This document shows, piece by piece, positions 1 to 64,000 of a stretch of DNA of 64,000 bases; positions within the stretch are counted from its first letter, which is position 1, and every line of letters begins with the position of its first letter. The notes below the pieces were generated by a model. That model was given only the letters and a program-made list of their open reading frames with translations. It was not told the origin of the DNA and did not search any database. The position numbers and the translations under genes were made by a program. Source of the stretch: Clostridia bacterium (GTDB lineage Bacteria; Bacillota; Clostridia; Christensenellales; Borkfalkiaceae); the NCBI GenBank assembly GCA_017886545.1, contig JAGHJS010000088.1, positions 31,404 to 95,403 of the forward strand, written 5' to 3'.

Positions 1-68
1 GCGCGCCCGCGGACGACATGACCGTCGTCGCCGTGCGGCTTTGCGGAAATTTGCAGAACGAACCGTGA
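1..68 (+). CDS. C-terminal end of a SpoIIE/PP2C-type serine phosphatase (partial)
   Basis: The window opens inside a gene. Reading from base 3 gives a 21-residue tail containing ADDMTVVAVRL and ending in TGA at 66-68. The DDMTV block is the typical C-terminal metal-binding motif of PP2C-like phosphatases of the SpoIIE family (SpoIIE, RsbU, RsbP). The presence of a gerA operon 10 kb downstream makes a sporulating host plausible, so SpoIIE is a reasonable guess, but 21 residues cannot separate it from other PPM phosphatases. A strong terminator follows at 108-132. Confidence 0.55.
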   Translation, partial: APADDMTVVAVRLCGNLQNEP

Positions 69-107
69 CGCGCGGCTCTCCGCGCCGCGAACAAAGCAGA
101 CCGCGCT

Positions 108-132
108 TCCGCCCTGACGGGCGGATTTTTTT
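108..132 (+). terminator. Rho-independent terminator
   Basis: A perfect 7-bp stem (TCCGCCC/GGGCGGA) with a TGAC loop is followed by seven T. It ends the phosphatase transcript and isolates the lipid operon downstream. Confidence 0.85.
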
Positions 133-167
133 GCCAAAGTTTAAGTGATAATTTGTCGAAAGATATC

Positions 168-196
168 TTGCTTTTAGCGTAAGATTGTGGTAAAAT
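168..196 (+). promoter_or_regulatory. Probable sigma-A promoter of the lipid operon
   Basis: TTGCTT (168-173), a 17-bp spacer and TAAAAT (191-196). The -10 box overlaps the first ATG of the ORF track (195), so a transcript from here would begin near 203 and could not use that ATG. This favours the downstream ATG at 258. Confidence 0.6.
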
Positions 197-257
197 GGGA
201 GAGTATATTACGGCATGCGGCGTTAGCCGCAAAATCTGCACGCAGGGACCGGACGGC

Positions 258-2183
258 ATGCTGAAAGAAACGTTGGGCGGACAGCCGAGCATCCGAAAAT
301 ACGTTGCGCACAAGATCGCGCAGCTTGAAAATTCGGACAGGGATATGCGTTCCCTGTTCCGCCTGATGTTTTCGGAAAAGGAGAACGTGCTCGCGGAGAG
401 CACGGACGGCTATAAGATCCGCTCCCTGACCTACGGCGAAAGCCTGGAAAACGTACGCCGCAAGACGGCGCGGCTGGCAGCGCTGCTTGGCGGCGTGCCG
501 CGCGGTTCGGTCGTCGGTCTGTGCCTTGCGAACTCGCCCGACTGGATCGAAACGTTCTGGGCGATCCTGCAGGCGGGCTATAAACCGCTCCTCATCAACG
601 ACCGCCTGGACGACGGCACGATCGCAGACGCCTGCGCGGCATGCGGCGTAAAGGCCGCCGTTTCGGACGGCAGGCAGTTCGGCGTCCGGCACATCCACCT
701 CGCGCAGCTTCTGGAAGACGCGGACGCATCTTCGGTCACGGACGACCGTTTTGAAAACGAGATCTTTCTGATGTCCTCGAATTCTTCGCAGCACCTGAAG
801 ATCTGCGGCTATACGGGCGAACAGTTTTACCATCAGATCCTGGACAGCGCCGCCATCCTGCGGCGCAGCCGCGCGATAAAAAAGCATTATAAAGGCAGGC
901 TGAAGTTGTTGGCGCTGCTGCCCTTCTGTCATATCTTCGGGCTGGCGGCGGTATACATCTGGTTCTGCTTTTTTTCACGTACGCTCGTCTTTCTGAAAGA
1001 CCTCGCCCCCGATACGATCGTGAACACCGTGCGCAAGCACCGCGTGACGCACATCTTTGCCGTCCCCCTCTTTTGGGAAACGGTCTATAAATCGGCGCTC
1101 GTCAGAATCAGAGAGCGCGGTCACCGTACATACGAAAAATTCCTGCGCGGGCTGAAACTGTGCGGCGTTCCCCTGCTCGGGCGGCTCGTGACGCGCTTCG
1201 GGTTCCGCGAAGTGCGCGACAACCTGTTCGGCGAAAGCGTGTGCTTCTGCATCAGCGGCGGGGGCGCGATCTCCGCGGACGTATTGCGGTTCGTGAACGC
1301 GGCGGGGTATCCCCTCTCCAACGGCTACGGCATGACGGAGATCGGCATCACGTCCGTCGAACTTTCGGGCAGTGCGCGCGTGCGGATGCGCGGCTCGGTC
1401 GGCAAACCGTTCGCTTCCGCGGAATACCGCGTCGGCGACGGGGGTGAACTGTTCGTGCGCTCCCCCGCGGCGGCGCATGAAATTTTCTGCGACGGCGCCC
1501 GAACGGAGCAGAACGGCTGGTTCAACACGCACGACCTGTTTGCCGTAAAGCGCGGCAGGTACTACATACAGGGCAGGAAAGACGACCTGCTCGTCTGTTC
1601 CAACGGCGAAAACATCAACCCGGACATGACCGAACAGCTGTTCCGCGCGGACGGCGTGCAGCGCGTGTGCCTGCTGCCCTCGCCGCGGCAGAGCGGGAAG
1701 ATCCTGCTCGTGGCGGAAGTGAGCAAATACCTCGGCGGGCAGCGGCTCGTATCCATCCGCAACGCGCTTGCCCTGCGCGCGGCGCAGCTCGGCATCGCGG
1801 CGGTGCTGGCGGGCATCCTGCTCACCGACCAATCCCTTCTGGACGCGAACGACTTCAAACTCGTGCGCAAAAAGATCGCCGCACGGCTCGCGGAGGGAAC
1901 GCTCGTGCTGCTCGACCCCGACGATGCGGACGCCGCGACGGAGGAAGCCGACCGCGCGCTGACAAAGCGGCTGACGGAACTGTTTGCGAAAGCGCTGAAC
2001 CGCAGGGAAGAAGAGATCGGCGAAAACGCGCACTTCTTTTTCGACCTGGGCGGGAACAGCCTCGACTACTTTGCCATGATCGCCTCGGTGCAGGAGGAGT
2101 TCGGCATCTCCTTCCCCGCGACCGACAAGGCGGGCATTACGACCATACGGCAGCTGAAAGACTATATACAGCAAAATCTTTGA
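258..2183 (+). CDS. Acyl-AMP ligase (acyl-ACP synthetase) fused to an acyl carrier protein
   Basis: About 641 aa. An N-terminal ANL-superfamily adenylation domain carries a degenerate P-loop near SSNSSQHLK, the A5-like block NGYGMTEIG, the A7/A8 hinge region (THDLF, then GRKDDLLVCSNGENI) and a C-terminal subdomain ending in NDFKLVRKKI, which supplies the A10-like lysine. The last ~80 residues are an ACP/PCP with the 4'-phosphopantetheine site DLGGNSLDYF (serine near residue 600). Established family knowledge: such enzymes activate a carboxylic acid as acyl-AMP and load it on a carrier thiol; here the carrier is in cis. The P-loop lacks the usual Gly/Thr-rich signature, so activity is not certain. 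Start: the ORF track begins at 195, but that ATG lies inside the promoter -10 box; ATG 258 has AGGGA upstream. The MFS gene follows after 16 bp, and a phosphopantetheinyl transferase that could prime this ACP ends the operon. Confidence 0.8.
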   Translation: MLKETLGGQPSIRKYVAHKIAQLENSDRDMRSLFRLMFSEKENVLAESTDGYKIRSLTYGESLENVRRKTARLAALLGGVPRGSVVGLCLANSPDWIETFWAILQAGYKPLLINDRLDDGTIADACAACGVKAAVSDGRQFGVRHIHLAQLLEDADASSVTDDRFENEIFLMSSNSSQHLKICGYTGEQFYHQILDSAAILRRSRAIKKHYKGRLKLLALLPFCHIFGLAAVYIWFCFFSRTLVFLKDLAPDTIVNTVRKHRVTHIFAVPLFWETVYKSALVRIRERGHRTYEKFLRGLKLCGVPLLGRLVTRFGFREVRDNLFGESVCFCISGGGAISADVLRFVNAAGYPLSNGYGMTEIGITSVELSGSARVRMRGSVGKPFASAEYRVGDGGELFVRSPAAAHEIFCDGARTEQNGWFNTHDLFAVKRGRYYIQGRKDDLLVCSNGENINPDMTEQLFRADGVQRVCLLPSPRQSGKILLVAEVSKYLGGQRLVSIRNALALRAAQLGIAAVLAGILLTDQSLLDANDFKLVRKKIAARLAEGTLVLLDPDDADAATEEADRALTKRLTELFAKALNRREEEIGENAHFFFDLGGNSLDYFAMIASVQEEFGISFPATDKAGITTIRQLKDYIQQNL

Positions 2184-2199
2184 CATAAGGAGAGAGAAT

Positions 2200-4158
2200 A
2201 TGTTGAAAGCTGTGCAGTCATTGGACAAAAAATGGAAAGAACTCGTCTATTCGGCGTCAGGGTTCGGTCCGAACTTCCTGATGGTGCTGATGGGCGCGTA
2301 CTTTTCGGACGCGGTCAACCCCGCGGGGCTGGGTGCGGACGTGAACGGGCAGACGATCGTGGGAACGATCTGCCTCGTCATCCCCGCCCTGTTCTCCGTG
2401 CTGATGATCGTGGCGAAGGTGTTCGACGGGCTGATCGATATCCCGTTCGCCTCCATCACGGATAACCTTTCCACCAAATGGGGGCGCAGGCGCCCGCCCA
2501 TCCTGGTATGCTTTATCCCGATGGTGATCTCGTTCGCGTTCTGCTGGTGGCCGGTGTTCGGCACGGCGGAATCGGCGCAGATCGGCAACACGATCTGGTT
2601 CATCTTCTGGGCGCTCATCTTTTTTGCGACGTACACGATGTGCCTGATCGCCTTTTACGGAAGCCTGAGCAACGTCTGCTCGAGCGCGTCGCAGCGGCTG
2701 CGCGTTTCGGCGTTCAAATCCTTCTTCGACACCATCTCGTACTGCGTCGTTTACGCACTGGTGCCCGTCATCCTGCAGGGGCTGTACAACTCCTCCGGCG
2801 GGGCGCTCGGCATCGACGAATTCGTGTTCATGTGCCTGCCGCTCATGTTCACGATGGTCATTCCCCTCTTTATGATCAAAGAGGGCAAAAAGTACGGCTA
2901 CCCCGAAAACGAGGGCTTTGAAAAACAGCCTAAGATCAAACTCGGGCAGTCCTTCAAGATCACCTTCAAAAACAAGATCTTCGGCAACTGGCTGGTCGTG
3001 AACTGCTGCTCCTTCTTCGGCTTGCAGATGTTCCTTGTCGCGATGAACGCAATGATCATCGGCGGCATGGGGATGGACGGCGTAGGCATGACCATCCTCA
3101 ACACCTGCGCGTTCGCGCCCGTGCCGGTCATGCTGTACCTGTTCCGAAAGCTCGCGGCAAAGAAGGGGCTGCGCTTCACCTACCAGACCTGCCTCATCTC
3201 CTTTGCGGTCGCGATCCTCGGCTTCTTTTTCGGGTCGACGTTCATCTGCGGCGACAACAAGCTCGCGCAGTACCTCATCGGATGCATCGGCGGCGTGATC
3301 GGCAGCTGGGCGATCGGCGCGTTCTTCATGATGCCGTACATGGTCCCCGCGTAGATCTCTTCCGTCGAGGAAAAGCTGCTGAAAAAGAACCACAGCGCCA
3401 TGTACTTTGCGGCGCAGGCGTTTGCGACGAGCGTCGTCGGCGCGATCGCGTCGTACGGCGTGTACGACATCCTCAAAAACATCTTCGTTTCGGGCGACTT
3501 CCGCTTCGTATGGGCGGAGGCGACGGAGCTTCTGAGCGCGCAAGAAGTCGCGGAAAGCCTGCTCGGCACGGGCAACGTGTATAACTTCGGCGTCATGATC
3601 GTGCCGTTCATCGTCGCGATCCTGTGCGTCGTCGGGTTCCTGTTCGCCTTCCGCATGCCGCGCGACTACTCGCCCGCGGAAGTGGCGAAATCCTTCAAAA
3701 AGATGTATCCCGACCTCGACATCTCCGAATACGAGAACGTGACCCATGAAAAGGAAGAGAAAGGCGAGATCCTGTTCGTGCAGATCGCGCTCTCCGTCCT
3801 TTCGGGCTTCCTGTTCGGGTTCATCTGGTACGGGATGCTGCTCTCCTCCGTCAAAAAGCTCACGGGCAAAGGGAAACGCGCCCTCTTCTGGGCGCTGGGG
3901 TGCTTTATCCCCTTCTTCGGCATCTTTGCGATGCTGCGCCTGAACAAGGCGCTCGCGGAGAAGGCGGCGGAGCGGGGCATCGCGCTCGGCGGGCGGAAAG
4001 TGCTCTCCGTCGTGTTCGGCATCCTGCTTCCCCTCTCCTTCCTGAACATCGTTTCCCTCTCCCTCCTGCAGAAGGATGTGAACAAATTCTATGCGGCGGA
4101 GGAATCGCAGGCCGCGGCGGAGGAACTTCCCGAAAGCAAAAATGAAGCGGCTGTTTAA
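2200..4158 (+). pseudogene. MelB/MFSD2-type (MFS_2) transporter interrupted by one in-frame TAG
   Basis: A 652-codon frame with a single TAG at codon 385 (3352-3354). Both sides belong to one protein: the first 384 codons encode MFS_2 helices including the cytoplasmic motif DNLSTKWGRRRP and the region KVFDGLIDIPFA (MelB-type cation-site surroundings). The frame then continues as SSVEEKLLKKNHSAMYFAAQ and more helices to codon 652. The family includes sugar/cation symporters and the lysophosphatidylcholine symporter MFSD2A. Position between an acyl-ACP ligase and two PlsC acyltransferases suggests a lipid substrate by analogy to LplT; that is inference. A start at 2200 is supported by AAGGAGAGAG. 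The TAG could be a real nonsense mutation (CAG to TAG is one change), an assembly error or readthrough. The ORF track splits it into 2200-3354 and 3400-4158. Confidence 0.8.
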
Positions 4159-4798
4159 TGCGCTTGTAAAGATCACCGGCTGGCCCGTTCAGAAGATCCT
4201 GTTCCGCACAAAAGTCTATTATGAAGACAAGGCGGTGCAGAGCAGGCGGCTGAAGGGGCCTGCCATCCTCATTTCGAATCACACTTCCGTCTACGACTAC
4301 GCCGTGTTCCTGTTCGTGTTCTGGCGGCGCACGCTGCGCTACCAGATGGCGGAACTGCTGTTCCGCCGCAGGGTGCTGAAACACTTCCTGCGGGCGATGG
4401 GCGGCATCTTCGTAGACAGGGACGCATACGACTTTTCCTTTGTCCGCAGATCGCTGGAGATCCTGGAACGCAAGGGCGTGGTCGGCATCTTCCCCGAAGC
4501 GCGGCTGCCCGTCGAAGGCGAGGAGCGGCCGCTCCCCTTCAAGACGAGCGCCGCGTACATCGCCTTAGAGAGCGGCGCGCCCGTCATCCCCGTGTACACG
4601 AACGGGAGTTATTTCAGAAAACAGCGCGCGGAAGTCATCATCGGCAAACCCGTATTTGCACGCGACCTTTGGCAGGACGGCGCCGACGAGCGGACCAACC
4701 TGGAGGCGATCTCGGCAGCGCTGCGTGAGAAGGTCATTGGACTCGGCTATGAACTCGAAACCCAAAAACAACAAAACCGAAAAAAGAAAGAAAGCTAA
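4142..4798 (+). CDS. PlsC-type lysophospholipid/glycerolipid acyltransferase 1
   Basis: 218 aa, LPLAT/PlsC superfamily. Motif I is SNHTSVYDY, containing the catalytic H-x4-D; motif III is FPEARLPVEG (usual FPEG varied to FPEA); motif IV is around GAPVIPVY. Known members move an acyl chain from acyl-ACP or acyl-CoA to lysophosphatidate or another lysophospholipid at the inner membrane face. The start ATG 4142 lies inside the end of the MFS gene (17-bp overlap), and the gene overlaps the second PlsC by 50 bp, so translation is probably coupled. The substrate is unknown. The altered FPEG motif suggests it may differ from the housekeeping PlsC. Confidence 0.85.
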   Translation: MKRLFNALVKITGWPVQKILFRTKVYYEDKAVQSRRLKGPAILISNHTSVYDYAVFLFVFWRRTLRYQMAELLFRRRVLKHFLRAMGGIFVDRDAYDFSFVRRSLEILERKGVVGIFPEARLPVEGEERPLPFKTSAAYIALESGAPVIPVYTNGSYFRKQRAEVIIGKPVFARDLWQDGADERTNLEAISAALREKVIGLGYELETQKQQNRKKKES

Positions 4799-5504
4799 GC
4801 TCTTTTCTTTCCGCTATTTTTTGTTTGACTTTGTAAAGCTGACGGCGGCGCTGCCCACGCTCATCGCGCTGCGCCCGCGCTGGCATTACGAAAACAAAGA
4901 AGCGCACAAAAAGATCCGCGGCGCGGCAATGACGGTGGCGAACCATCAGAGCTATCTCGACCCCATCAACATGCTGCTTGCGATATGGTACAGGCGGCTG
5001 CACATGGTGGCGACCGAAAACCTGTTCGCCTCCCGCCTCGGGAACTGGTTTTTCCGCAGGATGCTGTGCATCCCCGTCGACAAGGAAAACTTCAACATAC
5101 AGACCTTCCGCGAGGTGGGCAAACGCCTCGGCGAAGGCGGCGTGGTGACCATCTTCCCCGAAGGCGAACTCAACGCCGAAAAAGAGACGATCAAGACCTT
5201 CCGCGCGGGCGTCGTGCTCATGGCGATGAAAAACCGCGTCCCCGTCGTGCCCGTCTATATCAAGCCGAACAGGCACTGGTACAACCGCCTGCACATCGTT
5301 ATCGGCGAATCCGTCCGCATGGAAGAGTACTGCGGGCAGGGCGCGGCGCTTGCCGACGTCGAACGCGCGGCGGAAGTGCTGCACGCACGGGAGCTTGCGC
5401 TGAAACTATACCTTGAAACCAAACTTGCAAAAAAACGGAAAGGAGAAAAAAATGTTCGAAAAGTACACGGACGCACAGACGTTCGCGAGGATCAGGGAGT
5501 ATGA
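4749..5504 (+). CDS. plsC: PlsC-type lysophospholipid/glycerolipid acyltransferase 2
   Basis: 251 aa. Canonical PlsC motifs are present: NHQSYLD (catalytic H-x4-D), a basic patch in block II (NWFFRRMLCIPVDK), FPEGEL (block III) and VPVVPVYI (block IV). A Lys/Arg-rich N-terminus precedes a hydrophobic stretch (FRYFLFDFVKLTAALPTLIAL) likely to dip into the membrane. The Lys/Arg-rich C-terminus overlaps the next gene by 53 bp. It most resembles 1-acyl-glycerol-3-phosphate acyltransferases. Two different PlsC paralogues side by side suggest acylation of two positions or two acceptors; that is inference. Confidence 0.88.
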   Translation: MNSKPKNNKTEKRKKAKLFSFRYFLFDFVKLTAALPTLIALRPRWHYENKEAHKKIRGAAMTVANHQSYLDPINMLLAIWYRRLHMVATENLFASRLGNWFFRRMLCIPVDKENFNIQTFREVGKRLGEGGVVTIFPEGELNAEKETIKTFRAGVVLMAMKNRVPVVPVYIKPNRHWYNRLHIVIGESVRMEEYCGQGAALADVERAAEVLHARELALKLYLETKLAKKRKGEKNVRKVHGRTDVREDQGV

Positions 5505-6717
5505 CTCCGTAACCGCCATGTGGCAGGACAAAGTCGCCGAATTCGGCGGCGTTGTCGCCATCGAGGACGCGGGCGAGCGCTATACCTACACCCGCATCGA
5601 CGAAGAAGTTGCCTCCCTTCGCGGCGTTCTGCTTGCCAAGGGCATAAAAAAGGGCGACTGTGTCGGCGTGTTCGCGCCCAACAGCTTCGCCTTTGTGCGC
5701 GCGTACCTCGCCGTCGTGACGGCGGGCGCGGTCGCGGTGCTGCTGCCGCCCCACCTCGACGAAACGACGGTTTTCGGGTGCAGCCTTAAATTTTCGCTCA
5801 AAGCGCTCGTCGTTGCAGACGAGCTGCGCGCAAAGACGGCGTTTGCCGCCGAAAAGAACCCGCGCCTTACGCTCATCGGCTGCGGCGAGTCGGGTGACCC
5901 CGCCCCTGCCGTGCCCGCCGCGGGCGAGGACGGCTGCGCCGTGCTGTTCACGGGCGGCACCACGGGCAAGAGCAAGGGCGCGCTTTTAAGCCACCGCGCC
6001 GTGATGGCGGGCACGCGGAACGGGTGCTACGGCATCCGCAAGGTGTTCGGCTTGCGCTACCTGCTCGTGCTGCCACTCACGCATGTGTTCGGGCTGATCC
6101 GCAACCTGATGACGTCGCTGTACACGGGCAGCACGCTGTTCATCTGCCGCAACAACAAAGACATGTTCAAAGACATCGCCGTGTTCAGGCCCGACATCCT
6201 CGTGCTCGTTCCCGCGCTCGCGGAGATGGCGCTCGGGCTCTCCAAACAGTTCGGGCGCAATATGCTCGGCGATTCGCTGAAAACGATCATCTGCGGCGCG
6301 GCGTTCGTGCCGCCCTACCTCATCGCGGAGTACAAAAAACTCGGCGTTTCGCTCTTCCCCGGGTACGGGCTGACGGAGAGCGCGAACCTGGTGAGCGGCA
6401 ACGCCGAAACGGAGACGAAGCCCGATTCCGTCGGCTACCCCTACCCCGGGCAGGAACTGAAGATCGTGGACGGCGAACTCTGGCTCAAAGGCACGAACAT
6501 GATGAGCGGATACGTCGGCGACGAGGAAGAGAACAGGGCGGCGTACAGCGACGGCTGGTTCCGCACGGGCGACCTCGTGCGCATGGACGAGGACGGATTT
6601 TTGTACATCGTGGGCAGGATCAAAGAGGTGATCGTGCTCTCCACGGGCGAGAACATCTCCCCCGCAGAGATCGAAAACAAATTCGATTCGCACCCCGCCG
6701 AGAGAACGGACGCATGA
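5452..6717 (+). CDS. AMP-binding acyl ligase lacking the C-terminal subdomain
   Basis: 421 aa with all core adenylation motifs: P-loop FTGGTTGKSKGALL (A3), PLTHVFG (A4-like), PGYGLTES (A5), DGWFRTGDL (A7) and GRIKEVIVLSTGENI (A8 hinge). The protein stops about 15 residues after the hinge (ends ERTDA), so the ~100-residue mobile C-terminal domain with the A10 catalytic lysine is absent. I see no continuation of that domain in the other frames. Start ATG 5452 is set by AAGGAG. The stop overlaps the next start (ATGA). It could be a degenerate enzyme, a non-adenylating acyl-binding partner of the first ligase, or a thioester-forming half whose lysine is supplied elsewhere. Confidence 0.83.
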   Translation: MFEKYTDAQTFARIREYDSVTAMWQDKVAEFGGVVAIEDAGERYTYTRIDEEVASLRGVLLAKGIKKGDCVGVFAPNSFAFVRAYLAVVTAGAVAVLLPPHLDETTVFGCSLKFSLKALVVADELRAKTAFAAEKNPRLTLIGCGESGDPAPAVPAAGEDGCAVLFTGGTTGKSKGALLSHRAVMAGTRNGCYGIRKVFGLRYLLVLPLTHVFGLIRNLMTSLYTGSTLFICRNNKDMFKDIAVFRPDILVLVPALAEMALGLSKQFGRNMLGDSLKTIICGAAFVPPYLIAEYKKLGVSLFPGYGLTESANLVSGNAETETKPDSVGYPYPGQELKIVDGELWLKGTNMMSGYVGDEEENRAAYSDGWFRTGDLVRMDEDGFLYIVGRIKEVIVLSTGENISPAEIENKFDSHPAERTDA

Positions 6718-7727
6718 AGTGGCTTCCCGATCCGCCGCAGACGGGCGACATCGTGCGCGTGAAGCTGGGGCAGATCTACCACTACGGCGTGTACCTTTCG
6801 GACGAAGAAGTGATCGCGTTCGGCATGCCGCCCGTCGGCGGGCTGCCCGCGGACGGCAGGGACGTATGCGTCGTTTCGACGGACATACAGACCTTTTTGT
6901 GCGGAAATTTCCTCGAAACGGGAAAGCCCTCCTTCACGGAGCGCAGGCGCATGCGCCCGCGGGAAGAGATCGCGGCATACGCGCGCGCCAAAATCGGCAT
7001 GCGCGGGTACGACCTGTTGCGCAACAACTGCGAACATTTTGCCTACGAATGCGCGTTCGGCGCCAAACAGAGCGCGCAGGTGGACGCGGTGCGCGCCATG
7101 TGGCGCTCGCTGCCGCGCACCGAAGTGTACGTCGCGCCCCTGCCCGCAGGCGGAGGCGGCGCGCTCTTCCCCGAAGAACGGCAGCGCGAGATCGACGGCT
7201 GTACGAACGAAAAGGTGAAGGCGCAGAAAGCTACCGTATGGCGGCTTTTGGAATTTGCGATGAAGCGCACGTTCGGCATCGAGCTGCGCGAAACGGACGT
7301 CCGCCGCGAACAGAGCGGCAAATGGGTGTGCTCGCAGTGCTGGTTTTCGCTCTCACACACAGACCGCTATGCCGCCGTCGCCGTGTCGCGCGCGCCCGTC
7401 GGGGTGGACATCGAGGAGGAAAACGGCAGGCCGTTCGCCGCGCTGCTCGGCCGCATCGCCACGCCCAAAGAACAGGAGCGCGGCGTGCCCGACGAACGGA
7501 GCTTTTTAAAACTCTGGACGGCGAAAGAGAGCCTGTTCAAACGCGCGGGCAAGGAGGCGTTCGTCCCTTCCGAAACGGAAACGGAGGGAGAAAGCGTGCT
7601 GAGCTGCTTTTTGCCCCATGAAAAGCTCGTGCTCTCCGTCGCCGCCGAGCAGGCGCAGGAAGCGCTCCTGCATACGGTCACGGCAGACCTCTCCGCCGCA
7701 GGAAAGGCGGACTATATCGCATTATGA
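6714..7727 (+). CDS. LRAT/NC-domain protein fused to a Sfp-type 4'-phosphopantetheinyl transferase
   Basis: 337 aa, two domains. Residues ~1-150 form an LRAT/NC (NlpC/P60-like) fold: the start of the fold is TGDIVRV, His23 is in YHYGVY and Cys106 is in NNCEHF, the signature of thiol acyltransferases/phospholipases of the LRAT-HRASLS group. The second histidine usually ~12 residues after the first is not visible (VIAFG there). Residues ~165-337 form a phosphopantetheinyl transferase with SLSHTD, the metal-binding GVDIE (near 229) and KLWTAKESLFK (near 265). The PPTase would prime the ACP of the first gene; the LRAT half could transfer an acyl chain from lipid or ACP to an amine. Start overlaps the preceding stop (ATGA). 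Last gene of the operon. Confidence 0.82.
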   Translation: MKWLPDPPQTGDIVRVKLGQIYHYGVYLSDEEVIAFGMPPVGGLPADGRDVCVVSTDIQTFLCGNFLETGKPSFTERRRMRPREEIAAYARAKIGMRGYDLLRNNCEHFAYECAFGAKQSAQVDAVRAMWRSLPRTEVYVAPLPAGGGGALFPEERQREIDGCTNEKVKAQKATVWRLLEFAMKRTFGIELRETDVRREQSGKWVCSQCWFSLSHTDRYAAVAVSRAPVGVDIEEENGRPFAALLGRIATPKEQERGVPDERSFLKLWTAKESLFKRAGKEAFVPSETETEGESVLSCFLPHEKLVLSVAAEQAQEALLHTVTADLSAAGKADYIAL

Positions 7728-7752
7728 TCGTCTGCGCCGCAAGCGGCGCGCA

Positions 7753-7780
7753 CGCCTCCCCGCCCGGGGAGGCGTTTTTT
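7753..7780 (+). terminator. Rho-independent terminator of the lipid operon
   Basis: A 9-bp GC stem (CGCCTCCCC/GGGGAGGCG) with a GCCC loop followed by TTTTTT, 25 bp after the PPTase stop. Short degenerate CGGCGCGTCGGG repeats follow at about 7830-7880. Confidence 0.9.
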
Positions 7781-7903
7781 GATTCGCCGGAACATCGGCG
7801 GGACGCGCCCGCCCTTTCGCAGGCGTCCGTCACGGCGCGTCGGGCACGGCGTTTCCGGCACGGCGCGTCGGGTACGGCGCGTTTCTCTTTTTTTGCAAAA
7901 GCC

Positions 7904-7933
7904 TTGCGCGGCGGCGCCTTCCTGTGTTATACT
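7904..7933 (+). promoter_or_regulatory. Possible promoter for the HhH/DUF3795 gene
   Basis: TTGCGC (7904-7909), 18-bp spacer, TATACT (7928-7933), 33 bp before the start codon. The -35 box matches only moderately. Confidence 0.4.
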
Positions 7934-7965
7934 GAAGGCGGAAACAAAGGCAAAAGGAGGCGCAC

Positions 7966-8496
7966 ATGAGCGAACTGCGCACCATCCCGAACGTAGGAAA
8001 GGCGACCGAACGGGACCTCATCGCCATGGGCTATACGACGGTCGCCTCGCTGAAGGGCAAAACGGCGGACGAACTGTACGCCGAGGAGTGCGCCCTGCGC
8101 GGCTTTACGCTCGACCGCTGCCAGCTGTACCTGTACCGCGCCGTCGAATACTATGTGAACAGCGAAGCGCCCGACCCCGCGCGCTGCAAGTGGTGGCTGT
8201 GGAAAGACGAAGTGCTGCGCCCCTCGCCCTGCGGGGCGGTATGCGCGGACTGCGCGCGCTTCCCCGCCGCCTGCAAGGGCTGCCGTGCGATATGCGGAAA
8301 GGTGTACTGGCTGCAATACACGGGCGCCGCGCGATGCGCCGTGTACGATTGCTGCGTGAACGGCAAAAAACAGACGGACTGCGGCGGCTGCCCCGCCCTG
8401 CCCTGCGAGCGGTTCACCAAGGATCCGACCGTCTCCGACGAGCAGAACGCCGCGAACCTCGCCCGAATGCTTGAAAATCTGAAAAAGGCGCCCTGA
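7966..8496 (+). CDS. Helix-hairpin-helix (Cdd1-like) protein with C-terminal Cys-rich DUF3795-like domain
   Basis: 176 aa. Residues ~1-65 carry an HhH-type segment (TIPNVGKATERDLIAMGY) as in the 'pathogenicity locus' Cdd1 family. Residues ~85-150 are cysteine-rich (CGAVCADC, CKGC, CRAIC, CAVYDCC, CGGCPALPC), matching DUF3795, a probable metal-binding domain found in anaerobes. Start ATG 7966 has AAAGGAGG. It is followed 6 bp later by the acetyltransferase gene, probably in one transcript. Function unknown. Confidence 0.75.
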   Translation: MSELRTIPNVGKATERDLIAMGYTTVASLKGKTADELYAEECALRGFTLDRCQLYLYRAVEYYVNSEAPDPARCKWWLWKDEVLRPSPCGAVCADCARFPAACKGCRAICGKVYWLQYTGAARCAVYDCCVNGKKQTDCGGCPALPCERFTKDPTVSDEQNAANLARMLENLKKAP

Positions 8497-8502
8497 TGAC
8501 CC

Positions 8503-9129
8503 ATGAACCGCTATACGATCATAGATGAAACGACCTGGAAACGCGCGCAGCACTGCGCCGTCTTCCGCAACTGTATCGAACCATCGTTCTGTGTGACGTT
8601 TGACCTTGACGTCACAAATTTCCGTCGCGCAATCGGGCGGCGGGGGCTCTCATTCACCCTTGCGCTCGTCTACGCCGTCACGGAATGCGCCAACTCGATC
8701 GAAGAATTCCGCTACCGCTTTCTGAACGGAAACGTCGTACTTTTTGACAAAATCGATACCGCCTTCACCTGGTTGGATGCGGATACGGAACTGTTCAAAG
8801 TGGTGAACGTACCTTTCGAAGGCAGCATGGACGAATATGTTGCCGCCGCAAAAAGAGCGGCGGAGCAGCAGAAAGTTTACTTTACGGGGCCGCTCGGTAT
8901 AGACGTGTTTCAGTTTTCGCCCCTGCCGTGGGTGACGTATCGCCATATTTCGCATACGAATGCGGGGAACAGGGAAAATTCTACGCCCCTCTTCGACTGG
9001 GGCAAGTTTTACGAACGGGAAGGCAGGTATCTGCTCCCCTTCTCCGTTCAGGTGCACCATTCTTTTGCGGACGGACTGCACGTAGGCAGGCTTGCGGAAA
9101 AAGTGCAGGATCTTCTCAACAGGCTATGA
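8503..9129 (+). CDS. Chloramphenicol acetyltransferase-family O-acetyltransferase
   Basis: 208 aa, the usual CAT length. It has the catalytic signature VQVHHSFADGLHVG (HHxxxDG, His as general base), the conserved LSFTLALVYAV helix and the substrate-site region LPWVTYRHISHT. CAT-family enzymes transfer acetyl from acetyl-CoA to chloramphenicol or to other hydroxyl acceptors. Many gut Clostridia carry chromosomal CAT homologues without proven resistance, so the substrate is open. It starts 6 bp after the previous stop. Confidence 0.88.
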   Translation: MNRYTIIDETTWKRAQHCAVFRNCIEPSFCVTFDLDVTNFRRAIGRRGLSFTLALVYAVTECANSIEEFRYRFLNGNVVLFDKIDTAFTWLDADTELFKVVNVPFEGSMDEYVAAAKRAAEQQKVYFTGPLGIDVFQFSPLPWVTYRHISHTNAGNRENSTPLFDWGKFYEREGRYLLPFSVQVHHSFADGLHVGRLAEKVQDLLNRL

Positions 9130-9135
9130 CCCTTT

Positions 9136-9175
9136 GCGCAGCGGGCGCCCGCCGTACGGCGGGCGCCCGCTGCGC
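9136..9175 (+). terminator. Very strong hairpin after the CAT gene
   Basis: A perfect 19-bp inverted repeat around a TA centre (9155-9156), starting 6 bp after the CAT stop. It is followed by GAAAAAC rather than a T-run on the plus strand. Confidence 0.65.
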
Positions 9176-9181
9176 GAAAAA

Positions 9182-9207
9182 CAGGCGGGCGCGATCGCGC
9201 CCGCCTG
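9182..9207. terminator. Second palindrome between convergent genes
   Basis: A perfect 26-bp palindrome (CAGGCGGGCGCGA and its complement). On the minus strand it is followed by GTTTTTCGCGC, so it would terminate the convergent membrane-protein gene. Confidence 0.6.
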
Positions 9208-9243
9208 CCCCGTTTCAGCAGAACGTTTCCTGTTTTGCGGTAT

Positions 9244-9741
9244 TCAGCTCTCTGCGCCGAACGTTTTCAGCGTTTCGGAAAGGAGCAGGTAAAAGGTATC
9301 CGCCGCCTCGCCGACATACGCCGCAAGCCGCTCTTTTGCGCCCGCCTCGTCCGTTTCGATCGCCTCGGCAAGCGCCTCCGCCTCCTCGGCGGAGAGGGTG
9401 ATATACCCCGCCAGCACGCTCTGCACGCACGCCGCTTTCACGCTCACGCCCTTATCGGTACGGGCGAGCAGGACGTGCAGCGCCGTGGCGAACGCGCCGC
9501 AGGTCAGCCCCTCGGCAAGCGCGCTCTCCGCCGCCGCGTCGCAGACCCCGAACAGGATCAGGCGATAGGCGGCGTACAGCACCGTGCCCAGCGCAAAGGG
9601 CAGGAACGCCTGCACCTTCGCGCCCGCCTTTTTGAGGAGGGTCTTTTGCAGAAGCAGCGAAACGCCCCATGCCGCAAGCCCGAACAGCAGCACATCCGCC
9701 TTGAACTGCCGCAGATAGGAAACAAACCCGACAAGATCCAT
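9244..9741 (-). CDS. Small membrane protein of unknown function
   Basis: 165 aa, start ATG 9741 with a good GGAGG 10 bp upstream; the longer ORF is not needed. Two or three hydrophobic segments: DVLLFGLAAWGVSLLL, FLPFALGTVLYAAYRLILFGV and a weaker LTCGAFATALHVLLA. The C-terminal half is acidic and probably helical (EEAEALAEAIETDEAG). I do not recognise a family. Convergent with the CAT gene and divergent from gerAA. Confidence 0.65.
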   Translation of the reverse strand: MDLVGFVSYLRQFKADVLLFGLAAWGVSLLLQKTLLKKAGAKVQAFLPFALGTVLYAAYRLILFGVCDAAAESALAEGLTCGAFATALHVLLARTDKGVSVKAACVQSVLAGYITLSAEEAEALAEAIETDEAGAKERLAAYVGEAADTFYLLLSETLKTFGAES

Positions 9742-9904
9742 ACAGCTTTTTCCTCCGAGTTTTTCCCGCCGCAATTCCAGTATACCACGCGCCTGCCCGC
9801 AAAACCAAGGGTAGGCGCCATTTTTTTGCGTAGTAGAGCGCCCCGCCCGTTTTTCGTCTTGCGCCGCTCCCTCCGCACCCATCCCTCTTGCCCGCGCCGT
9901 GCCC

Positions 9905-10080
9905 TTCTATCGCCCGCCGCTCTCCTTTTGCCGCGCCGAACCTCTCTGCCGCCCTGCCTGCACCGCCCCGCGCCTTCCGCCATGCCGCCGCTCTCCTTTT
10001 GCCGCGCCGAGCCTCTCTTCTGCCGCCCTGCCCGCACCGCCCCCGCGCCTTCCGCCATGCCGCCGCCCTCCTGCGCGCGG
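9905..10080. repeat. GC-rich tandem repeat between the membrane protein and gerAA
   Basis: Two to three imperfect copies of a ~75-bp unit containing CTCTCCTTTTGCCGCGCCGA and GCGCCTTCCGCCATGCCGCC. The 379-bp stretch 9742-10120 holds this repeat and otherwise no gene I can support. The long ORFs on both strands here are repeat artefacts. Confidence 0.7.
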
Positions 10081-10120
10081 CGGCGCTTATAAAAACAGAA
10101 ATCCTGCGCATGCTTGTTGC

Positions 10121-11593
10121 GTGGATAAGTCGGCAAAAAAACTCGGGACGAAACTTCCGGACAACGTAAAACTGCTCAAAGACATCCTTCCCGCGGAGGA
10201 TGTGCTCGTGTATACCTTCCGCACCGCGGACGGGAAGAGCTGTGCGGCGGTGTATACGGACGGCATCACGGATAAGGAAAGCCTCGGCGAACTTGCGGCA
10301 AAGCCCCTAACGCTTGCCAAAGCGCCGAAGAGCCGCGAGGAGGCGAAAAAGCTCCTCTACTTCCCCGAAATGAAGGACGCGGACGACGCGGAGAGCGCAG
10401 CAAGCGAGATCTTAGCAGGCAACCCTGCCCTGCTCATCGACGGCATTGCGGGCGCGGTCGTGCTCGGCACAAAAAAGATCGCCGTGCGCGCCGTCACGGA
10501 ACCGCAGACGGCGATCACCGTCAAAGGTCCGCGCGAAGGGTTCATCGAGGACATAAAGACGAACATGGGGCTGGTGCGGCGGCGCATCAAGAGCCCCGCC
10601 CTGCGGCTGGACACGCAGAAGGTCGGCAAGTACAGCAAGACGGTGGTGAGCGTGGTCTACCTCGAGGGCATCACCGACGCGCGCATCGTGGAGGAGATCA
10701 AAGAGCGCATCGCCGCCGTGGAGATCGACGGCGTGCCCGACTCTTCGTACATCGCGCAGTTCCTCGCCAAAAAGCCGTACTCCCTTTTCAAACAGGTCGG
10801 CACGACGGAGAAGCCGGACGTGTTCTGCGCCAAACTTCTGGAAGGGCGCGCGGGCGTGCTGGTGGACGGTTCGCCCATCGCGCTGACCCTGCCGTATATG
10901 CTCAGCGAGGATTTTCAGAGCGCGCAGGACTACTTTGTTTCGCCATACCGTGCGACCATCACCCGCCTTCTGCGCCTTGCGGCGGTGTGCATCGCGCTGT
11001 TTCTGCCCGCCTTTTACGTGGCGGCGCAGCTGTTCAAATTACAGCTTCTGCCCTTTGCGCTGCTCATGACCATATCGGGCGGCATCCAGGGCATCCCCCT
11101 TTCGCCCAGCCTGGAATTGTTTTTCCTTCTGGTCGTTTTAGAGATCCTTATCGAGGCGAGCGTGCGCATGCCGAAATACGTAGCGCTCGCGCTCTCTGTC
11201 ATCGGCGCGCTCGTGCTGGGCGATACGGCGGTCAAAGCGGGGCTTGTTTCTTCGCCCGCGATCATCATCGTGGCGCTTTCGGGCATCGCGGCGTACACCG
11301 TTCCCGACCTGACGGGCACCCTGTCGGTCGTGCGCATCGCCTTCGTCATCGTGGCGGGGAGCATCGGCACCTACGGCATTTTGCTGCTGACGGCGCTCAT
11401 CCTCTATTACCTGCTCTCTTCGGACGGATACGGCACGCCGCTGCTCGCGCCCTTTTCGCCGCTCATCCGCCGCGATCTGAAAGACAGCCTGCTCAAAACG
11501 GACATCTATTCGCTGCGCAGCCGCCCCGCTGTGTTCCGCGGCAAAAACAAGACGCGGCTGAAAGTCAGAAACAGGAGAAAGGACAATGGATAA
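10121..11593 (+). CDS. gerAA: Spore germinant receptor A subunit
   Basis: About 490 aa from GTG 10121, the first in-frame start after the repeat tract. The usual family N-terminus (LPDNVKLLKDILPAEDVLVYTF) begins a few residues later. No clear ribosome binding site is visible, so the start is uncertain. Residues ~1-270 form the hydrophilic GerA domain (GPREGFIEDIKTNMGLVRRRI and SPYRATITRLLRLAAV are family blocks). About five membrane helices follow (residues ~285-440), then a basic cytoplasmic tail. With GerAB and GerAC it forms the germinant receptor in the spore inner membrane. The stop overlaps the gerAB start (ATGGATAA). Confidence 0.92.
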   Translation: MDKSAKKLGTKLPDNVKLLKDILPAEDVLVYTFRTADGKSCAAVYTDGITDKESLGELAAKPLTLAKAPKSREEAKKLLYFPEMKDADDAESAASEILAGNPALLIDGIAGAVVLGTKKIAVRAVTEPQTAITVKGPREGFIEDIKTNMGLVRRRIKSPALRLDTQKVGKYSKTVVSVVYLEGITDARIVEEIKERIAAVEIDGVPDSSYIAQFLAKKPYSLFKQVGTTEKPDVFCAKLLEGRAGVLVDGSPIALTLPYMLSEDFQSAQDYFVSPYRATITRLLRLAAVCIALFLPAFYVAAQLFKLQLLPFALLMTISGGIQGIPLSPSLELFFLLVVLEILIEASVRMPKYVALALSVIGALVLGDTAVKAGLVSSPAIIIVALSGIAAYTVPDLTGTLSVVRIAFVIVAGSIGTYGILLLTALILYYLLSSDGYGTPLLAPFSPLIRRDLKDSLLKTDIYSLRSRPAVFRGKNKTRLKVRNRRKDNG

Positions 11594-12764
11594 ACTCAAA
11601 CTGCGGCAGATCTGCTTTCTGTTTGCGGCGGTGCTGCCCGTCGCAAAGCTCATCATCTACCCATCCACGCTCTCGTATTACGCAAAAAACGACCTGCTCC
11701 TCTCTGCCGGGCTGAACTTTCTGGCTGAGGGGATCGTCATCGCGCTCGTGATGTGGCTCTCCTCGCGGACGGACCGCACGCTGTTCGACCTGCTGCGGTA
11801 CACCTTCGGCGAAGTGGCGGCGAAAACGCTGTACGTGCTTTTGGCGCTCTTCCTGCTTTTTTCCGCCGCACTGCCCGTGCTTGAACAGAAAATCTTCGTC
11901 ATGCAGGTACTGTACGAGAACGTGCCGTCCCTCCTTTCCTTCACCCCGTTTTTCGCGGTATGCTGTTTCGCATGCGTCAAAGGGCTGAAAACGATCGGCA
12001 GGATCGCCGACATCTCTCTCCCCGTTTTCGCGCTCGCGTTTACGGCGCTCATCCTGCTCGCCCTTCCGCACGCCGATTTCGGCGCATTGCAGCCGGCGGG
12101 CGCGGCAGGCGTGCGCGGCATTTTTACGGGAAGCCTGTTCGGGCTGCCCTGGTTCACCGAATGCCTGTTCCCGCTGCTCTTCCTCGGGCATTTCAGGTAC
12201 GAAAAAGGAGGGATGTGGAAAGTGCTTGCCGCGTTCGCCGCTGGGGCGGGAGCGGTCCTGCTGTATCTCGCCGTATTTTACGGGATCTTTGAAGAACTGT
12301 CCATCCTGTCGCAGTACCCGCTGGCTCATATCGCAAAATATTCGACGATCTATACCACGCTCGGGCGCGCGGACTTCCTCTTTATCTTTTCGATCGCGCT
12401 CGTCTGTATCTTTTACCTGTGCATCCCCGTACAGCTGAGCGTGCACTGCTTCCGCAAAGCGTTCCCGCACCTTGCGCCCGTTTTCCCCGCGGCCGGAGCA
12501 AATCTTCTGCTCCTCGTGCTGGCGATCGTATTCAACTACTCTTTCAATGCCGTGCAGACGTTCATGATGCGGTACGCCTTCCCCGTCTTTTTGCTGTTCT
12601 GCTATGTGCTGCCGCTTTTGAGCCTGCTTCTGCGGAAAAAACCGAAAGCGGGGCGCGGCACGCCGGAACAGAACGCAAAGGCGGCGCGTAAAAAAACGGC
12701 GCGCCGAAGGGCTGCGCGCATTGCCCGCCTCCTGCGGCGGCAGGAAAGGAGGGAGCATGAATAA
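11586..12764 (+). CDS. gerAB: Spore germinant receptor B subunit (APC-superfamily permease)
   Basis: 392 aa, about ten hydrophobic helices, GerAB/spore germination permease family of the APC superfamily. In the known system this subunit binds the amino-acid germinant. Conserved-type segments include FVMQVLYENVP, KGLKTIGRIADISLPVF and the region SILSQYPLAHIAKYSTI. The final ~45 residues are strongly basic (Lys/Arg-rich). The gene starts inside the gerAA stop region and ends overlapping gerAC by 8 bp, a coupled operon. Confidence 0.9.
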   Translation: MDKLKLRQICFLFAAVLPVAKLIIYPSTLSYYAKNDLLLSAGLNFLAEGIVIALVMWLSSRTDRTLFDLLRYTFGEVAAKTLYVLLALFLLFSAALPVLEQKIFVMQVLYENVPSLLSFTPFFAVCCFACVKGLKTIGRIADISLPVFALAFTALILLALPHADFGALQPAGAAGVRGIFTGSLFGLPWFTECLFPLLFLGHFRYEKGGMWKVLAAFAAGAGAVLLYLAVFYGIFEELSILSQYPLAHIAKYSTIYTTLGRADFLFIFSIALVCIFYLCIPVQLSVHCFRKAFPHLAPVFPAAGANLLLLVLAIVFNYSFNAVQTFMMRYAFPVFLLFCYVLPLLSLLLRKKPKAGRGTPEQNAKAARKKTARRRAARIARLLRRQERREHE

Positions 12765-13977
12765 ATTCTGGTCATGGGTCTTCCTTATCGCCGCGGGCGC
12801 GCTCGTCCTGCTGTTCTTTTCCAACGATTTCGGGCTGATCGACATCCAGAAAACGGCGATCGTCGCCGCGATCGGCATCGACCGCTCGGAAGAAGCAGAG
12901 GGGCGCTGGAGCGTCACCGCGCAGATCGCCGTGCCCGACGCAAACGCGAACAAGGCGAGCAACGTGAGCATCCCCTCCGCCGAAACGGTGGGTGCAGGCA
13001 TCGCCGAAGTCAACCGCAAAACGGGCTGGTACCCCACCCTCGTGCACTGCCGCCTGATCCTGCTCGGCGAAGACGTTGCCGAAGGCGACGTCTTCCGCGT
13101 GCTCGGGTATTTCCTGCGCAGCGAGTTCGTGGAAGATTCCTGCCTGGTCGCCGTCTGCGAAGGGCGCGCGCAGGAGATGCTCGGGGCGAGTTCGCCCGTC
13201 GGCGAATTGACGACGATGGCGATCGCGAAAGTGCTTTCGTCCGAAGCGCAGAAGACGGGGCTCGTATGCGTGACCAACCTGCGCGACTTCGCCAAAGGCT
13301 ATTATTCTGCGGCAAAAAGCGGCTATCTCCCCTTTCTCGCCCGCCTGCCCGAAGCGGAAAGCGGCGGACCTTCGGAGGGCGGAGGCGGTTCCGCGGACGG
13401 CGGGCAGACAGGCGGAAGTGCTTCGGGCGGCAGCGGGCAAAGCGGGTCGGGCGGGAACGCGGACGTGTTCGACGCCTCTAAGACGATGCTTTTTTACGAA
13501 GGAAAACGCGCCGCCGTGCTCGAAGCCGCAGAAACGCTCGCGTTCAACCTTGCGGAAACCTCGACGGATTTCGCGTTCGGCGAAGTCGTTGCCGAAGAGA
13601 ACGGCGAACCCGTCACGTTCAGCCTGAAAATGAAGATCTCGCAGAAGTCCCGCGCACTCGCGCTGGAAGGCGGCGTACCGATATGTTCGTTCCGTATCCG
13701 CGCAAACGCGCAGATCGCCGATGCGGACACGGCGGCGGGCTTGGATGAGGCGGCAAAAAAGACGATCGTGCCGGGCAGCGTACTGCGCGCAGCCGAACGG
13801 GAATTTGAAGAACAGCTGACGGCGATCCTGAAAAAATGCGCGGACAGCGGCTGCGATCTGTTCGGGCTGAAACAGGCGCTGTACCGCAATTTCCCGCGCG
13901 AATACGACGCGTATGAAAAAACGCTCCTTTCCTCCGCCCGTGCGGCGTACGACATACGGTTCAGCACACTGCACTGA
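12757..13977 (+). CDS. gerAC: Spore germinant receptor C subunit without a lipobox cysteine
   Basis: 406 aa; start ATG 12757 with AAAGGAGG. An N-terminal hydrophobic anchor (VFLIAAGALVLLFF) is followed by the family block DIQKTAIVAAIGIDRSEEAEG and the C-terminal Ger(x)C domain (residues ~245-400, ending with KQALYRNFPREYDAYEK). GerAC proteins are normally lipoproteins. Here the signal segment has no cysteine, so it would be an uncleaved membrane anchor. Residues ~205-240 are an unusual Gly/Ser-rich linker (GGGGSADGGQTGGSASGGSG) separating the two domains. Confidence 0.9.
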   Translation: MNKFWSWVFLIAAGALVLLFFSNDFGLIDIQKTAIVAAIGIDRSEEAEGRWSVTAQIAVPDANANKASNVSIPSAETVGAGIAEVNRKTGWYPTLVHCRLILLGEDVAEGDVFRVLGYFLRSEFVEDSCLVAVCEGRAQEMLGASSPVGELTTMAIAKVLSSEAQKTGLVCVTNLRDFAKGYYSAAKSGYLPFLARLPEAESGGPSEGGGGSADGGQTGGSASGGSGQSGSGGNADVFDASKTMLFYEGKRAAVLEAAETLAFNLAETSTDFAFGEVVAEENGEPVTFSLKMKISQKSRALALEGGVPICSFRIRANAQIADADTAAGLDEAAKKTIVPGSVLRAAEREFEEQLTAILKKCADSGCDLFGLKQALYRNFPREYDAYEKTLLSSARAAYDIRFSTLH

Positions 13978-14034
13978 CGCCGCCCTCCGCCCTCCTCGGC
14001 GTGTCGAAGGGGTCGCGCGCCGTGTTCGTCCGTT

Positions 14035-14145
14035 CCGGAGCATTTAAAGATCCTCTCTGCAAATTCGGAGTATTCAAAGCCATCCGCAACTGATCCGGAA
14101 CGTTCGGAGACCTTTATTGCAACTTCGGAGTATTCAAAATCATGC
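14035..14145. repeat. Short degenerate tandem repeat after gerAC
   Basis: About four ~29-bp degenerate units; the best two contain TTCGGAGTATTCAAA (near 14063 and 14122). Lies between gerAC and its terminator. Confidence 0.55.
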
Positions 14146-14160
14146 ACAACAAAATTGCGT

Positions 14161-14261
14161 CCTGCGGCAAAGCCGCAGGACGCGCTCTTTTTCTTTTTTC
14201 CGATACCCTCTTCCGCTATCCTTATAAGAGCGGACAACGGACCTCTTTACGCTTCCGTGCC
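14161..14261. repeat. 101-bp direct repeat, copy 1 (terminator plus 3' end of a surface gene)
   Basis: Same length as copy 2 at 25046-25146 with about seven mismatches. It contains the hairpin CCTGCGGC-AA-AGCCGCAGG followed on the plus strand by GCGCTCTTTTTCTTTTTT (terminator of the gerA operon). It then runs into the last codons (GTEA-stop) of the minus-strand surface-protein gene. Confidence 0.85.
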
Positions 14262-17200
14262 TTCTCCCGCGTTCGCTGTCAGCGTCGTAAGGCAGCCCTT
14301 GTTCAGGGCGAACCCGCTGTCCAGCGTCCACACGTGCGTATCGAAGGTTGCAAGCATCGCCGCATTCGCCTCGGAGAACGCCGCAAAGTCGGTCGCAAGG
14401 GCGTTGGTGGTGGTGTAGCTTTCCGTTTCATCTTTACCGACGAGCCCATGTGTAGCAGCGTCTGCCGCCATATACACATTATTCTGCCCTGCGCTGCTCG
14501 CACGAACAACGCCGGCAATACCGCCTTCGCGGGTACCGTTCGATTGGGAGAGCGTACCGACAAATACGTTGTTGCACAGCGTACCGTAATTTTCATAGAC
14601 GATACCGCCAATATGAGTAACACCGCTGACCGCAACATTCACATAGCAGTTTTCAATCAAGCCGTCGTTGCCCTTGGCAATACCGCCAATATACTGACCA
14701 CCATCCGCCGTAGACGTAACAACACCTTGCAAGCCGAGGTTACGGACGATCGCATCTTCTTCTACATTGACGATAAAACCACCGTTGTTTCCGGGAACCC
14801 TTATATCAAAGTTGGAAACGGTGTAGCCGTTGCCGTCCAGAACGCCCGTAAATTCGCCGAAATACGCCGATTCACGCACTTCGTTTTCGCAGTCGATATC
14901 GGCGGTCAGGGCGTACCACCCCGCGTTATCCGCGCCTGCCGCTTTGAGCTGGGCATGGTCGGCAATGCCGTAGTACACGCCGATGGTCACTTTCTGTTCA
15001 AAGCGCGCCGTGCTGTAACTATACACAAAGGTGAAGGTAATGTTGCCATAGGTATTGGCGCTCGCCGTAAAGGTCACGCGCCCGTTCCATGCATCGAGGT
15101 TGACTTCCCCTTCCTCGGTCGAGGTCGTGGTAAAGGTGAACGCGTCCAAAAGCAGCGCTTCGTTAAAGTTCACCGTCCAGCCGCCGTCCGCATACGGAAT
15201 GACGATCGCGCCGACCTTCGGCGTTACGGCAAAGGCCGTGGGAACGGGGTCGTCGGAAGGATCTTCCACGACGGAGATCGTCGTCTGCGCCTGCACCGTC
15301 ACGTCCCCTTCCGTGTAGAAGAAAGTCGCGGCGACCGCATCCCCGACGGTGCTCGTATCAACGGTAACGGAGGTCGGGTTGACCGTATCCTGCGAGCCGT
15401 CCGAATAGATGACGGTCAGCTCCACGGTGTTGAGCGCAAGCTGCCCGCCCTGGTATACTTCAATGTTCTGCGTCGCCACGGTTGCGGAAACGGGAACGGG
15501 ATCCGCAAGGGTAATGACAAGGCTCTGCGAATACCCCCAATTTCCGTTGTGAATAGCAAGCGTAAACGTACCCGTAGTAAGCCCTGTTGCAGCTCCCTCT
15601 GCAAACCCGATCGTGAGCACCCCATCGGAAACGGAAATGGCAAACGTCTCAAGGCTGACGCCGAGCGCTTCGCCCCCGTACACCGCATAGGTCAGCTCGG
15701 GCTCTGCCGCGATGGCAAGTTCGAGCGTGCCGCCGATGGGAAGGGTGAAGTCGTCCGCAGGGATATAAATATAATTGTTGTTCGTGTAGACGGTGCCGAC
15801 GCCCTCGTAGTACTTCCAGCCGTCGATCGCAGTGAGTTCGGCGATCTCTTCCCTTTCGGTAGAGATATGCGCATTGACCGCGTCGATCTGCACGATATCG
15901 CTGTAATTGCTGTTCGTACCATGCCAGCCAAATACCTGCGCATCCGTTCCGGCGGACGAATCATATGTGCTCAAAAAGCTGACGGCATTGCTGATCGTGC
16001 CCAGATTGACGGCCGTCAGCCCGCCGTGCCTGTGCTGCACATAAAGGTTGTTGTTCTCTTCGACCACAACATTTTCGATCGTGCCCTGGTTGAACGCCGC
16101 AAGCAGCGCGCAGTCCTGCCAGCCATGGATGCTGATGTTGCGCAGCGTAAGGTTTTTGACCACACCGTCTGTGCCGACCCAGCCGAACAAGGCAAATGCA
16201 TATGCCGACGAAAGCTCACTCTCGATCGCAACATTCATAAGGGCATAGCCGTTGCCGTCAAACACGCCCGTGAAGGCGGTGCCTGCAACAGACGTACCGG
16301 CTCCTGCGGTTTCGATTTTGCTTCCGGCGTCGGAAGAGATCTGCGTGAGCGGAGCTTCGCCGATCAATGCGCCCTCTGTACGGCCGGCGAGCAGCCCGCC
16401 TTCGCCGTCAAAATCATATCCCGAAAAATCAATGCTCTGCCGCAGGATATAGTACCCGTTCAGGCGGTCGTTGATCGCCATAAAGCCTGCCGCGTCCGAA
16501 ACATACGTCGCGCGGATGACGCGCACAAAGTTCGTCGTGCCGCCCTCCAGATCGACGCGGAACACCTTGACGTACTCGTCCGTGCCGAACGCGTCGTTGC
16601 CGATCGCGTTTCCGCTGAACGCAGCGGCGTTGCCGTCGAGGTCGGTCACCGCCGTAACGGTGCCGCTCGCCGCGACCGCATAGCTGCCGTCTGCCGCATC
16701 GTACTCGCCGATCATCTCGGTGATCGCCTCGATATCCGCTTCGGCACGGCGCTCGACGGTGTAGGTCAGCTCGTCGTAGAGGGTGACGCCCTCCTCGGTG
16801 TAACTGATGCGGATGGTGTGGCTGCCCGCGGTCATGTCCGCCGTCTCTTCGCCGTCATAGGTGACGGTGCAGTCGGTAAGATCAACCGCGGCGCTCTCCT
16901 TGCCCGCCGTGTACGAGGCGGTAACGGTCACGCCCGAAAGGTCGGGCGCCTGTGCGCGCTCGTCCAGATAGTACAGCGTTTTCGTGAACCCCGTAACTTC
17001 CAGCGCGGAGAGCACGGGGGTATCGGGTACCGTATAGGTGACAGAATTGCTCGCGGGGCTGTTTACATAATTTGTGCCCGCTTCTGCATTCGCCACGACG
17101 GTCACCGTATAGTCGCCGGGCGTCGTTTCGGTTATAGTGTAACTCGTTCCCGTAACGGGCGCCTGCGCCGTGCCGTTGACCGTAACGGTATAGCTGACGG

Positions 17201-17624
17201 CATGTTCAACCGCATCCCAGCTGACCACATTGCCGTCAAGTTCGATGACCGGCGCGGCAAGCGGGTACGTCTGCTCGACGGTATACGTCACCGTATTGCT
17301 CCGCACGCTGTCGGTATAGGCGGCGTTGGTCGAGTTCGCGATCACATAGATCGTGTAACTGCCCGCCTCCGTCATTGTGAGCGTATAGCTCGTGCCCGTT
17401 ACGGACGTGCCGTCGTCATTGACGTAGACGGTGTAAGACGTCGCGCCCGAAACAGCCTCCCAGCTGACCACATTGCCGTCAAGTTCAATGACCGGCGCGG
17501 AAAGGGGCGTCGCTTCGGGACCCTGCCCCTCTTCCTCCGCACACGCCGTGAACACCGCAAAGGCGCAGCACAGCAGCGCGACAAGCATCAAAGGCAGCAA
17601 CAAAAATCGTTTTGCACTTTTCAT
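14247..17624 (-). CDS. Large surface lipoprotein with FN3/Ig-like and GLUG-type repeats
   Basis: 1125 aa, start ATG 17624 (AGGAGG 14 nt upstream). Lipoprotein signal with lipobox FTAC. Residues ~35-250: three FN3-like repeats built on APVIELDGNVVSWE and TSYTVYVN. Residues ~255-345 contain Ig-like/bacterial-surface segments. Residues ~350-650 form a first beta-helix-type region with GLUG-like motifs (FDGNGYALMNVAI, VVKNLTLRNISI). Then more Ig-like domains (IEVYQGGQLALNTVEL). A second GLUG region (GVLDGNGYTVSNFDI, IVRNLGLQGVV, GGIAKGNDGLIENC) lies near the C-terminus. Probably a cell-surface adhesin or glycan-binding protein. It has its own promoter at 17670-17698 and sits next to a ROK regulator, suggesting sugar-responsive control. 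No C-terminal LPXTG. Confidence 0.8.
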   Translation of the reverse strand: MKSAKRFLLLPLMLVALLCCAFAVFTACAEEEGQGPEATPLSAPVIELDGNVVSWEAVSGATSYTVYVNDDGTSVTGTSYTLTMTEAGSYTIYVIANSTNAAYTDSVRSNTVTYTVEQTYPLAAPVIELDGNVVSWDAVEHAVSYTVTVNGTAQAPVTGTSYTITETTPGDYTVTVVANAEAGTNYVNSPASNSVTYTVPDTPVLSALEVTGFTKTLYYLDERAQAPDLSGVTVTASYTAGKESAAVDLTDCTVTYDGEETADMTAGSHTIRISYTEEGVTLYDELTYTVERRAEADIEAITEMIGEYDAADGSYAVAASGTVTAVTDLDGNAAAFSGNAIGNDAFGTDEYVKVFRVDLEGGTTNFVRVIRATYVSDAAGFMAINDRLNGYYILRQSIDFSGYDFDGEGGLLAGRTEGALIGEAPLTQISSDAGSKIETAGAGTSVAGTAFTGVFDGNGYALMNVAIESELSSAYAFALFGWVGTDGVVKNLTLRNISIHGWQDCALLAAFNQGTIENVVVEENNNLYVQHRHGGLTAVNLGTISNAVSFLSTYDSSAGTDAQVFGWHGTNSNYSDIVQIDAVNAHISTEREEIAELTAIDGWKYYEGVGTVYTNNNYIYIPADDFTLPIGGTLELAIAAEPELTYAVYGGEALGVSLETFAISVSDGVLTIGFAEGAATGLTTGTFTLAIHNGNWGYSQSLVITLADPVPVSATVATQNIEVYQGGQLALNTVELTVIYSDGSQDTVNPTSVTVDTSTVGDAVAATFFYTEGDVTVQAQTTISVVEDPSDDPVPTAFAVTPKVGAIVIPYADGGWTVNFNEALLLDAFTFTTTSTEEGEVNLDAWNGRVTFTASANTYGNITFTFVYSYSTARFEQKVTIGVYYGIADHAQLKAAGADNAGWYALTADIDCENEVRESAYFGEFTGVLDGNGYTVSNFDIRVPGNNGGFIVNVEEDAIVRNLGLQGVVTSTADGGQYIGGIAKGNDGLIENCYVNVAVSGVTHIGGIVYENYGTLCNNVFVGTLSQSNGTREGGIAGVVRASSAGQNNVYMAADAATHGLVGKDETESYTTTNALATDFAAFSEANAAMLATFDTHVWTLDSGFALNKGCLTTLTANAGEGTEA

Positions 17625-17669
17625 GCCTGCTCTTTCCCTCCTTTCGTGAAAAGATTTTTCTGTATCTGT

Positions 17670-17698
17670 ATTATAGCACACCACGCGCCATACTTCAA
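17670..17698 (-). promoter_or_regulatory. Promoter of the surface lipoprotein
   Basis: On the minus strand TTGAAG, 17-bp spacer, TATAAT (17670-17675). An A/T-rich motif with AGTTAAAAAA lies directly upstream of the -35 box (17702-17720) and resembles sequences at 19278-19298 and 19514-19534. Confidence 0.75.
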
Positions 17699-17857
17699 GT
17701 ATTTTTTAACTTTATTAAAAATTTTATAGAAAATTTTTTTCATCTTGTAAAATTTATTTTGCATCTTTTTTACAAATTTTAGAAATATATCACTTACATA
17801 TGCATATTTACTCTTTTTGTTGCTTTTTTCGATTCAATATTTTTAACATATTTAAAA

Positions 17858-17926
17858 ATAGCGGGCGACACAATATCGCCCGCATAAGAATGCGACCGCC
17901 CCGCCGCAAGCGGCGGGGCGGTCGCA
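17858..17926 (-). terminator. Tandem terminator hairpins downstream of the ROK gene
   Basis: First hairpin (17891-17926): a 16-bp perfect stem. Second (17862-17884): GCGGGCGA/TCGCCCGC followed on the minus strand by TATTTTT. The 403-bp stretch 17625-18027 holds these, the promoter above and A/T-rich sequence, with no gene seen. Confidence 0.8.
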
Positions 17927-18027
17927 CAGTGAAGAAGAAAGAACGAACGCCTGCTATGCAAGGATATGCACCGCGCCATCCTGCCGCGCCGAAACCGCGC
18001 CAAGGCGAACGCAACAGCGTCACACAG

Positions 18028-19158
18028 TCAGGAAACGGAGGCGAGGAAGGCGCGCACACCCTCCGATGCTGTGCCGTAGACGGTCGCGTCCTCCCCCAGC
18101 GAAGACGCTACGACCTTCGCCCCGTTGAGCGAGGCGGCTACTTCCGCGTTCACTGCGTTCAGGTACTCCTCCCCGAACTGCACCACCCTACCCGAAAGCA
18201 CGATGGTGGAAATATCCAAAAGCTCTACAATGTCGCGGATCTTTTTGCCGAGGCAATGCGCCGTTTCGTTGATATAGCTGCGCGCCGCCTCATCCTCGCG
18301 GTACAGGCGGACGATGTCCGCCGTATGCAGCTTTTCGCCAGCGTGTTCGGAAAAATACTTTTTTAGGACGCGAAGCGAAACAAATTCATCGAGTACATCG
18401 CTGCAACCGCGAAAGTCCGCGCGCATCAGACCGATCTCGCCCGCAAATCCCTGTTCGCCGCAATACAGCCCGCCGCCGAGTACGATCGCGCCGCCGATGC
18501 CCTCGTCGACATAGGCAAGCACGCCGTTCTGCACCCCTTTGAGCGCACCGACATTCATCTCGCCCCTGGCGGCGCTGTCGATGTCGTTGGAGATGCGCAC
18601 GGGCACGCCGAACTGCTTTTCGAACAGGCGCACGATGCCGTTTCCTTCGCCGAAGATACTTTCATCGAATTGCGGCGAAAGCTGCAATTCGCCCGTGCCG
18701 CTGTTCACCCTGCCCGGCACCGAAAAATTGACGCCGACCAGCGGTACCGCGGCGCAGCGCGGCGCGGCGAGCAGTTCCTTTGCCTTGCTCACGAGGTCGA
18801 CCAGCATAGACAGATCATATTTTGCCGCACGCATACTTTCGCGCGCAAGAATATTCATGCGCATATCGCTGACCACAATGGTGGCGTAATAGTTTGCCAG
18901 TACGACGGAGAGGAGCGCGCCGCATCCGGCGTTAAACGTGTAATAGACGGGCGGCCTGCCGTACCCGCTTCTCTTTTCGCCCGCCGTGCGGCAGATGTAG
19001 CCGTCGCGGAGCAATCCGCCGAGAATGGTCGAAAGCGAGGCGTTGCTCAGACTGAGCTTTCTGGCGAGCATCGTCGCCGAACAGTCTTCCGCAATGAGCG
19101 TTTCGAGGATGGCTTTTCTGTTGATCTCGCGAATATAACTTTGATTTTTACCGACCAT
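18028..19158 (-). CDS. ROK-family transcriptional regulator (NagC/XylR type)
   Basis: 376 aa; start ATG 19158 gives MVGKNQSYIREINRKAIL. Residues ~1-75 form a winged helix-turn-helix (SATMLARKLSLSNASLSTIL). Residues ~80-376 are the ROK sugar-kinase-like domain with NDIDSAARGE, VDEGIGGAIVLGG and EIGLM, but the canonical zinc-site cysteines are weak (a single GCSDVLDE). ROK repressors bind a sugar or sugar phosphate and release promoter DNA. It is preceded by a strong promoter and flanked by surface-protein genes it may regulate. Confidence 0.88.
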   Translation of the reverse strand: MVGKNQSYIREINRKAILETLIAEDCSATMLARKLSLSNASLSTILGGLLRDGYICRTAGEKRSGYGRPPVYYTFNAGCGALLSVVLANYYATIVVSDMRMNILARESMRAAKYDLSMLVDLVSKAKELLAAPRCAAVPLVGVNFSVPGRVNSGTGELQLSPQFDESIFGEGNGIVRLFEKQFGVPVRISNDIDSAARGEMNVGALKGVQNGVLAYVDEGIGGAIVLGGGLYCGEQGFAGEIGLMRADFRGCSDVLDEFVSLRVLKKYFSEHAGEKLHTADIVRLYREDEAARSYINETAHCLGKKIRDIVELLDISTIVLSGRVVQFGEEYLNAVNAEVAASLNGAKVVASSLGEDATVYGTASEGVRAFLASVS

Positions 19159-19246
19159 ATAGCACCGCTCTCTCCCTGTTTTGCTGCGGCACACCGCCCC
19201 ATCCGAAAGCGTGAGCGCATGCGTCCTTTGTGTTGTGTTCCCTTTT

Positions 19247-19275
19247 AGCATAGCACAAATTCCGCATTTTGTCAA
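19247..19275 (-). promoter_or_regulatory. Promoter of the ROK gene
   Basis: Minus strand TTGACA (19270-19275), 17-bp spacer, TATGCT (19247-19252). A TTTAACTAAATTAAA-like motif abuts the -35 box upstream. The 483-bp stretch 19159-19641 holds this promoter and the divergent one at 19485-19513; no gene seen. Confidence 0.75.
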
Positions 19276-19484
19276 TATTTTTTAATTTAGTTAAAATATA
19301 TACCCCGCAAAAAAACGCACCTCCACTCCGCAGCGGAGCATTCCGTCCCTCCAATGACACCCCTTTCCCTTCCGTAAAGCGCCTCTGCAACGCGCCCACC
19401 CATGCTTACACAAGCTGCCGCCGCATGAAAATACAACGTGATCCGCCTTGTTTCTGATTTTTTTCGCAAATTTTCTTTCTGGCC

Positions 19485-19534
19485 TTGACGGCGGCAAAAT
19501 TCAATGCTATAATTTATTTAGAAAAGTTAAAAAT
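19485..19534 (+). promoter_or_regulatory. Promoter and candidate operator for the lipoprotein/phosphatase genes
   Basis: TTGACG (19485-19490), 17-bp spacer, TATAAT (19508-19513). Directly after the -10 box is TTTATTTAGAAAAGTTAAAA (19514-19533), sharing AGTTAAAAAT with the motif near the minus-strand surface gene. Position would suit a repressor operator. Confidence 0.65.
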
Positions 19535-19641
19535 ATGATCCCTGCCCGACTCGAAGCGGGCAAGGAAACAGACGGGCTTGCCCACGACGAAACCTGCACA
19601 TTCTATATAATAAGGATAACGAATCATAAGGAGGAAAGCAG

Positions 19642-22600
19642 ATGAAAAAAGCATTTGCGTCATTGCTGGTCGCCCTGCTCTGCTGCACTTTTGCCGTTAC
19701 GGCTGTCGGTTGCAGTGAAACGCAGACGGCGGCGCCGTCCCTCGCGCTGCTGAACGAAAGCGCCGTCGCGTACAGCGAAGGCGGAACGCAGTTCTCCCTC
19801 GACGTGCACAGCGAAGGCTTGCAGGGAACGATCACATACGACGTGATCCCGCAGGTGGACGGCATTACGGTGGATGAAAGCGGCACCGTGCGCATTGCGG
19901 CGGAGGTCGCGGACGGAACGGTGTTCACCGTGCGCGCCAGAAGCGGCGACACCGCCGCGCAGATCACCTTTACCTACGGCACCGTGCCCGCGGCGGACGA
20001 GAGCGGCGTTTCGGTGCGGTTCGTAAAGGAATCGGCGAACGACGTGACCGTGCAGCTCCCCGCCGCCTTCGGCAGCGCGCTCGCGGAGGTGTACGACAAC
20101 TACGGGAACAAACTCCCCTCCTACCGCTACACGCTCAACGGCACGCAGCTCACCGTGGGCGGCAGCTACCTCGCCACGCTGGGCGGGCAGAGCTTTCTGA
20201 CCGTGAAGGCGGGCGAAAATACCTTCCGCATCAACCTCGAAGTGTTTGACAAGACTGTTTCTACCGTCGAGGAGTTCCTCGCAATCGGGCAGGATACGGC
20301 GAGCCTTGCCAGATCGTACCTGCTGACGGCAGACCTCGACTTTTACGAATACTGCCAGAGCAACGCCATGCCGCAGATCGGCAGCTATTCCGACAGCGGC
20401 ACGAGCGCCCTGACGGGCACGATCGACGGAAACGGGCACGTTCTGCGCAACATCACCATCTCGTACGGCGGCGACGGCGGGCTGTTTGGACACATCGCGG
20501 CGAACGGCGTGGTGCGCAACCTCGGGATTGCCGATTCCTCGTTCACCTGCACGGGAAACTTCGGCGGCACCTTCGCGGGGTATGTGAAGGGCACCATCGA
20601 AAACTGCTTCGTGCGCTCCTCCACCCTGCACGGCAACCTTGCCAGCGGATTCATGGGCAAGGAAGACACCGCCAAGCGTATCGCCAACTGCTATACGGAG
20701 ATCACCGCCGACGGCAGCATCGCGGGGGCATTCGCTTATTATTGCAAGACGGAGATGCAGAACTGCTTTGCATCCGTCACGACGAGCACGCCCTTCACCG
20801 CCGACGAGCGGAACGGCGACGTTTCCACCTGCGCCGTTTTGGATGCAGCGGGGATGCGCACAGCTTCGACGTGGGCGGCATACCCGACGGACGTGTTCCG
20901 CATCGAAGAGGGCAGCCTGCCCGCCTTTGCGGAGGGCGGCGAAGGGACACAGACGCAGTTGACCATCCTCAGTAGCGAAACGCAGAGCGGCAGTTTCCGC
21001 GTGGCGGTCGGGTTCGACAGAGGCTATGCGCCCGTTACCTTCTCCCTCACAACAGATACGGCGGGCGTTTCCATCGACCCCGTAACGGGCGTTGTAACGG
21101 TGACGGCGGCTGCGGGAACAAGTTTTACGGTACGGGCGGCGTGCGGCGCGCTGACCACAGAAAAGACGTTTACATCGCCGCGGCATAAGGAGGGTTCCAT
21201 GAAAAAGAAGATAGCCTGCGTACTCTGCGCGGCGCTGCTGCTTGCCGGCAGTCTGACCGCCTTTCCCCTTACAGCGGCTGCCTCTTACAGCGCGGCGGAC
21301 GACGTCAGCCTTATCTCCGCCACAGCGGAATGGCAGTATGCCGAAAACGGAGGCGCCGCGCTCGACCTCGTACAGACGGGCGGCGCGCCCAACGTGGGAG
21401 CGATCGCTTACACGGGCGCGGGCAACGCGCCCCTCGGCTACGGCGATAATTATGACATCCATCTCAATACGACGCTCGGCTACGGCACGGACATCAACAA
21501 CCGCTACAACGCGGCGGTATTCGGGAACACTTTCACGCTTACGGCGGAGCAGGCGGCGCAGATCGCCAACGAGCAACTGTATGTGATGGCGGACGTGAAT
21601 TACGACGACGGGTTCGCCCTCTTTATCAACGGCGCGGAGACCGACCGCGTGAACCTGTATGCGGATACCGCACTCAACTCTTCCGCACTCGCCTCCGCCG
21701 CCGTGGACAGCACCTACGGCAGCACGCGCATCATCTTTTCTTCGGATGTGTTCTGCGAAGGCGAAAACGAGATCGTTGCAGCGGTGTTCCAGAACTCCGT
21801 TGCTTCCAGCGACCTCTACTTCAACCTGCGGCTGTATGCGAACCCGCAGCCCAACTACCCCGACAGCTACTACCCGCACATGATCGCCGTCACCTTTTAC
21901 GGCGATACGGGCACGGCGAAAGGCTTCAACTGGAAGACTGACAGCTTTTTCAAAAACAGCAACGTGCAGATCGCCGAAAAGACGGAGGGGCAGACGGTAC
22001 CCGACTGGAGCGGCGCCACAACCTTTACGGGCACGGCGGGCACCATCAACGGCGAATGGATCCACAAGGCGGTCGCGACGGGGCTGGACCCCGCCACGGA
22101 GTATTGGTACCGCGTCGGCGACGCCGAGCGCAACGTATGGAGCAGCGCGGCGACGCTGCACACGGCGGACAACGACGGCAGTTTCACCTTCCTGCACACC
22201 TCCGACGTGCAGTCTGAGTCGTATGCGGCGTACATGCGCTGGAAGAACCTGCTCGACCTCGCCTTCGACATGTACCCCGAAACGGACTTCATCGCGAACA
22301 CGGGCGACTTCACCGAAAACGGCGTGTACCTCAATCAGTGGGAATGGATGTTCTCGCTGCCGGAAGCCATCCTGCGCAACACGACGCTTGCCCCCGTAAC
22401 AGGCAACCACGACCGCTACGACAACGTGTTCGTTTCCCGCTTCAACGTACCATACCCCGACGACATTTACAGCACGACTGCGGGCGCCTATTACTCCTTT
22501 GACTACGAAAACGCGCACTTTACGGTGCTCAACACCAACGACAACACCCGCGAACGCCCCGAACCGGGCTCTGCGATCGCGGGACTGAACAAGACGCAGT

Positions 22601-23445
22601 ACGAGTGGTTTCTGAACGACCTCTCCTCCACCGATAAACAATGGAAGATCGTGATGCTGCACGCGGGGCTGTTCACCTCCGGAAACAAGATCAACGCCGA
22701 CCCGTACATTGGCGACATGCGGCAGCAGATCGTGCCGTTCATGCTCGAACAGGGCGTAGACATCGTGCTGCAAGGGCATGACCATGTGTATATCCGCACC
22801 AAACCGCAGGGGCTCGGCTCCGTCGATCTGCCCGATACCGTGACGGAAGTGTACAACGGGCAGCAGCGCGAACTGATGGTCGACCCCGACGGCATCGTAT
22901 ACATCAACAGCAACACCGCGGGCGGCGCGACGATGTATGAACTGATCGACTACGACAAAACGATGATCTATCCTGCTAAGACCGAACAGCCGCACACGAC
23001 CATGTTCTCCGCCATCCGCATCGAGCAGAACAGGCTGTACTTCGATTCGTACCTCGTTTACCAGCCCGAAACGGAGACGCAGACGGCGACGGCGCAGCTC
23101 TACGATTCCTTTGCGATCGTCAAAGACAGGCACACGGACGTCATTGCAATGATCGACGCGCTGCCCGATACGCCTGCCGCAGGCGATTACGCGGCGGTCA
23201 TGTCCGCCTTCAGCGCCTATGAACGACTGAATAAGGACGAGAAGGCAAAGGTCACCAATTACGCAGATCTGCTCACCGCGGAAGCGGCGGTCAAAAACGT
23301 CATCCGCGAACAGACGGTCACGGGCGACGGCGGCGATGACCTCGCCCTTGCAATCGCACTCCCCATTGCGGGCGTCGTGTTCGTCGGCGGCGCCATAGCG
23401 GCGTTTATCCTGATCAGGAGGAAAAAGAGCAATGCGGAAAAGTAA
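19642..23445 (+). CDS. Continuous 1267-aa ORF: GLUG surface lipoprotein read in frame into a phosphatase gene
   Basis: The first 519 codons (19642-21198) encode a lipoprotein (lipobox VGC) with two Ig/cadherin-like repeats and a GLUG beta-helix section (TIDGNGHVLRNITI, VVRNLGIADS, GTIENCFV). Start ATG 19642 has AAGGAGG. There is no stop before a complete second gene with its own ribosome binding site and signal peptide at 21199 (next entry). A TAA exists one frame off at 21186-21188, so I think this was originally two genes and a one-base loss fused them, or the assembly contains an error. As it stands translation would place a signal peptide in the middle of the protein. Gene finders will report one ORF. 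Confidence 0.7.
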   Translation: MKKAFASLLVALLCCTFAVTAVGCSETQTAAPSLALLNESAVAYSEGGTQFSLDVHSEGLQGTITYDVIPQVDGITVDESGTVRIAAEVADGTVFTVRARSGDTAAQITFTYGTVPAADESGVSVRFVKESANDVTVQLPAAFGSALAEVYDNYGNKLPSYRYTLNGTQLTVGGSYLATLGGQSFLTVKAGENTFRINLEVFDKTVSTVEEFLAIGQDTASLARSYLLTADLDFYEYCQSNAMPQIGSYSDSGTSALTGTIDGNGHVLRNITISYGGDGGLFGHIAANGVVRNLGIADSSFTCTGNFGGTFAGYVKGTIENCFVRSSTLHGNLASGFMGKEDTAKRIANCYTEITADGSIAGAFAYYCKTEMQNCFASVTTSTPFTADERNGDVSTCAVLDAAGMRTASTWAAYPTDVFRIEEGSLPAFAEGGEGTQTQLTILSSETQSGSFRVAVGFDRGYAPVTFSLTTDTAGVSIDPVTGVVTVTAAAGTSFTVRAACGALTTEKTFTSPRHKEGSMKKKIACVLCAALLLAGSLTAFPLTAAASYSAADDVSLISATAEWQYAENGGAALDLVQTGGAPNVGAIAYTGAGNAPLGYGDNYDIHLNTTLGYGTDINNRYNAAVFGNTFTLTAEQAAQIANEQLYVMADVNYDDGFALFINGAETDRVNLYADTALNSSALASAAVDSTYGSTRIIFSSDVFCEGENEIVAAVFQNSVASSDLYFNLRLYANPQPNYPDSYYPHMIAVTFYGDTGTAKGFNWKTDSFFKNSNVQIAEKTEGQTVPDWSGATTFTGTAGTINGEWIHKAVATGLDPATEYWYRVGDAERNVWSSAATLHTADNDGSFTFLHTSDVQSESYAAYMRWKNLLDLAFDMYPETDFIANTGDFTENGVYLNQWEWMFSLPEAILRNTTLAPVTGNHDRYDNVFVSRFNVPYPDDIYSTTAGAYYSFDYENAHFTVLNTNDNTRERPEPGSAIAGLNKTQYEWFLNDLSSTDKQWKIVMLHAGLFTSGNKINADPYIGDMRQQIVPFMLEQGVDIVLQGHDHVYIRTKPQGLGSVDLPDTVTEVYNGQQRELMVDPDGIVYINSNTAGGATMYELIDYDKTMIYPAKTEQPHTTMFSAIRIEQNRLYFDSYLVYQPETETQTATAQLYDSFAIVKDRHTDVIAMIDALPDTPAAGDYAAVMSAFSAYERLNKDEKAKVTNYADLLTAEAAVKNVIREQTVTGDGGDDLALAIALPIAGVVFVGGAIAAFILIRRKKSNAEK
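21199..23445 (+). CDS. Purple-acid-phosphatase-like metallophosphoesterase, membrane-anchored
   Basis: 748 aa if started at ATG 21199, which has AAGGAGGGTTCC upstream and begins a classic signal peptide (MKKKIACVLCAALLLAGSL). Residues ~30-230 are a lectin/Ig-like region; ~235-340 an N-terminal PAP (FN3-like) domain (GLDPATEYWYRVGD). The metallophosphatase core has the metal ligands HTSDVQ, NTGDFTENG, GNHDRY, VMLHAG and GHDHVY. The C-terminus has one membrane helix (ALPIAGVVFVGGAIAAFIL) and a basic tail, placing the enzyme outside the cell. Likely role: hydrolysis of phosphate esters at the cell surface. The next gene overlaps its stop by 14 bp. Confidence 0.85.
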   Translation: MKKKIACVLCAALLLAGSLTAFPLTAAASYSAADDVSLISATAEWQYAENGGAALDLVQTGGAPNVGAIAYTGAGNAPLGYGDNYDIHLNTTLGYGTDINNRYNAAVFGNTFTLTAEQAAQIANEQLYVMADVNYDDGFALFINGAETDRVNLYADTALNSSALASAAVDSTYGSTRIIFSSDVFCEGENEIVAAVFQNSVASSDLYFNLRLYANPQPNYPDSYYPHMIAVTFYGDTGTAKGFNWKTDSFFKNSNVQIAEKTEGQTVPDWSGATTFTGTAGTINGEWIHKAVATGLDPATEYWYRVGDAERNVWSSAATLHTADNDGSFTFLHTSDVQSESYAAYMRWKNLLDLAFDMYPETDFIANTGDFTENGVYLNQWEWMFSLPEAILRNTTLAPVTGNHDRYDNVFVSRFNVPYPDDIYSTTAGAYYSFDYENAHFTVLNTNDNTRERPEPGSAIAGLNKTQYEWFLNDLSSTDKQWKIVMLHAGLFTSGNKINADPYIGDMRQQIVPFMLEQGVDIVLQGHDHVYIRTKPQGLGSVDLPDTVTEVYNGQQRELMVDPDGIVYINSNTAGGATMYELIDYDKTMIYPAKTEQPHTTMFSAIRIEQNRLYFDSYLVYQPETETQTATAQLYDSFAIVKDRHTDVIAMIDALPDTPAAGDYAAVMSAFSAYERLNKDEKAKVTNYADLLTAEAAVKNVIREQTVTGDGGDDLALAIALPIAGVVFVGGAIAAFILIRRKKSNAEK

Positions 23446-25024
23446 ACTTTTAGCCCTGCTGCTGACCCTTGCCTTTGCACTGCTTTGCTTCGGCGCGTGC
23501 GCCGAAGAGAGCGTTCCGCTGCAGGGATTTACCCTTGCGAAAACGGAAACGAGCCTGTACGTCGGCGAAACGGAGCGCATCGGCTGCCGCTATTACCCCT
23601 CCGGCGCGACCAATAAAAACGTGTTCTGGAACGTGGCGGACGATACCGTCGCCAGCGTGGACGATACGGGGCTGGTAACTGCACTGAAAGAGGGCGTGAC
23701 CACCCTGTATGCTGAAAGCTATGACGGCGCGTTCAAAGTGAGCTGCACCGTGCGCGTCTATAAAAAGCAGATCGCCGCGAGCGGCATCCGCATCCTTGTC
23801 AACGGCAGAGCGGCGGATTCCTGGACGGCGGCGATCGACGACGCAGCGCCCGTCATCACCGCGCAGGTTCTGCCCGAAAACGCGAGCAACGGCAACTATA
23901 CGATCGCCGTTGCCGACCCTGCCGTCGCCTCGCTTGCGGCGGACGGCACCCTGACCTACAACGCCGTCGGCTCGACGCAGATCACGGCGGTGAGCGACGA
24001 CGGGAACCACACGGCGACGCTGCCCGTCACCGTGACGGCGGCGACGGCGCGCTCGATGACGCTCGGCAGGAATGCGGTCTACGGCGCGGTCGGGCTGCTG
24101 CCCGTGGTGCTCACGCCCGTGTTCAACAACCCGAACATCGGCGACAAGGCGGTCACCTATGTTTCGGACGCGCCCGCCGTTGCGGCGGTGAGCGGGGACG
24201 GCGAAGTTTCCTTCCTCTCCGAAGGGAGCGCCGTCATCACGGCGACACACACCTCTACGGGATTGCAGGCCTCCGTTACGGTGACCGTGCTCCCCGAAAG
24301 CGCGGTGCAGTACATCTCCACCCCCGAAGAGCTCGTGGCGCTGGATACGGCGCCCTGTACGGTCGGCACTCTGTATGTGCTCAAAAACGACATCGACATG
24401 CGCGGCGTCGCCTTCGACCCCATCGGCTACGACGGCGGCGACGCGGCGCCCGGCGACAGCCGCAAATTCAACTCCGTCTTTGACGGAAACGGCTTCGCCA
24501 TCCGCAATCTGACGATCAGCCAGCCCGAACAGTACAACATCGGCCTGTTCGTGTACGTCGGCGCAGCGGGCAACGTGCGAAATCTTACGCTCACGGATAT
24601 GAACGTGACGGGTCGCATCGCGGGCACGGTCGCGGGCTGCAACGAGGGCGTGGTGGAAAACTGCCTGATCGACGGCTACGTCAACGGCTCGACCGTCAGC
24701 TACAACGGCCCGATCTGCGCGACCAACGGCACCACGGGACTGATCACGGACTGCATTGCCGTCGGCAGCATGGCGGACGCGGGCACCAACTATGCCGTGA
24801 TCGGGCGCAACTACGGGCGCGTGGAAAACTGCGTCGTCTGCACGGACAACATCCCGCAGCGCGTGCTCGGAAACGGCACCTGTCTCTCCATGCTGAGCAC
24901 CGCCTACTGCTACGGCTGCCCGCTCCTTTCTGCAACGGAGATGGAAGCGTACGGGTACGACGGGTTCTCCTCCCTCCTTTGGAACGTAACGGGAACGGGC
25001 ATTCCGATGCTGAAACGCACGTGA
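23432..25024 (+). CDS. Surface lipoprotein with Big_2-type Ig domains and a GLUG region
   Basis: 530 aa; lipobox FGAC near residue 22. Three bacterial Ig-like (Big_2) domains (pattern VASVDDTGLVTALKEGVTTLYA) cover residues ~30-285. They are followed by a GLUG-like beta-helix section (FDGNGFAIRNLTI, GNVRNLTLTDMNV, GVVENCLIDGYV). Start overlaps the preceding phosphatase stop by 14 bp, so the two are co-translated. Probably a wall-associated binding protein of the same ROK-linked locus. Ends before the 101-bp repeat copy 2. Confidence 0.82.
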   Translation: MRKSKLLALLLTLAFALLCFGACAEESVPLQGFTLAKTETSLYVGETERIGCRYYPSGATNKNVFWNVADDTVASVDDTGLVTALKEGVTTLYAESYDGAFKVSCTVRVYKKQIAASGIRILVNGRAADSWTAAIDDAAPVITAQVLPENASNGNYTIAVADPAVASLAADGTLTYNAVGSTQITAVSDDGNHTATLPVTVTAATARSMTLGRNAVYGAVGLLPVVLTPVFNNPNIGDKAVTYVSDAPAVAAVSGDGEVSFLSEGSAVITATHTSTGLQASVTVTVLPESAVQYISTPEELVALDTAPCTVGTLYVLKNDIDMRGVAFDPIGYDGGDAAPGDSRKFNSVFDGNGFAIRNLTISQPEQYNIGLFVYVGAAGNVRNLTLTDMNVTGRIAGTVAGCNEGVVENCLIDGYVNGSTVSYNGPICATNGTTGLITDCIAVGSMADAGTNYAVIGRNYGRVENCVVCTDNIPQRVLGNGTCLSMLSTAYCYGCPLLSATEMEAYGYDGFSSLLWNVTGTGIPMLKRT

Positions 25025-25045
25025 TATAAAAAATACAGAGCGCGC

Positions 25046-25146
25046 CCTGCGGCAATGCCGCAGGGCGCGCTCTTTTTCTTTTTTCCTATACCTTCTTCCG
25101 CTCCCCTTATCAGAGCGGACAACGGACCTCTTTACGCTTCCGTGCC
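25046..25146. repeat. 101-bp direct repeat, copy 2
   Basis: Matches 14161-14261. The CCTGCGGCAATGCCGCAGG hairpin followed by a T-rich run terminates the plus-strand lipoprotein gene. The right part again reads GTEA-stop on the minus strand, but here it is joined to only a short open stretch, so it looks like the stranded 3' end of a lost surface gene. Confidence 0.85.
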
Positions 25147-25200
25147 GAAATCCACGGCAACGTTCCCTCCTGCAGCAATGATTCTGCCCATTTTCGGGAA
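25125..25200 (-). pseudogene. Remnant 3' end of a minus-strand gene
   Basis: On the minus strand about 21 residues (PKMGRIIAAGGNVAVDFGTEA) end in the TAA inside repeat copy 2. The tail GTEA is shared with the surface protein ending at 14247. No start or longer frame is present. Interpreted as a decayed relative left after deletion; this could also be chance. Confidence 0.3.
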
Positions 25201-25212
25201 AACACAGAATAA

Positions 25213-25249
25213 GCCCGCGGCACGCTTGCGTGCCGCGGGCGGTTTTTTT
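25213..25249 (+). terminator. Rho-independent terminator
   Basis: 13-bp perfect stem GCCCGCGGCACGC/GCGTGCCGCGGGC followed by GGTTTTTTT. Confidence 0.8.
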
Positions 25250-25269
25250 GCTTGTCGTATTCAGTTGTA

Positions 25270-25705
25270 AGAGATCTCACCAAGACGTATGTTTCACGAA
25301 ATGCCCATAATCGGTGCGGTTGCCGTTTCAGCCTGCAGCGCCTCGGCGCCCGCTATCAGCGGAAACTGTCTATTTTCTGATCCCTGTGTTTAATGAGTAC
25401 ATTGGAGTGCCCTCCTGTTAAGCAAGCTTCCTCAAAAAATCGGACTTGAACATAACAGTACCTCGCTTGCCCGCCGCTGCCGCTGTCCGCCTCTCCGCTG
25501 CGAATTTCGGAGCCTGTGTAAGATCCGGACGGCGTCCCCGCGTGAAGCCTCTTCACCTCTCCGTCCCCTTGCGAACGTCTTCCTTGTGCACATTCCCGGT
25601 GGAAACCTACGCAATCAAATTGGGGGAGGGCGCCTGCGGCCCTTCGGGCTTTTGTTGTACCGAGAGAGGATCGCTTTCCTGCCGTTTTCCTCTCTTCTTG
25701 CCTCT
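25270..25705 (-). ncRNA. Candidate non-coding RNA downstream of a strong promoter
   Basis: About 430 bp without a credible ORF lie downstream of a near-consensus minus-strand promoter (next entry). The transcribed strand starts with AAGAAGAGAGG that can pair with CCTCTCTCGG about 30 nt later. It contains the hairpin AGCCCGAAGGGC and a run of purine-rich blocks. I do not recognise tmRNA, RNase P RNA, 6S RNA, a T-box or a common riboswitch. The 891-bp stretch 25025-25915 contains this, repeat copy 2 and the terminator only. Confidence 0.35.
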
Positions 25706-25733
25706 ATTATACCATACTTTTCAGCTTTGTCAA
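25706..25733 (-). promoter_or_regulatory. Strong sigma-A promoter facing a region without genes
   Basis: Minus strand TTGACA (25728-25733), 16-bp spacer, TATAAT (25706-25711). No coding sequence follows for 580 bp. Confidence 0.8.
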
Positions 25734-25915
25734 TACCCTTTTTGAAAAAAATTAAAATTTTTTGCTCCTTTGTATCAAATTGTGATCGGTTTGCGTCCGT
25801 CTGTGAACAAACGGTCAAAACCCGCTTACAAAGCATACCGCCCCGCCGCGCGTTTTGCGCGGCGGGGCGGATCTTCCCGATGATTACTTGCGACCGCTTT
25901 CTTTATAATTTGCTT

Positions 25916-27346
25916 TTAATATGCGCGGGCGAACAGCACGACATGTTTCGCCTTTTTGCCGCAGCAGACGCAGGTATCCGCCTCTTCGCCTCCCACAAGC
26001 ACGCGTGCGGACGCAGCCGTCTGTTCTTTGATCGCATCTTCGCATTCGCGGCAGCCGCACCAACCCGCTTTCACGAAGTTGCCCCCTTCCACGCCCGCCA
26101 GCAGTTCCTGTACGTTCGCGGCGGAAACGACGCGCTCCTCCTTGCGCTTTTTGGCGAGCGCGAACAGGTTCGACTGGATCTCCGCAAGCAGCTTTTGCAC
26201 CGTTTCGGGCGCGCCCGTGAGCGGCGCCTCCGTCTTTTCGTGCGTGTCGCGCCGCACGAGCGTCATTTTGCCCGCCTCGATGTCGCGGGGTCCGAGTTCG
26301 ATGCGCAGCGGCACGCCCTTCATCTCCCACTCGTTGAACTTCCAGCCCGGGCTGTTGTCCGTCGTGTCCGTTTCGGCGCGGATCCCCGCGGCGCACAGCT
26401 GCGCGCGCAATGCCTCGGTCGCTTCGAGCACGCCCTCCTTTTTCGCCGCGATGGGCACGATGATCGCCTGCACGGGCGCAACGACGGGCGGCAGGATCAG
26501 CCCGCGCGCGTCGCCGTGCGTCATGATGAGCGCGCCGATGAGGCGTGTGGATACGCCCCACGACGAAGTATAAGCGTACTTGTGCACGCCGTCCTTATCC
26601 AAAAACTGAATGTCGAACGCCTTGGCGAAGTTCTGCCCGAGGTAGTGCGACGTGCCCGCCTGCAGGCTCTTGCCGTCGTGCATCATCGCATCCATGCCGA
26701 AGGTGGCGACGGCGCCCGCGAACTTCTCCTTTTCCGTCTTCCTGCCCGTGAACACGGGCATAGCGAGGCAGGTCTCGGCGAACACTTTGTATACGCCGAG
26801 CATCTTCATCGTCTCCTCCATCGCCTCCTCTTCGGTGGCGTGGGCGGTGTGCCCCTCCTGCCACAAAAATTCGCTGGTGCGCAGGAAGGGGCGGGTCGTC
26901 TTTTCCCACCGCATGACGTTCGCCCACTGGTTGATGAGCACGGGCAGATCGCGGTAGGATTGGATCCACTTGGAATACATCGCGCCGAAGATGGTCTCGC
27001 TCGTCGGGCGGATGACGAGCGGCTCCGCCAGCTCTTCGCCGCCGCCGACGGTGACCACCGCGACTTCGGGCGCGAACCCTTCGACATGCTCCGCCTCGCG
27101 GGTCATGAAGCTGTACGGGATCAGAAGCGGAAAGTACGCGTTCTTATGCCCCGTCGCCTTGAAGCGGGCGTCCAGCTCCTTCTGGATATTCTCCCAAATG
27201 GCATAGCCGTACGGGCGGATGACCATGGTCCCTTTGACGGGACCGTAGTCGACCAGCCCCGTTTTGGTCACGACGTCCGTGTACCAACGGGGAAAGTCCG
27301 TTTCGATGTCTGCGATCTGATTGACGAATTGGTTGTCCTTTGCCAT
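25916..27346 (-). CDS. proS: Prolyl-tRNA synthetase (short, eukaryote/archaea-like type)
   Basis: 476 aa from ATG 27346, the conserved family start (MAKDNQFVNQIADIETDFPRWY). Class II aaRS core with motif 2 region VMRWEKTTRPFLRTSEFLWQEGHTAHA and motif 3 in ALIMTHGDARGLILPP. There is no bacterial INS editing domain. The C-terminal domain has a Cys4 zinc site (CGCREC and CVCC) and the hallmark C-terminal tyrosine (ARAY). It charges tRNA-Pro. The upstream leader shows only a weak CGAGG ribosome binding site and dispersed repeats; I see no T-box. Confidence 0.95.
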   Translation of the reverse strand: MAKDNQFVNQIADIETDFPRWYTDVVTKTGLVDYGPVKGTMVIRPYGYAIWENIQKELDARFKATGHKNAYFPLLIPYSFMTREAEHVEGFAPEVAVVTVGGGEELAEPLVIRPTSETIFGAMYSKWIQSYRDLPVLINQWANVMRWEKTTRPFLRTSEFLWQEGHTAHATEEEAMEETMKMLGVYKVFAETCLAMPVFTGRKTEKEKFAGAVATFGMDAMMHDGKSLQAGTSHYLGQNFAKAFDIQFLDKDGVHKYAYTSSWGVSTRLIGALIMTHGDARGLILPPVVAPVQAIIVPIAAKKEGVLEATEALRAQLCAAGIRAETDTTDNSPGWKFNEWEMKGVPLRIELGPRDIEAGKMTLVRRDTHEKTEAPLTGAPETVQKLLAEIQSNLFALAKKRKEERVVSAANVQELLAGVEGGNFVKAGWCGCRECEDAIKEQTAASARVLVGGEEADTCVCCGKKAKHVVLFARAY

Positions 27347-27437
27347 AATAAAAAACCTCGTTCGGTTGCTTTTTTCAAATACGTCCGCGCGATTTTGCAC
27401 CGCGCGCAAAAATTTTTTCGGAAAAGACGAAACTGCT

Positions 27438-27597
27438 TACCCTGTCATCCCGAGCCTTGCGAGGGATCTGAGCCGAATACGTTGAAAGCCGTATGCAGTA
27501 AGTTATGCAACACTGACTGCATATCACTAACTTGTAGAATTATTCAGACCCGTTCAACTTCGCGGCGGTTTCACCGCCGCTCTGCTCAGGGTGACAC
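27438..27597. mobile_element. MITE/REP-like palindromic element 1
   Basis: Begins CTGTCATCCCGAGCCTTGCG and ends CTCTGCTCAGGGTGACA, an imperfect inverted terminal repeat. The inner arm has CGGCGGTTTCACCGCCG. Shares its left end with the element at 27610. No coding capacity. Confidence 0.6.
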
Positions 27598-27609
27598 AAT
27601 AGTCACTCT

Positions 27610-27714
27610 CTGTCATCCCGAGCCTTGCGAGGGATCTCTATTAAAATATCGACAAAATTAAAATAGAGATCCTTCGACTGCGCCGCCCTACGGGCGGCTC
27701 CGCTCAGGATGACA
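27610..27714. mobile_element. MITE/REP-like palindromic element 2
   Basis: Left end CTGTCATCCCGAGCCTTGCG is identical to element 1; right end GCTCCGCTCAGGATGACAAG. Internal arms AGAGATC are inverted around an A/T-rich centre, and GCCGCCCTACGGGCGGC forms a hairpin. Similar TGTCATCCTGAGC-type repeats are common in gut Bacillota genomes (from memory). Confidence 0.6.
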
Positions 27715-27746
27715 AGGGAGGAGAAAGCCGCTTTTCAATAATCACT

Positions 27747-27945
27747 TGCGCGCGCAAAAATCACACTTTTTGCAAGCGCCCTCAATTTGCCGAAACCTTT
27801 CGGCTCTTAGGAAAAGGGGTGAACGCGCGCGATTTCTATAATCTCTCGCGCAAGGAAAATCACACTTTTCCGCAGCGCAACACAATTTGGCAACACTTTG
27901 CCTGTTGCAGGAAAGGTGAAGTTGCGGCATTTCTATAAAGGTGTG
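27747..27945. repeat. Two degenerate ~95-bp tandem repeats
   Basis: Copies 27747-27842 and 27843-27945 share CAAAAATCACACTTTT/GGAAAATCACACTTTT, a CAATTTG block, GGAAA-G-GTGAA and GATTTCTATAA/CATTTCTATAA in the same order. The 719-bp stretch 27347-28065 between proS and the DegV gene holds only these repeats and the two palindromic elements. Confidence 0.6.
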
Positions 27946-28065
27946 CCCTGAAAAATGCCGCAACGAGGAAAACCTCCGCTGTCTCGAACGAAGTGAGAGC
28001 AGTGGGGTTGTCCTCAAATCGCAGAAAATCGCAGGCAGCAGCCTGCCGAGATTTTCGCGAGCAGC

Positions 28066-28956
28066 TTATTTTATCCTCTCCCCCTCGCTCTCCCACACGA
28101 CGGACACGGAACCGGGACCGACGTGCGCGCCGATGACGGGCCCCATGATGCTGATCTCCGCGCGGATGCCGAAAGTCTGTTCGAGCAGATCGGCAAGCTG
28201 CTCCGCCTCTTTGGGCGCGTCGGTATGCACGATGTGGAACCAGTCCGCACCTTCGCGGCGGGGCGCCCTGTTGATGCGCTCCACGGCATAGCGGAATGCC
28301 CCCTTCATGCCCCTGCACTTATCGATGACGGTAAGTTTGCCGTCCTCCGTAAAGGTGAGCACGGGTTTGATGGAGAGCATCGTACCCGCGATCGCCGCCG
28401 CCCTCGACACCCTGCCGCCGCGGCAAAGAAAATTCAGATCGTACGCTATGATCGTATGCTGGATGTGGCGGGTCATTTCGTTCAGGCGCTCATATGCCTC
28501 CTGCGCCGTTTTTCCCTCGTCGCGAAGGCGCAGCGCCTCTTTGACCAGCTCCCCCTGCCCGATCGTGGCGGAGAGCGAATCGACGACGAGGATCTCCGTG
28601 CCCGCATTCTCCTTTGCGACGGCTGCCGCAGCCTCGCGCGCCACGTTCACCGTGGGCGAAAGCCCGCCCGAAAGGGACACGTGCAGAATGCTTGAAGCGC
28701 CCTCTTTGACCAGCCCGCTGAAATACTCGTAATGCCGCTCGAAATTGATCTGCGAGGTGCGCGGAAGCCCGCCTTTGCGCTCGCGTTCGTAAAAATCTAC
28801 GTATTGCGCATACTCCGTAAAGGCGTCCGACTCTTCCGAAACGGCGCCGCCCAGCTCCATCACAAAGGGAAAGGCGATCACCTTCACATCCCGCTCACGG
28901 ATATATTCCGCGTAAAAATCGCAGGTCGAATCAGACGAAACTACAAATTTTTTCAT
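28066..28956 (-). CDS. DegV-family fatty-acid-binding protein
   Basis: 296 aa, start ATG 28956 (MKKFVVSSDSTCDF). DegV signature features: SDSTCD at the N-terminus, PRTSQIN (the P-x-T-S-Q ligand loop), HVSLSGGLSPTVNVA, and the second-domain block GRVSRAAAIAGTMLSIKPVL. DegV proteins (FakB-like) bind a fatty acid; FakB-type members present it to the FakA kinase for acyl-phosphate formation. No fakA is in the window. Functionally close in theme to the lipid operon but 20 kb away. Confidence 0.93.
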   Translation of the reverse strand: MKKFVVSSDSTCDFYAEYIRERDVKVIAFPFVMELGGAVSEESDAFTEYAQYVDFYERERKGGLPRTSQINFERHYEYFSGLVKEGASSILHVSLSGGLSPTVNVAREAAAAVAKENAGTEILVVDSLSATIGQGELVKEALRLRDEGKTAQEAYERLNEMTRHIQHTIIAYDLNFLCRGGRVSRAAAIAGTMLSIKPVLTFTEDGKLTVIDKCRGMKGAFRYAVERINRAPRREGADWFHIVHTDAPKEAEQLADLLEQTFGIRAEISIMGPVIGAHVGPGSVSVVWESEGERIK

Positions 28957-29134
28957 ATTCACTCCGTTTGACCGCGCGGCGGCTTCCCGCGCAGAATACA
29001 GATATTGTACCACATAAATCGCCCGTTGTAAAGAAATCGCGGCGGCTTTGCCCGCCGCCCGCGCTTTTTTTCGGAGCGGAACGCGCCGCCGCAGGAATTT
29101 TTTGCGGATTCGGCAGGTTATTTTCAAAAAGCAC

Positions 29135-29163
29135 TTGAAAACGCGCCGTTTTTGAAGTATAAT
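29135..29163 (+). promoter_or_regulatory. Promoter of the phosphohexomutase gene
   Basis: TTGAAA (29135-29140), 17-bp spacer, TATAAT (29158-29163), 33 bp before the start codon. Confidence 0.85.
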
Positions 29164-29196
29164 CGTTAGTGAGAAACATTTGCGGAGGGACGCGGC

Positions 29197-30705
29197 ATGG
29201 AGCTGAACGACTGGCTGAAACTCAAGAGCGGGACGGACGTCCGCGGCGTGGCGCTGGAAGGCGTGGAAGGCGAACACATCGACCTCACCGACGAGGCGGT
29301 GGAAGGCATCGTCAGGGCGCTTGTTTACATGCTCGCGGAAAAACTCGGGAAAACGAAGCTGACCATCGCCGTCGGGCACGATTCGCGCCTGTCGGCGGGG
29401 CGCATCTGCGCGGCGGCGGCAAAGGCGATCACCGAAAGCGGGTGCGACGCGCTGCTGACGGGGCTCTCCTCCACGCCGAGCATGTTCATGCTCTTGCAGG
29501 AAAAGGACGCGCCCGCCGACGCTTCGATCATGATCACGGCGAGCCACCTGCCCTACAACAAGAACGGGCTGAAATTTTTCCTCCCCTCGGGCGGGTTCGA
29601 AGGCAAGGACGTCACCGCCCTGCTCACCCTCGCCGCCGAAGGGAAGGCGCTCACGGGCAAGGGCAGCGTGCGCGAAACGGACTACATCGGGCGTTACAGC
29701 GAAAACCTCGTTGCGTTCGTGCGCGAAAAGACGGGCGAGGAAACGCCGCTCGCAGGCAAAAAGATCGTCGTCGACGCGGGCAACGGCGCGGGCGGGTTCT
29801 ACGTCGAAAAGGTCTTAAAGCCGCTGGGCGCGGACACCGCGGGCAGCCAGTTTTTAGACCCCGACGGCAGATTCCCCAACCACATCCCCAACCCCGAGAA
29901 TAAGGAGGCGATGCGCTCCGTATGCGAGGCGGTGCAGCGCGCGCATGCGGATTTCGGCATCATCTTCGATACGGACGTCGACCGTGCCGGCGCGGTGGAT
30001 AAAAACGGCGAAGAGATCAACCGCAACCGCCTTATCGCGCTCATCGCCGCCATCCTGCTCGAAGAGCACCCCGGCGCGACCATCGTGACGGACTCCGTCA
30101 CGTCCGACGGGCTGGCGCAGTTCATCGCGGCGCACGGCGGAAAGCACTGCCGCTACAAGCGCGGGTATAAAAACGTGATCGACAAGGCGAAAGAGCTGTG
30201 CGCGGCGGGACAATACGCGCCCATCGGCATCGAAACGAGCGGGCACGCGGCCCTCGAAGAGAACTATTTCCTCGACGACGGCGCCTACCTTGTGACGCGC
30301 ATCCTCATCACCGTCGCAAAGCTCGCGAAGGAGGGCAGGAGCGTTTCCGACCTCATCGCGGACCTGCCCGAACCCGCCGAAGCGGCGGAGGCGCGGCTGA
30401 CCTTTACCGCGGGCGCGGACTTCAAAACGCTGGGGAATGCCGCTATCGAAGAGCTGAAAGCGTATGTTCCGACGGCGGAGGGGCTTTCGCTCGCGCCCGA
30501 CAACTTCGAGGGCGTGCGCATCAACTTCGACAAGGACCATGGCGACGGCTGGGCACTGGTGCGCATGAGCCTGCACGAGCCGATCATGCCCATCAACATC
30601 GAGAGCAACACGGCGGGCGGCAACGCGAAGATCGCGGCGGCGCTGTATGCGTTTTTGAAGAGATACCCCTTCCTCGTGACGGCGAACCTCGAAAAATATC
30701 TGTAA
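29197..30705 (+). CDS. Phosphohexomutase (phosphomannomutase/phosphoglucomutase family)
   Basis: 502 aa. All four alpha-D-phosphohexomutase sites are visible: catalytic phosphoserine loop TASHLPYNKNG, Mg-binding DTDVDRAG, sugar-binding ETSGHAALEE and the C-terminal phosphate-binding ESNTAGGN. It interconverts hexose 1- and 6-phosphates for glycan precursor synthesis and glycolysis. RBS GCGGAGGGA. Exact sugar preference (Glc versus Man) cannot be read from these motifs. The transketolase gene follows after 111 bp and a hairpin. Confidence 0.92.
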   Translation: MELNDWLKLKSGTDVRGVALEGVEGEHIDLTDEAVEGIVRALVYMLAEKLGKTKLTIAVGHDSRLSAGRICAAAAKAITESGCDALLTGLSSTPSMFMLLQEKDAPADASIMITASHLPYNKNGLKFFLPSGGFEGKDVTALLTLAAEGKALTGKGSVRETDYIGRYSENLVAFVREKTGEETPLAGKKIVVDAGNGAGGFYVEKVLKPLGADTAGSQFLDPDGRFPNHIPNPENKEAMRSVCEAVQRAHADFGIIFDTDVDRAGAVDKNGEEINRNRLIALIAAILLEEHPGATIVTDSVTSDGLAQFIAAHGGKHCRYKRGYKNVIDKAKELCAAGQYAPIGIETSGHAALEENYFLDDGAYLVTRILITVAKLAKEGRSVSDLIADLPEPAEAAEARLTFTAGADFKTLGNAAIEELKAYVPTAEGLSLAPDNFEGVRINFDKDHGDGWALVRMSLHEPIMPINIESNTAGGNAKIAAALYAFLKRYPFLVTANLEKYL

Positions 30706-30745
30706 GCCCTCCCCTTTCGCGGAGGCGGACGAAAACGGAAAACTG

Positions 30746-30777
30746 CCGCGCGGCGCGGGTGCGCCCGCGCCGCGCGG
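30746..30777. terminator. GC-rich hairpin between mutase and transketolase genes
   Basis: A perfect 14-bp stem with a TGCG loop, not followed by a T-run. It may stabilise or partly terminate the upstream message. Confidence 0.5.
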
Positions 30778-30816
30778 AACAAACATAAAAATTTATAGTT
30801 CAAGGAGAATGATACA

Positions 30817-32796
30817 ATGAACGACGTACGGCAGGAAACGGTAAACGCGATCCGCGTGCTCTCTGCGGAAGCGATCCAGAAGGCGAACTCGGGGCATCCC
30901 GGGCTGCCCTTGGGCAGCGCGCCCATCGGGTACACCATCTTCGCGGACTTTTTGAAGTTCAACCCGAAGGACCCGAAGTGGGACGACAGAGACCGTTTCA
31001 TCCTCTCCGCGGGGCACGGCTCCATGCTCAACTACTCGCTTTTGTACCTCTTCGGGTATGACATCTCCAAAGAGGACATGATGAACTTCCGCCAGCTCGG
31101 GTACAAAACGCCCGGGCACCCCGAATACGGCCACACGCCCGGCATCGAAACGACGACCGGCCCGCTCGGGCAGGGCATCGCGAACGCCGTCGGCATGGCG
31201 GTCGCCGAGGCGCACCTCGCCGCCACCTTCAACCGCGAGGGCTTCCCCATCGTCGACCATTACACCTATGCGCTGTGCGGCGACGGGTGCCTCGAAGAGG
31301 GCATCTCGTACGAGGCCTGCTCCTTTGCGGGCACGCACAAGCTGGGCAAACTCATCCTCTTCTATGACGACAACGACATCACCATCGAGGGCAATACCGA
31401 CATCACCTTCAAAGAGGACGTGGCGATGCGCTTCAAGGCGCAGGGCTGGCAGGTGCTGAAGGTGGACGACGCGAACGATCTGGATTTGCTGCGCCGCACC
31501 GTGCGCAAGGCGAAGGCGGATACCGAGCGCCCCTCGATCATCATCTGCAAAACGGTCATCGGCTACGGCTCGCCGCTCGCAGGCTCGCACGAGTGCCACG
31601 GCGCGCCCCTCGGCACGGAGAACCTGCAAAAGCTGAAGGACAACCTCGGCTGGACGTGTGCGCCCTTCGAGATCCCCGAAGAGGTCGCGGCGCACTGCGC
31701 GGCGATCGCCAAAAAGGGCGTTTCCCGCCAGGGCAAGTGGAAGAGGATGTTCAAGGAATACGAGGCGAAATACCCCGACCTTGCGGCGAAGTACAAACTG
31801 TTCATGAGCGGGGAGCTGCCCGACCTGAAGAACAACGCCTCCCTCTTCGAGTTCGCAAAACCCGACGCGACACGCAACACGAGCTTTGCCGTGCTCAACA
31901 AGCTCGCCGACCTCATCCCCAACCTCATCGGCGGCTCGGCGGACCTCGCGCCCTCCAACAAGTCCAACATGAAAAAGCGCGGCGACTTCACCGCGGAGGA
32001 TAAGAGCGGGTCGAACATGCACTTCGGCATCCGCGAGCACGCGATGGCGGCGATCACCAACGGCATGCAGCTGCACGGCGGGCTGAAATGCTACTGCTCC
32101 ACCTTCTTTATCTTCTCCGACTATATGAAACACGCGATGCGCCTCTCCGCGCTCATGCACCAGCCCGTCATCTACATCCTGACGCACGACTCCATCGGCG
32201 TCGGCGAAGACGGCCCCACGCACGAACCCGTTGAACAGCTCATCGCGCTGCGCTCCATCCCCGGCATGAAGGTGTACCGCCCCGCCGACGGCAAAGAGAC
32301 GACGGCGGCGTGGATCTCCGCGCTCGAAGGGAACGCGCCCACCTGTCTTGTCCTCACCCGCCAGAACCTGCCGCAGTACGAAAATTCGGGGCTGGCTGCG
32401 CTCAAGGGCGGCTATGTGCTTGCCGACAGCGAAAAGGAGACGCCCGACGTGCTGCTCATCGCCAGCGGTTCGGAAGTGGAACAGTGCATGCAGGCGAAGG
32501 ATATTTTGAAAACGAAGGGCGTCGACGCGCGCGTCGTTTCCATGCCCTGCTTCGAGGAGTTCGAAAAACAGCCGCAGAGCTATAAGGACGAGGTGCTCCC
32601 GCCCGAAGTCAAGGCGCGCGTGTGCGTGGAGGCGGGTTCCCCCTACTCCTGGTACAAGTACGCGGGCGATGCGGGCGAGATCATCGGCATGACTACCTTC
32701 GGCGCGAGCGGCCCTGCGAACAAGCTGTTCGAAATGTTCGGCTTCACGGCGGAGAACGTCGTCGAAAAGGCGTTCCGTTCGCTGAACAAAGCGTAA
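30817..32796 (+). CDS. tkt: Transketolase
   Basis: 659 aa, full length. Thiamine-diphosphate motif starting CGDGCLEEGISYEA and closing near DDNDITIEGN; substrate histidines in SAGHGSMLNYSLL and TGPLGQGIANAVG; pyrimidine-domain motif DSIGVGEDGPTHEPVEQL; C-terminal domain from about residue 530. Catalyses two-carbon transfer in the non-oxidative pentose phosphate pathway. RBS AAGGAG. Terminator at 32826-32860. Confidence 0.97.
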   Translation: MNDVRQETVNAIRVLSAEAIQKANSGHPGLPLGSAPIGYTIFADFLKFNPKDPKWDDRDRFILSAGHGSMLNYSLLYLFGYDISKEDMMNFRQLGYKTPGHPEYGHTPGIETTTGPLGQGIANAVGMAVAEAHLAATFNREGFPIVDHYTYALCGDGCLEEGISYEACSFAGTHKLGKLILFYDDNDITIEGNTDITFKEDVAMRFKAQGWQVLKVDDANDLDLLRRTVRKAKADTERPSIIICKTVIGYGSPLAGSHECHGAPLGTENLQKLKDNLGWTCAPFEIPEEVAAHCAAIAKKGVSRQGKWKRMFKEYEAKYPDLAAKYKLFMSGELPDLKNNASLFEFAKPDATRNTSFAVLNKLADLIPNLIGGSADLAPSNKSNMKKRGDFTAEDKSGSNMHFGIREHAMAAITNGMQLHGGLKCYCSTFFIFSDYMKHAMRLSALMHQPVIYILTHDSIGVGEDGPTHEPVEQLIALRSIPGMKVYRPADGKETTAAWISALEGNAPTCLVLTRQNLPQYENSGLAALKGGYVLADSEKETPDVLLIASGSEVEQCMQAKDILKTKGVDARVVSMPCFEEFEKQPQSYKDEVLPPEVKARVCVEAGSPYSWYKYAGDAGEIIGMTTFGASGPANKLFEMFGFTAENVVEKAFRSLNKA

Positions 32797-32825
32797 ACGC
32801 GTCGCGCAAAACGCAAAAACAGTGC

Positions 32826-32860
32826 GGCGGCTTCGGCAAAATGCCGAAGCCACCGTTTTT
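32826..32860 (+). terminator. Transketolase terminator
   Basis: GGCTTCGGCA/TGCCGAAGCC stem followed by ACCGTTTTT. Confidence 0.88.
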
Positions 32861-32884
32861 CTTTGCAAAACCATCGCCCGCGCC

Positions 32885-32945
32885 CGCTTTTTTCGCAGCC
32901 GCTTTTTCCGCAGCTGCTTTTTTCCGCAGCGGCTTTTTACCGCGC
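32885..32945. repeat. Short tandem repeat (GCTTTTTCCGCAGC units)
   Basis: Four imperfect 14-17 bp copies of GCTTTTTTCCGCAGC lie between the transketolase terminator and the next promoter. Confidence 0.6.
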
Positions 32946-33013
32946 CCGCCGCACCCCCCGCCGCGCTCTCCCTTTCAGGCGGAAACGCACGACCGTAAAA
33001 AATAAAAAAGCGG

Positions 33014-33042
33014 TTGACAACGTTTGCAAACTGCTGTATAAT
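33014..33042 (+). promoter_or_regulatory. Consensus sigma-A promoter with a palindrome in the spacer
   Basis: TTGACA (33014-33019), 17-bp spacer, TATAAT (33037-33042). The spacer contains the perfect palindrome GTTTGCAAAC, a plausible operator. Confidence 0.88.
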
Positions 33043-33067
33043 AAAACCAATACAGGAGGGGATGTAT

Positions 33068-33595
33068 ATGAAAAAGTTTTGGAAAGTTTTGCTCCCCTGC
33101 CTGCTGTGCGGGGCGCTCCTTGCGGTATGCACCGGATGCAGCGGGTATGAATCGGAGAGCATCGCTTACACGGGCGAAGAAGGCAGCATGGTCTTTCTCG
33201 GCGTCAACTTCAACGGAACGAACAGCCGTTCGGAGGGCGTGAAGATCCAGGTGAACTTCGCGCACGAGTCCGTTTCGGCGGAAGAAGTCCCCTATTCGAT
33301 CTATGCGGGCACGGACGGCAATTTCACATCGGTCTATACCCTGCCGCTCTCCTTCTCCACGGACGAAGGCTATAACACGAAGGCGATCGCGGATGAATTC
33401 CTCCCCGGCATGGTCGCGTACACCTGCAATTTCCCGAAGGCGGGCGTTGAGATCACGCTGCCCGATACGCTCTTTGCCGAGAGCAGCGGCACGTTCCTCG
33501 TCATGCTCGTAGGCGGCGACTATTCCGACCAAAGCGATTACGCCGACCGCGAATTCACGTATACCGTCGACGGCGATACCGTTACATTGGATTAA
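33068..33595 (+). CDS. Small secreted lipoprotein of unknown function
   Basis: 175 aa from ATG 33068 (RBS CAGGAGGGG; the ORF track start at 33014 lies in the promoter). Signal peptide with a cysteine at CTGC (lipobox-like). The mature part looks like one beta-sandwich (VKIQVNFAHESVSAEEVPYSIY, SSGTFLVMLVGG). Single-gene transcript with its own promoter and terminator. No family recognised. Confidence 0.7.
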   Translation: MKKFWKVLLPCLLCGALLAVCTGCSGYESESIAYTGEEGSMVFLGVNFNGTNSRSEGVKIQVNFAHESVSAEEVPYSIYAGTDGNFTSVYTLPLSFSTDEGYNTKAIADEFLPGMVAYTCNFPKAGVEITLPDTLFAESSGTFLVMLVGGDYSDQSDYADREFTYTVDGDTVTLD

Positions 33596-33609
33596 AGAAC
33601 AACACCTAA

Positions 33610-33648
33610 AGGCAGGCGCCGCGGAGTGTTCCGCGGCGTCTGCCTTTT
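33610..33648 (+). terminator. Terminator of the small lipoprotein
   Basis: Near-perfect 16-bp stem AAGGCAGGCGCCGCGGA / TCCGCGGCGTCTGCCTT with a T-run. Confidence 0.88.
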
Positions 33649-33698
33649 CTGCACGGCGGAGCGTACCCGCGGCGCCAAACCCGTTCCGGAACGCTCTT

Positions 33699-34199
33699 TC
33701 AAGGAAGCATGCGGAAGCGCGCCATAAAGCGTACCCCCGGCATTGTATGCAAAAGCGTGAACGCGCCGTTTTCGTAAACGCAGCGCTTGCAGAACGTATA
33801 TCCGCGGAACGAGCCGCCGAGCGTAAGGATGCCGCCTGCCTCGTCAAAGCCGTATTCCCCTTCCGCATGCAGCGCGTTTTCCCCCGCGGGCGAAGCGGTC
33901 ACGCAAAACGTGCCGTCCGCGCGCAGCTCCAGCGTGATCTCGCGATAGCGTTCCAAAAGGTCGGCGCCGTTGAGGGTCGCCGCTTCGCATTCATAAACGC
34001 CCGTATGCGCCCCCGCGAACGTGCGCAGGGACGAAAGTTTTTCCGCCGCGCAGCCGCCTGCGGAAAGCAGCGCAAAAAAGGAAACAAGCAGCATCGCCAG
34101 AAGCCCCGCCGCGAACGCCGACGCAAGAACTGCGCGCAAAACGCCGTGCGCCGTGTTTTTTGATTGCTTTTTGTTTGATTTGCCTGTATAATAAAACAA
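33699..34199 (-). CDS. Small lipoprotein of unknown function (start uncertain)
   Basis: About 166 aa using TTG 34199 with AAAAGG upstream; no good ATG follows, and the longer ORF would overlap the divergent kinase gene. A basic start, hydrophobic segment (AVLASAFAAGLLAMLLVSFFALL) and lipobox-like SAGGC are followed by a ~120-residue domain (TGVYECEAATLNGADL, LELRADGTFCVT, EGEYGFDEAGGILTLGG) reminiscent of lipocalin-like beta-barrel lipoproteins seen in gut Clostridia. Function unknown. Confidence 0.55.
   Translation of the reverse strand: MFYYTGKSNKKQSKNTAHGVLRAVLASAFAAGLLAMLLVSFFALLSAGGCAAEKLSSLRTFAGAHTGVYECEAATLNGADLLERYREITLELRADGTFCVTASPAGENALHAEGEYGFDEAGGILTLGGSFRGYTFCKRCVYENGAFTLLHTMPGVRFMARFRMLP
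34164..34192 (+). promoter_or_regulatory. Promoter of the amino-acid kinase gene
   Basis: TTGCTT (34164-34169), 17-bp spacer, TATAAT (34187-34192). Leader of about 105 nt. Confidence 0.65.
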
Positions 34200-34302
34200 A
34201 ACCTTTTCTCCGCTGACAGTATGCGGGGAAAGCGTCTGCTCTATACGGATTCGGCAGGAAAAAAGTGCGGCGGAAAGCTCACGGCCGCACGGCGGAGGAA
34301 GC

Positions 34303-35124
34303 ATGAAATTCGACGTAGAACTTGTTGGAAAGATCGGCTCGATGGCGCTCATCGACCGACAGGATAACATCATCGATTATACGCGCGTTGCGCGGCTGTC
34401 GCGCGAGCTGCGCCCCGGGTGGATCTGGGTCTCGAGCGGCGCGACGGAGATCGGGCGGCTGGATTATATGATGCGCGCAGGGCACGAACTGCCCGACACG
34501 GAAGACTCGAAAACGGACTACGCCGCGCAGGGGCAGGCGATCCTGATGCAGACATACCGCCAGTACGTTGACAGCAAGTATTCGGTGCGGCAGATCCTCG
34601 TGGAGCATCATCATTTCAACGACGACGCGCGCAGGGAGCACCTGCTGCGCCTGCTGCTGCGCTGCCGCGAACAGAACGCGATCCCCATCATCAACTACAA
34701 CGACCCCCTCTCTTCGGCGGAAAACCGCCGCATGGAGCTGGCGGCGCTTTCGCGCGCCAAGCCGAACGTGCACGAGTATTACGACAACGACGAGACCGCG
34801 GCGCAGGTAGCGCTGCTCGTTCATGCGCAGACGCTGCTCATCCTGACCAGCGCGGACGGCATTTATGCCGACCCGAACGACCCTGCTACGCTCATCGAAG
34901 AGATCGGCGGCAAGGACACGTACGAGCTGGAACAGAACATCGAAGAGGCAAAAACGCACTGCGACGGCGCCTCGCGCAAAGGCGCGAACGGCGCGCGCGC
35001 CAAGCTCGAATACGTGAAAGAGGCGGCGCTGCAGGGCACGACCGTTTACATTGCGAACGGCAAATACAGCATTGCCGACATCCTCGCGGGCAAGGTGCGC
35101 CGCACGGCGATCCGCCTGCGCTGA
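34303..35124 (+). CDS. Amino-acid kinase family protein related to glutamate 5-kinase
   Basis: 273 aa; RBS GGAGGAAGC. The amino-acid-kinase fold shows ELVGKIGSMAL (substitutes the usual VVKVGSS), WVSSGATEIGRL (SSGAVAAG-like), NYNDPLSS (NENDTVS-like), DNDETAAQVA, LLILTSADGIYADP and RKGANGARAKLEYVKEAALQGT. The order and spacing match the catalytic domain of ProB, but the key phosphate-loop lysine context and NEND motif are altered. No PUA domain and no proA neighbour. It may phosphorylate a different substrate than glutamate. Monocistronic. Confidence 0.75.
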   Translation: MKFDVELVGKIGSMALIDRQDNIIDYTRVARLSRELRPGWIWVSSGATEIGRLDYMMRAGHELPDTEDSKTDYAAQGQAILMQTYRQYVDSKYSVRQILVEHHHFNDDARREHLLRLLLRCREQNAIPIINYNDPLSSAENRRMELAALSRAKPNVHEYYDNDETAAQVALLVHAQTLLILTSADGIYADPNDPATLIEEIGGKDTYELEQNIEEAKTHCDGASRKGANGARAKLEYVKEAALQGTTVYIANGKYSIADILAGKVRRTAIRLR

Positions 35125-35395
35125 AACACTCTTTGCCCCTGCTGCCTGCGCTGACCCGAGCGCCTGCGCTGAAACACTTTTTATCCCTGCAGCCTGCGAT
35201 GACCCGAGCGCCTGCGATGACCCGTCCCCCTGCCTGCGCTGACCCCTGCCACGCGCGCGGCGCGCGCAAAGAACGGCTTGTTTGCTGCGCACGGCAAACA
35301 GGTACCGAGCGGCTTGTTTGGGACGGGCTGCGAGCGTCAAAGGGCTTGTTTGGGGCGAGCGGCAAACGCGTCAAAGGACTTGTTTGGGGCGAATG
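35118..35395. repeat. Two adjacent minisatellite-like tandem repeats
   Basis: 35118-35240: ~48-bp units built from CCTGCGCTGAAACACT and CCTGCGCTGACCCGAGCG. 35262-35395: about four ~35-bp units containing GGCTTGTTTGGGGCGAGCGG and AAACGCGTCAAAGG. They fill the 349-bp gap between the kinase gene and the tRNA promoter; no gene seen. Confidence 0.75.
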
Positions 35396-35397
35396 GA

Positions 35398-35426
35398 TTG
35401 ACAAAACGAACGTATTCTGCTACAAT
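35398..35426 (+). promoter_or_regulatory. Promoter of tRNA-Ser
   Basis: TTGACA (35398-35403), 17-bp spacer, TACAAT (35421-35426), 48 bp before the tRNA. Confidence 0.88.
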
Positions 35427-35473
35427 AAGACCGTTGCGGAAAAACGGGCGTAAAAACGGAATACGCTGCATAC

Positions 35474-35561
35474 GGAAGGTTGGCGGAGCGGTCGATCGCG
35501 GCGGTCTTGAAAACCGTTGAGGTGAAAGCCTCCGGGGGTTCGAATCCCTCACCTTCCGCCA
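35474..35561 (+). tRNA. tRNA-Ser (anticodon TGA)
   Basis: 88 nt including an encoded CCA. Acceptor stem GGAAGGT/ACCTTCC with discriminator G; anticodon loop CTTGAAA gives TGA (reads UCA and wobble codons). A long variable arm typical of class II tRNA-Ser and the T-loop GTTCGAATC are present. Its 3' end serves as the integration site of the island that follows. Confidence 0.97.
35543..35559 (+). other. attL: 3' end of tRNA-Ser
   Basis: The 17-bp sequence AATCCCTCACCTTCCGC is repeated exactly, in the same orientation, at 42084-42100. Confidence 0.75.
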
Positions 35562-35562
35562 A

Positions 35563-35599
35563 ACAGAGTCGCGTTTGAACCCGCGGCTCTGTTATTTTT
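35563..35599 (+). terminator. tRNA-Ser terminator
   Basis: ACAGAG-TCGCG / CCGCGG-CTCTGT stem followed by TATTTTTG. Confidence 0.75.
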
Positions 35600-36009
35600 G
35601 TATCAAGGGTGTTGCCGGCATCATAATCGACACCGAAGTTTATGTCCCGCAATTATCAGACTTCTACTTGACACAGAAAAGAGATGCCCACGGCAACTAT
35701 ACAAAATAGGCGGTAAGTGCCGCCTATTTTTCTCCAAATTTTGCCGTTTCGGGAGGCTCAGCGTAGCACAGCTTTCGCGGAAGTCAATGCGAAAAATTAT
35801 CGCTGAAAAATTGAATGACTCATAACGGTGAAGCCGGGAAGGATTTTCTTCTCGGCTTTTTCTTTTGCCCTGAAACAATCGGACAGGAACGCAATATTTT
35901 TTCCTTTGTCATTGACTTCCGTGAGGTCAAAACGCAATGAACAGACCTCTACTCAATCGGTGCTACTCCGCCTCCGCCGAAAGGCAAAATAAAATTTGGA
36001 GGTAACTCT
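35600..36009. other. Left part of the island without an intact gene
   Basis: Contains a 26-codon open tail (IIIDTEVYVPQLSDFYLTQK...) ending in TAG at about 35709, immediately followed by the terminator ATAGGCGG/CCGCCTAT plus T-run (35706-35732). A second short tail (MRKIIAEKLNDS-stop) and a terminator-like AAGCCGGGAAGGATTTTCTTCTCGGCTT (35830-35857) follow. These look like stumps of deleted mobile-element genes. Confidence 0.45.
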
Positions 36010-36273
36010 ATGAAAACAGATGTTTCCAAGTTCTCGGAATTCCGAAAGTATTATCTCTCGGAATTTGAATGGTTTGACGGTGAGGAATACATCACCTTCA
36101 ACCTCGTAGGCATCGACCTTGAAAAAGGCGAAGCTCAAGTCGCCGTGACGGACAGAGGCAAGATAAGCGTTATCACTTACGACCTCATGACAGACAAGAA
36201 CGGCAGGCTTTACTTTGAGTACGGTGCGATGTACACCCGCATCTACCCGGACGATTTCGAGGAGGCGGCATAA
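36010..36273 (+). CDS. Small hypothetical protein typical of mobile elements
   Basis: 87 aa, start ATG 36010 with TTGGAGG. Acidic, predicted mixed alpha/beta (KYYLSEFEWFDGEEYITFNLVGIDLEKGEAQVAVTD). I recall similar short proteins in Clostridial integrative elements but cannot name a family. Followed by a terminator (36308-36340, AAAGCC...AGGCTTTTTT) that closely resembles the terminator-like stump at 35830, suggesting duplicated cassettes. Confidence 0.65.
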   Translation: MKTDVSKFSEFRKYYLSEFEWFDGEEYITFNLVGIDLEKGEAQVAVTDRGKISVITYDLMTDKNGRLYFEYGAMYTRIYPDDFEEAA

Positions 36274-36307
36274 TGAAACTCAATGCGGCTTTACGGTATC
36301 GCTAAAC

Positions 36308-36340
36308 AAAGCCGGGAAGAAATTTCTTCTAGGCTTTTTT
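36308..36340 (+). terminator. Terminator of the small island gene
   Basis: AAAGCC-GGGAAGAAATTTCTTCT-AGGCTTT with a T-run. Confidence 0.7.
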
Positions 36341-36399
36341 CATAGCAAAACTTTTTGCGTAAAGGTTTTACTTTTTCGACTCGGCTGTGCCGAAAAGAC

Positions 36400-36435
36400 A
36401 GGGAGCCGCCCGTTTCGGACGACTCCCGTTTTTGT
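36400..36435 (+). terminator. Hairpin with plus-strand T-run at the 3' side of the surface gene
   Basis: GGGAG...CTCCC imperfect stem followed by GTTTTTG. Lies 15 bp beyond the stop of the minus-strand 1364-aa gene. Confidence 0.5.
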
Positions 36436-36450
36436 GTTTCCTTATATCCG

Positions 36451-39400
36451 TCAATCCTTTATAAACGGATAAATCTTCTCAAAGAACGCGCCTTTGACGA
36501 TCTTCTTTTTGTAAAGCAACGCGCATACGCCGTATGCGATCAGGAGCGCGCCGAGAACGCTGCCGATGACGATGCCCGCAATCGCGCCGCCCGAAAGTCC
36601 TTCGGGGTTTTCCGCTTTGTCGATGGCATCCAATGCGTTGTCGATACTCGCAATCTTGCTTTCGATTGCGGCTTTTTCGGCAGAGGTCAGGTTGCCGTCA
36701 TACTGTTCCAGAGCGTTTTGCAGATCTTCCTTAGCCGCAACAAGGTTTTCCTTGTCGTCGGGCGTTACGTTGTCGGAAGTGATCTGATCGACCTTTACGA
36801 TATTTTCGGTTTTGCAGGCTGCTGCCGCTTCTTCGATCTTTTGCAGAAGCTCATCGCACTTGTCCGCAATCTCTTTCAAAGCCGCTTTTTCCGTTTCCGT
36901 GGCGTTCGCGGCGTCAACGGTTTCTACGACTTCTTTTACCTCTTCGACGGTATTCTTGTTGTCCGAAGTCACGTTGCCCGTAGTCAGATCGGCAATAGAT
37001 TCTCCGAGATTTTCAACGGTTTTCATCGTTACGGTGTATTCGGTCACGTTGCCCGCTATGTCGGTGGCAACGATCGTATAGGTCGTGCCTTCGTTGACCG
37101 CAAGCGTAAAGGTTTCTTCGGTCATTTCCGTACCGTTTACAGTTACGGAAACGAGGTTGTCGTCCGTGACCGTCACGCTCTGCGACAGACAGTAAGTGCC
37201 GCCGTTTTGGATGCCGCTTATTGCGGGAGCCGTCAGGTCGAAGGTTGCGCCCTTCGCACCGAAACAAATGACGTTTCCTGCCGTATCGGTGATCCTGACG
37301 TAGCAGACGAACTTCTCTCCGTCAGTGGCTGTGATGCTGAAATTGCTTTCCGTAGTCGTCCATGCGGTAATAGCGGCAACTTCTTCCTCGGTAAGCACCT
37401 TGTCGCTCTTGAAATATTCGATTTTTGCAGCGCCGCTTTCTTCGTCCGTGGCGACGATCTCCACGTCAAGGTTCTTGTTGAAGAACAGCCCGAAATCTAT
37501 TTCGTCGAACGCCTCTTTGACAGAGTTTCCGGCAAACTTGACGTCGCCGTCGGGCGCGGTTTTGTCGATCTTTACCGCACCGACCGTGATCGCGTCGGTC
37601 ATCTGTCCATCCGCATTTTTCAGGTAGATAACAACGCCGTCTGTATAATCGTTATAGATCAGCCGTGCCTCATAAGTCCCGTTCAGAGAAGTGGCGACGG
37701 TATATCCTTCGGCAGGCGTCAGCGTGACTTCGCTCCTGTACCAGCCTTTTGTTCCCTCCGTACCGTTGAGCGAATATGCCTCCTGCGGAACGGTGAGATA
37801 GGTGATGGAGAAATCCCTCGTCGCCGAGGCCTCCTCATAATCCGCGTCCGCCGCGACCGTAACGCGCACGGTATATTCGCCTACGGTATTCGGTGCCGTC
37901 GTCGTATAGGTGCTGTCGTCTGCGTCTTTTTCTTTGTACTCGATGACAGCCGCTCCCGTGCTCAGCGAATCGAACGTGGGGGCAGACACCGCCGTATCGT
38001 CGTAAATTCTGCTGATGTCGCTGATGTCGGTGACGGCGCCGCTTACCCTCTGTTTCACCAAAACGGTGATCTGCTCCTCTGCGATATTGTAGTTATTCGT
38101 GTCCGACGGAGTAAAGATTATCGCATAGGTTTGCTCGCCTTCCGTATCGGGTATAATACTGCCGTCTTGCCACGTCCAGCCATCCGGCAGCTGCACGGCA
38201 GAGAGGGAATCGCCCAACGGCACCGTGATATTCGTCGGGACCGTGTAGGACGGGTCTGCTTTCGCAATGGCAACGTCAAAGGTGCACTCCCAGTACTCTT
38301 TGTAACTACTCCTTAGGTACAGGGCGCCTAACTTGACGGTGTAAGTACCTGCATCGGCAGGCAAGCCGAGAACATAGGCGCTGTCGTCCGCTCCCTGAGC
38401 TTTATACCAATAATAAAAAGGCATATCATCATAAGAATATTTCAAAGAAAGCGTGAAATCGGTATCCTTTTCGATGGGCTGACCGTCGTAAACCAACGAA
38501 CCGTTTTGCTGGCCTGACATATATTCGAAATGCACAGGATAGACCGCCCAAGGATATGCCGCGTCATAGTTGTTATCGCCGCTGTTCTCATCGATCTGAA
38601 CCACTCTGGCGGTGTCCGCAATCGTGAACTGCTGCGCGGGGTCGGTGCTGTAATAGCCGCCGGCAATGATGATCTCGCCGCCGTCCTGAAGCTCAAAGTA
38701 CGGTCCGATCTGATCGGTTTCCCACTTCCCGCCTGCGAGAGTGCAAGAGGACGTATTCAGGACGATGCTGTTCTGTTGGACAGAGGACAGCGTATTGGCG
38801 TTAAACGTAATTTTACTGTTCAGGGCATAGACGTTGTTAAAAGCAGCCGTTCCGCCGTTTCTGTATTCTGTATTCGAATTGACAGTCGCATTGACAGTCG
38901 CATTTCCGCTAAACGTAACGGTACACGGATTCGCGGCAGTTCCGTTCAGATAGATGCCGCCGCCCTGTCCGTAAGCCTTATTCCCGGTGATGACGGTAGC
39001 ACTTTGGAGTGTCAAACTGCATCCTGAGCCGCAGTAGATTCCGCCGCCGTTGCCGGGATTACTGCCGGTAGCCGTTGAATTGTTGACAATACTTCCGTTA
39101 AGTTCCAGAGATGCGTTGCTGATCAAACACACGCCGCCGCCGTTTTCATTAGCAATGTTCGAATCGATGGTGCCGGCTATAAATACCGATTGACTGTCTG
39201 CAACATACACGCCGCCGCCGTTGTGGGTTGCGGTGTTCTTTTGTATGATGCTCTGCGCATAAATTGAGCAGGTGCCGCCCTTTACATATACACCACCGCC
39301 GTCGCCGCCTTCTGCCTTGTTACCCTGTACGGTGCCGTAAATATCACATTTACCGCTTGCCACATACACGCCGCCGCCGCAAAGGGTTGCCGAATTGTTT

Positions 39401-40545
39401 TTGACAGTACCTGTGCTCGAGATATTACAGGTGCCGCCCAACACATACACGCCACCGCCATGGCAGTAGCTATCTGTGTAGTTATCGGTAATTGTGCCGC
39501 GTATATTGCAAGTGCCGTTTCTCATATACACACCGCCGCCATTATAGGAGCTTTTATTTCCGCTGATGACCGCGTCCTTCTCGATATTGCAGATGCCGTC
39601 CACAACGTACACGGCGCCGTATGTGACGTTATTCTTGGTAATATTGTTCCCGCTGATCGTACAGGTACCGCCGTTGACGCATACGGCGCCGCCGTAATCC
39701 ACTCGGTTACCGGTGATCTGTGCGGTGCCGCCGATGGTACAGGTCCCGCCGGTGTTCACCACTACCGCGCCCTGCGGAGTTCCGGGATCATTAGTATAAT
39801 ATTGCGAGGTCGATATCTTACCGCCCGTGATATTGCAGGTGCCGCCGCTTACGTTGATAGGACTTGAAAAGGTGCCGCCGGTAATGTTGCAGGTGCCGCC
39901 GCTTACGTTGATGGGCCCTGAGAAGGTGCCGCCCGTGATCGTACAGGTGCCGCCGTTTACGTTGATAGCCCCATAAAAAGTACCGCCGCTGATATTCAAA
40001 CTCGTTCCGGTACTCACATTTATATTATTATTCAAAGTGACTCCACTGGAAATAAATAAACTACCAAAATTTATTTCAGTACTACTGCTGATATTGGTAC
40101 CCTCGTTGAAATAAATCGCATTGGTAGCTGATATTTTTCCGCCGTTGACACGGACGCCGTTCAGGTTTATGTTTCCATTAGAAGATCTTATAGTTAGATT
40201 CTGAATAGATCCGCTGCCGGTACAGTCGCAGAACGTCGCATCATGGCTAAGTGCAATATAATTACCATTTCCAATGATTGTGTGTCCGTTCAGGCACAGA
40301 ACGATAACGTCCTTGAAACCCAAGTAGCCATCGAAGCTAAAATCTGAGCCGAGCACATAGTTTCCTCCATCTAGATTTCGGTTAAATAACAAAACGGACA
40401 ACGTCTCATAGCCGCTGTGGTCGGTATGCTCTCCGGCAGCATACGCCACGGAGGTCGTCGCGCCTGCGATCAGACACGCAAACATCAGCGCGAATAACAA
40501 TACGATTAAAAATCTCCTCTTCACGAATAATAATTTCGTTTTCAT
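36451..40545 (-). CDS. Giant beta-helix surface protein with a cysteine ladder and C-terminal membrane anchor
   Basis: 1364 aa; signal peptide (FLIVLLFALMFACLIAGATTS). Residues ~45-150 start a right-handed beta-helix; ~150-660 are repeats of INVSGGTCNITGG, GGGVYV and SGN type, as in parallel beta-helix/Pmp-like adhesins. At least ten successive coils carry a cysteine at the same position (G-T-C-N/T/S-I). Residues ~690-1000 form MBG/Ig-like domains (LVYDGQPIEKDTDFTLSLKY, ADPSYTVPTNITVPLGD). Residues ~1000-1200 contain further Ig-like domains (TYTIVATDIAGNVTEYTV). Residues ~1205-1320 are a helical stalk (EETEKAALKEIADKCDELLQ-like). The protein ends in one TM helix (GGAIAGIVIGSVLGALLIAYG) and a basic tail. 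It has its own promoter at 40744-40772 and a structured leader. Predicted cargo of the island; role probably adhesion. Confidence 0.85.
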   Translation of the reverse strand: MKTKLLFVKRRFLIVLLFALMFACLIAGATTSVAYAAGEHTDHSGYETLSVLLFNRNLDGGNYVLGSDFSFDGYLGFKDVIVLCLNGHTIIGNGNYIALSHDATFCDCTGSGSIQNLTIRSSNGNINLNGVRVNGGKISATNAIYFNEGTNISSSTEINFGSLFISSGVTLNNNINVSTGTSLNISGGTFYGAINVNGGTCTITGGTFSGPINVSGGTCNITGGTFSSPINVSGGTCNITGGKISTSQYYTNDPGTPQGAVVVNTGGTCTIGGTAQITGNRVDYGGAVCVNGGTCTISGNNITKNNVTYGAVYVVDGICNIEKDAVISGNKSSYNGGGVYMRNGTCNIRGTITDNYTDSYCHGGGVYVLGGTCNISSTGTVKNNSATLCGGGVYVASGKCDIYGTVQGNKAEGGDGGGVYVKGGTCSIYAQSIIQKNTATHNGGGVYVADSQSVFIAGTIDSNIANENGGGVCLISNASLELNGSIVNNSTATGSNPGNGGGIYCGSGCSLTLQSATVITGNKAYGQGGGIYLNGTAANPCTVTFSGNATVNATVNSNTEYRNGGTAAFNNVYALNSKITFNANTLSSVQQNSIVLNTSSCTLAGGKWETDQIGPYFELQDGGEIIIAGGYYSTDPAQQFTIADTARVVQIDENSGDNNYDAAYPWAVYPVHFEYMSGQQNGSLVYDGQPIEKDTDFTLSLKYSYDDMPFYYWYKAQGADDSAYVLGLPADAGTYTVKLGALYLRSSYKEYWECTFDVAIAKADPSYTVPTNITVPLGDSLSAVQLPDGWTWQDGSIIPDTEGEQTYAIIFTPSDTNNYNIAEEQITVLVKQRVSGAVTDISDISRIYDDTAVSAPTFDSLSTGAAVIEYKEKDADDSTYTTTAPNTVGEYTVRVTVAADADYEEASATRDFSITYLTVPQEAYSLNGTEGTKGWYRSEVTLTPAEGYTVATSLNGTYEARLIYNDYTDGVVIYLKNADGQMTDAITVGAVKIDKTAPDGDVKFAGNSVKEAFDEIDFGLFFNKNLDVEIVATDEESGAAKIEYFKSDKVLTEEEVAAITAWTTTESNFSITATDGEKFVCYVRITDTAGNVICFGAKGATFDLTAPAISGIQNGGTYCLSQSVTVTDDNLVSVTVNGTEMTEETFTLAVNEGTTYTIVATDIAGNVTEYTVTMKTVENLGESIADLTTGNVTSDNKNTVEEVKEVVETVDAANATETEKAALKEIADKCDELLQKIEEAAAACKTENIVKVDQITSDNVTPDDKENLVAAKEDLQNALEQYDGNLTSAEKAAIESKIASIDNALDAIDKAENPEGLSGGAIAGIVIGSVLGALLIAYGVCALLYKKKIVKGAFFEKIYPFIKD
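39829..39990. repeat. In-frame 54-bp repeats in the beta-helix gene
   Basis: Three near-identical 54-bp (18-codon) units encode GGTCNITGGTFSSPINVS-type coils. Such DNA identity could allow unequal recombination that changes the length of the helix. Confidence 0.75.
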
Positions 40546-40640
40546 CGGCTTCCTCCTTTCTTGCGCCTGCGTCAGTCAATACCTTACGACAAAGCGCGTT
40601 CGCACCGCATTACTTTTATTAAATCCCTATAAAACAAATT

Positions 40641-40683
40641 TTCTCTTCCGATTCGGAAGAGAAAAGGGCGCGCCCTTTTCTCT
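40641..40683 (-). promoter_or_regulatory. Two overlapping hairpins in the leader of the surface gene
   Basis: Transcribed order: AGAGAAAAGGG-CGCG-CCCTTTTCTCT (40658-40683), then TTCTCTTCC-GAATC-GGAAGAGAA (40641-40663). The TTCTCTT arm is shared, so the two stems are mutually exclusive. Confidence 0.5.
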
Positions 40684-40743
40684 ATTCACTTAACAGCTGT
40701 ACCGCTTTGTTAACAGGCAGGGGCATCGACTACTCGTATATAG

Positions 40744-40772
40744 ATTATATCATAAATAAAGTATCCTGTCAA
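40744..40772 (-). promoter_or_regulatory. Promoter of the giant surface protein
   Basis: Minus strand TTGACA (40767-40772), 17-bp spacer, TATAAT (40744-40749), about 190 bp upstream of the start. The 396-bp gap 40546-40941 holds this promoter and the leader hairpins. Confidence 0.85.
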
Positions 40773-40941
40773 GATTCCCAACTTTTGGGGGATTTACGGC
40801 GCGTGAATGCAATAATTTCCGCATTTTATCACGCAAAACGGCGAAAAAGGGATATCCGTTTACTCCGCATTACGTCTGCATTTTCCGTCTGTCAAATAAA
40901 AAAATACCGCTCACGTAAAATACGGAGCGGCAACCTTCGGA

Positions 40942-41994
40942 ATGTATGCACAGAATTATACGGCAGCTCACATAGCCGAGGAAATGCGCAAGCGAGGAAT
41001 TCGCACAAAGAGGGGAAAATATCTTACCGAAAAAGCAATCTATAAAATGCTCCAAAACACAAAATACAATGGCAAGATAAAACACGGTGATACCGTTTAT
41101 GACAATATCTATCCGAAAATCGTTGATGACGTTGTATGGCAGAAAGTACAAGACATTCACGACGGGAACAAACACGCTCCCGGCAGGAAGAAAGAAATCT
41201 TTGATTTTATCCTTTCCGGAAAACTTGTCTGCGGAGATTGCAAGCGTCTGATGGTCGGAATAAGCGGAACAAGCAAAACCGGTGCAAAGCATTATTACTA
41301 TACTTGCCTGACGCATTCAAGGTACAAAAAACCGTGTACGTTGAAAACCGCTTGCAAGAAAGAACTCGAAGATATCGTCATCAATACGACGTGGCAACTT
41401 CTTTCGGACAGCGGCTCGTTGACAACCTTAGCAGAGGTGTTATGCAAACGCATAAACGAGAAGTCAAGAAACAACGCCAATATCAAATCGCTTGAAACAA
41501 AACGAACAGCCGCTCTGAAAGCGTCGCGCAACTTGATTGCCGCCATAGAACAAGGCATCATCACCGAACAAACCAAAGAGCGCCTGAAAGAACTCGAAAC
41601 CCAGATATCCCAGCTTGACTTCGACATAGAACAGGAAAAGCAATGCACCTTCGCAGAACTAACTCCCGCAAAAGTCATTCAATTCCTGAACAAGGCGATA
41701 TGCGGCGACGTACAGGATATAGGTGTAAGGAAAGCTCTCGTGAAATATCTTATCCGCGACATTATTCTGTACAATGATAAAATCATCATCAACTACTACT
41801 TCTCCGATCCGCTCAAAAAACACAACCACTCAATCGAATCGGTAAAGGAAACAGAAAAGCAGTCCAAAGAGGCTGCTCCTTTATCTGACTTTCAAAGTTC
41901 GTACAAAGGCGATAACTCGCCGCCACAGAAAAAGGCAAAGCAGGAACGCTTTGCCTTTTTTCCTGACGCTTCAGGCGAGGGATCGCCGAAATAA
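40942..41994 (+). pseudogene. Large serine recombinase lacking its N-terminal catalytic domain
   Basis: 350 aa. It begins in the Recombinase domain (MYAQNYTAAHIAEEMRKRGIRTKRGKYLT). It continues through the zinc-ribbon domain (LSGKLVCGDCKRLM with YYYTCLTHSRYKKPC), a coiled-coil segment (LKELETQISQLDFDIEQEKQ) and the C-terminal domain (ALVKYLIRDIILYNDKIIINYYF). The resolvase domain with the catalytic serine (~150 aa) is missing. The sequence upstream is unrelated to it and lacks a ribosome binding site. In intact form this would be the island's integrase. Confidence 0.85.
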
Positions 41995-42083
41995 CGTGAC
42001 GCGATCGGCAGAATGCTCCTCTTCTTTTCCTTGCTCTCCGTGCATCGATCGCTATTCCGTCGCGGCTTTCGCCGCTCCTTACA

Positions 42084-42100
42084 AATCCCTCACCTTCCGC
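42084..42100 (+). other. attR: direct repeat of the tRNA-Ser 3' end
   Basis: AATCCCTCACCTTCCGC, identical to 35543-35559 and in the same orientation, 90 bp after the recombinase remnant. Confidence 0.75.
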
Positions 42101-42421
42101 AGGCAGCTCGTTCCAATGCGCGTAAAGCGTAAGATCTTCCGTCACTCTGTCCGTGTCGAAATCCCACCTTTCGCCGCCTTCCGCCTCGTCGAACCAACCG
42201 ACAAAGGAATACTCCGCGCGCACGGGATTTGCGGGACGGCGGACGGGATTGCCCGCAAGTACGCTCCGGCTCTCCACCTCGCTGCCGCCCTGCGCGTCTT
42301 ACGTCACGGTATAATAGACGGAAGACGCCGCGCCTTCATTCTCCGCGGGCGAACAGGCGGCAACCGCCGCAAGCAGCGCAAGCCCCGCAACAAGGGCAAA
42401 CATCCGTAAAAGTTTCCGCAC
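42101..42421 (-). pseudogene. Broken lipoprotein with a Listeria-Bacteroides (Flg_new) repeat
   Basis: GTG start 42421 with CGGAGG upstream; signal peptide and cysteine (AAVAACS). After SVYYTVT an in-frame TAA (42299-42301) interrupts the gene. The same frame resumes as DAQGGSEVESRSVLAGNPV...AEYSFVGWFDEAEGG...LTLYAHW, a Flg_new/InlB-B-repeat. The 3' end runs into the island boundary. Small surface lipoproteins with this repeat are common in Clostridia. Confidence 0.7.
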
Positions 42422-42471
42422 CGTTCTTCCTCCGAAATACTTGATCTGCAAACACGTCCTGCAAAAACGCG

Positions 42472-43623
42472 TCAAACAGCAATGCTTTCCAGCCAGCTGC
42501 GCACGTCCGCCTCCGTCGCGCCCGAACGGAACCGCTGCCCTTCCTGCCAGTTGCCCGTGCCCGCCATTTGCGCGAGCAGCGTTCCGCTCTGCCCGAGACC
42601 CGAGCTTGCGGAGGTGCAGAACGGGATCACCGTTTTGCCCGTAAAGTCGTTCGCCTTTACAAATGTATTGACGGGCCACGCCGCTTCGTACCACCAGATG
42701 GGATAGCCGAGGAACACCGTGTCGTACGTCGCCCAGCCGTCGACGGTCGTCTGCGTGAGTTCGACGTCCTCCAGCGTTCCCGCCTGCTTCGCTTCGTATT
42801 CCTGCACGACGCGGCTGTTCGCGTCGTTGTAATTGAGATCGTCGGTCGTATACGGGTCGGCGGGAGTCAGTTCGAACAGCTCGCCTCCCGTTGCGGCGGC
42901 AATATAGCCCGCCACCCGCTCGGTGTGCCCCTGTGCGGAGAAGTAGACGACGAGGACGCTGCTCTCCGAAGGCGTTCCGGGATCCTGCGCAGCGTCCGTC
43001 AGCCCGTTCTCCGTCAGATACGCGTCGATCGCCTGCGTATTGCCCTCGTCGCAGTACAGCCCGTCGTGCACGGTCGCGCCCGCCGCGCTTCCGCGCACAA
43101 AGCTCATCGAGTTATCGTAATACTCTTGGTTGCTGTTCGAAGCGCCCTGGAAAAACGGGTAGATGTTGTCCTCAGCCGTCCAGGAGTAGTGTTCGAGGAA
43201 GGTGCCGATGACCATGGGCGCAGTGTGCCACCAGATAGGGAAGCCGACGAGAACGGTATCGTACCTCTCCATGTCGATGAGGTCATACGTCGCCTGCGCC
43301 ACGGCGGGGCGGGCGTTCTGCTCCGCCTCCTCCTGCGCCCTGCCGTACGCCACATCACTGTAATTGCTCGAATACGGCACTTCCGGAACGATCTCCACGA
43401 CGTACGCGCCCGTCTGCGCGGCGATGTACTCCGCCATCTCCTGCGTGTTGCCTGACCATGAAAAATAGACGAGCAGCGTATCGCTCGTAGGGTCGCCCGC
43501 CGTGTACGGCGTATCCGATCCGCCCGTACCGCCTGTGCCGCCCGTATTTTCGCAGGCGGAAAACGCGAACACGGCGCATACGCTCAGCAGCGCGCAGAGC
43601 GCCGCCGTCAGTAATTTTTTCAT
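42472..43623 (-). CDS. Lipoprotein with two tandem flavodoxin domains
   Basis: 383 aa, start ATG 43623 (AAAGGAGG upstream). Lipobox FSAC, Gly/Thr linker, then domain 1 (residues ~45-205: LLVYFSWSGNTQEMAEY, FPIWWHTAPM) and domain 2 (~220-380: VLVVYFSAQGHTERVAGY, YPIWWYEAAWP). Both have the flavodoxin FMN-phosphate loop and the PIWW hydrophobic patch typical of the Flavodoxin_4 family. Export would put FMN redox domains outside the membrane, possibly as electron carriers in extracellular electron transfer or surface redox chemistry. Downstream of an aldo/keto reductase on the same strand. Confidence 0.88.
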   Translation of the reverse strand: MKKLLTAALCALLSVCAVFAFSACENTGGTGGTGGSDTPYTAGDPTSDTLLVYFSWSGNTQEMAEYIAAQTGAYVVEIVPEVPYSSNYSDVAYGRAQEEAEQNARPAVAQATYDLIDMERYDTVLVGFPIWWHTAPMVIGTFLEHYSWTAEDNIYPFFQGASNSNQEYYDNSMSFVRGSAAGATVHDGLYCDEGNTQAIDAYLTENGLTDAAQDPGTPSESSVLVVYFSAQGHTERVAGYIAAATGGELFELTPADPYTTDDLNYNDANSRVVQEYEAKQAGTLEDVELTQTTVDGWATYDTVFLGYPIWWYEAAWPVNTFVKANDFTGKTVIPFCTSASSGLGQSGTLLAQMAGTGNWQEGQRFRSGATEADVRSWLESIAV

Positions 43624-43639
43624 CTTCGTTCCTCCTTTT

Positions 43640-43715
43640 GCAATGTTTTTTTGCGGACGCCGCTCACCAATTCTTTTTGGCAATGGGTTTTTGCGGATAC
43701 CGCTCACCAATTCTT
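43640..43715. repeat. Short tandem duplication of the aldo/keto reductase 3' end
   Basis: The ~37-bp unit TTTTTGCGGA(C/T)(G/A)CCGCTCACCAATTC-TTTTTGGCA occurs twice. The inner copy is the last codons of the reductase (AKKNW-stop), the outer copy is non-coding. Confidence 0.75.
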
Positions 43716-44591
43716 TTTGGCAGGGTCGCCGCCCGTCGCCTTTTTCCGCTCCTCCACCATCTTCACGAACCACTCCACCATGTTCGGGTCGGTATGCGAG
43801 AAGAAGGAGGACTGTTCCTTATCGAGCGCGGCAATCTCGTTCATGTCATCGGCTGAAAGGGAAAAATCGAACACGTTAAAGTTTTCTTCCATCCTTTCGA
43901 TATGCGTCGATTTGGGAATGACCACGATCCCGCGCTGCAAAAGCCAGCGCAGGATGACCTGCGCGACCGTCTTGCCGTACTTCGCGCCGATCTTTGCAAG
44001 GACGGGGTCGGTGAACAGTCCTCCCCTGCCTTCGCCGAAGGGTGCCCACGCCTCGTGCACGACGCCGTACTTTTTCATCCATTCGTGCGCCGCCTTCTGC
44101 TGGTCGTGCGGATGCGTTTCCACCTGATTGACCATCGGCTTTATGCGCGAAAAGGAACAGATGTCCACCAGCCTGTCGGGATAGAAATTGGAAACGCCGA
44201 TCGCGCGGAGCTTCCCCTCGGCGTACAGCTCTTCCAGCGCGCACCATGCGCCGTAATAATCGGCAAACGGCTGGTGCAGCAGAACAAGGTCGAGGTAGTC
44301 GAGCTGCAATTTACGCAGCGATCCCAGAACGGACTGTCTGCATTCCTCATAGCCGTAGTGCTCGATCCACACCTTTGTGGTGATGAACAGCTCCTCGCGC
44401 GGGATGCCGGACTTTTTGACGGCATTGCCCACTTCCTCTTCGTTGAAATAGGACTGCGCCGTGTCGATGTGGCGGTAGCCGACTTTCAGCGCGTCTGCGA
44501 CGCAGCGTTCGCATTCTTCCTTCGTCACCTGATACACGCCGTAGCCGAGTTGAGGCATCTTTACCCCGTTTGCAAGAGTTACGTATTCCAT
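43704..44591 (-). CDS. Aldo/keto reductase
   Basis: 295 aa, complete AKR (TIM barrel). The catalytic tetrad is visible: Asp and Tyr in HIDTAQSYFNEEEVG, Lys in FITTKVWIEHYG, His in LVLLHQPF. NADPH-binding C-terminal region is IPKSTHIERMEENFNVFDF. It belongs to the 2,5-diketo-gluconate/morphine-6-dehydrogenase-like group; substrate unknown. RBS AAAGGAGGATCG. A palindromic site with an embedded -10 box precedes it, and a LysR gene lies directly upstream. Confidence 0.93.
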   Translation of the reverse strand: MEYVTLANGVKMPQLGYGVYQVTKEECERCVADALKVGYRHIDTAQSYFNEEEVGNAVKKSGIPREELFITTKVWIEHYGYEECRQSVLGSLRKLQLDYLDLVLLHQPFADYYGAWCALEELYAEGKLRAIGVSNFYPDRLVDICSFSRIKPMVNQVETHPHDQQKAAHEWMKKYGVVHEAWAPFGEGRGGLFTDPVLAKIGAKYGKTVAQVILRWLLQRGIVVIPKSTHIERMEENFNVFDFSLSADDMNEIAALDKEQSSFFSHTDPNMVEWFVKMVEERKKATGGDPAKKNW

Positions 44592-44616
44592 AAAAGCGAT
44601 CCTCCTTTTGCTTTAC

Positions 44617-44633
44617 GGCTGTATTATACAGCC
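44617..44633 (-). promoter_or_regulatory. Palindrome over the -10 box of the aldo/keto reductase gene
   Basis: Perfect 17-bp palindrome GGCTGTAT-T-ATACAGCC containing TATAAT on the minus strand. A T-N11-A LysR box fits inside, so it may be the binding site of the neighbouring LysR protein. Confidence 0.5.
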
Positions 44634-44694
44634 TCTCTTTTCAAAAGGGAATCGCAAATAAGTTCATCGCATAAACGAAAAGTAAATACAAAAC

Positions 44695-44731
44695 CGGGAC
44701 CCGCGCGTTTATTTGAAACGCGCGGGTCCCG
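44695..44731 (-). terminator. LysR gene terminator
   Basis: 16-bp perfect stem CGGGACCCGCGCGTTT/AAACGCGCGGGTCCCG, followed on the minus strand by GTTTTGTATTT. Confidence 0.85.
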
Positions 44732-44765
44732 ATCGGTTCTGAAAATTCAATGTCAACCAAAAAAC

Positions 44766-45656
44766 TTATGTTGCGGCGATCGAACTTAGAAGATCGACAA
44801 ATTTTTTGACGAGCTTTGCAGGCGTCGGCGAATAGAACACTCCGAAGGGAATGGAATCTTCCCAATCGGCAGGAATGAGCTTTAAAAGCGGATGCACGTC
44901 CTCCCAGCCCTCCACGGTGATGATGGGCATGTTTTCCGTGACGGCACGGTTATAGGCAGACATATTGAACATTTCAAAATTTTCCGTCCTAACGCCTTTC
45001 GCCTCCAACTTGTCGCGCAGCCGGTCGATATAGGTATTCCAGCCGCGGCGGATGAACAAGACCTTTCGGTTTTTCAGCTTTTCAAGCGTGATAAACGATT
45101 CGGCGCTCAGCGCATGCGACACGGGTACGGCGAGCAATATCCTTTTATCGTACATGTGCGCGGCAAGACAGCGGCGCTCCTTCAGGAAACGATCGTCGTA
45201 CAGTCCTCCGACGACATCGATATGCTGCCCCAGATTGCGCAGGATCTCTACCGAGTTCACGGGATTGTTTTCAAACGGAATGAGCTCTATTTTCAGCGTC
45301 GGCATGCGGCTTTGGATCTGCGACCATACGTCCAGAATAAACTTTGCCGGCGTCATGACCGACGTGCCGATGCGGATGGACCTGCGGTTTTCTCCCTCAT
45401 AGATCTCCCGCGCCTTTTGCCCGGCGCGCGCAAGATACTCGAGGATATAACGCGCGTCCTGCAAAAAACTTTCGCCCGCTTTCGTTATGCGCAGCCCGTG
45501 ATTGGTACGGTCAAATAATACAGCCTCAAGCTGTTTTTCAAGCGCGTTGACCTGTTTCATGACCGCCGTAGGCGTTATATACAGCTCCTCCGCCGCCTTG
45601 GTGAAACTGCCGCACTCTGCAACTTTTATAAACGTCCCCAGCTTTCCGTCAAACAT
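44766..45656 (-). CDS. LysR-family transcriptional regulator
   Basis: 296 aa from ATG 45656. N-terminal winged HTH (FIKVAECGSFTKAAEELYITPTAVMKQVNALEKQL), then a LysR substrate-binding domain (residues ~90-290). Probably controls the aldo/keto reductase and flavodoxin genes downstream on the same strand. A -10 like TATAAT (45687-45692) lies 31 bp upstream; no clear -35. Confidence 0.92.
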   Translation of the reverse strand: MFDGKLGTFIKVAECGSFTKAAEELYITPTAVMKQVNALEKQLEAVLFDRTNHGLRITKAGESFLQDARYILEYLARAGQKAREIYEGENRRSIRIGTSVMTPAKFILDVWSQIQSRMPTLKIELIPFENNPVNSVEILRNLGQHIDVVGGLYDDRFLKERRCLAAHMYDKRILLAVPVSHALSAESFITLEKLKNRKVLFIRRGWNTYIDRLRDKLEAKGVRTENFEMFNMSAYNRAVTENMPIITVEGWEDVHPLLKLIPADWEDSIPFGVFYSPTPAKLVKKFVDLLSSIAAT

Positions 45657-45782
45657 CTCGCCCCCGTATTTACTTTTGGTACATATATTATAGCATGCAA
45701 AAAAAAGAATGTCCATAAAAAACGATCGGATCGATCACATTACTGAAACAGTATCGTATTGCAAACTCTTTTTTCGCCGTAA

Positions 45783-45822
45783 GCAGGAGCGGGCGATGCG
45801 CAAACGCATCGCCCGCTCCTGC
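45783..45822. terminator. Terminator after the GH106 gene
   Basis: 18-bp perfect stem GCAGGAGCGGGCGATGCG with a CAAA loop, followed on the plus strand by CCGTTTTG. Confidence 0.75.
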
Positions 45823-45906
45823 CCGTTTTGAAACGAGTTGCGGCTTCGATTTAATTGTTCCGAAAATCCGCCGGAAAAACGCGCTCCGTCCGCCACCTTG
45901 CGTTCG

Positions 45907-48780
45907 CTAACGGGAAAGCACCACTTTTTCCGCTTTCGCCGAAAATCCCTGCGGGATAAGGACGGGAAATCCGGACCAGTTTTCCCCTTCGCTGATCCAC
46001 GCATCCGGACCGTACGCGTACAGCGGCTGCGGCGTATAATGGTTCGGCCCGAAAGTATTGCGCCGCGTAAGATACAGCGTAAGCGTAAGTTCCTCCCGCA
46101 CGTCCGCTTCCGCCGCATACGGCGGGAAGGCGATCACCTTTTCCTCTCCGCCCCCTGTGGCATGCACCGAAGCGCCGTGCAGCTCGCGCACCGTTATGCG
46201 CACCCTGCCCGCGTCCCTGATCCCCGTATAAAACGTGACCGCACCGCCGTAAAACGGAAGCCCCTGCCCGCCGATCCCGTACGGGGACAGCGTTTCAGGC
46301 AGCGGACAGACCGTGGCGGGCAACTTCACCCCGAAATCGCCCAAAATATAAACCGCCTCGATGTTTGCGGCGCTGCCGAACGGGACGCGCACGGTCACCG
46401 TGTTTTCCCCTTTGCGGACCGCCATGCGGTACAGGCGGAAACATCTGTCCACCCAAACGCCTTCCGCACGCTCTGCGGGGCGGCCGTTTGCCTGCAGCGC
46501 GTCGCATTCCGCCGCGACAAGCGCGTCGCATCCGATCTCCGAAACAAAAGAGTAGCACAGCTGCACTTCCGCTCGCGGCGCGAGGGTCTCGGGACGGAAT
46601 TTTTTTGCGAACCAAGGCTGCACCATCTCCCCGCCGCGCAGCGGCAGCCCGAACTCCCTGCGCAGACGGCGGTCGATCTTCAGTACATCCTCTTCGCCGC
46701 GCGGAACGCCGTTCACCCGATATGCCGCCCTGTCAAGAACGAGCACGTTCGGTTCCGAAAGAGCAAACCGCATCCTTTCGGGCAGTGCGAGCGGTTCCGT
46801 CCGCTCCACGGCGGCGGGCTGAGCCGCCTGTACGAGACGGAAAATGCGCATCTGCCCCGCCGCGAAGCGCAGCCCGCACAGCGGGCACGCCCCTTTGTTC
46901 GCAAAGGAAAGCATGTCCCACTCCTCCGCGCAAAGACGCGCATACGGCTCGTTCAGCGTCACATCGCCGCTCACGCTTTCCGTTTCGCGCAAATTCAGCA
47001 AAAACAGCCATACGTCCCCGCCGAACAGGCGCACGGCGGAGGCTATCCCCTGCGGCGCAGATAAGACGCCCTGTGCGGGGAGCTCCTCCGCCTCCCGCAC
47101 GACGCGCCCGCCCGCCGCGGCAAACCGCTCCAACATCTCACGCGTATGCGGGCGCACTGCCTGCCCTTCCGCAAGCAGAACATTGCGGTACTTTGCCCTG
47201 CCGACCATGAGGAACGCACCCTCTTCGTCCCGCCCGACCGAACCATGCTTTTGCAGCAGTTCTTCGTCGCCGTAGTCGAACTCGCGCTGGGAACCGATCA
47301 GCCGTTCGCACTGCAGGCGGAACGCCTCGTCCATCGCCGACACAGCGCCGTCCTTCGGGTCGAACACATCCATCCAGCCGCGGCGCACCAGCCGCCACAT
47401 CCGTTCGACGGGATGGAGGACGAGCACGTCCGCACGGCGTTCGCCTTCGCTGAGCACGATGCCGATGCGCGCAAAATATGTTTCCAGCCCGTTCCAATCC
47501 TTATACCAACTGTTCTGATGCAAAATGCTCGTCGGATAATCGCGCTTCGCCTCCCCTTCCATCGTATACCACGAAAGGTGCGGGCAGCGCAAATTCACGC
47601 CGAACAACGCCTGCCAGTCGCCGATCCGTTTGAATTCGGAGAGCGGCATATCCCAGCCCGTACAGCCGTACAGCTCGCTCAGCACGAACGGCTTGCCGAG
47701 CTGGCGCGCCACCGAAGCGCATTGGATGACGGCGGGATAGCAGTTGTTATGCGCCGTCAGATTATCGATGCCCGGGAAGTCCATGTATTCGTAAAACCGC
47801 ATCATCGAACCGGAAAGACTGGTCTGAATGCTGAGGCTGTCCTCGTGCAGGATATGCCCCGTGAACACGATCCCGTGCTCTTTGCACCACGCGGCGTACT
47901 TTCCCGCAAAATTGCGGGTGAACAGATCGTCGAGCACGTCGATGTACCGCGCCGCCGTTTCGTTCTCCGTTTCGCCCGTCCGCCTGTAATAGACGGCGGG
48001 CAGGCAGAGGTCTTCGCCGTATTTTTCGCGGTAGGCGGCGAACAGCCCGCCCGTATACGGCGTCATGCGGCTGCGGTTCGGATTTTCGATCCCGAACCCG
48101 TTGAAAGCGGCGCCGCGGTGCGGTTCGTCCGTGAACACGCCCCTGATCGCACCGCCGAACAGATCGCCGCATTCTTCCGCATACCGATCGAGCGTGGAAC
48201 GCAGAAACGCATCCACCGCCGCGCCGTTCATCGTATCGAGATACGCCGCCCCGTTATAGAAGTCGCTGCACCGCATCGTTTCTTCCGCATAGACGGCATA
48301 GCGATACCCCGCGGGCACCTCCCCGCGGCTGCGGACGGGCAGCGCTTCCGCAAGCGAACCGTCCTCCGCAAAGCGCAGCGCATACCGCGCAAGGACGCCG
48401 ACCACGTCCTCGCAGGCGGCCGCCTCTTCGTCGCCGTCGTATTCGGAAACGAACCGCAGCCTGTTCTCTTTCGCGAAGGTGACCGTACCCCCGCAGGTCC
48501 CGCTCGGCCACCGGTCCTCGTCGTACAGCCAGGCTTCCATCCCCTGCGCCGCACCGTACTCTGCACAGCGGCGGATAAGGCGGAACCATTCTTCGCCCAA
48601 ATATTCCGTGATAAGCCCCGTCCGCGAATGCATGAAAAAGCCGCCGAACCCCATTTCGCGCATGCAGTCTATCTGCCGCAGGAGTTCCTTCTCTTCCAGC
48701 GCGCCGTTCCATGACCAGAACGGCTTGCCCCGGTACGCAGCCTCGGGATCACGCAGCCTCTTTACCGTTTCCGCGTTCAT
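45907..48780 (-). CDS. GH106-like glycoside hydrolase (alpha-L-rhamnosidase family)
   Basis: 957 aa, no signal peptide, so cytoplasmic. Start ATG 48780 (MNAETVKRLRDPEAAYRGKPFWSWNG), overlapping the upstream GH78 stop by 4 bp (ATGA). N-terminal TIM-barrel-type region has the Glyco_hydro_106 (PF17132) hallmarks PFWSWNG, FFMHSRTGL, YDEDRWPSG, GVFTDEP, GHILHEDS and VLSELYGCTGWD; the last three contribute likely acidic residues. The C-terminal third is beta-rich (galactose-binding-like). Stop is TAG, the only one I confirmed among full-length genes here. Removes terminal rhamnose or related sugar from imported oligosaccharides. Confidence 0.85.
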   Translation of the reverse strand: MNAETVKRLRDPEAAYRGKPFWSWNGALEEKELLRQIDCMREMGFGGFFMHSRTGLITEYLGEEWFRLIRRCAEYGAAQGMEAWLYDEDRWPSGTCGGTVTFAKENRLRFVSEYDGDEEAAACEDVVGVLARYALRFAEDGSLAEALPVRSRGEVPAGYRYAVYAEETMRCSDFYNGAAYLDTMNGAAVDAFLRSTLDRYAEECGDLFGGAIRGVFTDEPHRGAAFNGFGIENPNRSRMTPYTGGLFAAYREKYGEDLCLPAVYYRRTGETENETAARYIDVLDDLFTRNFAGKYAAWCKEHGIVFTGHILHEDSLSIQTSLSGSMMRFYEYMDFPGIDNLTAHNNCYPAVIQCASVARQLGKPFVLSELYGCTGWDMPLSEFKRIGDWQALFGVNLRCPHLSWYTMEGEAKRDYPTSILHQNSWYKDWNGLETYFARIGIVLSEGERRADVLVLHPVERMWRLVRRGWMDVFDPKDGAVSAMDEAFRLQCERLIGSQREFDYGDEELLQKHGSVGRDEEGAFLMVGRAKYRNVLLAEGQAVRPHTREMLERFAAAGGRVVREAEELPAQGVLSAPQGIASAVRLFGGDVWLFLLNLRETESVSGDVTLNEPYARLCAEEWDMLSFANKGACPLCGLRFAAGQMRIFRLVQAAQPAAVERTEPLALPERMRFALSEPNVLVLDRAAYRVNGVPRGEEDVLKIDRRLRREFGLPLRGGEMVQPWFAKKFRPETLAPRAEVQLCYSFVSEIGCDALVAAECDALQANGRPAERAEGVWVDRCFRLYRMAVRKGENTVTVRVPFGSAANIEAVYILGDFGVKLPATVCPLPETLSPYGIGGQGLPFYGGAVTFYTGIRDAGRVRITVRELHGASVHATGGGEEKVIAFPPYAAEADVREELTLTLYLTRRNTFGPNHYTPQPLYAYGPDAWISEGENWSGFPVLIPQGFSAKAEKVVLSR

Positions 48781-50417
48781 GCACCCTCTTCTGCAACGCA
48801 GACCTCCGTCCCTGCGGGCGCCGTAACGCGCACCTTCGTTTTTCCGCCCTCGCGGCGGCATTCTATGCGCAGCACGCCCTGCGGAACGGGAAGTTCCGCC
48901 TCGGCGTATTCCAACCCGCCCAAACGCGGCGAAACGGTGACCTTGCGGAATCCGGCTTCTTCAACGCGTATGCCGAGAATACGGCGGAACAGGAAGGGAA
49001 CGACGCCCGCCGACCAGCCGTGGCAGAGGCTGTGACGGTACCCCGTATAACAGAACGCGCCGAAATCGCCGTGGATATCCTTTTCTCCCGCGCGCGGGAG
49101 CCTGTCCACGGGGCAGACCCTCCCCCGCAGCCATTCCGTATCGAAATCCTCCCAGAACGTCGTCGCGCCCATGGAGAGCATCCCGCCGTAATATTCCTTC
49201 ATGGCGGAAAGCGCCGCCTTTTCGCCCGCCGTATCGCTGAGCGCCGTGAGCAGGAAATAGCTCATAAAGGTGGAAAATCCCTTTGCGCCGCCTTCGGTAA
49301 GGATCGCCCGCTCGCGTTCGCTCAAAGCCGCCCCCGCAAGGTATTTGAGCGCCGCGATCTGCCGTTTTTCGGTGACTTCCGCCCCCGCCCGCATCAGCTT
49401 TTGTTCCACGGCTGCGGCAGCGCCGCCGCGTATGCCGTAGAGCGCTTCCAGCCGCATGCCGCTCTGCGCGCAGAGCCTGCACAGGCTGCGCACCCCTTCC
49501 GTTTCGTCCGCATGGCCGTGCGTGGGCCAGTCCACGAACTCCATGCCGAAATCGAAGCTGCCGTCCTCGCCGATGCAGTCCGCGATCTGCCGCATGAGCC
49601 CTTCGTAATAGCCGCGCTGTGCGTGCAGATAGTCCGCATTGCCCGTCGCCCTGTAATACTCTTCCACAAGAATGATCCACCACATGCTGTACATGGGGAA
49701 CCCGTTCATCCAGCCGGGGAGCGGCGTCTGTTCTTTGACAAAATCCAGCGACCGCGCGACGCAACCGTCGTCCGCACAGAGCGAAAGAAGCGCCGTCACT
49801 TCCGGATACAGATCGCCGACCCAGACGAGGCGATCGCGCTTGATGCCGTCCCAGATATACTCGCCCGCGCACAGCTGCACGGTGCGCGCCGCCGTATCGA
49901 AAATGCGTTCGATCTCCTTATCCGAACAGCGGAAGGACGCGACCTGCGGGCGCGGCGCGCGCACCGAGACGGCATTGACCGCCAACAGCTCCAGATCGGT
50001 CGTTTCCTCCAAAAAGTCGACGCAGGCGAAACGGAACCCGCTGTCGAAAAACTGCTGATCGGACAGCTGCGGCAATGCCAGGGTGAGGTCGCGCAGGGCA
50101 TGGTCGTTGGTGCTGCCCTTCTGCCCGACCTCGGAGAGCGCCTCGCCGACGGATTCGCCGAGGCGCAGCCGCACCCGCGTACTGCCCGCCGCCCTGCCGA
50201 GCACGATGCGCAGTCCGCCGCGCAGCTCCCTTCCGAAATCGAGCACAAGGCGGCACTTTCCCCGCACGTGCACCGATTCCTGCACCCCGAGCCCGACCTG
50301 TTTCCGCGCCGCACGCAAAAGCAAGTCGGCATGTTCCGCATCCCCCTCCGCCGCGATCAGGCGAAGGGGCAGGAGATATTCCCGCACAAGCGTTTCCGAA
50401 CCGTAAAGTTGCTGCAT
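48777..50417 (-). CDS. GH78-like alpha-L-rhamnosidase, short form
   Basis: 546 aa from ATG 50417 (AAAGGAG upstream). The (alpha/alpha)6-barrel catalytic domain is recognised by WDGIKRDRLVWVGDLYPE (family DG-KRDR--W-GD) and DWPTHGHADETEG. A C-terminal beta domain includes HGWSAGVVPFLFRRILGI. Compared with canonical GH78 enzymes (~900 aa) it lacks most N-terminal beta-sandwich modules. No signal peptide. Co-translated with the GH106 gene; together they suggest a rhamnose-containing substrate. Confidence 0.83.
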   Translation of the reverse strand: MQQLYGSETLVREYLLPLRLIAAEGDAEHADLLLRAARKQVGLGVQESVHVRGKCRLVLDFGRELRGGLRIVLGRAAGSTRVRLRLGESVGEALSEVGQKGSTNDHALRDLTLALPQLSDQQFFDSGFRFACVDFLEETTDLELLAVNAVSVRAPRPQVASFRCSDKEIERIFDTAARTVQLCAGEYIWDGIKRDRLVWVGDLYPEVTALLSLCADDGCVARSLDFVKEQTPLPGWMNGFPMYSMWWIILVEEYYRATGNADYLHAQRGYYEGLMRQIADCIGEDGSFDFGMEFVDWPTHGHADETEGVRSLCRLCAQSGMRLEALYGIRGGAAAAVEQKLMRAGAEVTEKRQIAALKYLAGAALSERERAILTEGGAKGFSTFMSYFLLTALSDTAGEKAALSAMKEYYGGMLSMGATTFWEDFDTEWLRGRVCPVDRLPRAGEKDIHGDFGAFCYTGYRHSLCHGWSAGVVPFLFRRILGIRVEEAGFRKVTVSPRLGGLEYAEAELPVPQGVLRIECRREGGKTKVRVTAPAGTEVCVAEEGA

Positions 50418-50433
50418 GATATCGTACTCCTTT

Positions 50434-52680
50434 TCAGAATTCCACTTCGATGATGTGTTCGCCGCCGTCCGCAAAGGGCGGCACGAGCTGCCCCGCCGCC
50501 CAAGCGCCGTCTATGCGCATCCGCACGCCGCCCAGCCGCAGGTTTTTATAAAAGATCCGCAGGCGGCTGCCGCGGTAATCGCGTTCGGCGTACGCCTCCT
50601 CCCATGCGGAAGGCAGGCAGGGCGAAATGCGCAGCCCCGCGTACTCGCGGCGGATGCCGAGCATCCCTTCATAATAACAGCGCAGCCCCCACGCGGAGGT
50701 CCCCGTCTGCCAGGACGGCCCGCACTTCATATCCGCCGCAGGGTGCTTGAGGTAACAGTTCACGAACACGTACGGCTCGACCGTCGTCTTTTCGCTCGGG
50801 TTCCGCGGTCCGTCCGGCACGATCGCGCCGAGAGACGCATACGCCTCCTCCGCCCTGCCGAGCGCGCAGTCCGCCATCACTTTGAAGCAGCCTGCGTGGT
50901 TATAGATGCCGCCGTTTTCGTAAACGCCCGGGAGCATGCCGCTCATCCTGCCCACGCGCGCGTCATACCGCGGATAGGGCGGCGAACAGAGCCGCACGCC
51001 CTCGGGCGTGACGGCGCCGTCCACCGACCGCAGCAGCGGCTGCACCCGATCGGGCGGCACAACGCCCGCCAGGACGGCAAAGGACTGCGGATTGATATAA
51101 AACGTACCGTATCCGCTCGTTTTATCCCCCACCGTTCCGCACGCAGAAAAGGCGCGCACATAATAATCGCCGTTCCAGGCGCAGGCATTGAGCCGATCCG
51201 CCATCCGGCACCGCTGCGCATGCGCGAAGTCCGAAAAAGCCTCGTCGCCCGCGCGGGCGAACAATTCGGCGAATTCGCGCATCAACAGGCAGACGCACTC
51301 CGCCATAAAGACGGATTCCGCATTCTCGTCCGGAATGTTGAGCGCATCGTTCCAGTCCGCATAATACAGCTTCGGCAGCCCGTGCGGCCCCGCGTTCGCA
51401 GGATCCGCGTACCAGCGCGCCGCCGCTTTGAGATGCTCCGCAACGCTTGCGCCGCCGCCGTCCAGCCAGGGAAATTCCTCGTCAAGGAAAGAAAATTCAC
51501 CCGTCTCTTTGATATACTCGCAAACCGCCCAACCCAGCCAGAACGCGGGGTCGGAATACAGCTTCGTGTCCGTGACGGGATACCAGAGCAGCACGCAGTG
51601 CCCGTCCCGATACTGGCGGGCGAGGCACTCGGCAAGCACCTCCTTTGCGCGCACCGTATCGAAATTCAGGAACCCCATTGCGAGCTGCGCGTTGTCGCGC
51701 ACCGCTTTTTTCCCGATGGCACAGTAACTGACCTGTTTTTCCGCCCAATAATTGAACACCGTGTTGAACCGCGCGTCGGGGCATTGTGTGCGCAAGCGCC
51801 CGAACCGCTCCGCCCGTTCCGGCGCGAACGGCTCTTCCGCCTCCGCCAGCATGGCGGCACGCGCTCCGACGAGCGCGTGCGCGCTTTCGCAGAACCCGAT
51901 GAAGTAGTACAGCGTGCGGCTCTCGCCTGCGGCAAGCGTGAGTTTGTTCTGCAACAGCCCGCAGCGCGCGCGCACCGTCGCGCACGAACAGGAGAGATCG
52001 TTCCCCTCTTCCAGGGCAAGCGGCCGCGTAAGCCCGCCGTTCACGCCCGTAAAATTATCAAGGTATCCTTCAAAGGCGTCCGCCGCCTCGGAGGACATCA
52101 CAAACCCGTGCGGGCAGTCGAATTTTGCATACGGGTTCTGCGAAAGGCAGACGACCGCACTGCAATCGGCAAGATATTTTGTTTCGCTCGTCGTGCCCGC
52201 GTTGTAATAGAACGGCATCGCGTACCCGTCCATGCGGAACACCGTACCGGCGATCACGCTAACGCGGCGCACCCGCCCGCTCTTGTTGCGGAGGGTGACC
52301 CGCCGTACTTCGTACGGGCGCGCATCCGGCACGGCGAATGCGACTTCCGTTTCCAGCCCGTCGCGTTCGGAACGGACGGTGCTGAACGTTTGCCCGTGGA
52401 TACAGCGGAACTCCCCGACGGGCACGGCGCTCGGCCAGCCGCCCGCGTTCCAGTAGGCGCGCGTTTCCTCGTCGCGGAAATAGACGACGCCGCTCTTCGG
52501 CTCGTTCAGCACGATCGCTTCTGCCGTGGCGGAAACAAATTTTGAAGAGGACGCGCCCGTGTGCGTGACTTCACACTGGAACCCGCCGTCGTTCCATAAA
52601 AAATTGCACCAGTCCTTGCCCGTTTCCTGCCTGCGGACCGTTACCGTGCCCGCCGCGGCGTCTGAACTGTAAAAACTCAT
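50434..52680 (-). CDS. GH94-like glycoside phosphorylase (glycosyltransferase 36)
   Basis: 748 aa, start ATG 52680 (GAGAGGAG). N-terminal beta-supersandwich (residues ~1-270) and (alpha/alpha)6 barrel (~300-700). The family catalytic loop is YADWNDALN, with the Asp as general acid; other GH94 blocks are GIYNHAGCF, SAWGLRCYYEGMLGI and GVRLCSPPYP. GH94 enzymes cleave beta-glucosides (cellobiose, laminaribiose, chitobiose and similar) with inorganic phosphate to give a sugar 1-phosphate. The linked phosphohexomutase type of activity could feed this into glycolysis. Exact linkage unknown. 16 bp before the GH78 gene. Confidence 0.88.
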   Translation of the reverse strand: MSFYSSDAAAGTVTVRRQETGKDWCNFLWNDGGFQCEVTHTGASSSKFVSATAEAIVLNEPKSGVVYFRDEETRAYWNAGGWPSAVPVGEFRCIHGQTFSTVRSERDGLETEVAFAVPDARPYEVRRVTLRNKSGRVRRVSVIAGTVFRMDGYAMPFYYNAGTTSETKYLADCSAVVCLSQNPYAKFDCPHGFVMSSEAADAFEGYLDNFTGVNGGLTRPLALEEGNDLSCSCATVRARCGLLQNKLTLAAGESRTLYYFIGFCESAHALVGARAAMLAEAEEPFAPERAERFGRLRTQCPDARFNTVFNYWAEKQVSYCAIGKKAVRDNAQLAMGFLNFDTVRAKEVLAECLARQYRDGHCVLLWYPVTDTKLYSDPAFWLGWAVCEYIKETGEFSFLDEEFPWLDGGGASVAEHLKAAARWYADPANAGPHGLPKLYYADWNDALNIPDENAESVFMAECVCLLMREFAELFARAGDEAFSDFAHAQRCRMADRLNACAWNGDYYVRAFSACGTVGDKTSGYGTFYINPQSFAVLAGVVPPDRVQPLLRSVDGAVTPEGVRLCSPPYPRYDARVGRMSGMLPGVYENGGIYNHAGCFKVMADCALGRAEEAYASLGAIVPDGPRNPSEKTTVEPYVFVNCYLKHPAADMKCGPSWQTGTSAWGLRCYYEGMLGIRREYAGLRISPCLPSAWEEAYAERDYRGSRLRIFYKNLRLGGVRMRIDGAWAAGQLVPPFADGGEHIIEVEF

Positions 52681-52693
52681 TTCGGCTCCTCTC

Positions 52694-52729
52694 AAAAACG
52701 GAGGCTCCCGCACGCGGCGAAAGCCTCCG
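52694..52729 (-). terminator. Terminator/attenuator after the LacI gene
   Basis: CGGAGGCT/AGCCTCCG stem followed on the minus strand by TTTTTGAG, between the LacI stop and the GH94 ribosome binding site. Confidence 0.65.
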
Positions 52730-52740
52730 CTACGATCCGC

Positions 52741-53739
52741 TCAGACAGAACTTCTGGCTCTGTATTCGGCGTACAGGATGTATTTGCGTTCCTGCTGCGT
52801 ATTGCCCTTCAGCTGTTCCAGGATATTGTTCATGCACAGCCTGCCGAATTCTGCCTTGTCGTACCCCATCGACGAGATCGCGGGAGAAATGTAACGGCTG
52901 ATCAGCATGTCGTCACAGCCGCAGAGAGAAATATCCTGCGGGATGCGCAGCCCGCGCTCGCTCAGGCATTTGTATGCGCCGAGCGCAATGTTGTCGTTCA
53001 CGCAATAGATGGCGTCCGTGTCGGGGAAGCGCTGCAAAATATCCGCCGCGGCATTGTACCCGAATTCGGACGCGCTCAGCGTCACGATATTGTCCTGAAA
53101 GCAGCAGAGGCGGCGCTCGTCGAAAGCGCCGCCCGCCCGCCCGAGGAAATAGCGCATGGCGATCAGGCGGGTATCCGGCTCGATCTCCGCGCGGGAGGTA
53201 TCCGCAAGGAACGCAACGTGCGTCCGCCCCTTTTTCAGCAGCTCGCCGACAAGCGCTTCCACCGCGTTGACGTAGTTGATGCTCACTTCAAAATTTTCGA
53301 TGCCGGGCGCAACGTTTACGACGGCTATATCGTGCGAAATAAGTTTCGTGTACTCCTTTTCCGTACAGAAAAAGCGCGACAGATTGATGATGCCCTCGCT
53401 GCGGTGCGCGTAGCAGTTGTTGTAGTAATTTACGCGGTTGTCGTTGGCTATGATCACGTTCAGGGAGTACCCGGAGGGGAAAGCGATCTCGTACATACCG
53501 CGGTACAGCTCGTCAAAGTTATCCAGCGTGCTCAGCAGGATGGTGACCTGCTTCGTCGAATTCATTTTGAAACTGCGCGCTAAAAGGTTCGGCTCGTACT
53601 CCAGTTCCGCAATGACGCGCAGCACGCGCTGTTTGACCTCGTCGCTGACAAATTTTGTGCCGTTGATCACGTTTGAGACGGTGGACGGAGCCACCCCCGC
53701 ACGCTTGGCAACATCGTTCCTGTTGACCGCTTTGCCCAT
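52741..53739 (-). CDS. LacI-family transcriptional regulator
   Basis: 332 aa. N-terminal LacI HTH and hinge (NRNDVAKRAGVAPSTVSNVINGTKFVSDEVKQRV, YEPNLLARSFK), then a periplasmic-binding-protein-like ligand domain (residues ~65-332; DAIYCVNDNIALGAYKCL and DISLCGCDDMLISRYISPA are family blocks). Embedded in the glycoside locus on the same strand and 17 bp after the GH99-like gene, so it is probably the local sugar-responsive repressor. Confidence 0.94.
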   Translation of the reverse strand: MGKAVNRNDVAKRAGVAPSTVSNVINGTKFVSDEVKQRVLRVIAELEYEPNLLARSFKMNSTKQVTILLSTLDNFDELYRGMYEIAFPSGYSLNVIIANDNRVNYYNNCYAHRSEGIINLSRFFCTEKEYTKLISHDIAVVNVAPGIENFEVSINYVNAVEALVGELLKKGRTHVAFLADTSRAEIEPDTRLIAMRYFLGRAGGAFDERRLCCFQDNIVTLSASEFGYNAAADILQRFPDTDAIYCVNDNIALGAYKCLSERGLRIPQDISLCGCDDMLISRYISPAISSMGYDKAEFGRLCMNNILEQLKGNTQQERKYILYAEYRARSSV

Positions 53740-53756
53740 ATGCTTACGTTCCCCTC

Positions 53757-55682
53757 TTACTCGGTTACTTTATAAACGTAGCGCATCCTCCCGATGGGAG
53801 CCGCGTCGCCGTTCACGTAAAACTCGGCGACGTCAAGATCCTTTTGCAGGTTGTCCGCGACTTTGAGCCCCAGCGACCGCCCGACGGGCAGCCCGATCGC
53901 CGAGCGCGGCACCTTGATCCGCATGATGTTCCCCTCGACGCTGCTTTCACACGTCCCGACAAAGGTAAACCCGCCGCCGTCGATGCGGTGCAGCGACGTT
54001 TTCCCCTCTTCGGGCGTGCGGTTGAGCACGTACCGCATCCCCATCCAGCCGTCGGACGCGCCTTCCGCCCCGAGATAAACGTTCATCCAGCGCTCGTCGC
54101 CCTCTTCAGGCGCGGTCACGTCCTCCGCGGTACGGATGAGCAGGTACACGTTCTCTCTGTCCGCCGCGACGCGCACTTCCGTGATGTCGTTGCGCCCCGT
54201 ATCGTTTTCGAGCACGTTCTGCCCCGAGGTATCCAATGCGCTGCGCGCGATCGTCTCCCCCGTAAAATCGCGGAAAACGGCTACGTTCTCCCCGTTCCAG
54301 CCGCCGAGCCCGTCCATCAGGGAATCGAGCGGCTCTTCGCTTTCGGCAAACGTTCTGCCGCTCCCCTCGCCCTTGTACTCGCGCACGTTGCGGATGAGGG
54401 AAAGGTAGTAATTGTCAAGATACTCCGCATTCATCTCGATATCGCGCGAAAACTCCATGTTGAAGGTATCCACAAAATGGCAGTAATCGTCGCCGAGGAC
54501 GGAACTGTTCGGCTGCTTCTGCGCGATCCATTCGTTCCAGCCCGTCACGAAAACGAGGTCCACGTCGTTTCCGCCGTCGCCGTCCGCTTCGTTTTTGAAC
54601 ACGGTATCCCACTGCTGTTCGAAATTCGTGCCTTCGGCAAGCGCGCGTTCGCGGCTGTTTTTGCCTTCGGTATGGTCGTATCCTCTTCCCCAATTTGCAT
54701 TATACACCAAATCCATGTAATTTGCATCAAAATCAAAGCCGTTTTTTTGCAATTCCGCACGGTTTTCGGGCGCGAACAGCCCGGAATCGCTGAAATCGGC
54801 AAGCGGCTTGCTCGTCGCCGAGATGCCGACGTGCTGCGAAACGGAAACGGACATGATGTTGCCGACCTGCGGATCGGTGTAGATGTCCTGCGGATAGTTC
54901 CAGTCCATCCAGGGGAAGCGCGCGCTTTCGATGGCGGCGTTCGGCCACTGCGGCAGTTTGAAGTAGAAGGTCGAATCGATCAGCGGATCGCCCGTCGTGC
55001 TGCCGATGATCCACGGCTTGTTCTGCGTACCGCGGAACCAAAGGGGTTCATACTCGGGGTAAAATTCCGGATCGTAAAACGTGTTGTAGATCTGTTCCAC
55101 CGACGTCCGCGACGTAGCGGGGTCGACGGAGGTAAGGAACATCACTTTCGGCACGTCGAACCCCTGTTCGTAATACTCGAGCAGAAGGTCGAGAAAGGCG
55201 TATGCCTGCACGTCGTAGATGCGCCCGTTCGACGTATCGAAGGCGATAAAATCCAGCCCCGCGTGGATGAACAGCTCGATGTGCTTGCGGATGACCCATT
55301 CGTCGTCCGCATTGTAATAGCCGTACAGCGGCTGCCCCCAATAATGGAAGGCGTTCATCTCCTGCGTGCCGCCCGCCGATTGGCGTGCCAGAAGCTCGCT
55401 CATCACCGTCCCGTTCTTTTCGTAGTTGTTGCTCACGTCCTTGATCGGGCTCTGGTCGGAACCGTTCCACAGAAAATAGAAGATGCCTACATACTTATCC
55501 TGTTCGTACCCCGAAACGGGCGAAAAGGAGCGCCCCACGTCGTCGGCGGCCGCCGTCATCGTAAAGCCGTCCGCAAGCCCGTCGGGGCGGTCTTCGAGCT
55601 CCCCGCCCGCACAGCCTGCAAGCGCGCCGAGGCTCATGGAAGCGGCAAGCGCCAGCGCCGCGATCTTTTTGCTCTTTTTCAT
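53757..55682 (-). CDS. Surface lipoprotein: GH99/WbsX-like glycoside hydrolase with C-terminal CBM9-like domain
   Basis: 641 aa, ATG 55682 (AAAGGAGGGG). Lipobox LAGC near residue 23. Residues ~60-445: TIM-barrel related to GH99/WbsX and GH71, with KYVGIFYFLWNG, HYWGQPLYGYY, LDFIAFDTSNG and the C-terminal VTGWNEWIAQ motif that usually provides the catalytic acids. Residues ~490-641: beta-sandwich like CBM9/DOMON (ITEVRVAADRENVYLLIRT, LKVADN). It should act outside the cell on glycans before import. A paralogue's C-terminus starts at the window's right end. Confidence 0.8.
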   Translation of the reverse strand: MKKSKKIAALALAASMSLGALAGCAGGELEDRPDGLADGFTMTAAADDVGRSFSPVSGYEQDKYVGIFYFLWNGSDQSPIKDVSNNYEKNGTVMSELLARQSAGGTQEMNAFHYWGQPLYGYYNADDEWVIRKHIELFIHAGLDFIAFDTSNGRIYDVQAYAFLDLLLEYYEQGFDVPKVMFLTSVDPATSRTSVEQIYNTFYDPEFYPEYEPLWFRGTQNKPWIIGSTTGDPLIDSTFYFKLPQWPNAAIESARFPWMDWNYPQDIYTDPQVGNIMSVSVSQHVGISATSKPLADFSDSGLFAPENRAELQKNGFDFDANYMDLVYNANWGRGYDHTEGKNSRERALAEGTNFEQQWDTVFKNEADGDGGNDVDLVFVTGWNEWIAQKQPNSSVLGDDYCHFVDTFNMEFSRDIEMNAEYLDNYYLSLIRNVREYKGEGSGRTFAESEEPLDSLMDGLGGWNGENVAVFRDFTGETIARSALDTSGQNVLENDTGRNDITEVRVAADRENVYLLIRTAEDVTAPEEGDERWMNVYLGAEGASDGWMGMRYVLNRTPEEGKTSLHRIDGGGFTFVGTCESSVEGNIMRIKVPRSAIGLPVGRSLGLKVADNLQKDLDVAEFYVNGDAAPIGRMRYVYKVTE

Positions 55683-55703
55683 GCAGAAACCCCTCCTTTG
55701 ATC

Positions 55704-55728
55704 CCGCGCGGCGGAGACCGCCGCGCGG
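55704..55728. other. Intercistronic hairpin
   Basis: CCGCGCGGCGG-AGA-CCGCCGCGCGG, perfect 11-bp stem without a T-run between the solute-binding protein and GH99-like genes. It may protect the upstream mRNA and lower downstream expression. Confidence 0.5.
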
Positions 55729-55754
55729 CTCATATTCTTACAGCATCGGGGCTG

Positions 55755-57476
55755 TCACGACTTCATCGGGTCGGTCGCAAAGCTGACGTCGGAACCGATG
55801 TACCAATCAAGGCTCGTTTCTTTCAGTCCGCGCCACTCTGCATAGTTGGGGAAGGCGTCTTTCATCAGGCGCAGGATCTCCGCGCCGTACTCCTTCCATT
55901 CCGTGCCGCTTTCGGCACGCAGGTACTTCGAGATCTGCGCGTTGACCAGATCCTGCAGCATGCCGCCCGTCGCCAGGATGCCCGTATTTTCGGAATAATA
56001 CGTGGCAAAGAGCCTGTACGGGTTGGTGGAGCAGTCGCCCTCGAACTCCGTTTCGCCCTCGATGCTCACTTCTTCGGGCAGTTCGTAGTCTTTGAGGTAG
56101 CACTGCATCGCGCACACCTTGCCGAGGTTTTTATAGTGCCTGTAATACTCGTCGAAGCCCTGCGGCGAGAAGAGATATTTCAGGAAGTCGATGCAAAGCT
56201 CCGTCTTTTCCGCATTGCGGTTGACGAGCGCGAGCGGGTGATGGTCCGGCCCGCCGAGCGTGCGCAGATTGTCCGCCGCGGGCGCGCCGGCTCCGCCGTT
56301 GTTCGGCATGGCGGGAAGTTTGAACCAGCCGAGCATATCCGAAAGCTCGTCCGTCGGCACGACGCCGTTCGGCTTGCCCATCGCCTGCCCGAGCGACTTC
56401 TGATGGTCGGTGATGTAGTCCAGGCGCAGCAGATAGACCGCCACGCGGTTGTTCAGCTCGAATTTCTGCGTATTGCTCACGGTGAGCGCGTCGTTATTGA
56501 AGCGCTGGCGGATGACGACATTCGAATAAGTGGTGGAGGCATAGGATGCAAGCTCTTTGAGGTTTCCCATCAGCTCCGCAAAGCGGGCGGAAGCGGTGTT
56601 GAACGTGCTGCCCTCCTTGAAGTACTCGTTGACCACGCGCGTAAAGTTATACGTATACCCGCTCGGCGAATCGTTGGTCGGGTCGGTCGGGTCGTACTGC
56701 CACACGTCGTCTGCGTCGATCTCGGGGATATAAGAATAGTCCCCCTCCTGCGAATGCGCGGCGTCGATCATGTCGCGGAAGTACTGGTCCATGTACATTT
56801 GCAGCACCCAGTTGAAGTTGTTGCTCTCCAGCCCCGCATCGTCGAAGTTCAGCCCGAGCGGCGCCGTATAGCCGACTTCGTTTTTCAGCTTGTCAAGAAT
56901 ATCGATGAATTCGTCCCACGTCGTCGGCGGCGTGATGCCGTATTCCTCGAACGTATCCTTGTTGTAGAACGCGACGAAGGCGTTGCCCTCCATGGAAAGG
57001 TTGTAGATGTGCTGCGTTTTGACGTCCGCACGGTATGCGTCCTCGCGCAGCGTCGTCTTCCAGACCTTATTGCCGTTGTACGCGTTGGGCGTGTTCAGGT
57101 AGGGCGTGAAGTCGACCAGCGCGCCCGTGCCGTAGTACTGCGAAACGGTGTTCGCCTGGATGATGTCGCCGTCCTGCTTATCGGGGTTTTTCAAAAGCCC
57201 GTCGACGGCGGTATAGTAGCCCTGCGGGTCCTGCGAGGAACGGACGACGACGTTGACGTCCACGCCCTGCGCCTTTTTCATCTTTTTGTAGGCATTGCCG
57301 ACGTTTTTGAACGCCGTTTCGCTGTCCGAATCGATGGGCAGGAAAATGTTGATCGTGCCGCCCTTTTCGGTCCCGCCGCCCGTGTCATCCGTGCCGTTGT
57401 CCGTGCCGCAGGCAACGCCGAGCAGCAGAAAGGCGCATACGAAAACGAAAATAAGAACTTTTTTCAGGATTTTCAT
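55755..57476 (-). CDS. ABC transporter solute-binding lipoprotein (family 1, sugar)
   Basis: 573 aa, start ATG 57476 (CAAGGAG). Signal peptide with lipobox GVAC. Family-1 extracellular binding protein blocks: TINIFLPIDSDSE, GDIIQANTVSQYYGTGALVDFTPYL, VAFYNKDTFEEYGITPPTTWDEFIDIL. Larger than typical MalE (~400 aa), as usual for Clostridial oligosaccharide binders. Works with the two permeases immediately downstream in the coordinate sense (upstream in transcription). Confidence 0.93.
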   Translation of the reverse strand: MKILKKVLIFVFVCAFLLLGVACGTDNGTDDTGGGTEKGGTINIFLPIDSDSETAFKNVGNAYKKMKKAQGVDVNVVVRSSQDPQGYYTAVDGLLKNPDKQDGDIIQANTVSQYYGTGALVDFTPYLNTPNAYNGNKVWKTTLREDAYRADVKTQHIYNLSMEGNAFVAFYNKDTFEEYGITPPTTWDEFIDILDKLKNEVGYTAPLGLNFDDAGLESNNFNWVLQMYMDQYFRDMIDAAHSQEGDYSYIPEIDADDVWQYDPTDPTNDSPSGYTYNFTRVVNEYFKEGSTFNTASARFAELMGNLKELASYASTTYSNVVIRQRFNNDALTVSNTQKFELNNRVAVYLLRLDYITDHQKSLGQAMGKPNGVVPTDELSDMLGWFKLPAMPNNGGAGAPAADNLRTLGGPDHHPLALVNRNAEKTELCIDFLKYLFSPQGFDEYYRHYKNLGKVCAMQCYLKDYELPEEVSIEGETEFEGDCSTNPYRLFATYYSENTGILATGGMLQDLVNAQISKYLRAESGTEWKEYGAEILRLMKDAFPNYAEWRGLKETSLDWYIGSDVSFATDPMKS

Positions 57477-57504
57477 AATTTTCTCCTTGATTGATTTGCG
57501 CGCG

Positions 57505-58407
57505 TCAGAGTTTGAGCCCGGACGCGAATTCGCCGTCGATAAAGAATTTCAGTCCGATGACCGTGGTTATGACGAGCGGGATGCCGCTGACCAGGTACAG
57601 CGCATAGGTCGCGCCCCTGCCCGCCATCGTGCCGTCGGAGAGGATCGCCTCGCTCGCTTTCACGGCGAGGTCTTTGAGCGCGGGCATCAGCGTGCCGTGC
57701 TCGGGGTTGTTCATGAAGATCATCAGCGGCCACAGGTAGTCGTTGTAGATCGCCGAAAAGATGGATACGCCCTGCACCATGATGATCCCGAACGTCATGG
57801 GAAGGCACAGCGAAAAGTAGGTGCGCACATCGCCCGAGCCGTCGATCTCCGCCGCCTCGTAGATGTCCGCCGGCTGCTGCGCCATAAAGGTGCGGAACAG
57901 GAAGATAGAGGCGATCTGGTTGCCCGCAATATACGGGAGGATGACCGCGAACCAGCTTCCCAGAAGGTTCATCTGCACGATGTTCAGATACTGCGGCGTC
58001 AGAGACACGACGCCCGGCACGAGCATGGGCAGGATGACGAGGTAGAACAGCAGGTTCCGCCCGGGAAAGCGCTTGCGCACGAAGATGTACGCCGAAAACG
58101 CGGAGAGCAGCGTCATGGCGACGACGGACACGAGCGCGATGAAAATGGTGATGCCCATGTTCGGCAGCGCCTCTATGATCGCCGAAGAGTAATTTTCCCA
58201 CTGGATCCTGCTCGGCAGCGACCAAAGGCTGCCCGTCGAGATGTCCTGCTCCGTTTTCAGCGAAAGAATGACCGTGATGATGACGGGAAGCAGGGTGAAA
58301 AACAGCATCAGCGCGAGGTAAAAGATGAGCACGGACTGCGCGACAACGCCGTTTATGCCGCGTTTGCGCATCTTGTGCCTGACGGCCGCAAACGAATTTT
58401 CACGCAT
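57505..58407 (-). CDS. ABC sugar transporter permease, MalG type
   Basis: 300 aa, six TM helices. The EAA loop EAAEIDGSGDVRTYFSLCLPM couples to the ATPase. The gene starts 1 bp after the stop of the fused permease. No ATPase gene is in the window; a shared MsmX/UgpC-like ATPase elsewhere is likely. Confidence 0.94.
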   Translation of the reverse strand: MRENSFAAVRHKMRKRGINGVVAQSVLIFYLALMLFFTLLPVIITVILSLKTEQDISTGSLWSLPSRIQWENYSSAIIEALPNMGITIFIALVSVVAMTLLSAFSAYIFVRKRFPGRNLLFYLVILPMLVPGVVSLTPQYLNIVQMNLLGSWFAVILPYIAGNQIASIFLFRTFMAQQPADIYEAAEIDGSGDVRTYFSLCLPMTFGIIMVQGVSIFSAIYNDYLWPLMIFMNNPEHGTLMPALKDLAVKASEAILSDGTMAGRGATYALYLVSGIPLVITTVIGLKFFIDGEFASGLKL

Positions 58408-58408
58408 G

Positions 58409-60460
58409 TCACAGCTCCTCCTTGCTCGTCTGTTTACGGAAGCTGAGGATGGTCGCCGCCAGCAGGAAGAGGAACAGGAACATGCTCATCGCGCTGGATA
58501 AGCCGTAATTCGGTTCGCTCCCGCCCTTGTAGATGCTCTCGTAAATGATGAGCGCCGGCACCTTCAGCCCGTGCCCCGTGGACTGGTCCGTGATGAACAG
58601 CCTGCCGTAGTCCTGCACGGACGCGATGAACGAAGTGATAAAGATATACTTGATCTGCGCGAAGATGAGCGGCAGGTCGATGGTCGCCATCCGCCTCCAC
58701 CAGCCGCAGCCGTCCAGCTCCGCCGCTTCGAACAGCGATTTCGGGATGCCCATGACGCCGCCGTAAAAGATGAGGTACGAGCCGACCCACGGGAAGGAAA
58801 ACATGATGATGGAGACGAGCGACCGCGTTTCGAGGTACGGCCCGATCCACGTCTGCATGAACCCCGGCACGAACAGCGAACAGATGCTGTTCAGCAGCCC
58901 GTAGCTGTCGCTGCCGAAGATACCGTTCACCCACACGAGCGTACCGGCAACGCCGGGCAGGATGCCCGGGATAAACAGGAGCACGCGCACGGCAAAGGAA
59001 AACCGCTTGCTGCGCACGGCGAGGATAAACTCCGCAAAGATGAGCGGCGGCACGATCGCCTTTACAAGGTCGGTCACCAGCAAAATAAACATGTTCAGCG
59101 TGGAATTCCAGAAGATGGAATTCTGCAGCACGTCGCCGAAATTCTGAAGCCCGACGAACTCGCTCGTCACGCCGTTGTAATTGAAAAAGGAGAGCGCGAA
59201 CCCGCGCGCGATGGGCCAGTAATAGAACACGGCGAGCAGCGCAAAGGTGGGGACCAGCCCGAGGTACGCGAATTTGTGTTTGACGAACGTTCTGCCGCAC
59301 AGCGCCAGCCCGCGGTTGACGCGCGCGCCGAGCGGGCGCCACGCATGCAGCCCCGCGAACACGAGAAAGAGCGCAAACACGGCGAGCAGCGGGATATACA
59401 CGGGCAGCAGCCCCGCATACGCCGCCATCTGCCGCGCGAGCGCAACGCCGATATAGCGCGCGCCGCCGTCCGAAAGCACAAAGGCGCTTTCCGACGCCAT
59501 GAGGAGCGTGCCGCCGTCCGCCGCCATGTTGAACAGCTGCCCCTCGTCCGCGCGCACGCCGACGACCCTGCCGCCGCCCGCGCCGTAAAAGGTGCCGCCC
59601 GCGCACAGCACGGTATCGAACGCCTGCCCCGTGCGCAGAATATACTCTGCGTTGAACGTATCGTCAAAGCGGTAAAAATTGCCCGCGAGGTCCATCCCCG
59701 CAAACCCCGTTTCCGTTTCGCAGAGGGCGGCGAGTTTCTGCGCGGGGATGTCGTACTGCTCGTATCCGTCCGTCATGCCGTTCGCCGTGAAAGCGCGCAC
59801 GGTGTAAATATCCGAAGCGACGTACACGCGTTCGTCCTCCGTCACGCAGATCCCCTGCACGCCCGTTTCCACGCCGCCCGAACTGACGGCGTATTCGCCG
59901 CCGTCCAGCTTCGGGTATTCGCGGTAACTTACGGGTGCGTCGGGCGTACCGCCGAAATCGGTGCGGAGCAGGTACACTTCCTTCCGCGCGCCGACCATGC
60001 CGTACACCGCAAACAGACTGCCCGAAACAGGGAAATACGCCTGCTGCGGCACATAGTTCGTTTCCAGCACGCCCGCAGGCGTACCGTCGCCTTCGGCAGC
60101 AAAGCGCAGGACCTGCCTGTCGCCGTACAGGGCGAACACCTGCCCGCCGTAGAGCGAAACGCTCAGAACGCCCGCACTGCTCCCGCTGCCGTCGGCGGCA
60201 GGTTTCCGATAGGAAAACAGCAGCGCGCCGTCCTCTTTATTATAACACGAAAGCAGCCCGTCCGCGTCGGCGGCGGCAAAATATGTATCGTCCTCCGCCA
60301 TGCGCACGGCGCCGCTCGCGGCGGGAACGGGGAACGCGTCGCTCCCTCCCGCCGCGGAAACGCCCGCGCCGACCAGCACCGCAAAGGCGATGACGCCCGC
60401 CAGCGCGACCGCCGTCAGCGCAGCCCACAGCGGCGATAGATTTTTGAATTTTTCCCGCAT
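58409..60460 (-). CDS. MalF-type ABC permease with a large N-terminal extracytoplasmic beta-propeller-like domain
   Basis: 683 aa. TM1 at ~13-35, then ~310 extracytoplasmic residues with PQQ/NHL-like beta repeats (SCYNKEDGALLFSYR, VLSVSLYGGQVFALYGDRQVLRF, GVQGICVTEDERVYVASDIYTVRAF, AALCETETGFAGMDLAGNFYRF). TM2 at ~350-372 follows, then a complete MalF-like permease (~395-683) with the EAA loop EAAELDGCGWWRRMATIDLPLI. Normal MalF proteins are ~290-500 aa. The domain may contact the binding protein or sense substrate or the wall. Start ATG 60460. Confidence 0.88.
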   Translation of the reverse strand: MREKFKNLSPLWAALTAVALAGVIAFAVLVGAGVSAAGGSDAFPVPAASGAVRMAEDDTYFAAADADGLLSCYNKEDGALLFSYRKPAADGSGSSAGVLSVSLYGGQVFALYGDRQVLRFAAEGDGTPAGVLETNYVPQQAYFPVSGSLFAVYGMVGARKEVYLLRTDFGGTPDAPVSYREYPKLDGGEYAVSSGGVETGVQGICVTEDERVYVASDIYTVRAFTANGMTDGYEQYDIPAQKLAALCETETGFAGMDLAGNFYRFDDTFNAEYILRTGQAFDTVLCAGGTFYGAGGGRVVGVRADEGQLFNMAADGGTLLMASESAFVLSDGGARYIGVALARQMAAYAGLLPVYIPLLAVFALFLVFAGLHAWRPLGARVNRGLALCGRTFVKHKFAYLGLVPTFALLAVFYYWPIARGFALSFFNYNGVTSEFVGLQNFGDVLQNSIFWNSTLNMFILLVTDLVKAIVPPLIFAEFILAVRSKRFSFAVRVLLFIPGILPGVAGTLVWVNGIFGSDSYGLLNSICSLFVPGFMQTWIGPYLETRSLVSIIMFSFPWVGSYLIFYGGVMGIPKSLFEAAELDGCGWWRRMATIDLPLIFAQIKYIFITSFIASVQDYGRLFITDQSTGHGLKVPALIIYESIYKGGSEPNYGLSSAMSMFLFLFLLAATILSFRKQTSKEEL

Positions 60461-60477
60461 AACTCCGTCCTTTGACA

Positions 60478-60533
60478 GAAGCGGGCGCGGATGCGCCCGC
60501 CCTGCCTTCTGCCGCCGCGCGCAGCGCGGCGCT
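60478..60533. other. Intercistronic hairpins
   Basis: GCGGGCGC-GGAT-GCGCCCGC (60481-60500) and CGCCGCGC-GCA-GCGCGGCG (60514-60532), without T-runs, between the surface protein and the permease genes. Confidence 0.5.
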
Positions 60534-63500
60534 TTATTCGTCCTGCCCGTCCTTACCGGAGGTCTTTCCCGCCTTCTTCTTCCTTACGATGACGACCGCC
60601 GCCACGACGCCGGCCACCACGACCGCCGCCACGACGCACACGATGATGATCCACGTGCTGTCTTCGGGTTCGGACGGATCGGAAGGCGCGCTGCCCCCAT
60701 CCTTGACGCGGATCGAGAAAGCGTTCTGCGCGTCGCCGACGTCCGCCGTCGCCGAAACGCCCATGCGCAGGTCGGTGAGAACGGTGTTGCCGATGCCGTT
60801 CAGGAAGGAATACTCCGTATCGTTCAGCGTCACGATGAGCGAATTGCCCTCATAGCGGAAGCCGATCGTGTTCTCCCCGATGACGCTGCCGTCATGGAAG
60901 GTTTTGTTGTCGGCGATCGCCGTGTTGTTCACGTACACGTTGTTTCCGTTCTTATCCCGTACGGTCAGCACAACGTACCCGAGGTATGCGCCTTCCTCCG
61001 CCGTTGCGGGGTCGACGTTCGCATGGATCTCGACGGTGAGCGTGTTCCCGCTGTACACGTCGCTGAGGTAGACGGCAACGTGCGCGTTGCTCGAACCCGT
61101 CAGCCCGTTCAGGTAATACCCGTTCAGCGCATCGATGGTGAGCGTATAGCTGACCTCGCCTTCCGTGAGGTCGATGAGCTGTTCGTAGAGATAATTCCCT
61201 TCGCCCTTCACGCTGAACAGCCCGTCGTCATACGTGCCCGTACCGGTGCCGCCCTTCTGCGCCCAGCCGTTTTCGTACTTTTCGGCGATCGCCATGGCGA
61301 AGTACAGATCGTCGCCCGCCACGACCGCAAACGAATAGGTCTTGTTTTCGGTGAAATATTCCTTGGCAACGGTCAGTTTGCCGCCTTCGAAGGTGAACTG
61401 CGAAGAGGTAAGCTCTTCCATCGTATCCATATCCACGACGGACGTGACCGTTTTGCCGTCGAACGCGTTTTCAAACACTGCGCCGTTTTCGCCGACGGTC
61501 GCCACGGCGGACTTATCCGCGCTGACTTCGCACAGCGCCTTGATGTTCGCCTTCAATTCCACGCCGTCCGCAACGACGGTGAACCGCATCACGTCCGCAT
61601 AGGCGATGGTCTGCAGGTAGCTGCCCTTGATGGTGAGTTTGCCGTCCGCAAAGGTATAGTCCGTATTTGCGGTGAGCGGTTCGTCGCCGTACTTCACCGC
61701 GGAGACCGCCGTCGTGTTGTACATGTTGAAGGAAACATCCGTATCCGCGCCGAGCGTGTATTCCAGCCCGTAGGTGTTCGCCGCGGGAGACGCGGGGTTC
61801 GTGCGGGTGGTGATGTCGAGCGTGCCCGTGCCCGAGAAGATGCCGAGGTACGCCTTGCCGCCCGCAAAGCTGTCAAGCGTCCATACGTCCGTATCCCAGA
61901 TCTGTTTCCCGTTGAAGGTGACGACCGTCCCTTCCTTGGTGATGGTGAAGGAGAACAGCTGCGGCCCGTTCTGGTTGATGTATTCGGGTTTCGCCTGCGT
62001 GGGCAGGTCGCTTACGAAGCTCGGGCACTGGAACTCCCCTTTCGTATGGTCGTACAGGAAGGCGAGACTGGTATTCGTCGCATTTTGGTCGAACGTTGCA
62101 AGCTTCGTGATATCATTGGTCAAACCGATAACGAACCAGCCGTGCCCGCTGCCCAGTTCGAGTTTGTTGATATCCAGTTCGAGGTACAGCGTTTCGGAAA
62201 GATCGATGGGTTCGGAGTAATAGACGCGGCTGAGCATGCCCATGTGCATCGTGGTAGAACCGTTGTCGCCCTTTGTAACGCTTTCGGGCGCACCGTCGCC
62301 CGTGACGCCGTCCGTCTTTTCGTCCATCGTGTCCGCATTGACCCATTCGTTCTGCGCCGTTTTGCGGAACACTTTGTATTCGACGGAACCTGCCATCGTC
62401 TGAAGTTCAAACGTATGCAGCCCCTGTTCCAACCCGTTTATAAGCTCTTTTTTCAGCGTGAGCGTGATCGTGTTCGCAGCCCATGCCGCCGTATAGTCTT
62501 TCGTTGCGGTCAGCGCTTCGCCGTCGAGCAAAACGGTATACGCCTCTTCGCGCTCGTAGGTGACGCCGATCGCAAGGTCAGCGGTAAGCTCCTCCGCGAC
62601 CATCTGCGGCGCGGTCTGAGCCTCTGCGAGCGCGGGAGGCTCGGCATACTGAATGGTCAGCCCGAACGTCGTCGTCCTTTCATCCTCAGAGGTCAGCACA
62701 AACTGCGTATCCAGCGGATAGAAGCCGAATTCCTTGTCTCTGATCGCCGTCGCCTTCAACGTGACCGTGTTGCCGCTCACCGTATAATCGGTGTCTTTTG
62801 TAAGCTCTACGACCTGCCCTTTCGCATTGGTGACGGAAATTTTTGTCACAGGCTTCGTAAGGTTCAGCGTGATGTCCGTATTCCATTCCAACGCCTTGAC
62901 CGCCGTGCCGCTCGCCACGGAGGACTTGTAAATCGTGAACGGGTTAAAAGCACTCACCGCAACCCACGGATCGGTCCCCTGACCGCTGAAATGAAGAACC
63001 GCATTCACTTTCCCGGAAGGGAAATTCGCCTGCGTTGCCTCTTCAACATCAGCCACAAGCGTATCATTGATATAGATTTTCGTACTTTCTGTCCCGATAT
63101 CAATGCTCACATAATGCATGATATACGTTTGAGACAATTTTTTCGTATTATCTGTGCTGATTGGAACGGTCGCGACACCGCCTTCCAAATCCGTTATCTG
63201 CTTACCGTTAACAAATAATTGCACGGAATTTCCCATCGCGTCAAACAAAATACCAAACGGCGTGTTTGATTCCTTGGATTGATAGTAGTTACTCAAATTT
63301 TCGCTGTCGTAAAGGTTAAACATTCTCCAACCATGACCGCTGTTCGGCTGGATACCGATCTCAAAGCTGATCGTTTCCTGAACATTCAACTCTTTGTTGT
63401 TAAAGATCTTTGCTTCTGCAAAGGTAGCCATTTCGGTATAACCTTGACTCGCAGGGTTCTCCGGCGGAAGATATCCAAGGTACCCGTCTCCCGGATTACC

Positions 63501-63704
63501 TACTAATGTACCTTCAATTAATACATTGGTTTTATCCTGCATCGCATTGTAAGCATCCTGTTTGAACCATCCATTGCTATCAAAAGCTGTTTCAGGCTGC
63601 TCAGCCTGACTTTCTGCAAACGCCACGATGCCGAACCCTGCCAAAGAGAGCAGCATCACCAGCCCGAGCAGCAGACAGACAAGTGTTTTGCTTTTTGTTC
63701 TCAT
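60534..63704 (-). CDS. Large surface protein with lectin-like domains and C-terminal membrane anchor
   Basis: 1056 aa, start ATG 63704 (CAGGAGGAATG; the ORF-track start at 63845 is too long). Signal peptide (LLGLVMLLSLAGFGIVAFAES). Three jelly-roll/LamG-like modules: residues ~40-260 (NSGHGWRMFNLYDSEN, VQLFVNGKQITDLEGG), ~465-640 (LELGSGHGWFVIGLTND, TVVTFNGKQIWD) and ~810-1000 (ALNGYYLNGLTGSSNAHVAVYL). They are separated by Ig-like linkers (AEPPALAEAQTAPQ, LDGEALTATKDYTA). One TM helix (IIIVCVVAAVVVAGVVAAVV) and a KKK tail at the end. No LPXTG. Probably binds the polysaccharide degraded by this locus. Confidence 0.82.
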   Translation of the reverse strand: MRTKSKTLVCLLLGLVMLLSLAGFGIVAFAESQAEQPETAFDSNGWFKQDAYNAMQDKTNVLIEGTLVGNPGDGYLGYLPPENPASQGYTEMATFAEAKIFNNKELNVQETISFEIGIQPNSGHGWRMFNLYDSENLSNYYQSKESNTPFGILFDAMGNSVQLFVNGKQITDLEGGVATVPISTDNTKKLSQTYIMHYVSIDIGTESTKIYINDTLVADVEEATQANFPSGKVNAVLHFSGQGTDPWVAVSAFNPFTIYKSSVASGTAVKALEWNTDITLNLTKPVTKISVTNAKGQVVELTKDTDYTVSGNTVTLKATAIRDKEFGFYPLDTQFVLTSEDERTTTFGLTIQYAEPPALAEAQTAPQMVAEELTADLAIGVTYEREEAYTVLLDGEALTATKDYTAAWAANTITLTLKKELINGLEQGLHTFELQTMAGSVEYKVFRKTAQNEWVNADTMDEKTDGVTGDGAPESVTKGDNGSTTMHMGMLSRVYYSEPIDLSETLYLELDINKLELGSGHGWFVIGLTNDITKLATFDQNATNTSLAFLYDHTKGEFQCPSFVSDLPTQAKPEYINQNGPQLFSFTITKEGTVVTFNGKQIWDTDVWTLDSFAGGKAYLGIFSGTGTLDITTRTNPASPAANTYGLEYTLGADTDVSFNMYNTTAVSAVKYGDEPLTANTDYTFADGKLTIKGSYLQTIAYADVMRFTVVADGVELKANIKALCEVSADKSAVATVGENGAVFENAFDGKTVTSVVDMDTMEELTSSQFTFEGGKLTVAKEYFTENKTYSFAVVAGDDLYFAMAIAEKYENGWAQKGGTGTGTYDDGLFSVKGEGNYLYEQLIDLTEGEVSYTLTIDALNGYYLNGLTGSSNAHVAVYLSDVYSGNTLTVEIHANVDPATAEEGAYLGYVVLTVRDKNGNNVYVNNTAIADNKTFHDGSVIGENTIGFRYEGNSLIVTLNDTEYSFLNGIGNTVLTDLRMGVSATADVGDAQNAFSIRVKDGGSAPSDPSEPEDSTWIIIVCVVAAVVVAGVVAAVVIVRKKKAGKTSGKDGQDE

Positions 63705-63825
63705 ACATTCCTCCTGATATTTTTGTTTTTTTCTCCCGTACGGGAGGGTTTGCCGCATAGAAACATCTTCACGGCAGTTTAGCAATTTGCCGTTACGTGT
63801 GTTTTCCGTTGCGGAAGCAACGGAA

Positions 63826-63841
63826 AAACAGGTACCTGTTT
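63826..63841. promoter_or_regulatory. Palindrome upstream of the surface protein
   Basis: Perfect 16-bp palindrome AAACAGGTACCTGTTT, next to the hairpin TTCCGTTG/CAACGGAA (63804-63825). Possible operator or part of the terminator of the preceding GH99-like gene. Confidence 0.35.
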
Positions 63842-63865
63842 GCATGAAACCTTATCCCGCCTTGC

Positions 63866-64000
63866 TCAGCCCGAAACGGTGTACCCGAACCTGCCGATGG
63901 GGGCGCAGTCTCCCTGTATGTAATAATTCATGATGTCCGTATACCCGACCACATGATCGGCAACTTTAAAGCTGAATGAAAATTTATTCTTGTCCAGCCC
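63866..64000 (-). CDS. C-terminus of a second GH99-like/CBM9-like lipoprotein (partial)
   Basis: 44 codons visible to the window edge, ending FKVADHVVGYTDIMNYYIQG, then APIGRFGYTVSG and TGA. This aligns with the C-terminus of the protein at 53757 (LKVADNLQKDLDVAEFYVNGD, APIGRMRYVYKVTE), so it is a paralogue and the locus continues to the right. Too short for the ORF track. Confidence 0.8.
   Translation of the reverse strand, partial: GLDKNKFSFSFKVADHVVGYTDIMNYYIQGDCAPIGRFGYTVSG

Follow-up and report, generated by a model that had tools for sequence, protein, structure and literature searches.

The window, that is, the whole stretch of 64,000 nucleotides analysed here, carries a sugar importer of a gut bacterium, encoded together with its neighbours as follows:

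50434..52713, minus strand: GH94 glycoside phosphorylase (PF17167, E 1e-64)
52741..53739, minus strand: LacI-family regulator (Pfam and NCBIfam)
53757..55682, minus strand: lipoprotein of an unnamed family, with a TIM-barrel-like part and a C-terminal beta-sandwich, faintly GH71/GH99-like
55755..57476, minus strand: sugar-binding lipoprotein (SBP) of 573 aa, large for its class (PF13416/PF01547)
57505..58407, minus strand: partner permease of the MalG/UgpE type, 300 aa (PF00528, E 6e-9)
58409..60460, minus strand: fused permease gene, 683 aa plus stop, with orthologues elsewhere
60534..63845, minus strand: upstream gene for a surface protein of 1103 aa that bears CBM_X2 domains (PF03442) and a TM helix at its C-terminus

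Frame translation from 60460 to 58409 on the minus strand gave 683 aa with no internal stop. The earlier note had placed the gene at exactly these coordinates; its strand had to be corrected to minus, since the plus-strand frame of the same interval meets a stop at residue 31. As that note had proposed, one frame encodes a membrane helix, the repeat domain that it precedes, and the permease. Hydropathy analysis detected eight TM segments (cores 13-31, 351-369, 400-418, 457-475, 493-511, 547-565, 597-615 and 654-672), of which the first is N-terminal, the second lies at 351-369 and six fall into the C-terminal half. The order in the protein is TM helix A, beta-propeller, TM helix B and a six-TM MalF/UgpA-type permease with an intact EAA motif:

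60350..60433, minus strand: extra TM helix A (residues 10-37; hydropathy and a helix in the AlphaFold model)
59447..60310, minus strand: predicted extracellular seven-bladed beta-propeller (residues 51-338; Pfam, AlphaFold, Foldseek and family profile)
59861..59935, minus strand: conserved loop linking blades 3 and 4 (residues 176-200), the domain's most conserved stretch within the genus
59342..59446, minus strand: extra TM helix B (residues 339-373; hydropathy and AlphaFold model)
58421..59287, minus strand: six-TM MalF/UgpA-type permease domain (residues 392-680; EAA motif EAAELDGCG...LPL at about 578-598)

An isolated misassembly or frame artefact is ruled out because other genomes of the order encode full-length orthologues with 35-89% identity.

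The C-terminal half best matched the NCBIfam UgpA model (residues 392-680, E 3e-17) and also the NCBIfam MalF model (436-676), while BPD_transp_1 (PF00528) matched at 479-669 with E 2e-4, below the Pfam cut-off for this protein and above it for several relatives. Its solved sequence relatives are MalF, AlgM1 and SugA chains and 7cad/8ja7. The EAA motif EAAELDGCGWWRRMATIDLPLI spans residues 578-599, with E578, A579, A580, D583, G584, P597 and L598 invariant in the family. By its six-TM core and this motif, the protein classifies as a type I ABC importer permease of the MalF/UgpA type (BPD_transp_1). A partner permease and a binding protein lie nearby and an ATPase is present in the genome, although its use by this importer is presumed. 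The core 392-680 resembles six-TM permeases of the UgpA/LplB/SugA type, which are paired with a UgpE/MalG-type partner; in contrast, the solved chains of this type and the closest unfused relatives comprise about 290-345 aa and lack both the extra helices and the propeller.

E. coli MalF belongs to the same superfamily (PF00528), and there, too, one of the two permeases carries a folded extracytoplasmic domain. In MalF, the conserved core is preceded by two additional TM helices that are separated by a very short loop (P1, few residues), and the P2 domain sits between TM3 and TM4. In the window protein, however, the propeller occupies the position of P1 rather than that of P2, and the fold is that of a propeller. 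Only about 38 residues separate the helices at 400-418 and 457-475, where P2 would be located according to hydropathy. A P2-type loop is ruled out by this short spacing and by the position of the domain at 51-338. Since the propeller separates the extra helices and only about 38 residues remain where P2 would lie, the protein is a MalF-type permease that bears its outer domain elsewhere and with a different fold; the suggestion that the layout departs from standard MalF was thus borne out.

Assignment of the fold drew on several comparisons. Pfam PQQ_2 matched the N-terminal part alone (residues 49-123, E 4e-5), below the Pfam cut-off. The AlphaFold model was built from a shallow alignment of 9 rows (the window and related loci), on account of which the permease half was modelled poorly (pLDDT below 50). 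Over most of residues 51-338 the model is confident, with pLDDT mostly at 70-91 (averages of ten-residue blocks mostly 62-91, except for 181-200), and fell below 50 in the loop 186-199. The modelled strands form six groups of about four and a last group of three (318-338), perhaps closed by an N-terminal strand near 41, and helices 10-37 and 339-373 flank the propeller. Foldseek matched the model to BamB chains (E 1e-12) and to designed propellers, with moderate TM-scores, mostly 0.4-0.56 by target, so that our own count of seven blades and the exact geometry are provisional. A family profile of 14 N-terminal domains of fused permeases, compared against solved structures, matched the designed propeller Cake9 (2e-45), YxaL (3e-24) and BamB (2e-16). 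Matches of up to E 2e-45 to solved PQQ-type propellers imply a resemblance beyond chance. When the family members were scanned singly, 10 of 14 matched PF13360 (PQQ_2) at E up to 0.1, the best at 3e-8. Scans of Pfam and NCBIfam yielded no match of a PQQ dehydrogenase model to the window protein.

Circularly arranged four-stranded blades and a PQQ-like motif are both found, and sequence and model together identify the N-terminal domain as a BamB/PQQ_2-type beta-propeller. It has the fold and blade motif of BamB and YxaL in common with the PQQ_2 propellers (PF13360). BamB has eight blades and exists as a free lipoprotein of the outer membrane, whereas the window propeller, counted at seven blades, is built into a permease. 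The earlier note had described an extracytoplasmic PQQ/NHL-like domain of 310 residues; the PQQ/BamB-type propeller is supported by Pfam, model and profile, and the size is nearer 290. Disorder, which that note had named besides a P2 loop as a possible nature of the region, is ruled out by the mostly confident fold over 51-338. The N-terminus and the segment following TM helix B (HAWRPLGARVNRG...KHK) are rich in Arg and Lys, and these flanking charges, read by the positive-inside rule with a helix on either side, place the propeller probably outside the cell.

The fusion recurs as one clade in sugar loci of the order. Fifteen fused permeases grouped in the tree with support 100/99, every member with a long N-terminal domain, while the nearest relatives outside this clade lack it. 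Using the permease half as query within the order, all matches at E < 1e-84 lay in frames of 660-741 aa, and the next ones (E 5e-59 and weaker) in frames of 292-345 aa, except L066/L081 with 639 aa. As all permeases of the clade carry the long N-terminal frame and their closest relatives do not, the domain has been kept through a long divergence, and the fusion is thus old and maintained. It occurs in four of the order's families, in some genomes in two copies, and a search of 151 relatives recovered the domain in 10 genomes. Sampling of 396 genomes of the order and 399 of the phylum gave, among the matches listed, full-length ones only within the order. The profile of the N-terminal domain, applied to the 399 phylum genomes, returned among the matches listed three weak short ones besides the window's own, and 1133 plasmid records contain permease matches, among which no listed one extends over 80% of the query. 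In the closest orthologue (L010, the same gene in L026) a comparison with the query shows a lack of about 16 residues around blade 6, aligned to about 281-297 of the query, which could reflect a real deletion or an assembly error.

A divergent permease, L081 (G173:C1, 4640-6556, minus strand), carries an N-terminal PQQ_2 propeller above the Pfam cut-off and is possibly an independent fusion. Among the matches listed for its domain in 250 genomes, the proteins found are not permeases. L066, the 16th fused permease in the tree, joins the clade of 15 at 70/87 only; with this support, L066/L081 may or may not share its origin with the main clade. DUF5711 (PF18975) is a stand-alone relative in layout, consisting of one N-terminal TM helix followed by a propeller-like domain of about 340 aa, but with no permease. 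It is present in other genomes of the order; a search of the genome to which the window belongs gave no hit, and Pfam did not match it to the window protein. L081 matched DUF5711 at E 5.5e-6 to 1.9e-5 (24.5 bits against a Pfam cut-off of 26.3), and profile comparison linked the window family to it weakly, with a probability of 79%. DUF5711 as the source of the propeller domain is therefore suggestive only.

In related loci the partner permease and a binding protein are common, and a LacI regulator, a 658-aa lipoprotein family, a CBM_X2 protein and GH94 are often present; the window holds all of these. The partner permease adjoins the fused permease in most related loci, the CBM_X2 surface protein lies beside it in several to many, and the family of the 53757..55682 lipoprotein is a genomic neighbour in much of the clade. 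The nearest solved chains of the SBP are sugar- and oligosaccharide-binding proteins. Inspection of the neighbours without profiles revealed no ATPase gene beside the fused permeases, and one UgpC-type ATPase above the curated cut-off is encoded elsewhere in the genome.

Taken as a whole, the protein is one half, the MalF-like one, of a carbohydrate ABC importer, and a membrane-anchored, seven-bladed PQQ/BamB-type propeller extends its N-terminus. Two extra TM helices would hold the propeller outside the cell, the permease domain would pair with the neighbouring permease to form a standard transport core, the large lipoprotein binding protein would deliver an oligosaccharide, and transport would presumably be powered by a shared ATPase of the MsmX/UgpC type encoded elsewhere in the genome. 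Situated beside the translocation path, the propeller most likely docks or concentrates the binding protein and/or the surface glycan-binding and glycan-cleaving lipoproteins of the locus. We favour, with moderate confidence, an extracellular protein-protein platform that docks or captures the binding protein and/or surface glycan machinery; docking of the binding protein was one of the two roles that the earlier note had suggested.

Docking is favoured because propellers are common protein-interaction scaffolds and because BamB, the best fold match, itself belongs to a membrane protein complex as an accessory subunit. It also agrees with the uneven constraint expected of one interaction face: within the genus, conservation is 0.81-0.91 over residues 137-236, which comprise blades 3-4 and loop 176-200, compared to 0.58-0.73 for the other blades, and the loop alone reaches a mean of 0.91 against 0.58-0.83 for blades. 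This loop is genus-specific and absent in distant members, so that the interaction face may not be general. Furthermore, binding proteins beside fused permeases are longer (550-614 aa, 13 complete cases) than those beside 12 unfused relatives (460-559 aa; 11 of these at most 523), and we treat this difference as a lead because the rank test (p 1e-4) takes no account of relatedness and the treatment of signal peptides was uneven. The length gap may only mark a binding-protein clade travelling with the permease clade. Finally, MalF P2, which contacts the binding protein (PMC3150292), provides a precedent for a permease domain of this function; the propeller, however, stands in front of the canonical TM1 and not at the P2 position. 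Identity in one genus was 51-53% for the propeller and 89-90% for the permease, and such faster evolution would likewise be expected if the propeller were a surface domain under loose constraint. As a candidate partner of the propeller we consider the CBM_X2 surface protein. This protein (60534-63845) diverges about as fast as the propeller.

Fast divergence would fit a propeller that follows changing substrates, as expected if it were a built-in lectin that captures poly- or oligosaccharides at the membrane and raises the local substrate concentration for the binding protein. Many propellers bind sugars, and the locus is rich in glycan-handling genes (the CBM_X2 protein, GH94, a GH78-like gene and the GH71/GH99-like lipoprotein). 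Yet the 14 aligned domains share almost no invariant position and no family-wide invariant aromatic or acidic cluster, and the structures matched best are those of protein-binding or designed propellers, for which reasons we judge the lectin function unlikely. Less probable again is a mostly structural or assembly element that aids folding, keeps the two permeases stably paired or serves as a tether to the cell wall: a BamB-like scaffold whose sequence changes fast while the fold is kept would suit it, but close unfused relatives manage without the propeller. Least probable is a sensor or gate coupling uptake to a second ligand, as the earlier note had suggested, or to the cell-surface state, since, even though regulatory domains on ABC importers are known and direct attachment through two helices could carry a signal to TM1, neither a ligand pocket nor a conserved residue set was identified, and the open literature searched offered no precedent.

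Each part of the platform architecture is known separately, and the combination was not found in our partial coverage of the open literature, in which no report of a propeller-permease fusion was encountered. In gammaproteobacteria, a propeller-like domain also occurs in some large phosphate permeases of the PstC type; a text search with one family number of this kind gave no match. GlnPQ importers have extracytoplasmic domains covalently attached to the permease (PMC8025302). The domain fused there is the binding protein itself, whereas here a separate binding protein is retained and the fold is another.

Bacteria without an outer membrane must stop cut sugars from drifting away, and a platform outside the cell on the permease would, if the docking reading is true, directly link binding, cutting and import. 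An extension of that reading, which we put forward as a doubtful idea, is a so far undescribed class of carbohydrate importers in which the permease-built propeller would keep the binding protein and surface glycan-degrading lipoproteins assembled in a single cell-surface machine that hands freshly cut oligosaccharides directly to the channel. As the fused clade stands beside close unfused relatives, the role of the propeller is testable by simple deletion.

The lipoprotein encoded at 53757..55682 had no Pfam match, and its low-confidence model weakly matched GH71 and GH99 enzymes (best E 3e-5). Relatives occur in 12 of the related loci, and a single locus often encodes two or three of them; they comprise about 620-670 aa, and FVTGWNEW and many aromatic residues are invariant among them. 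These proteins may constitute a new family of glycoside hydrolases that carry a beta-sandwich at the C-terminus.
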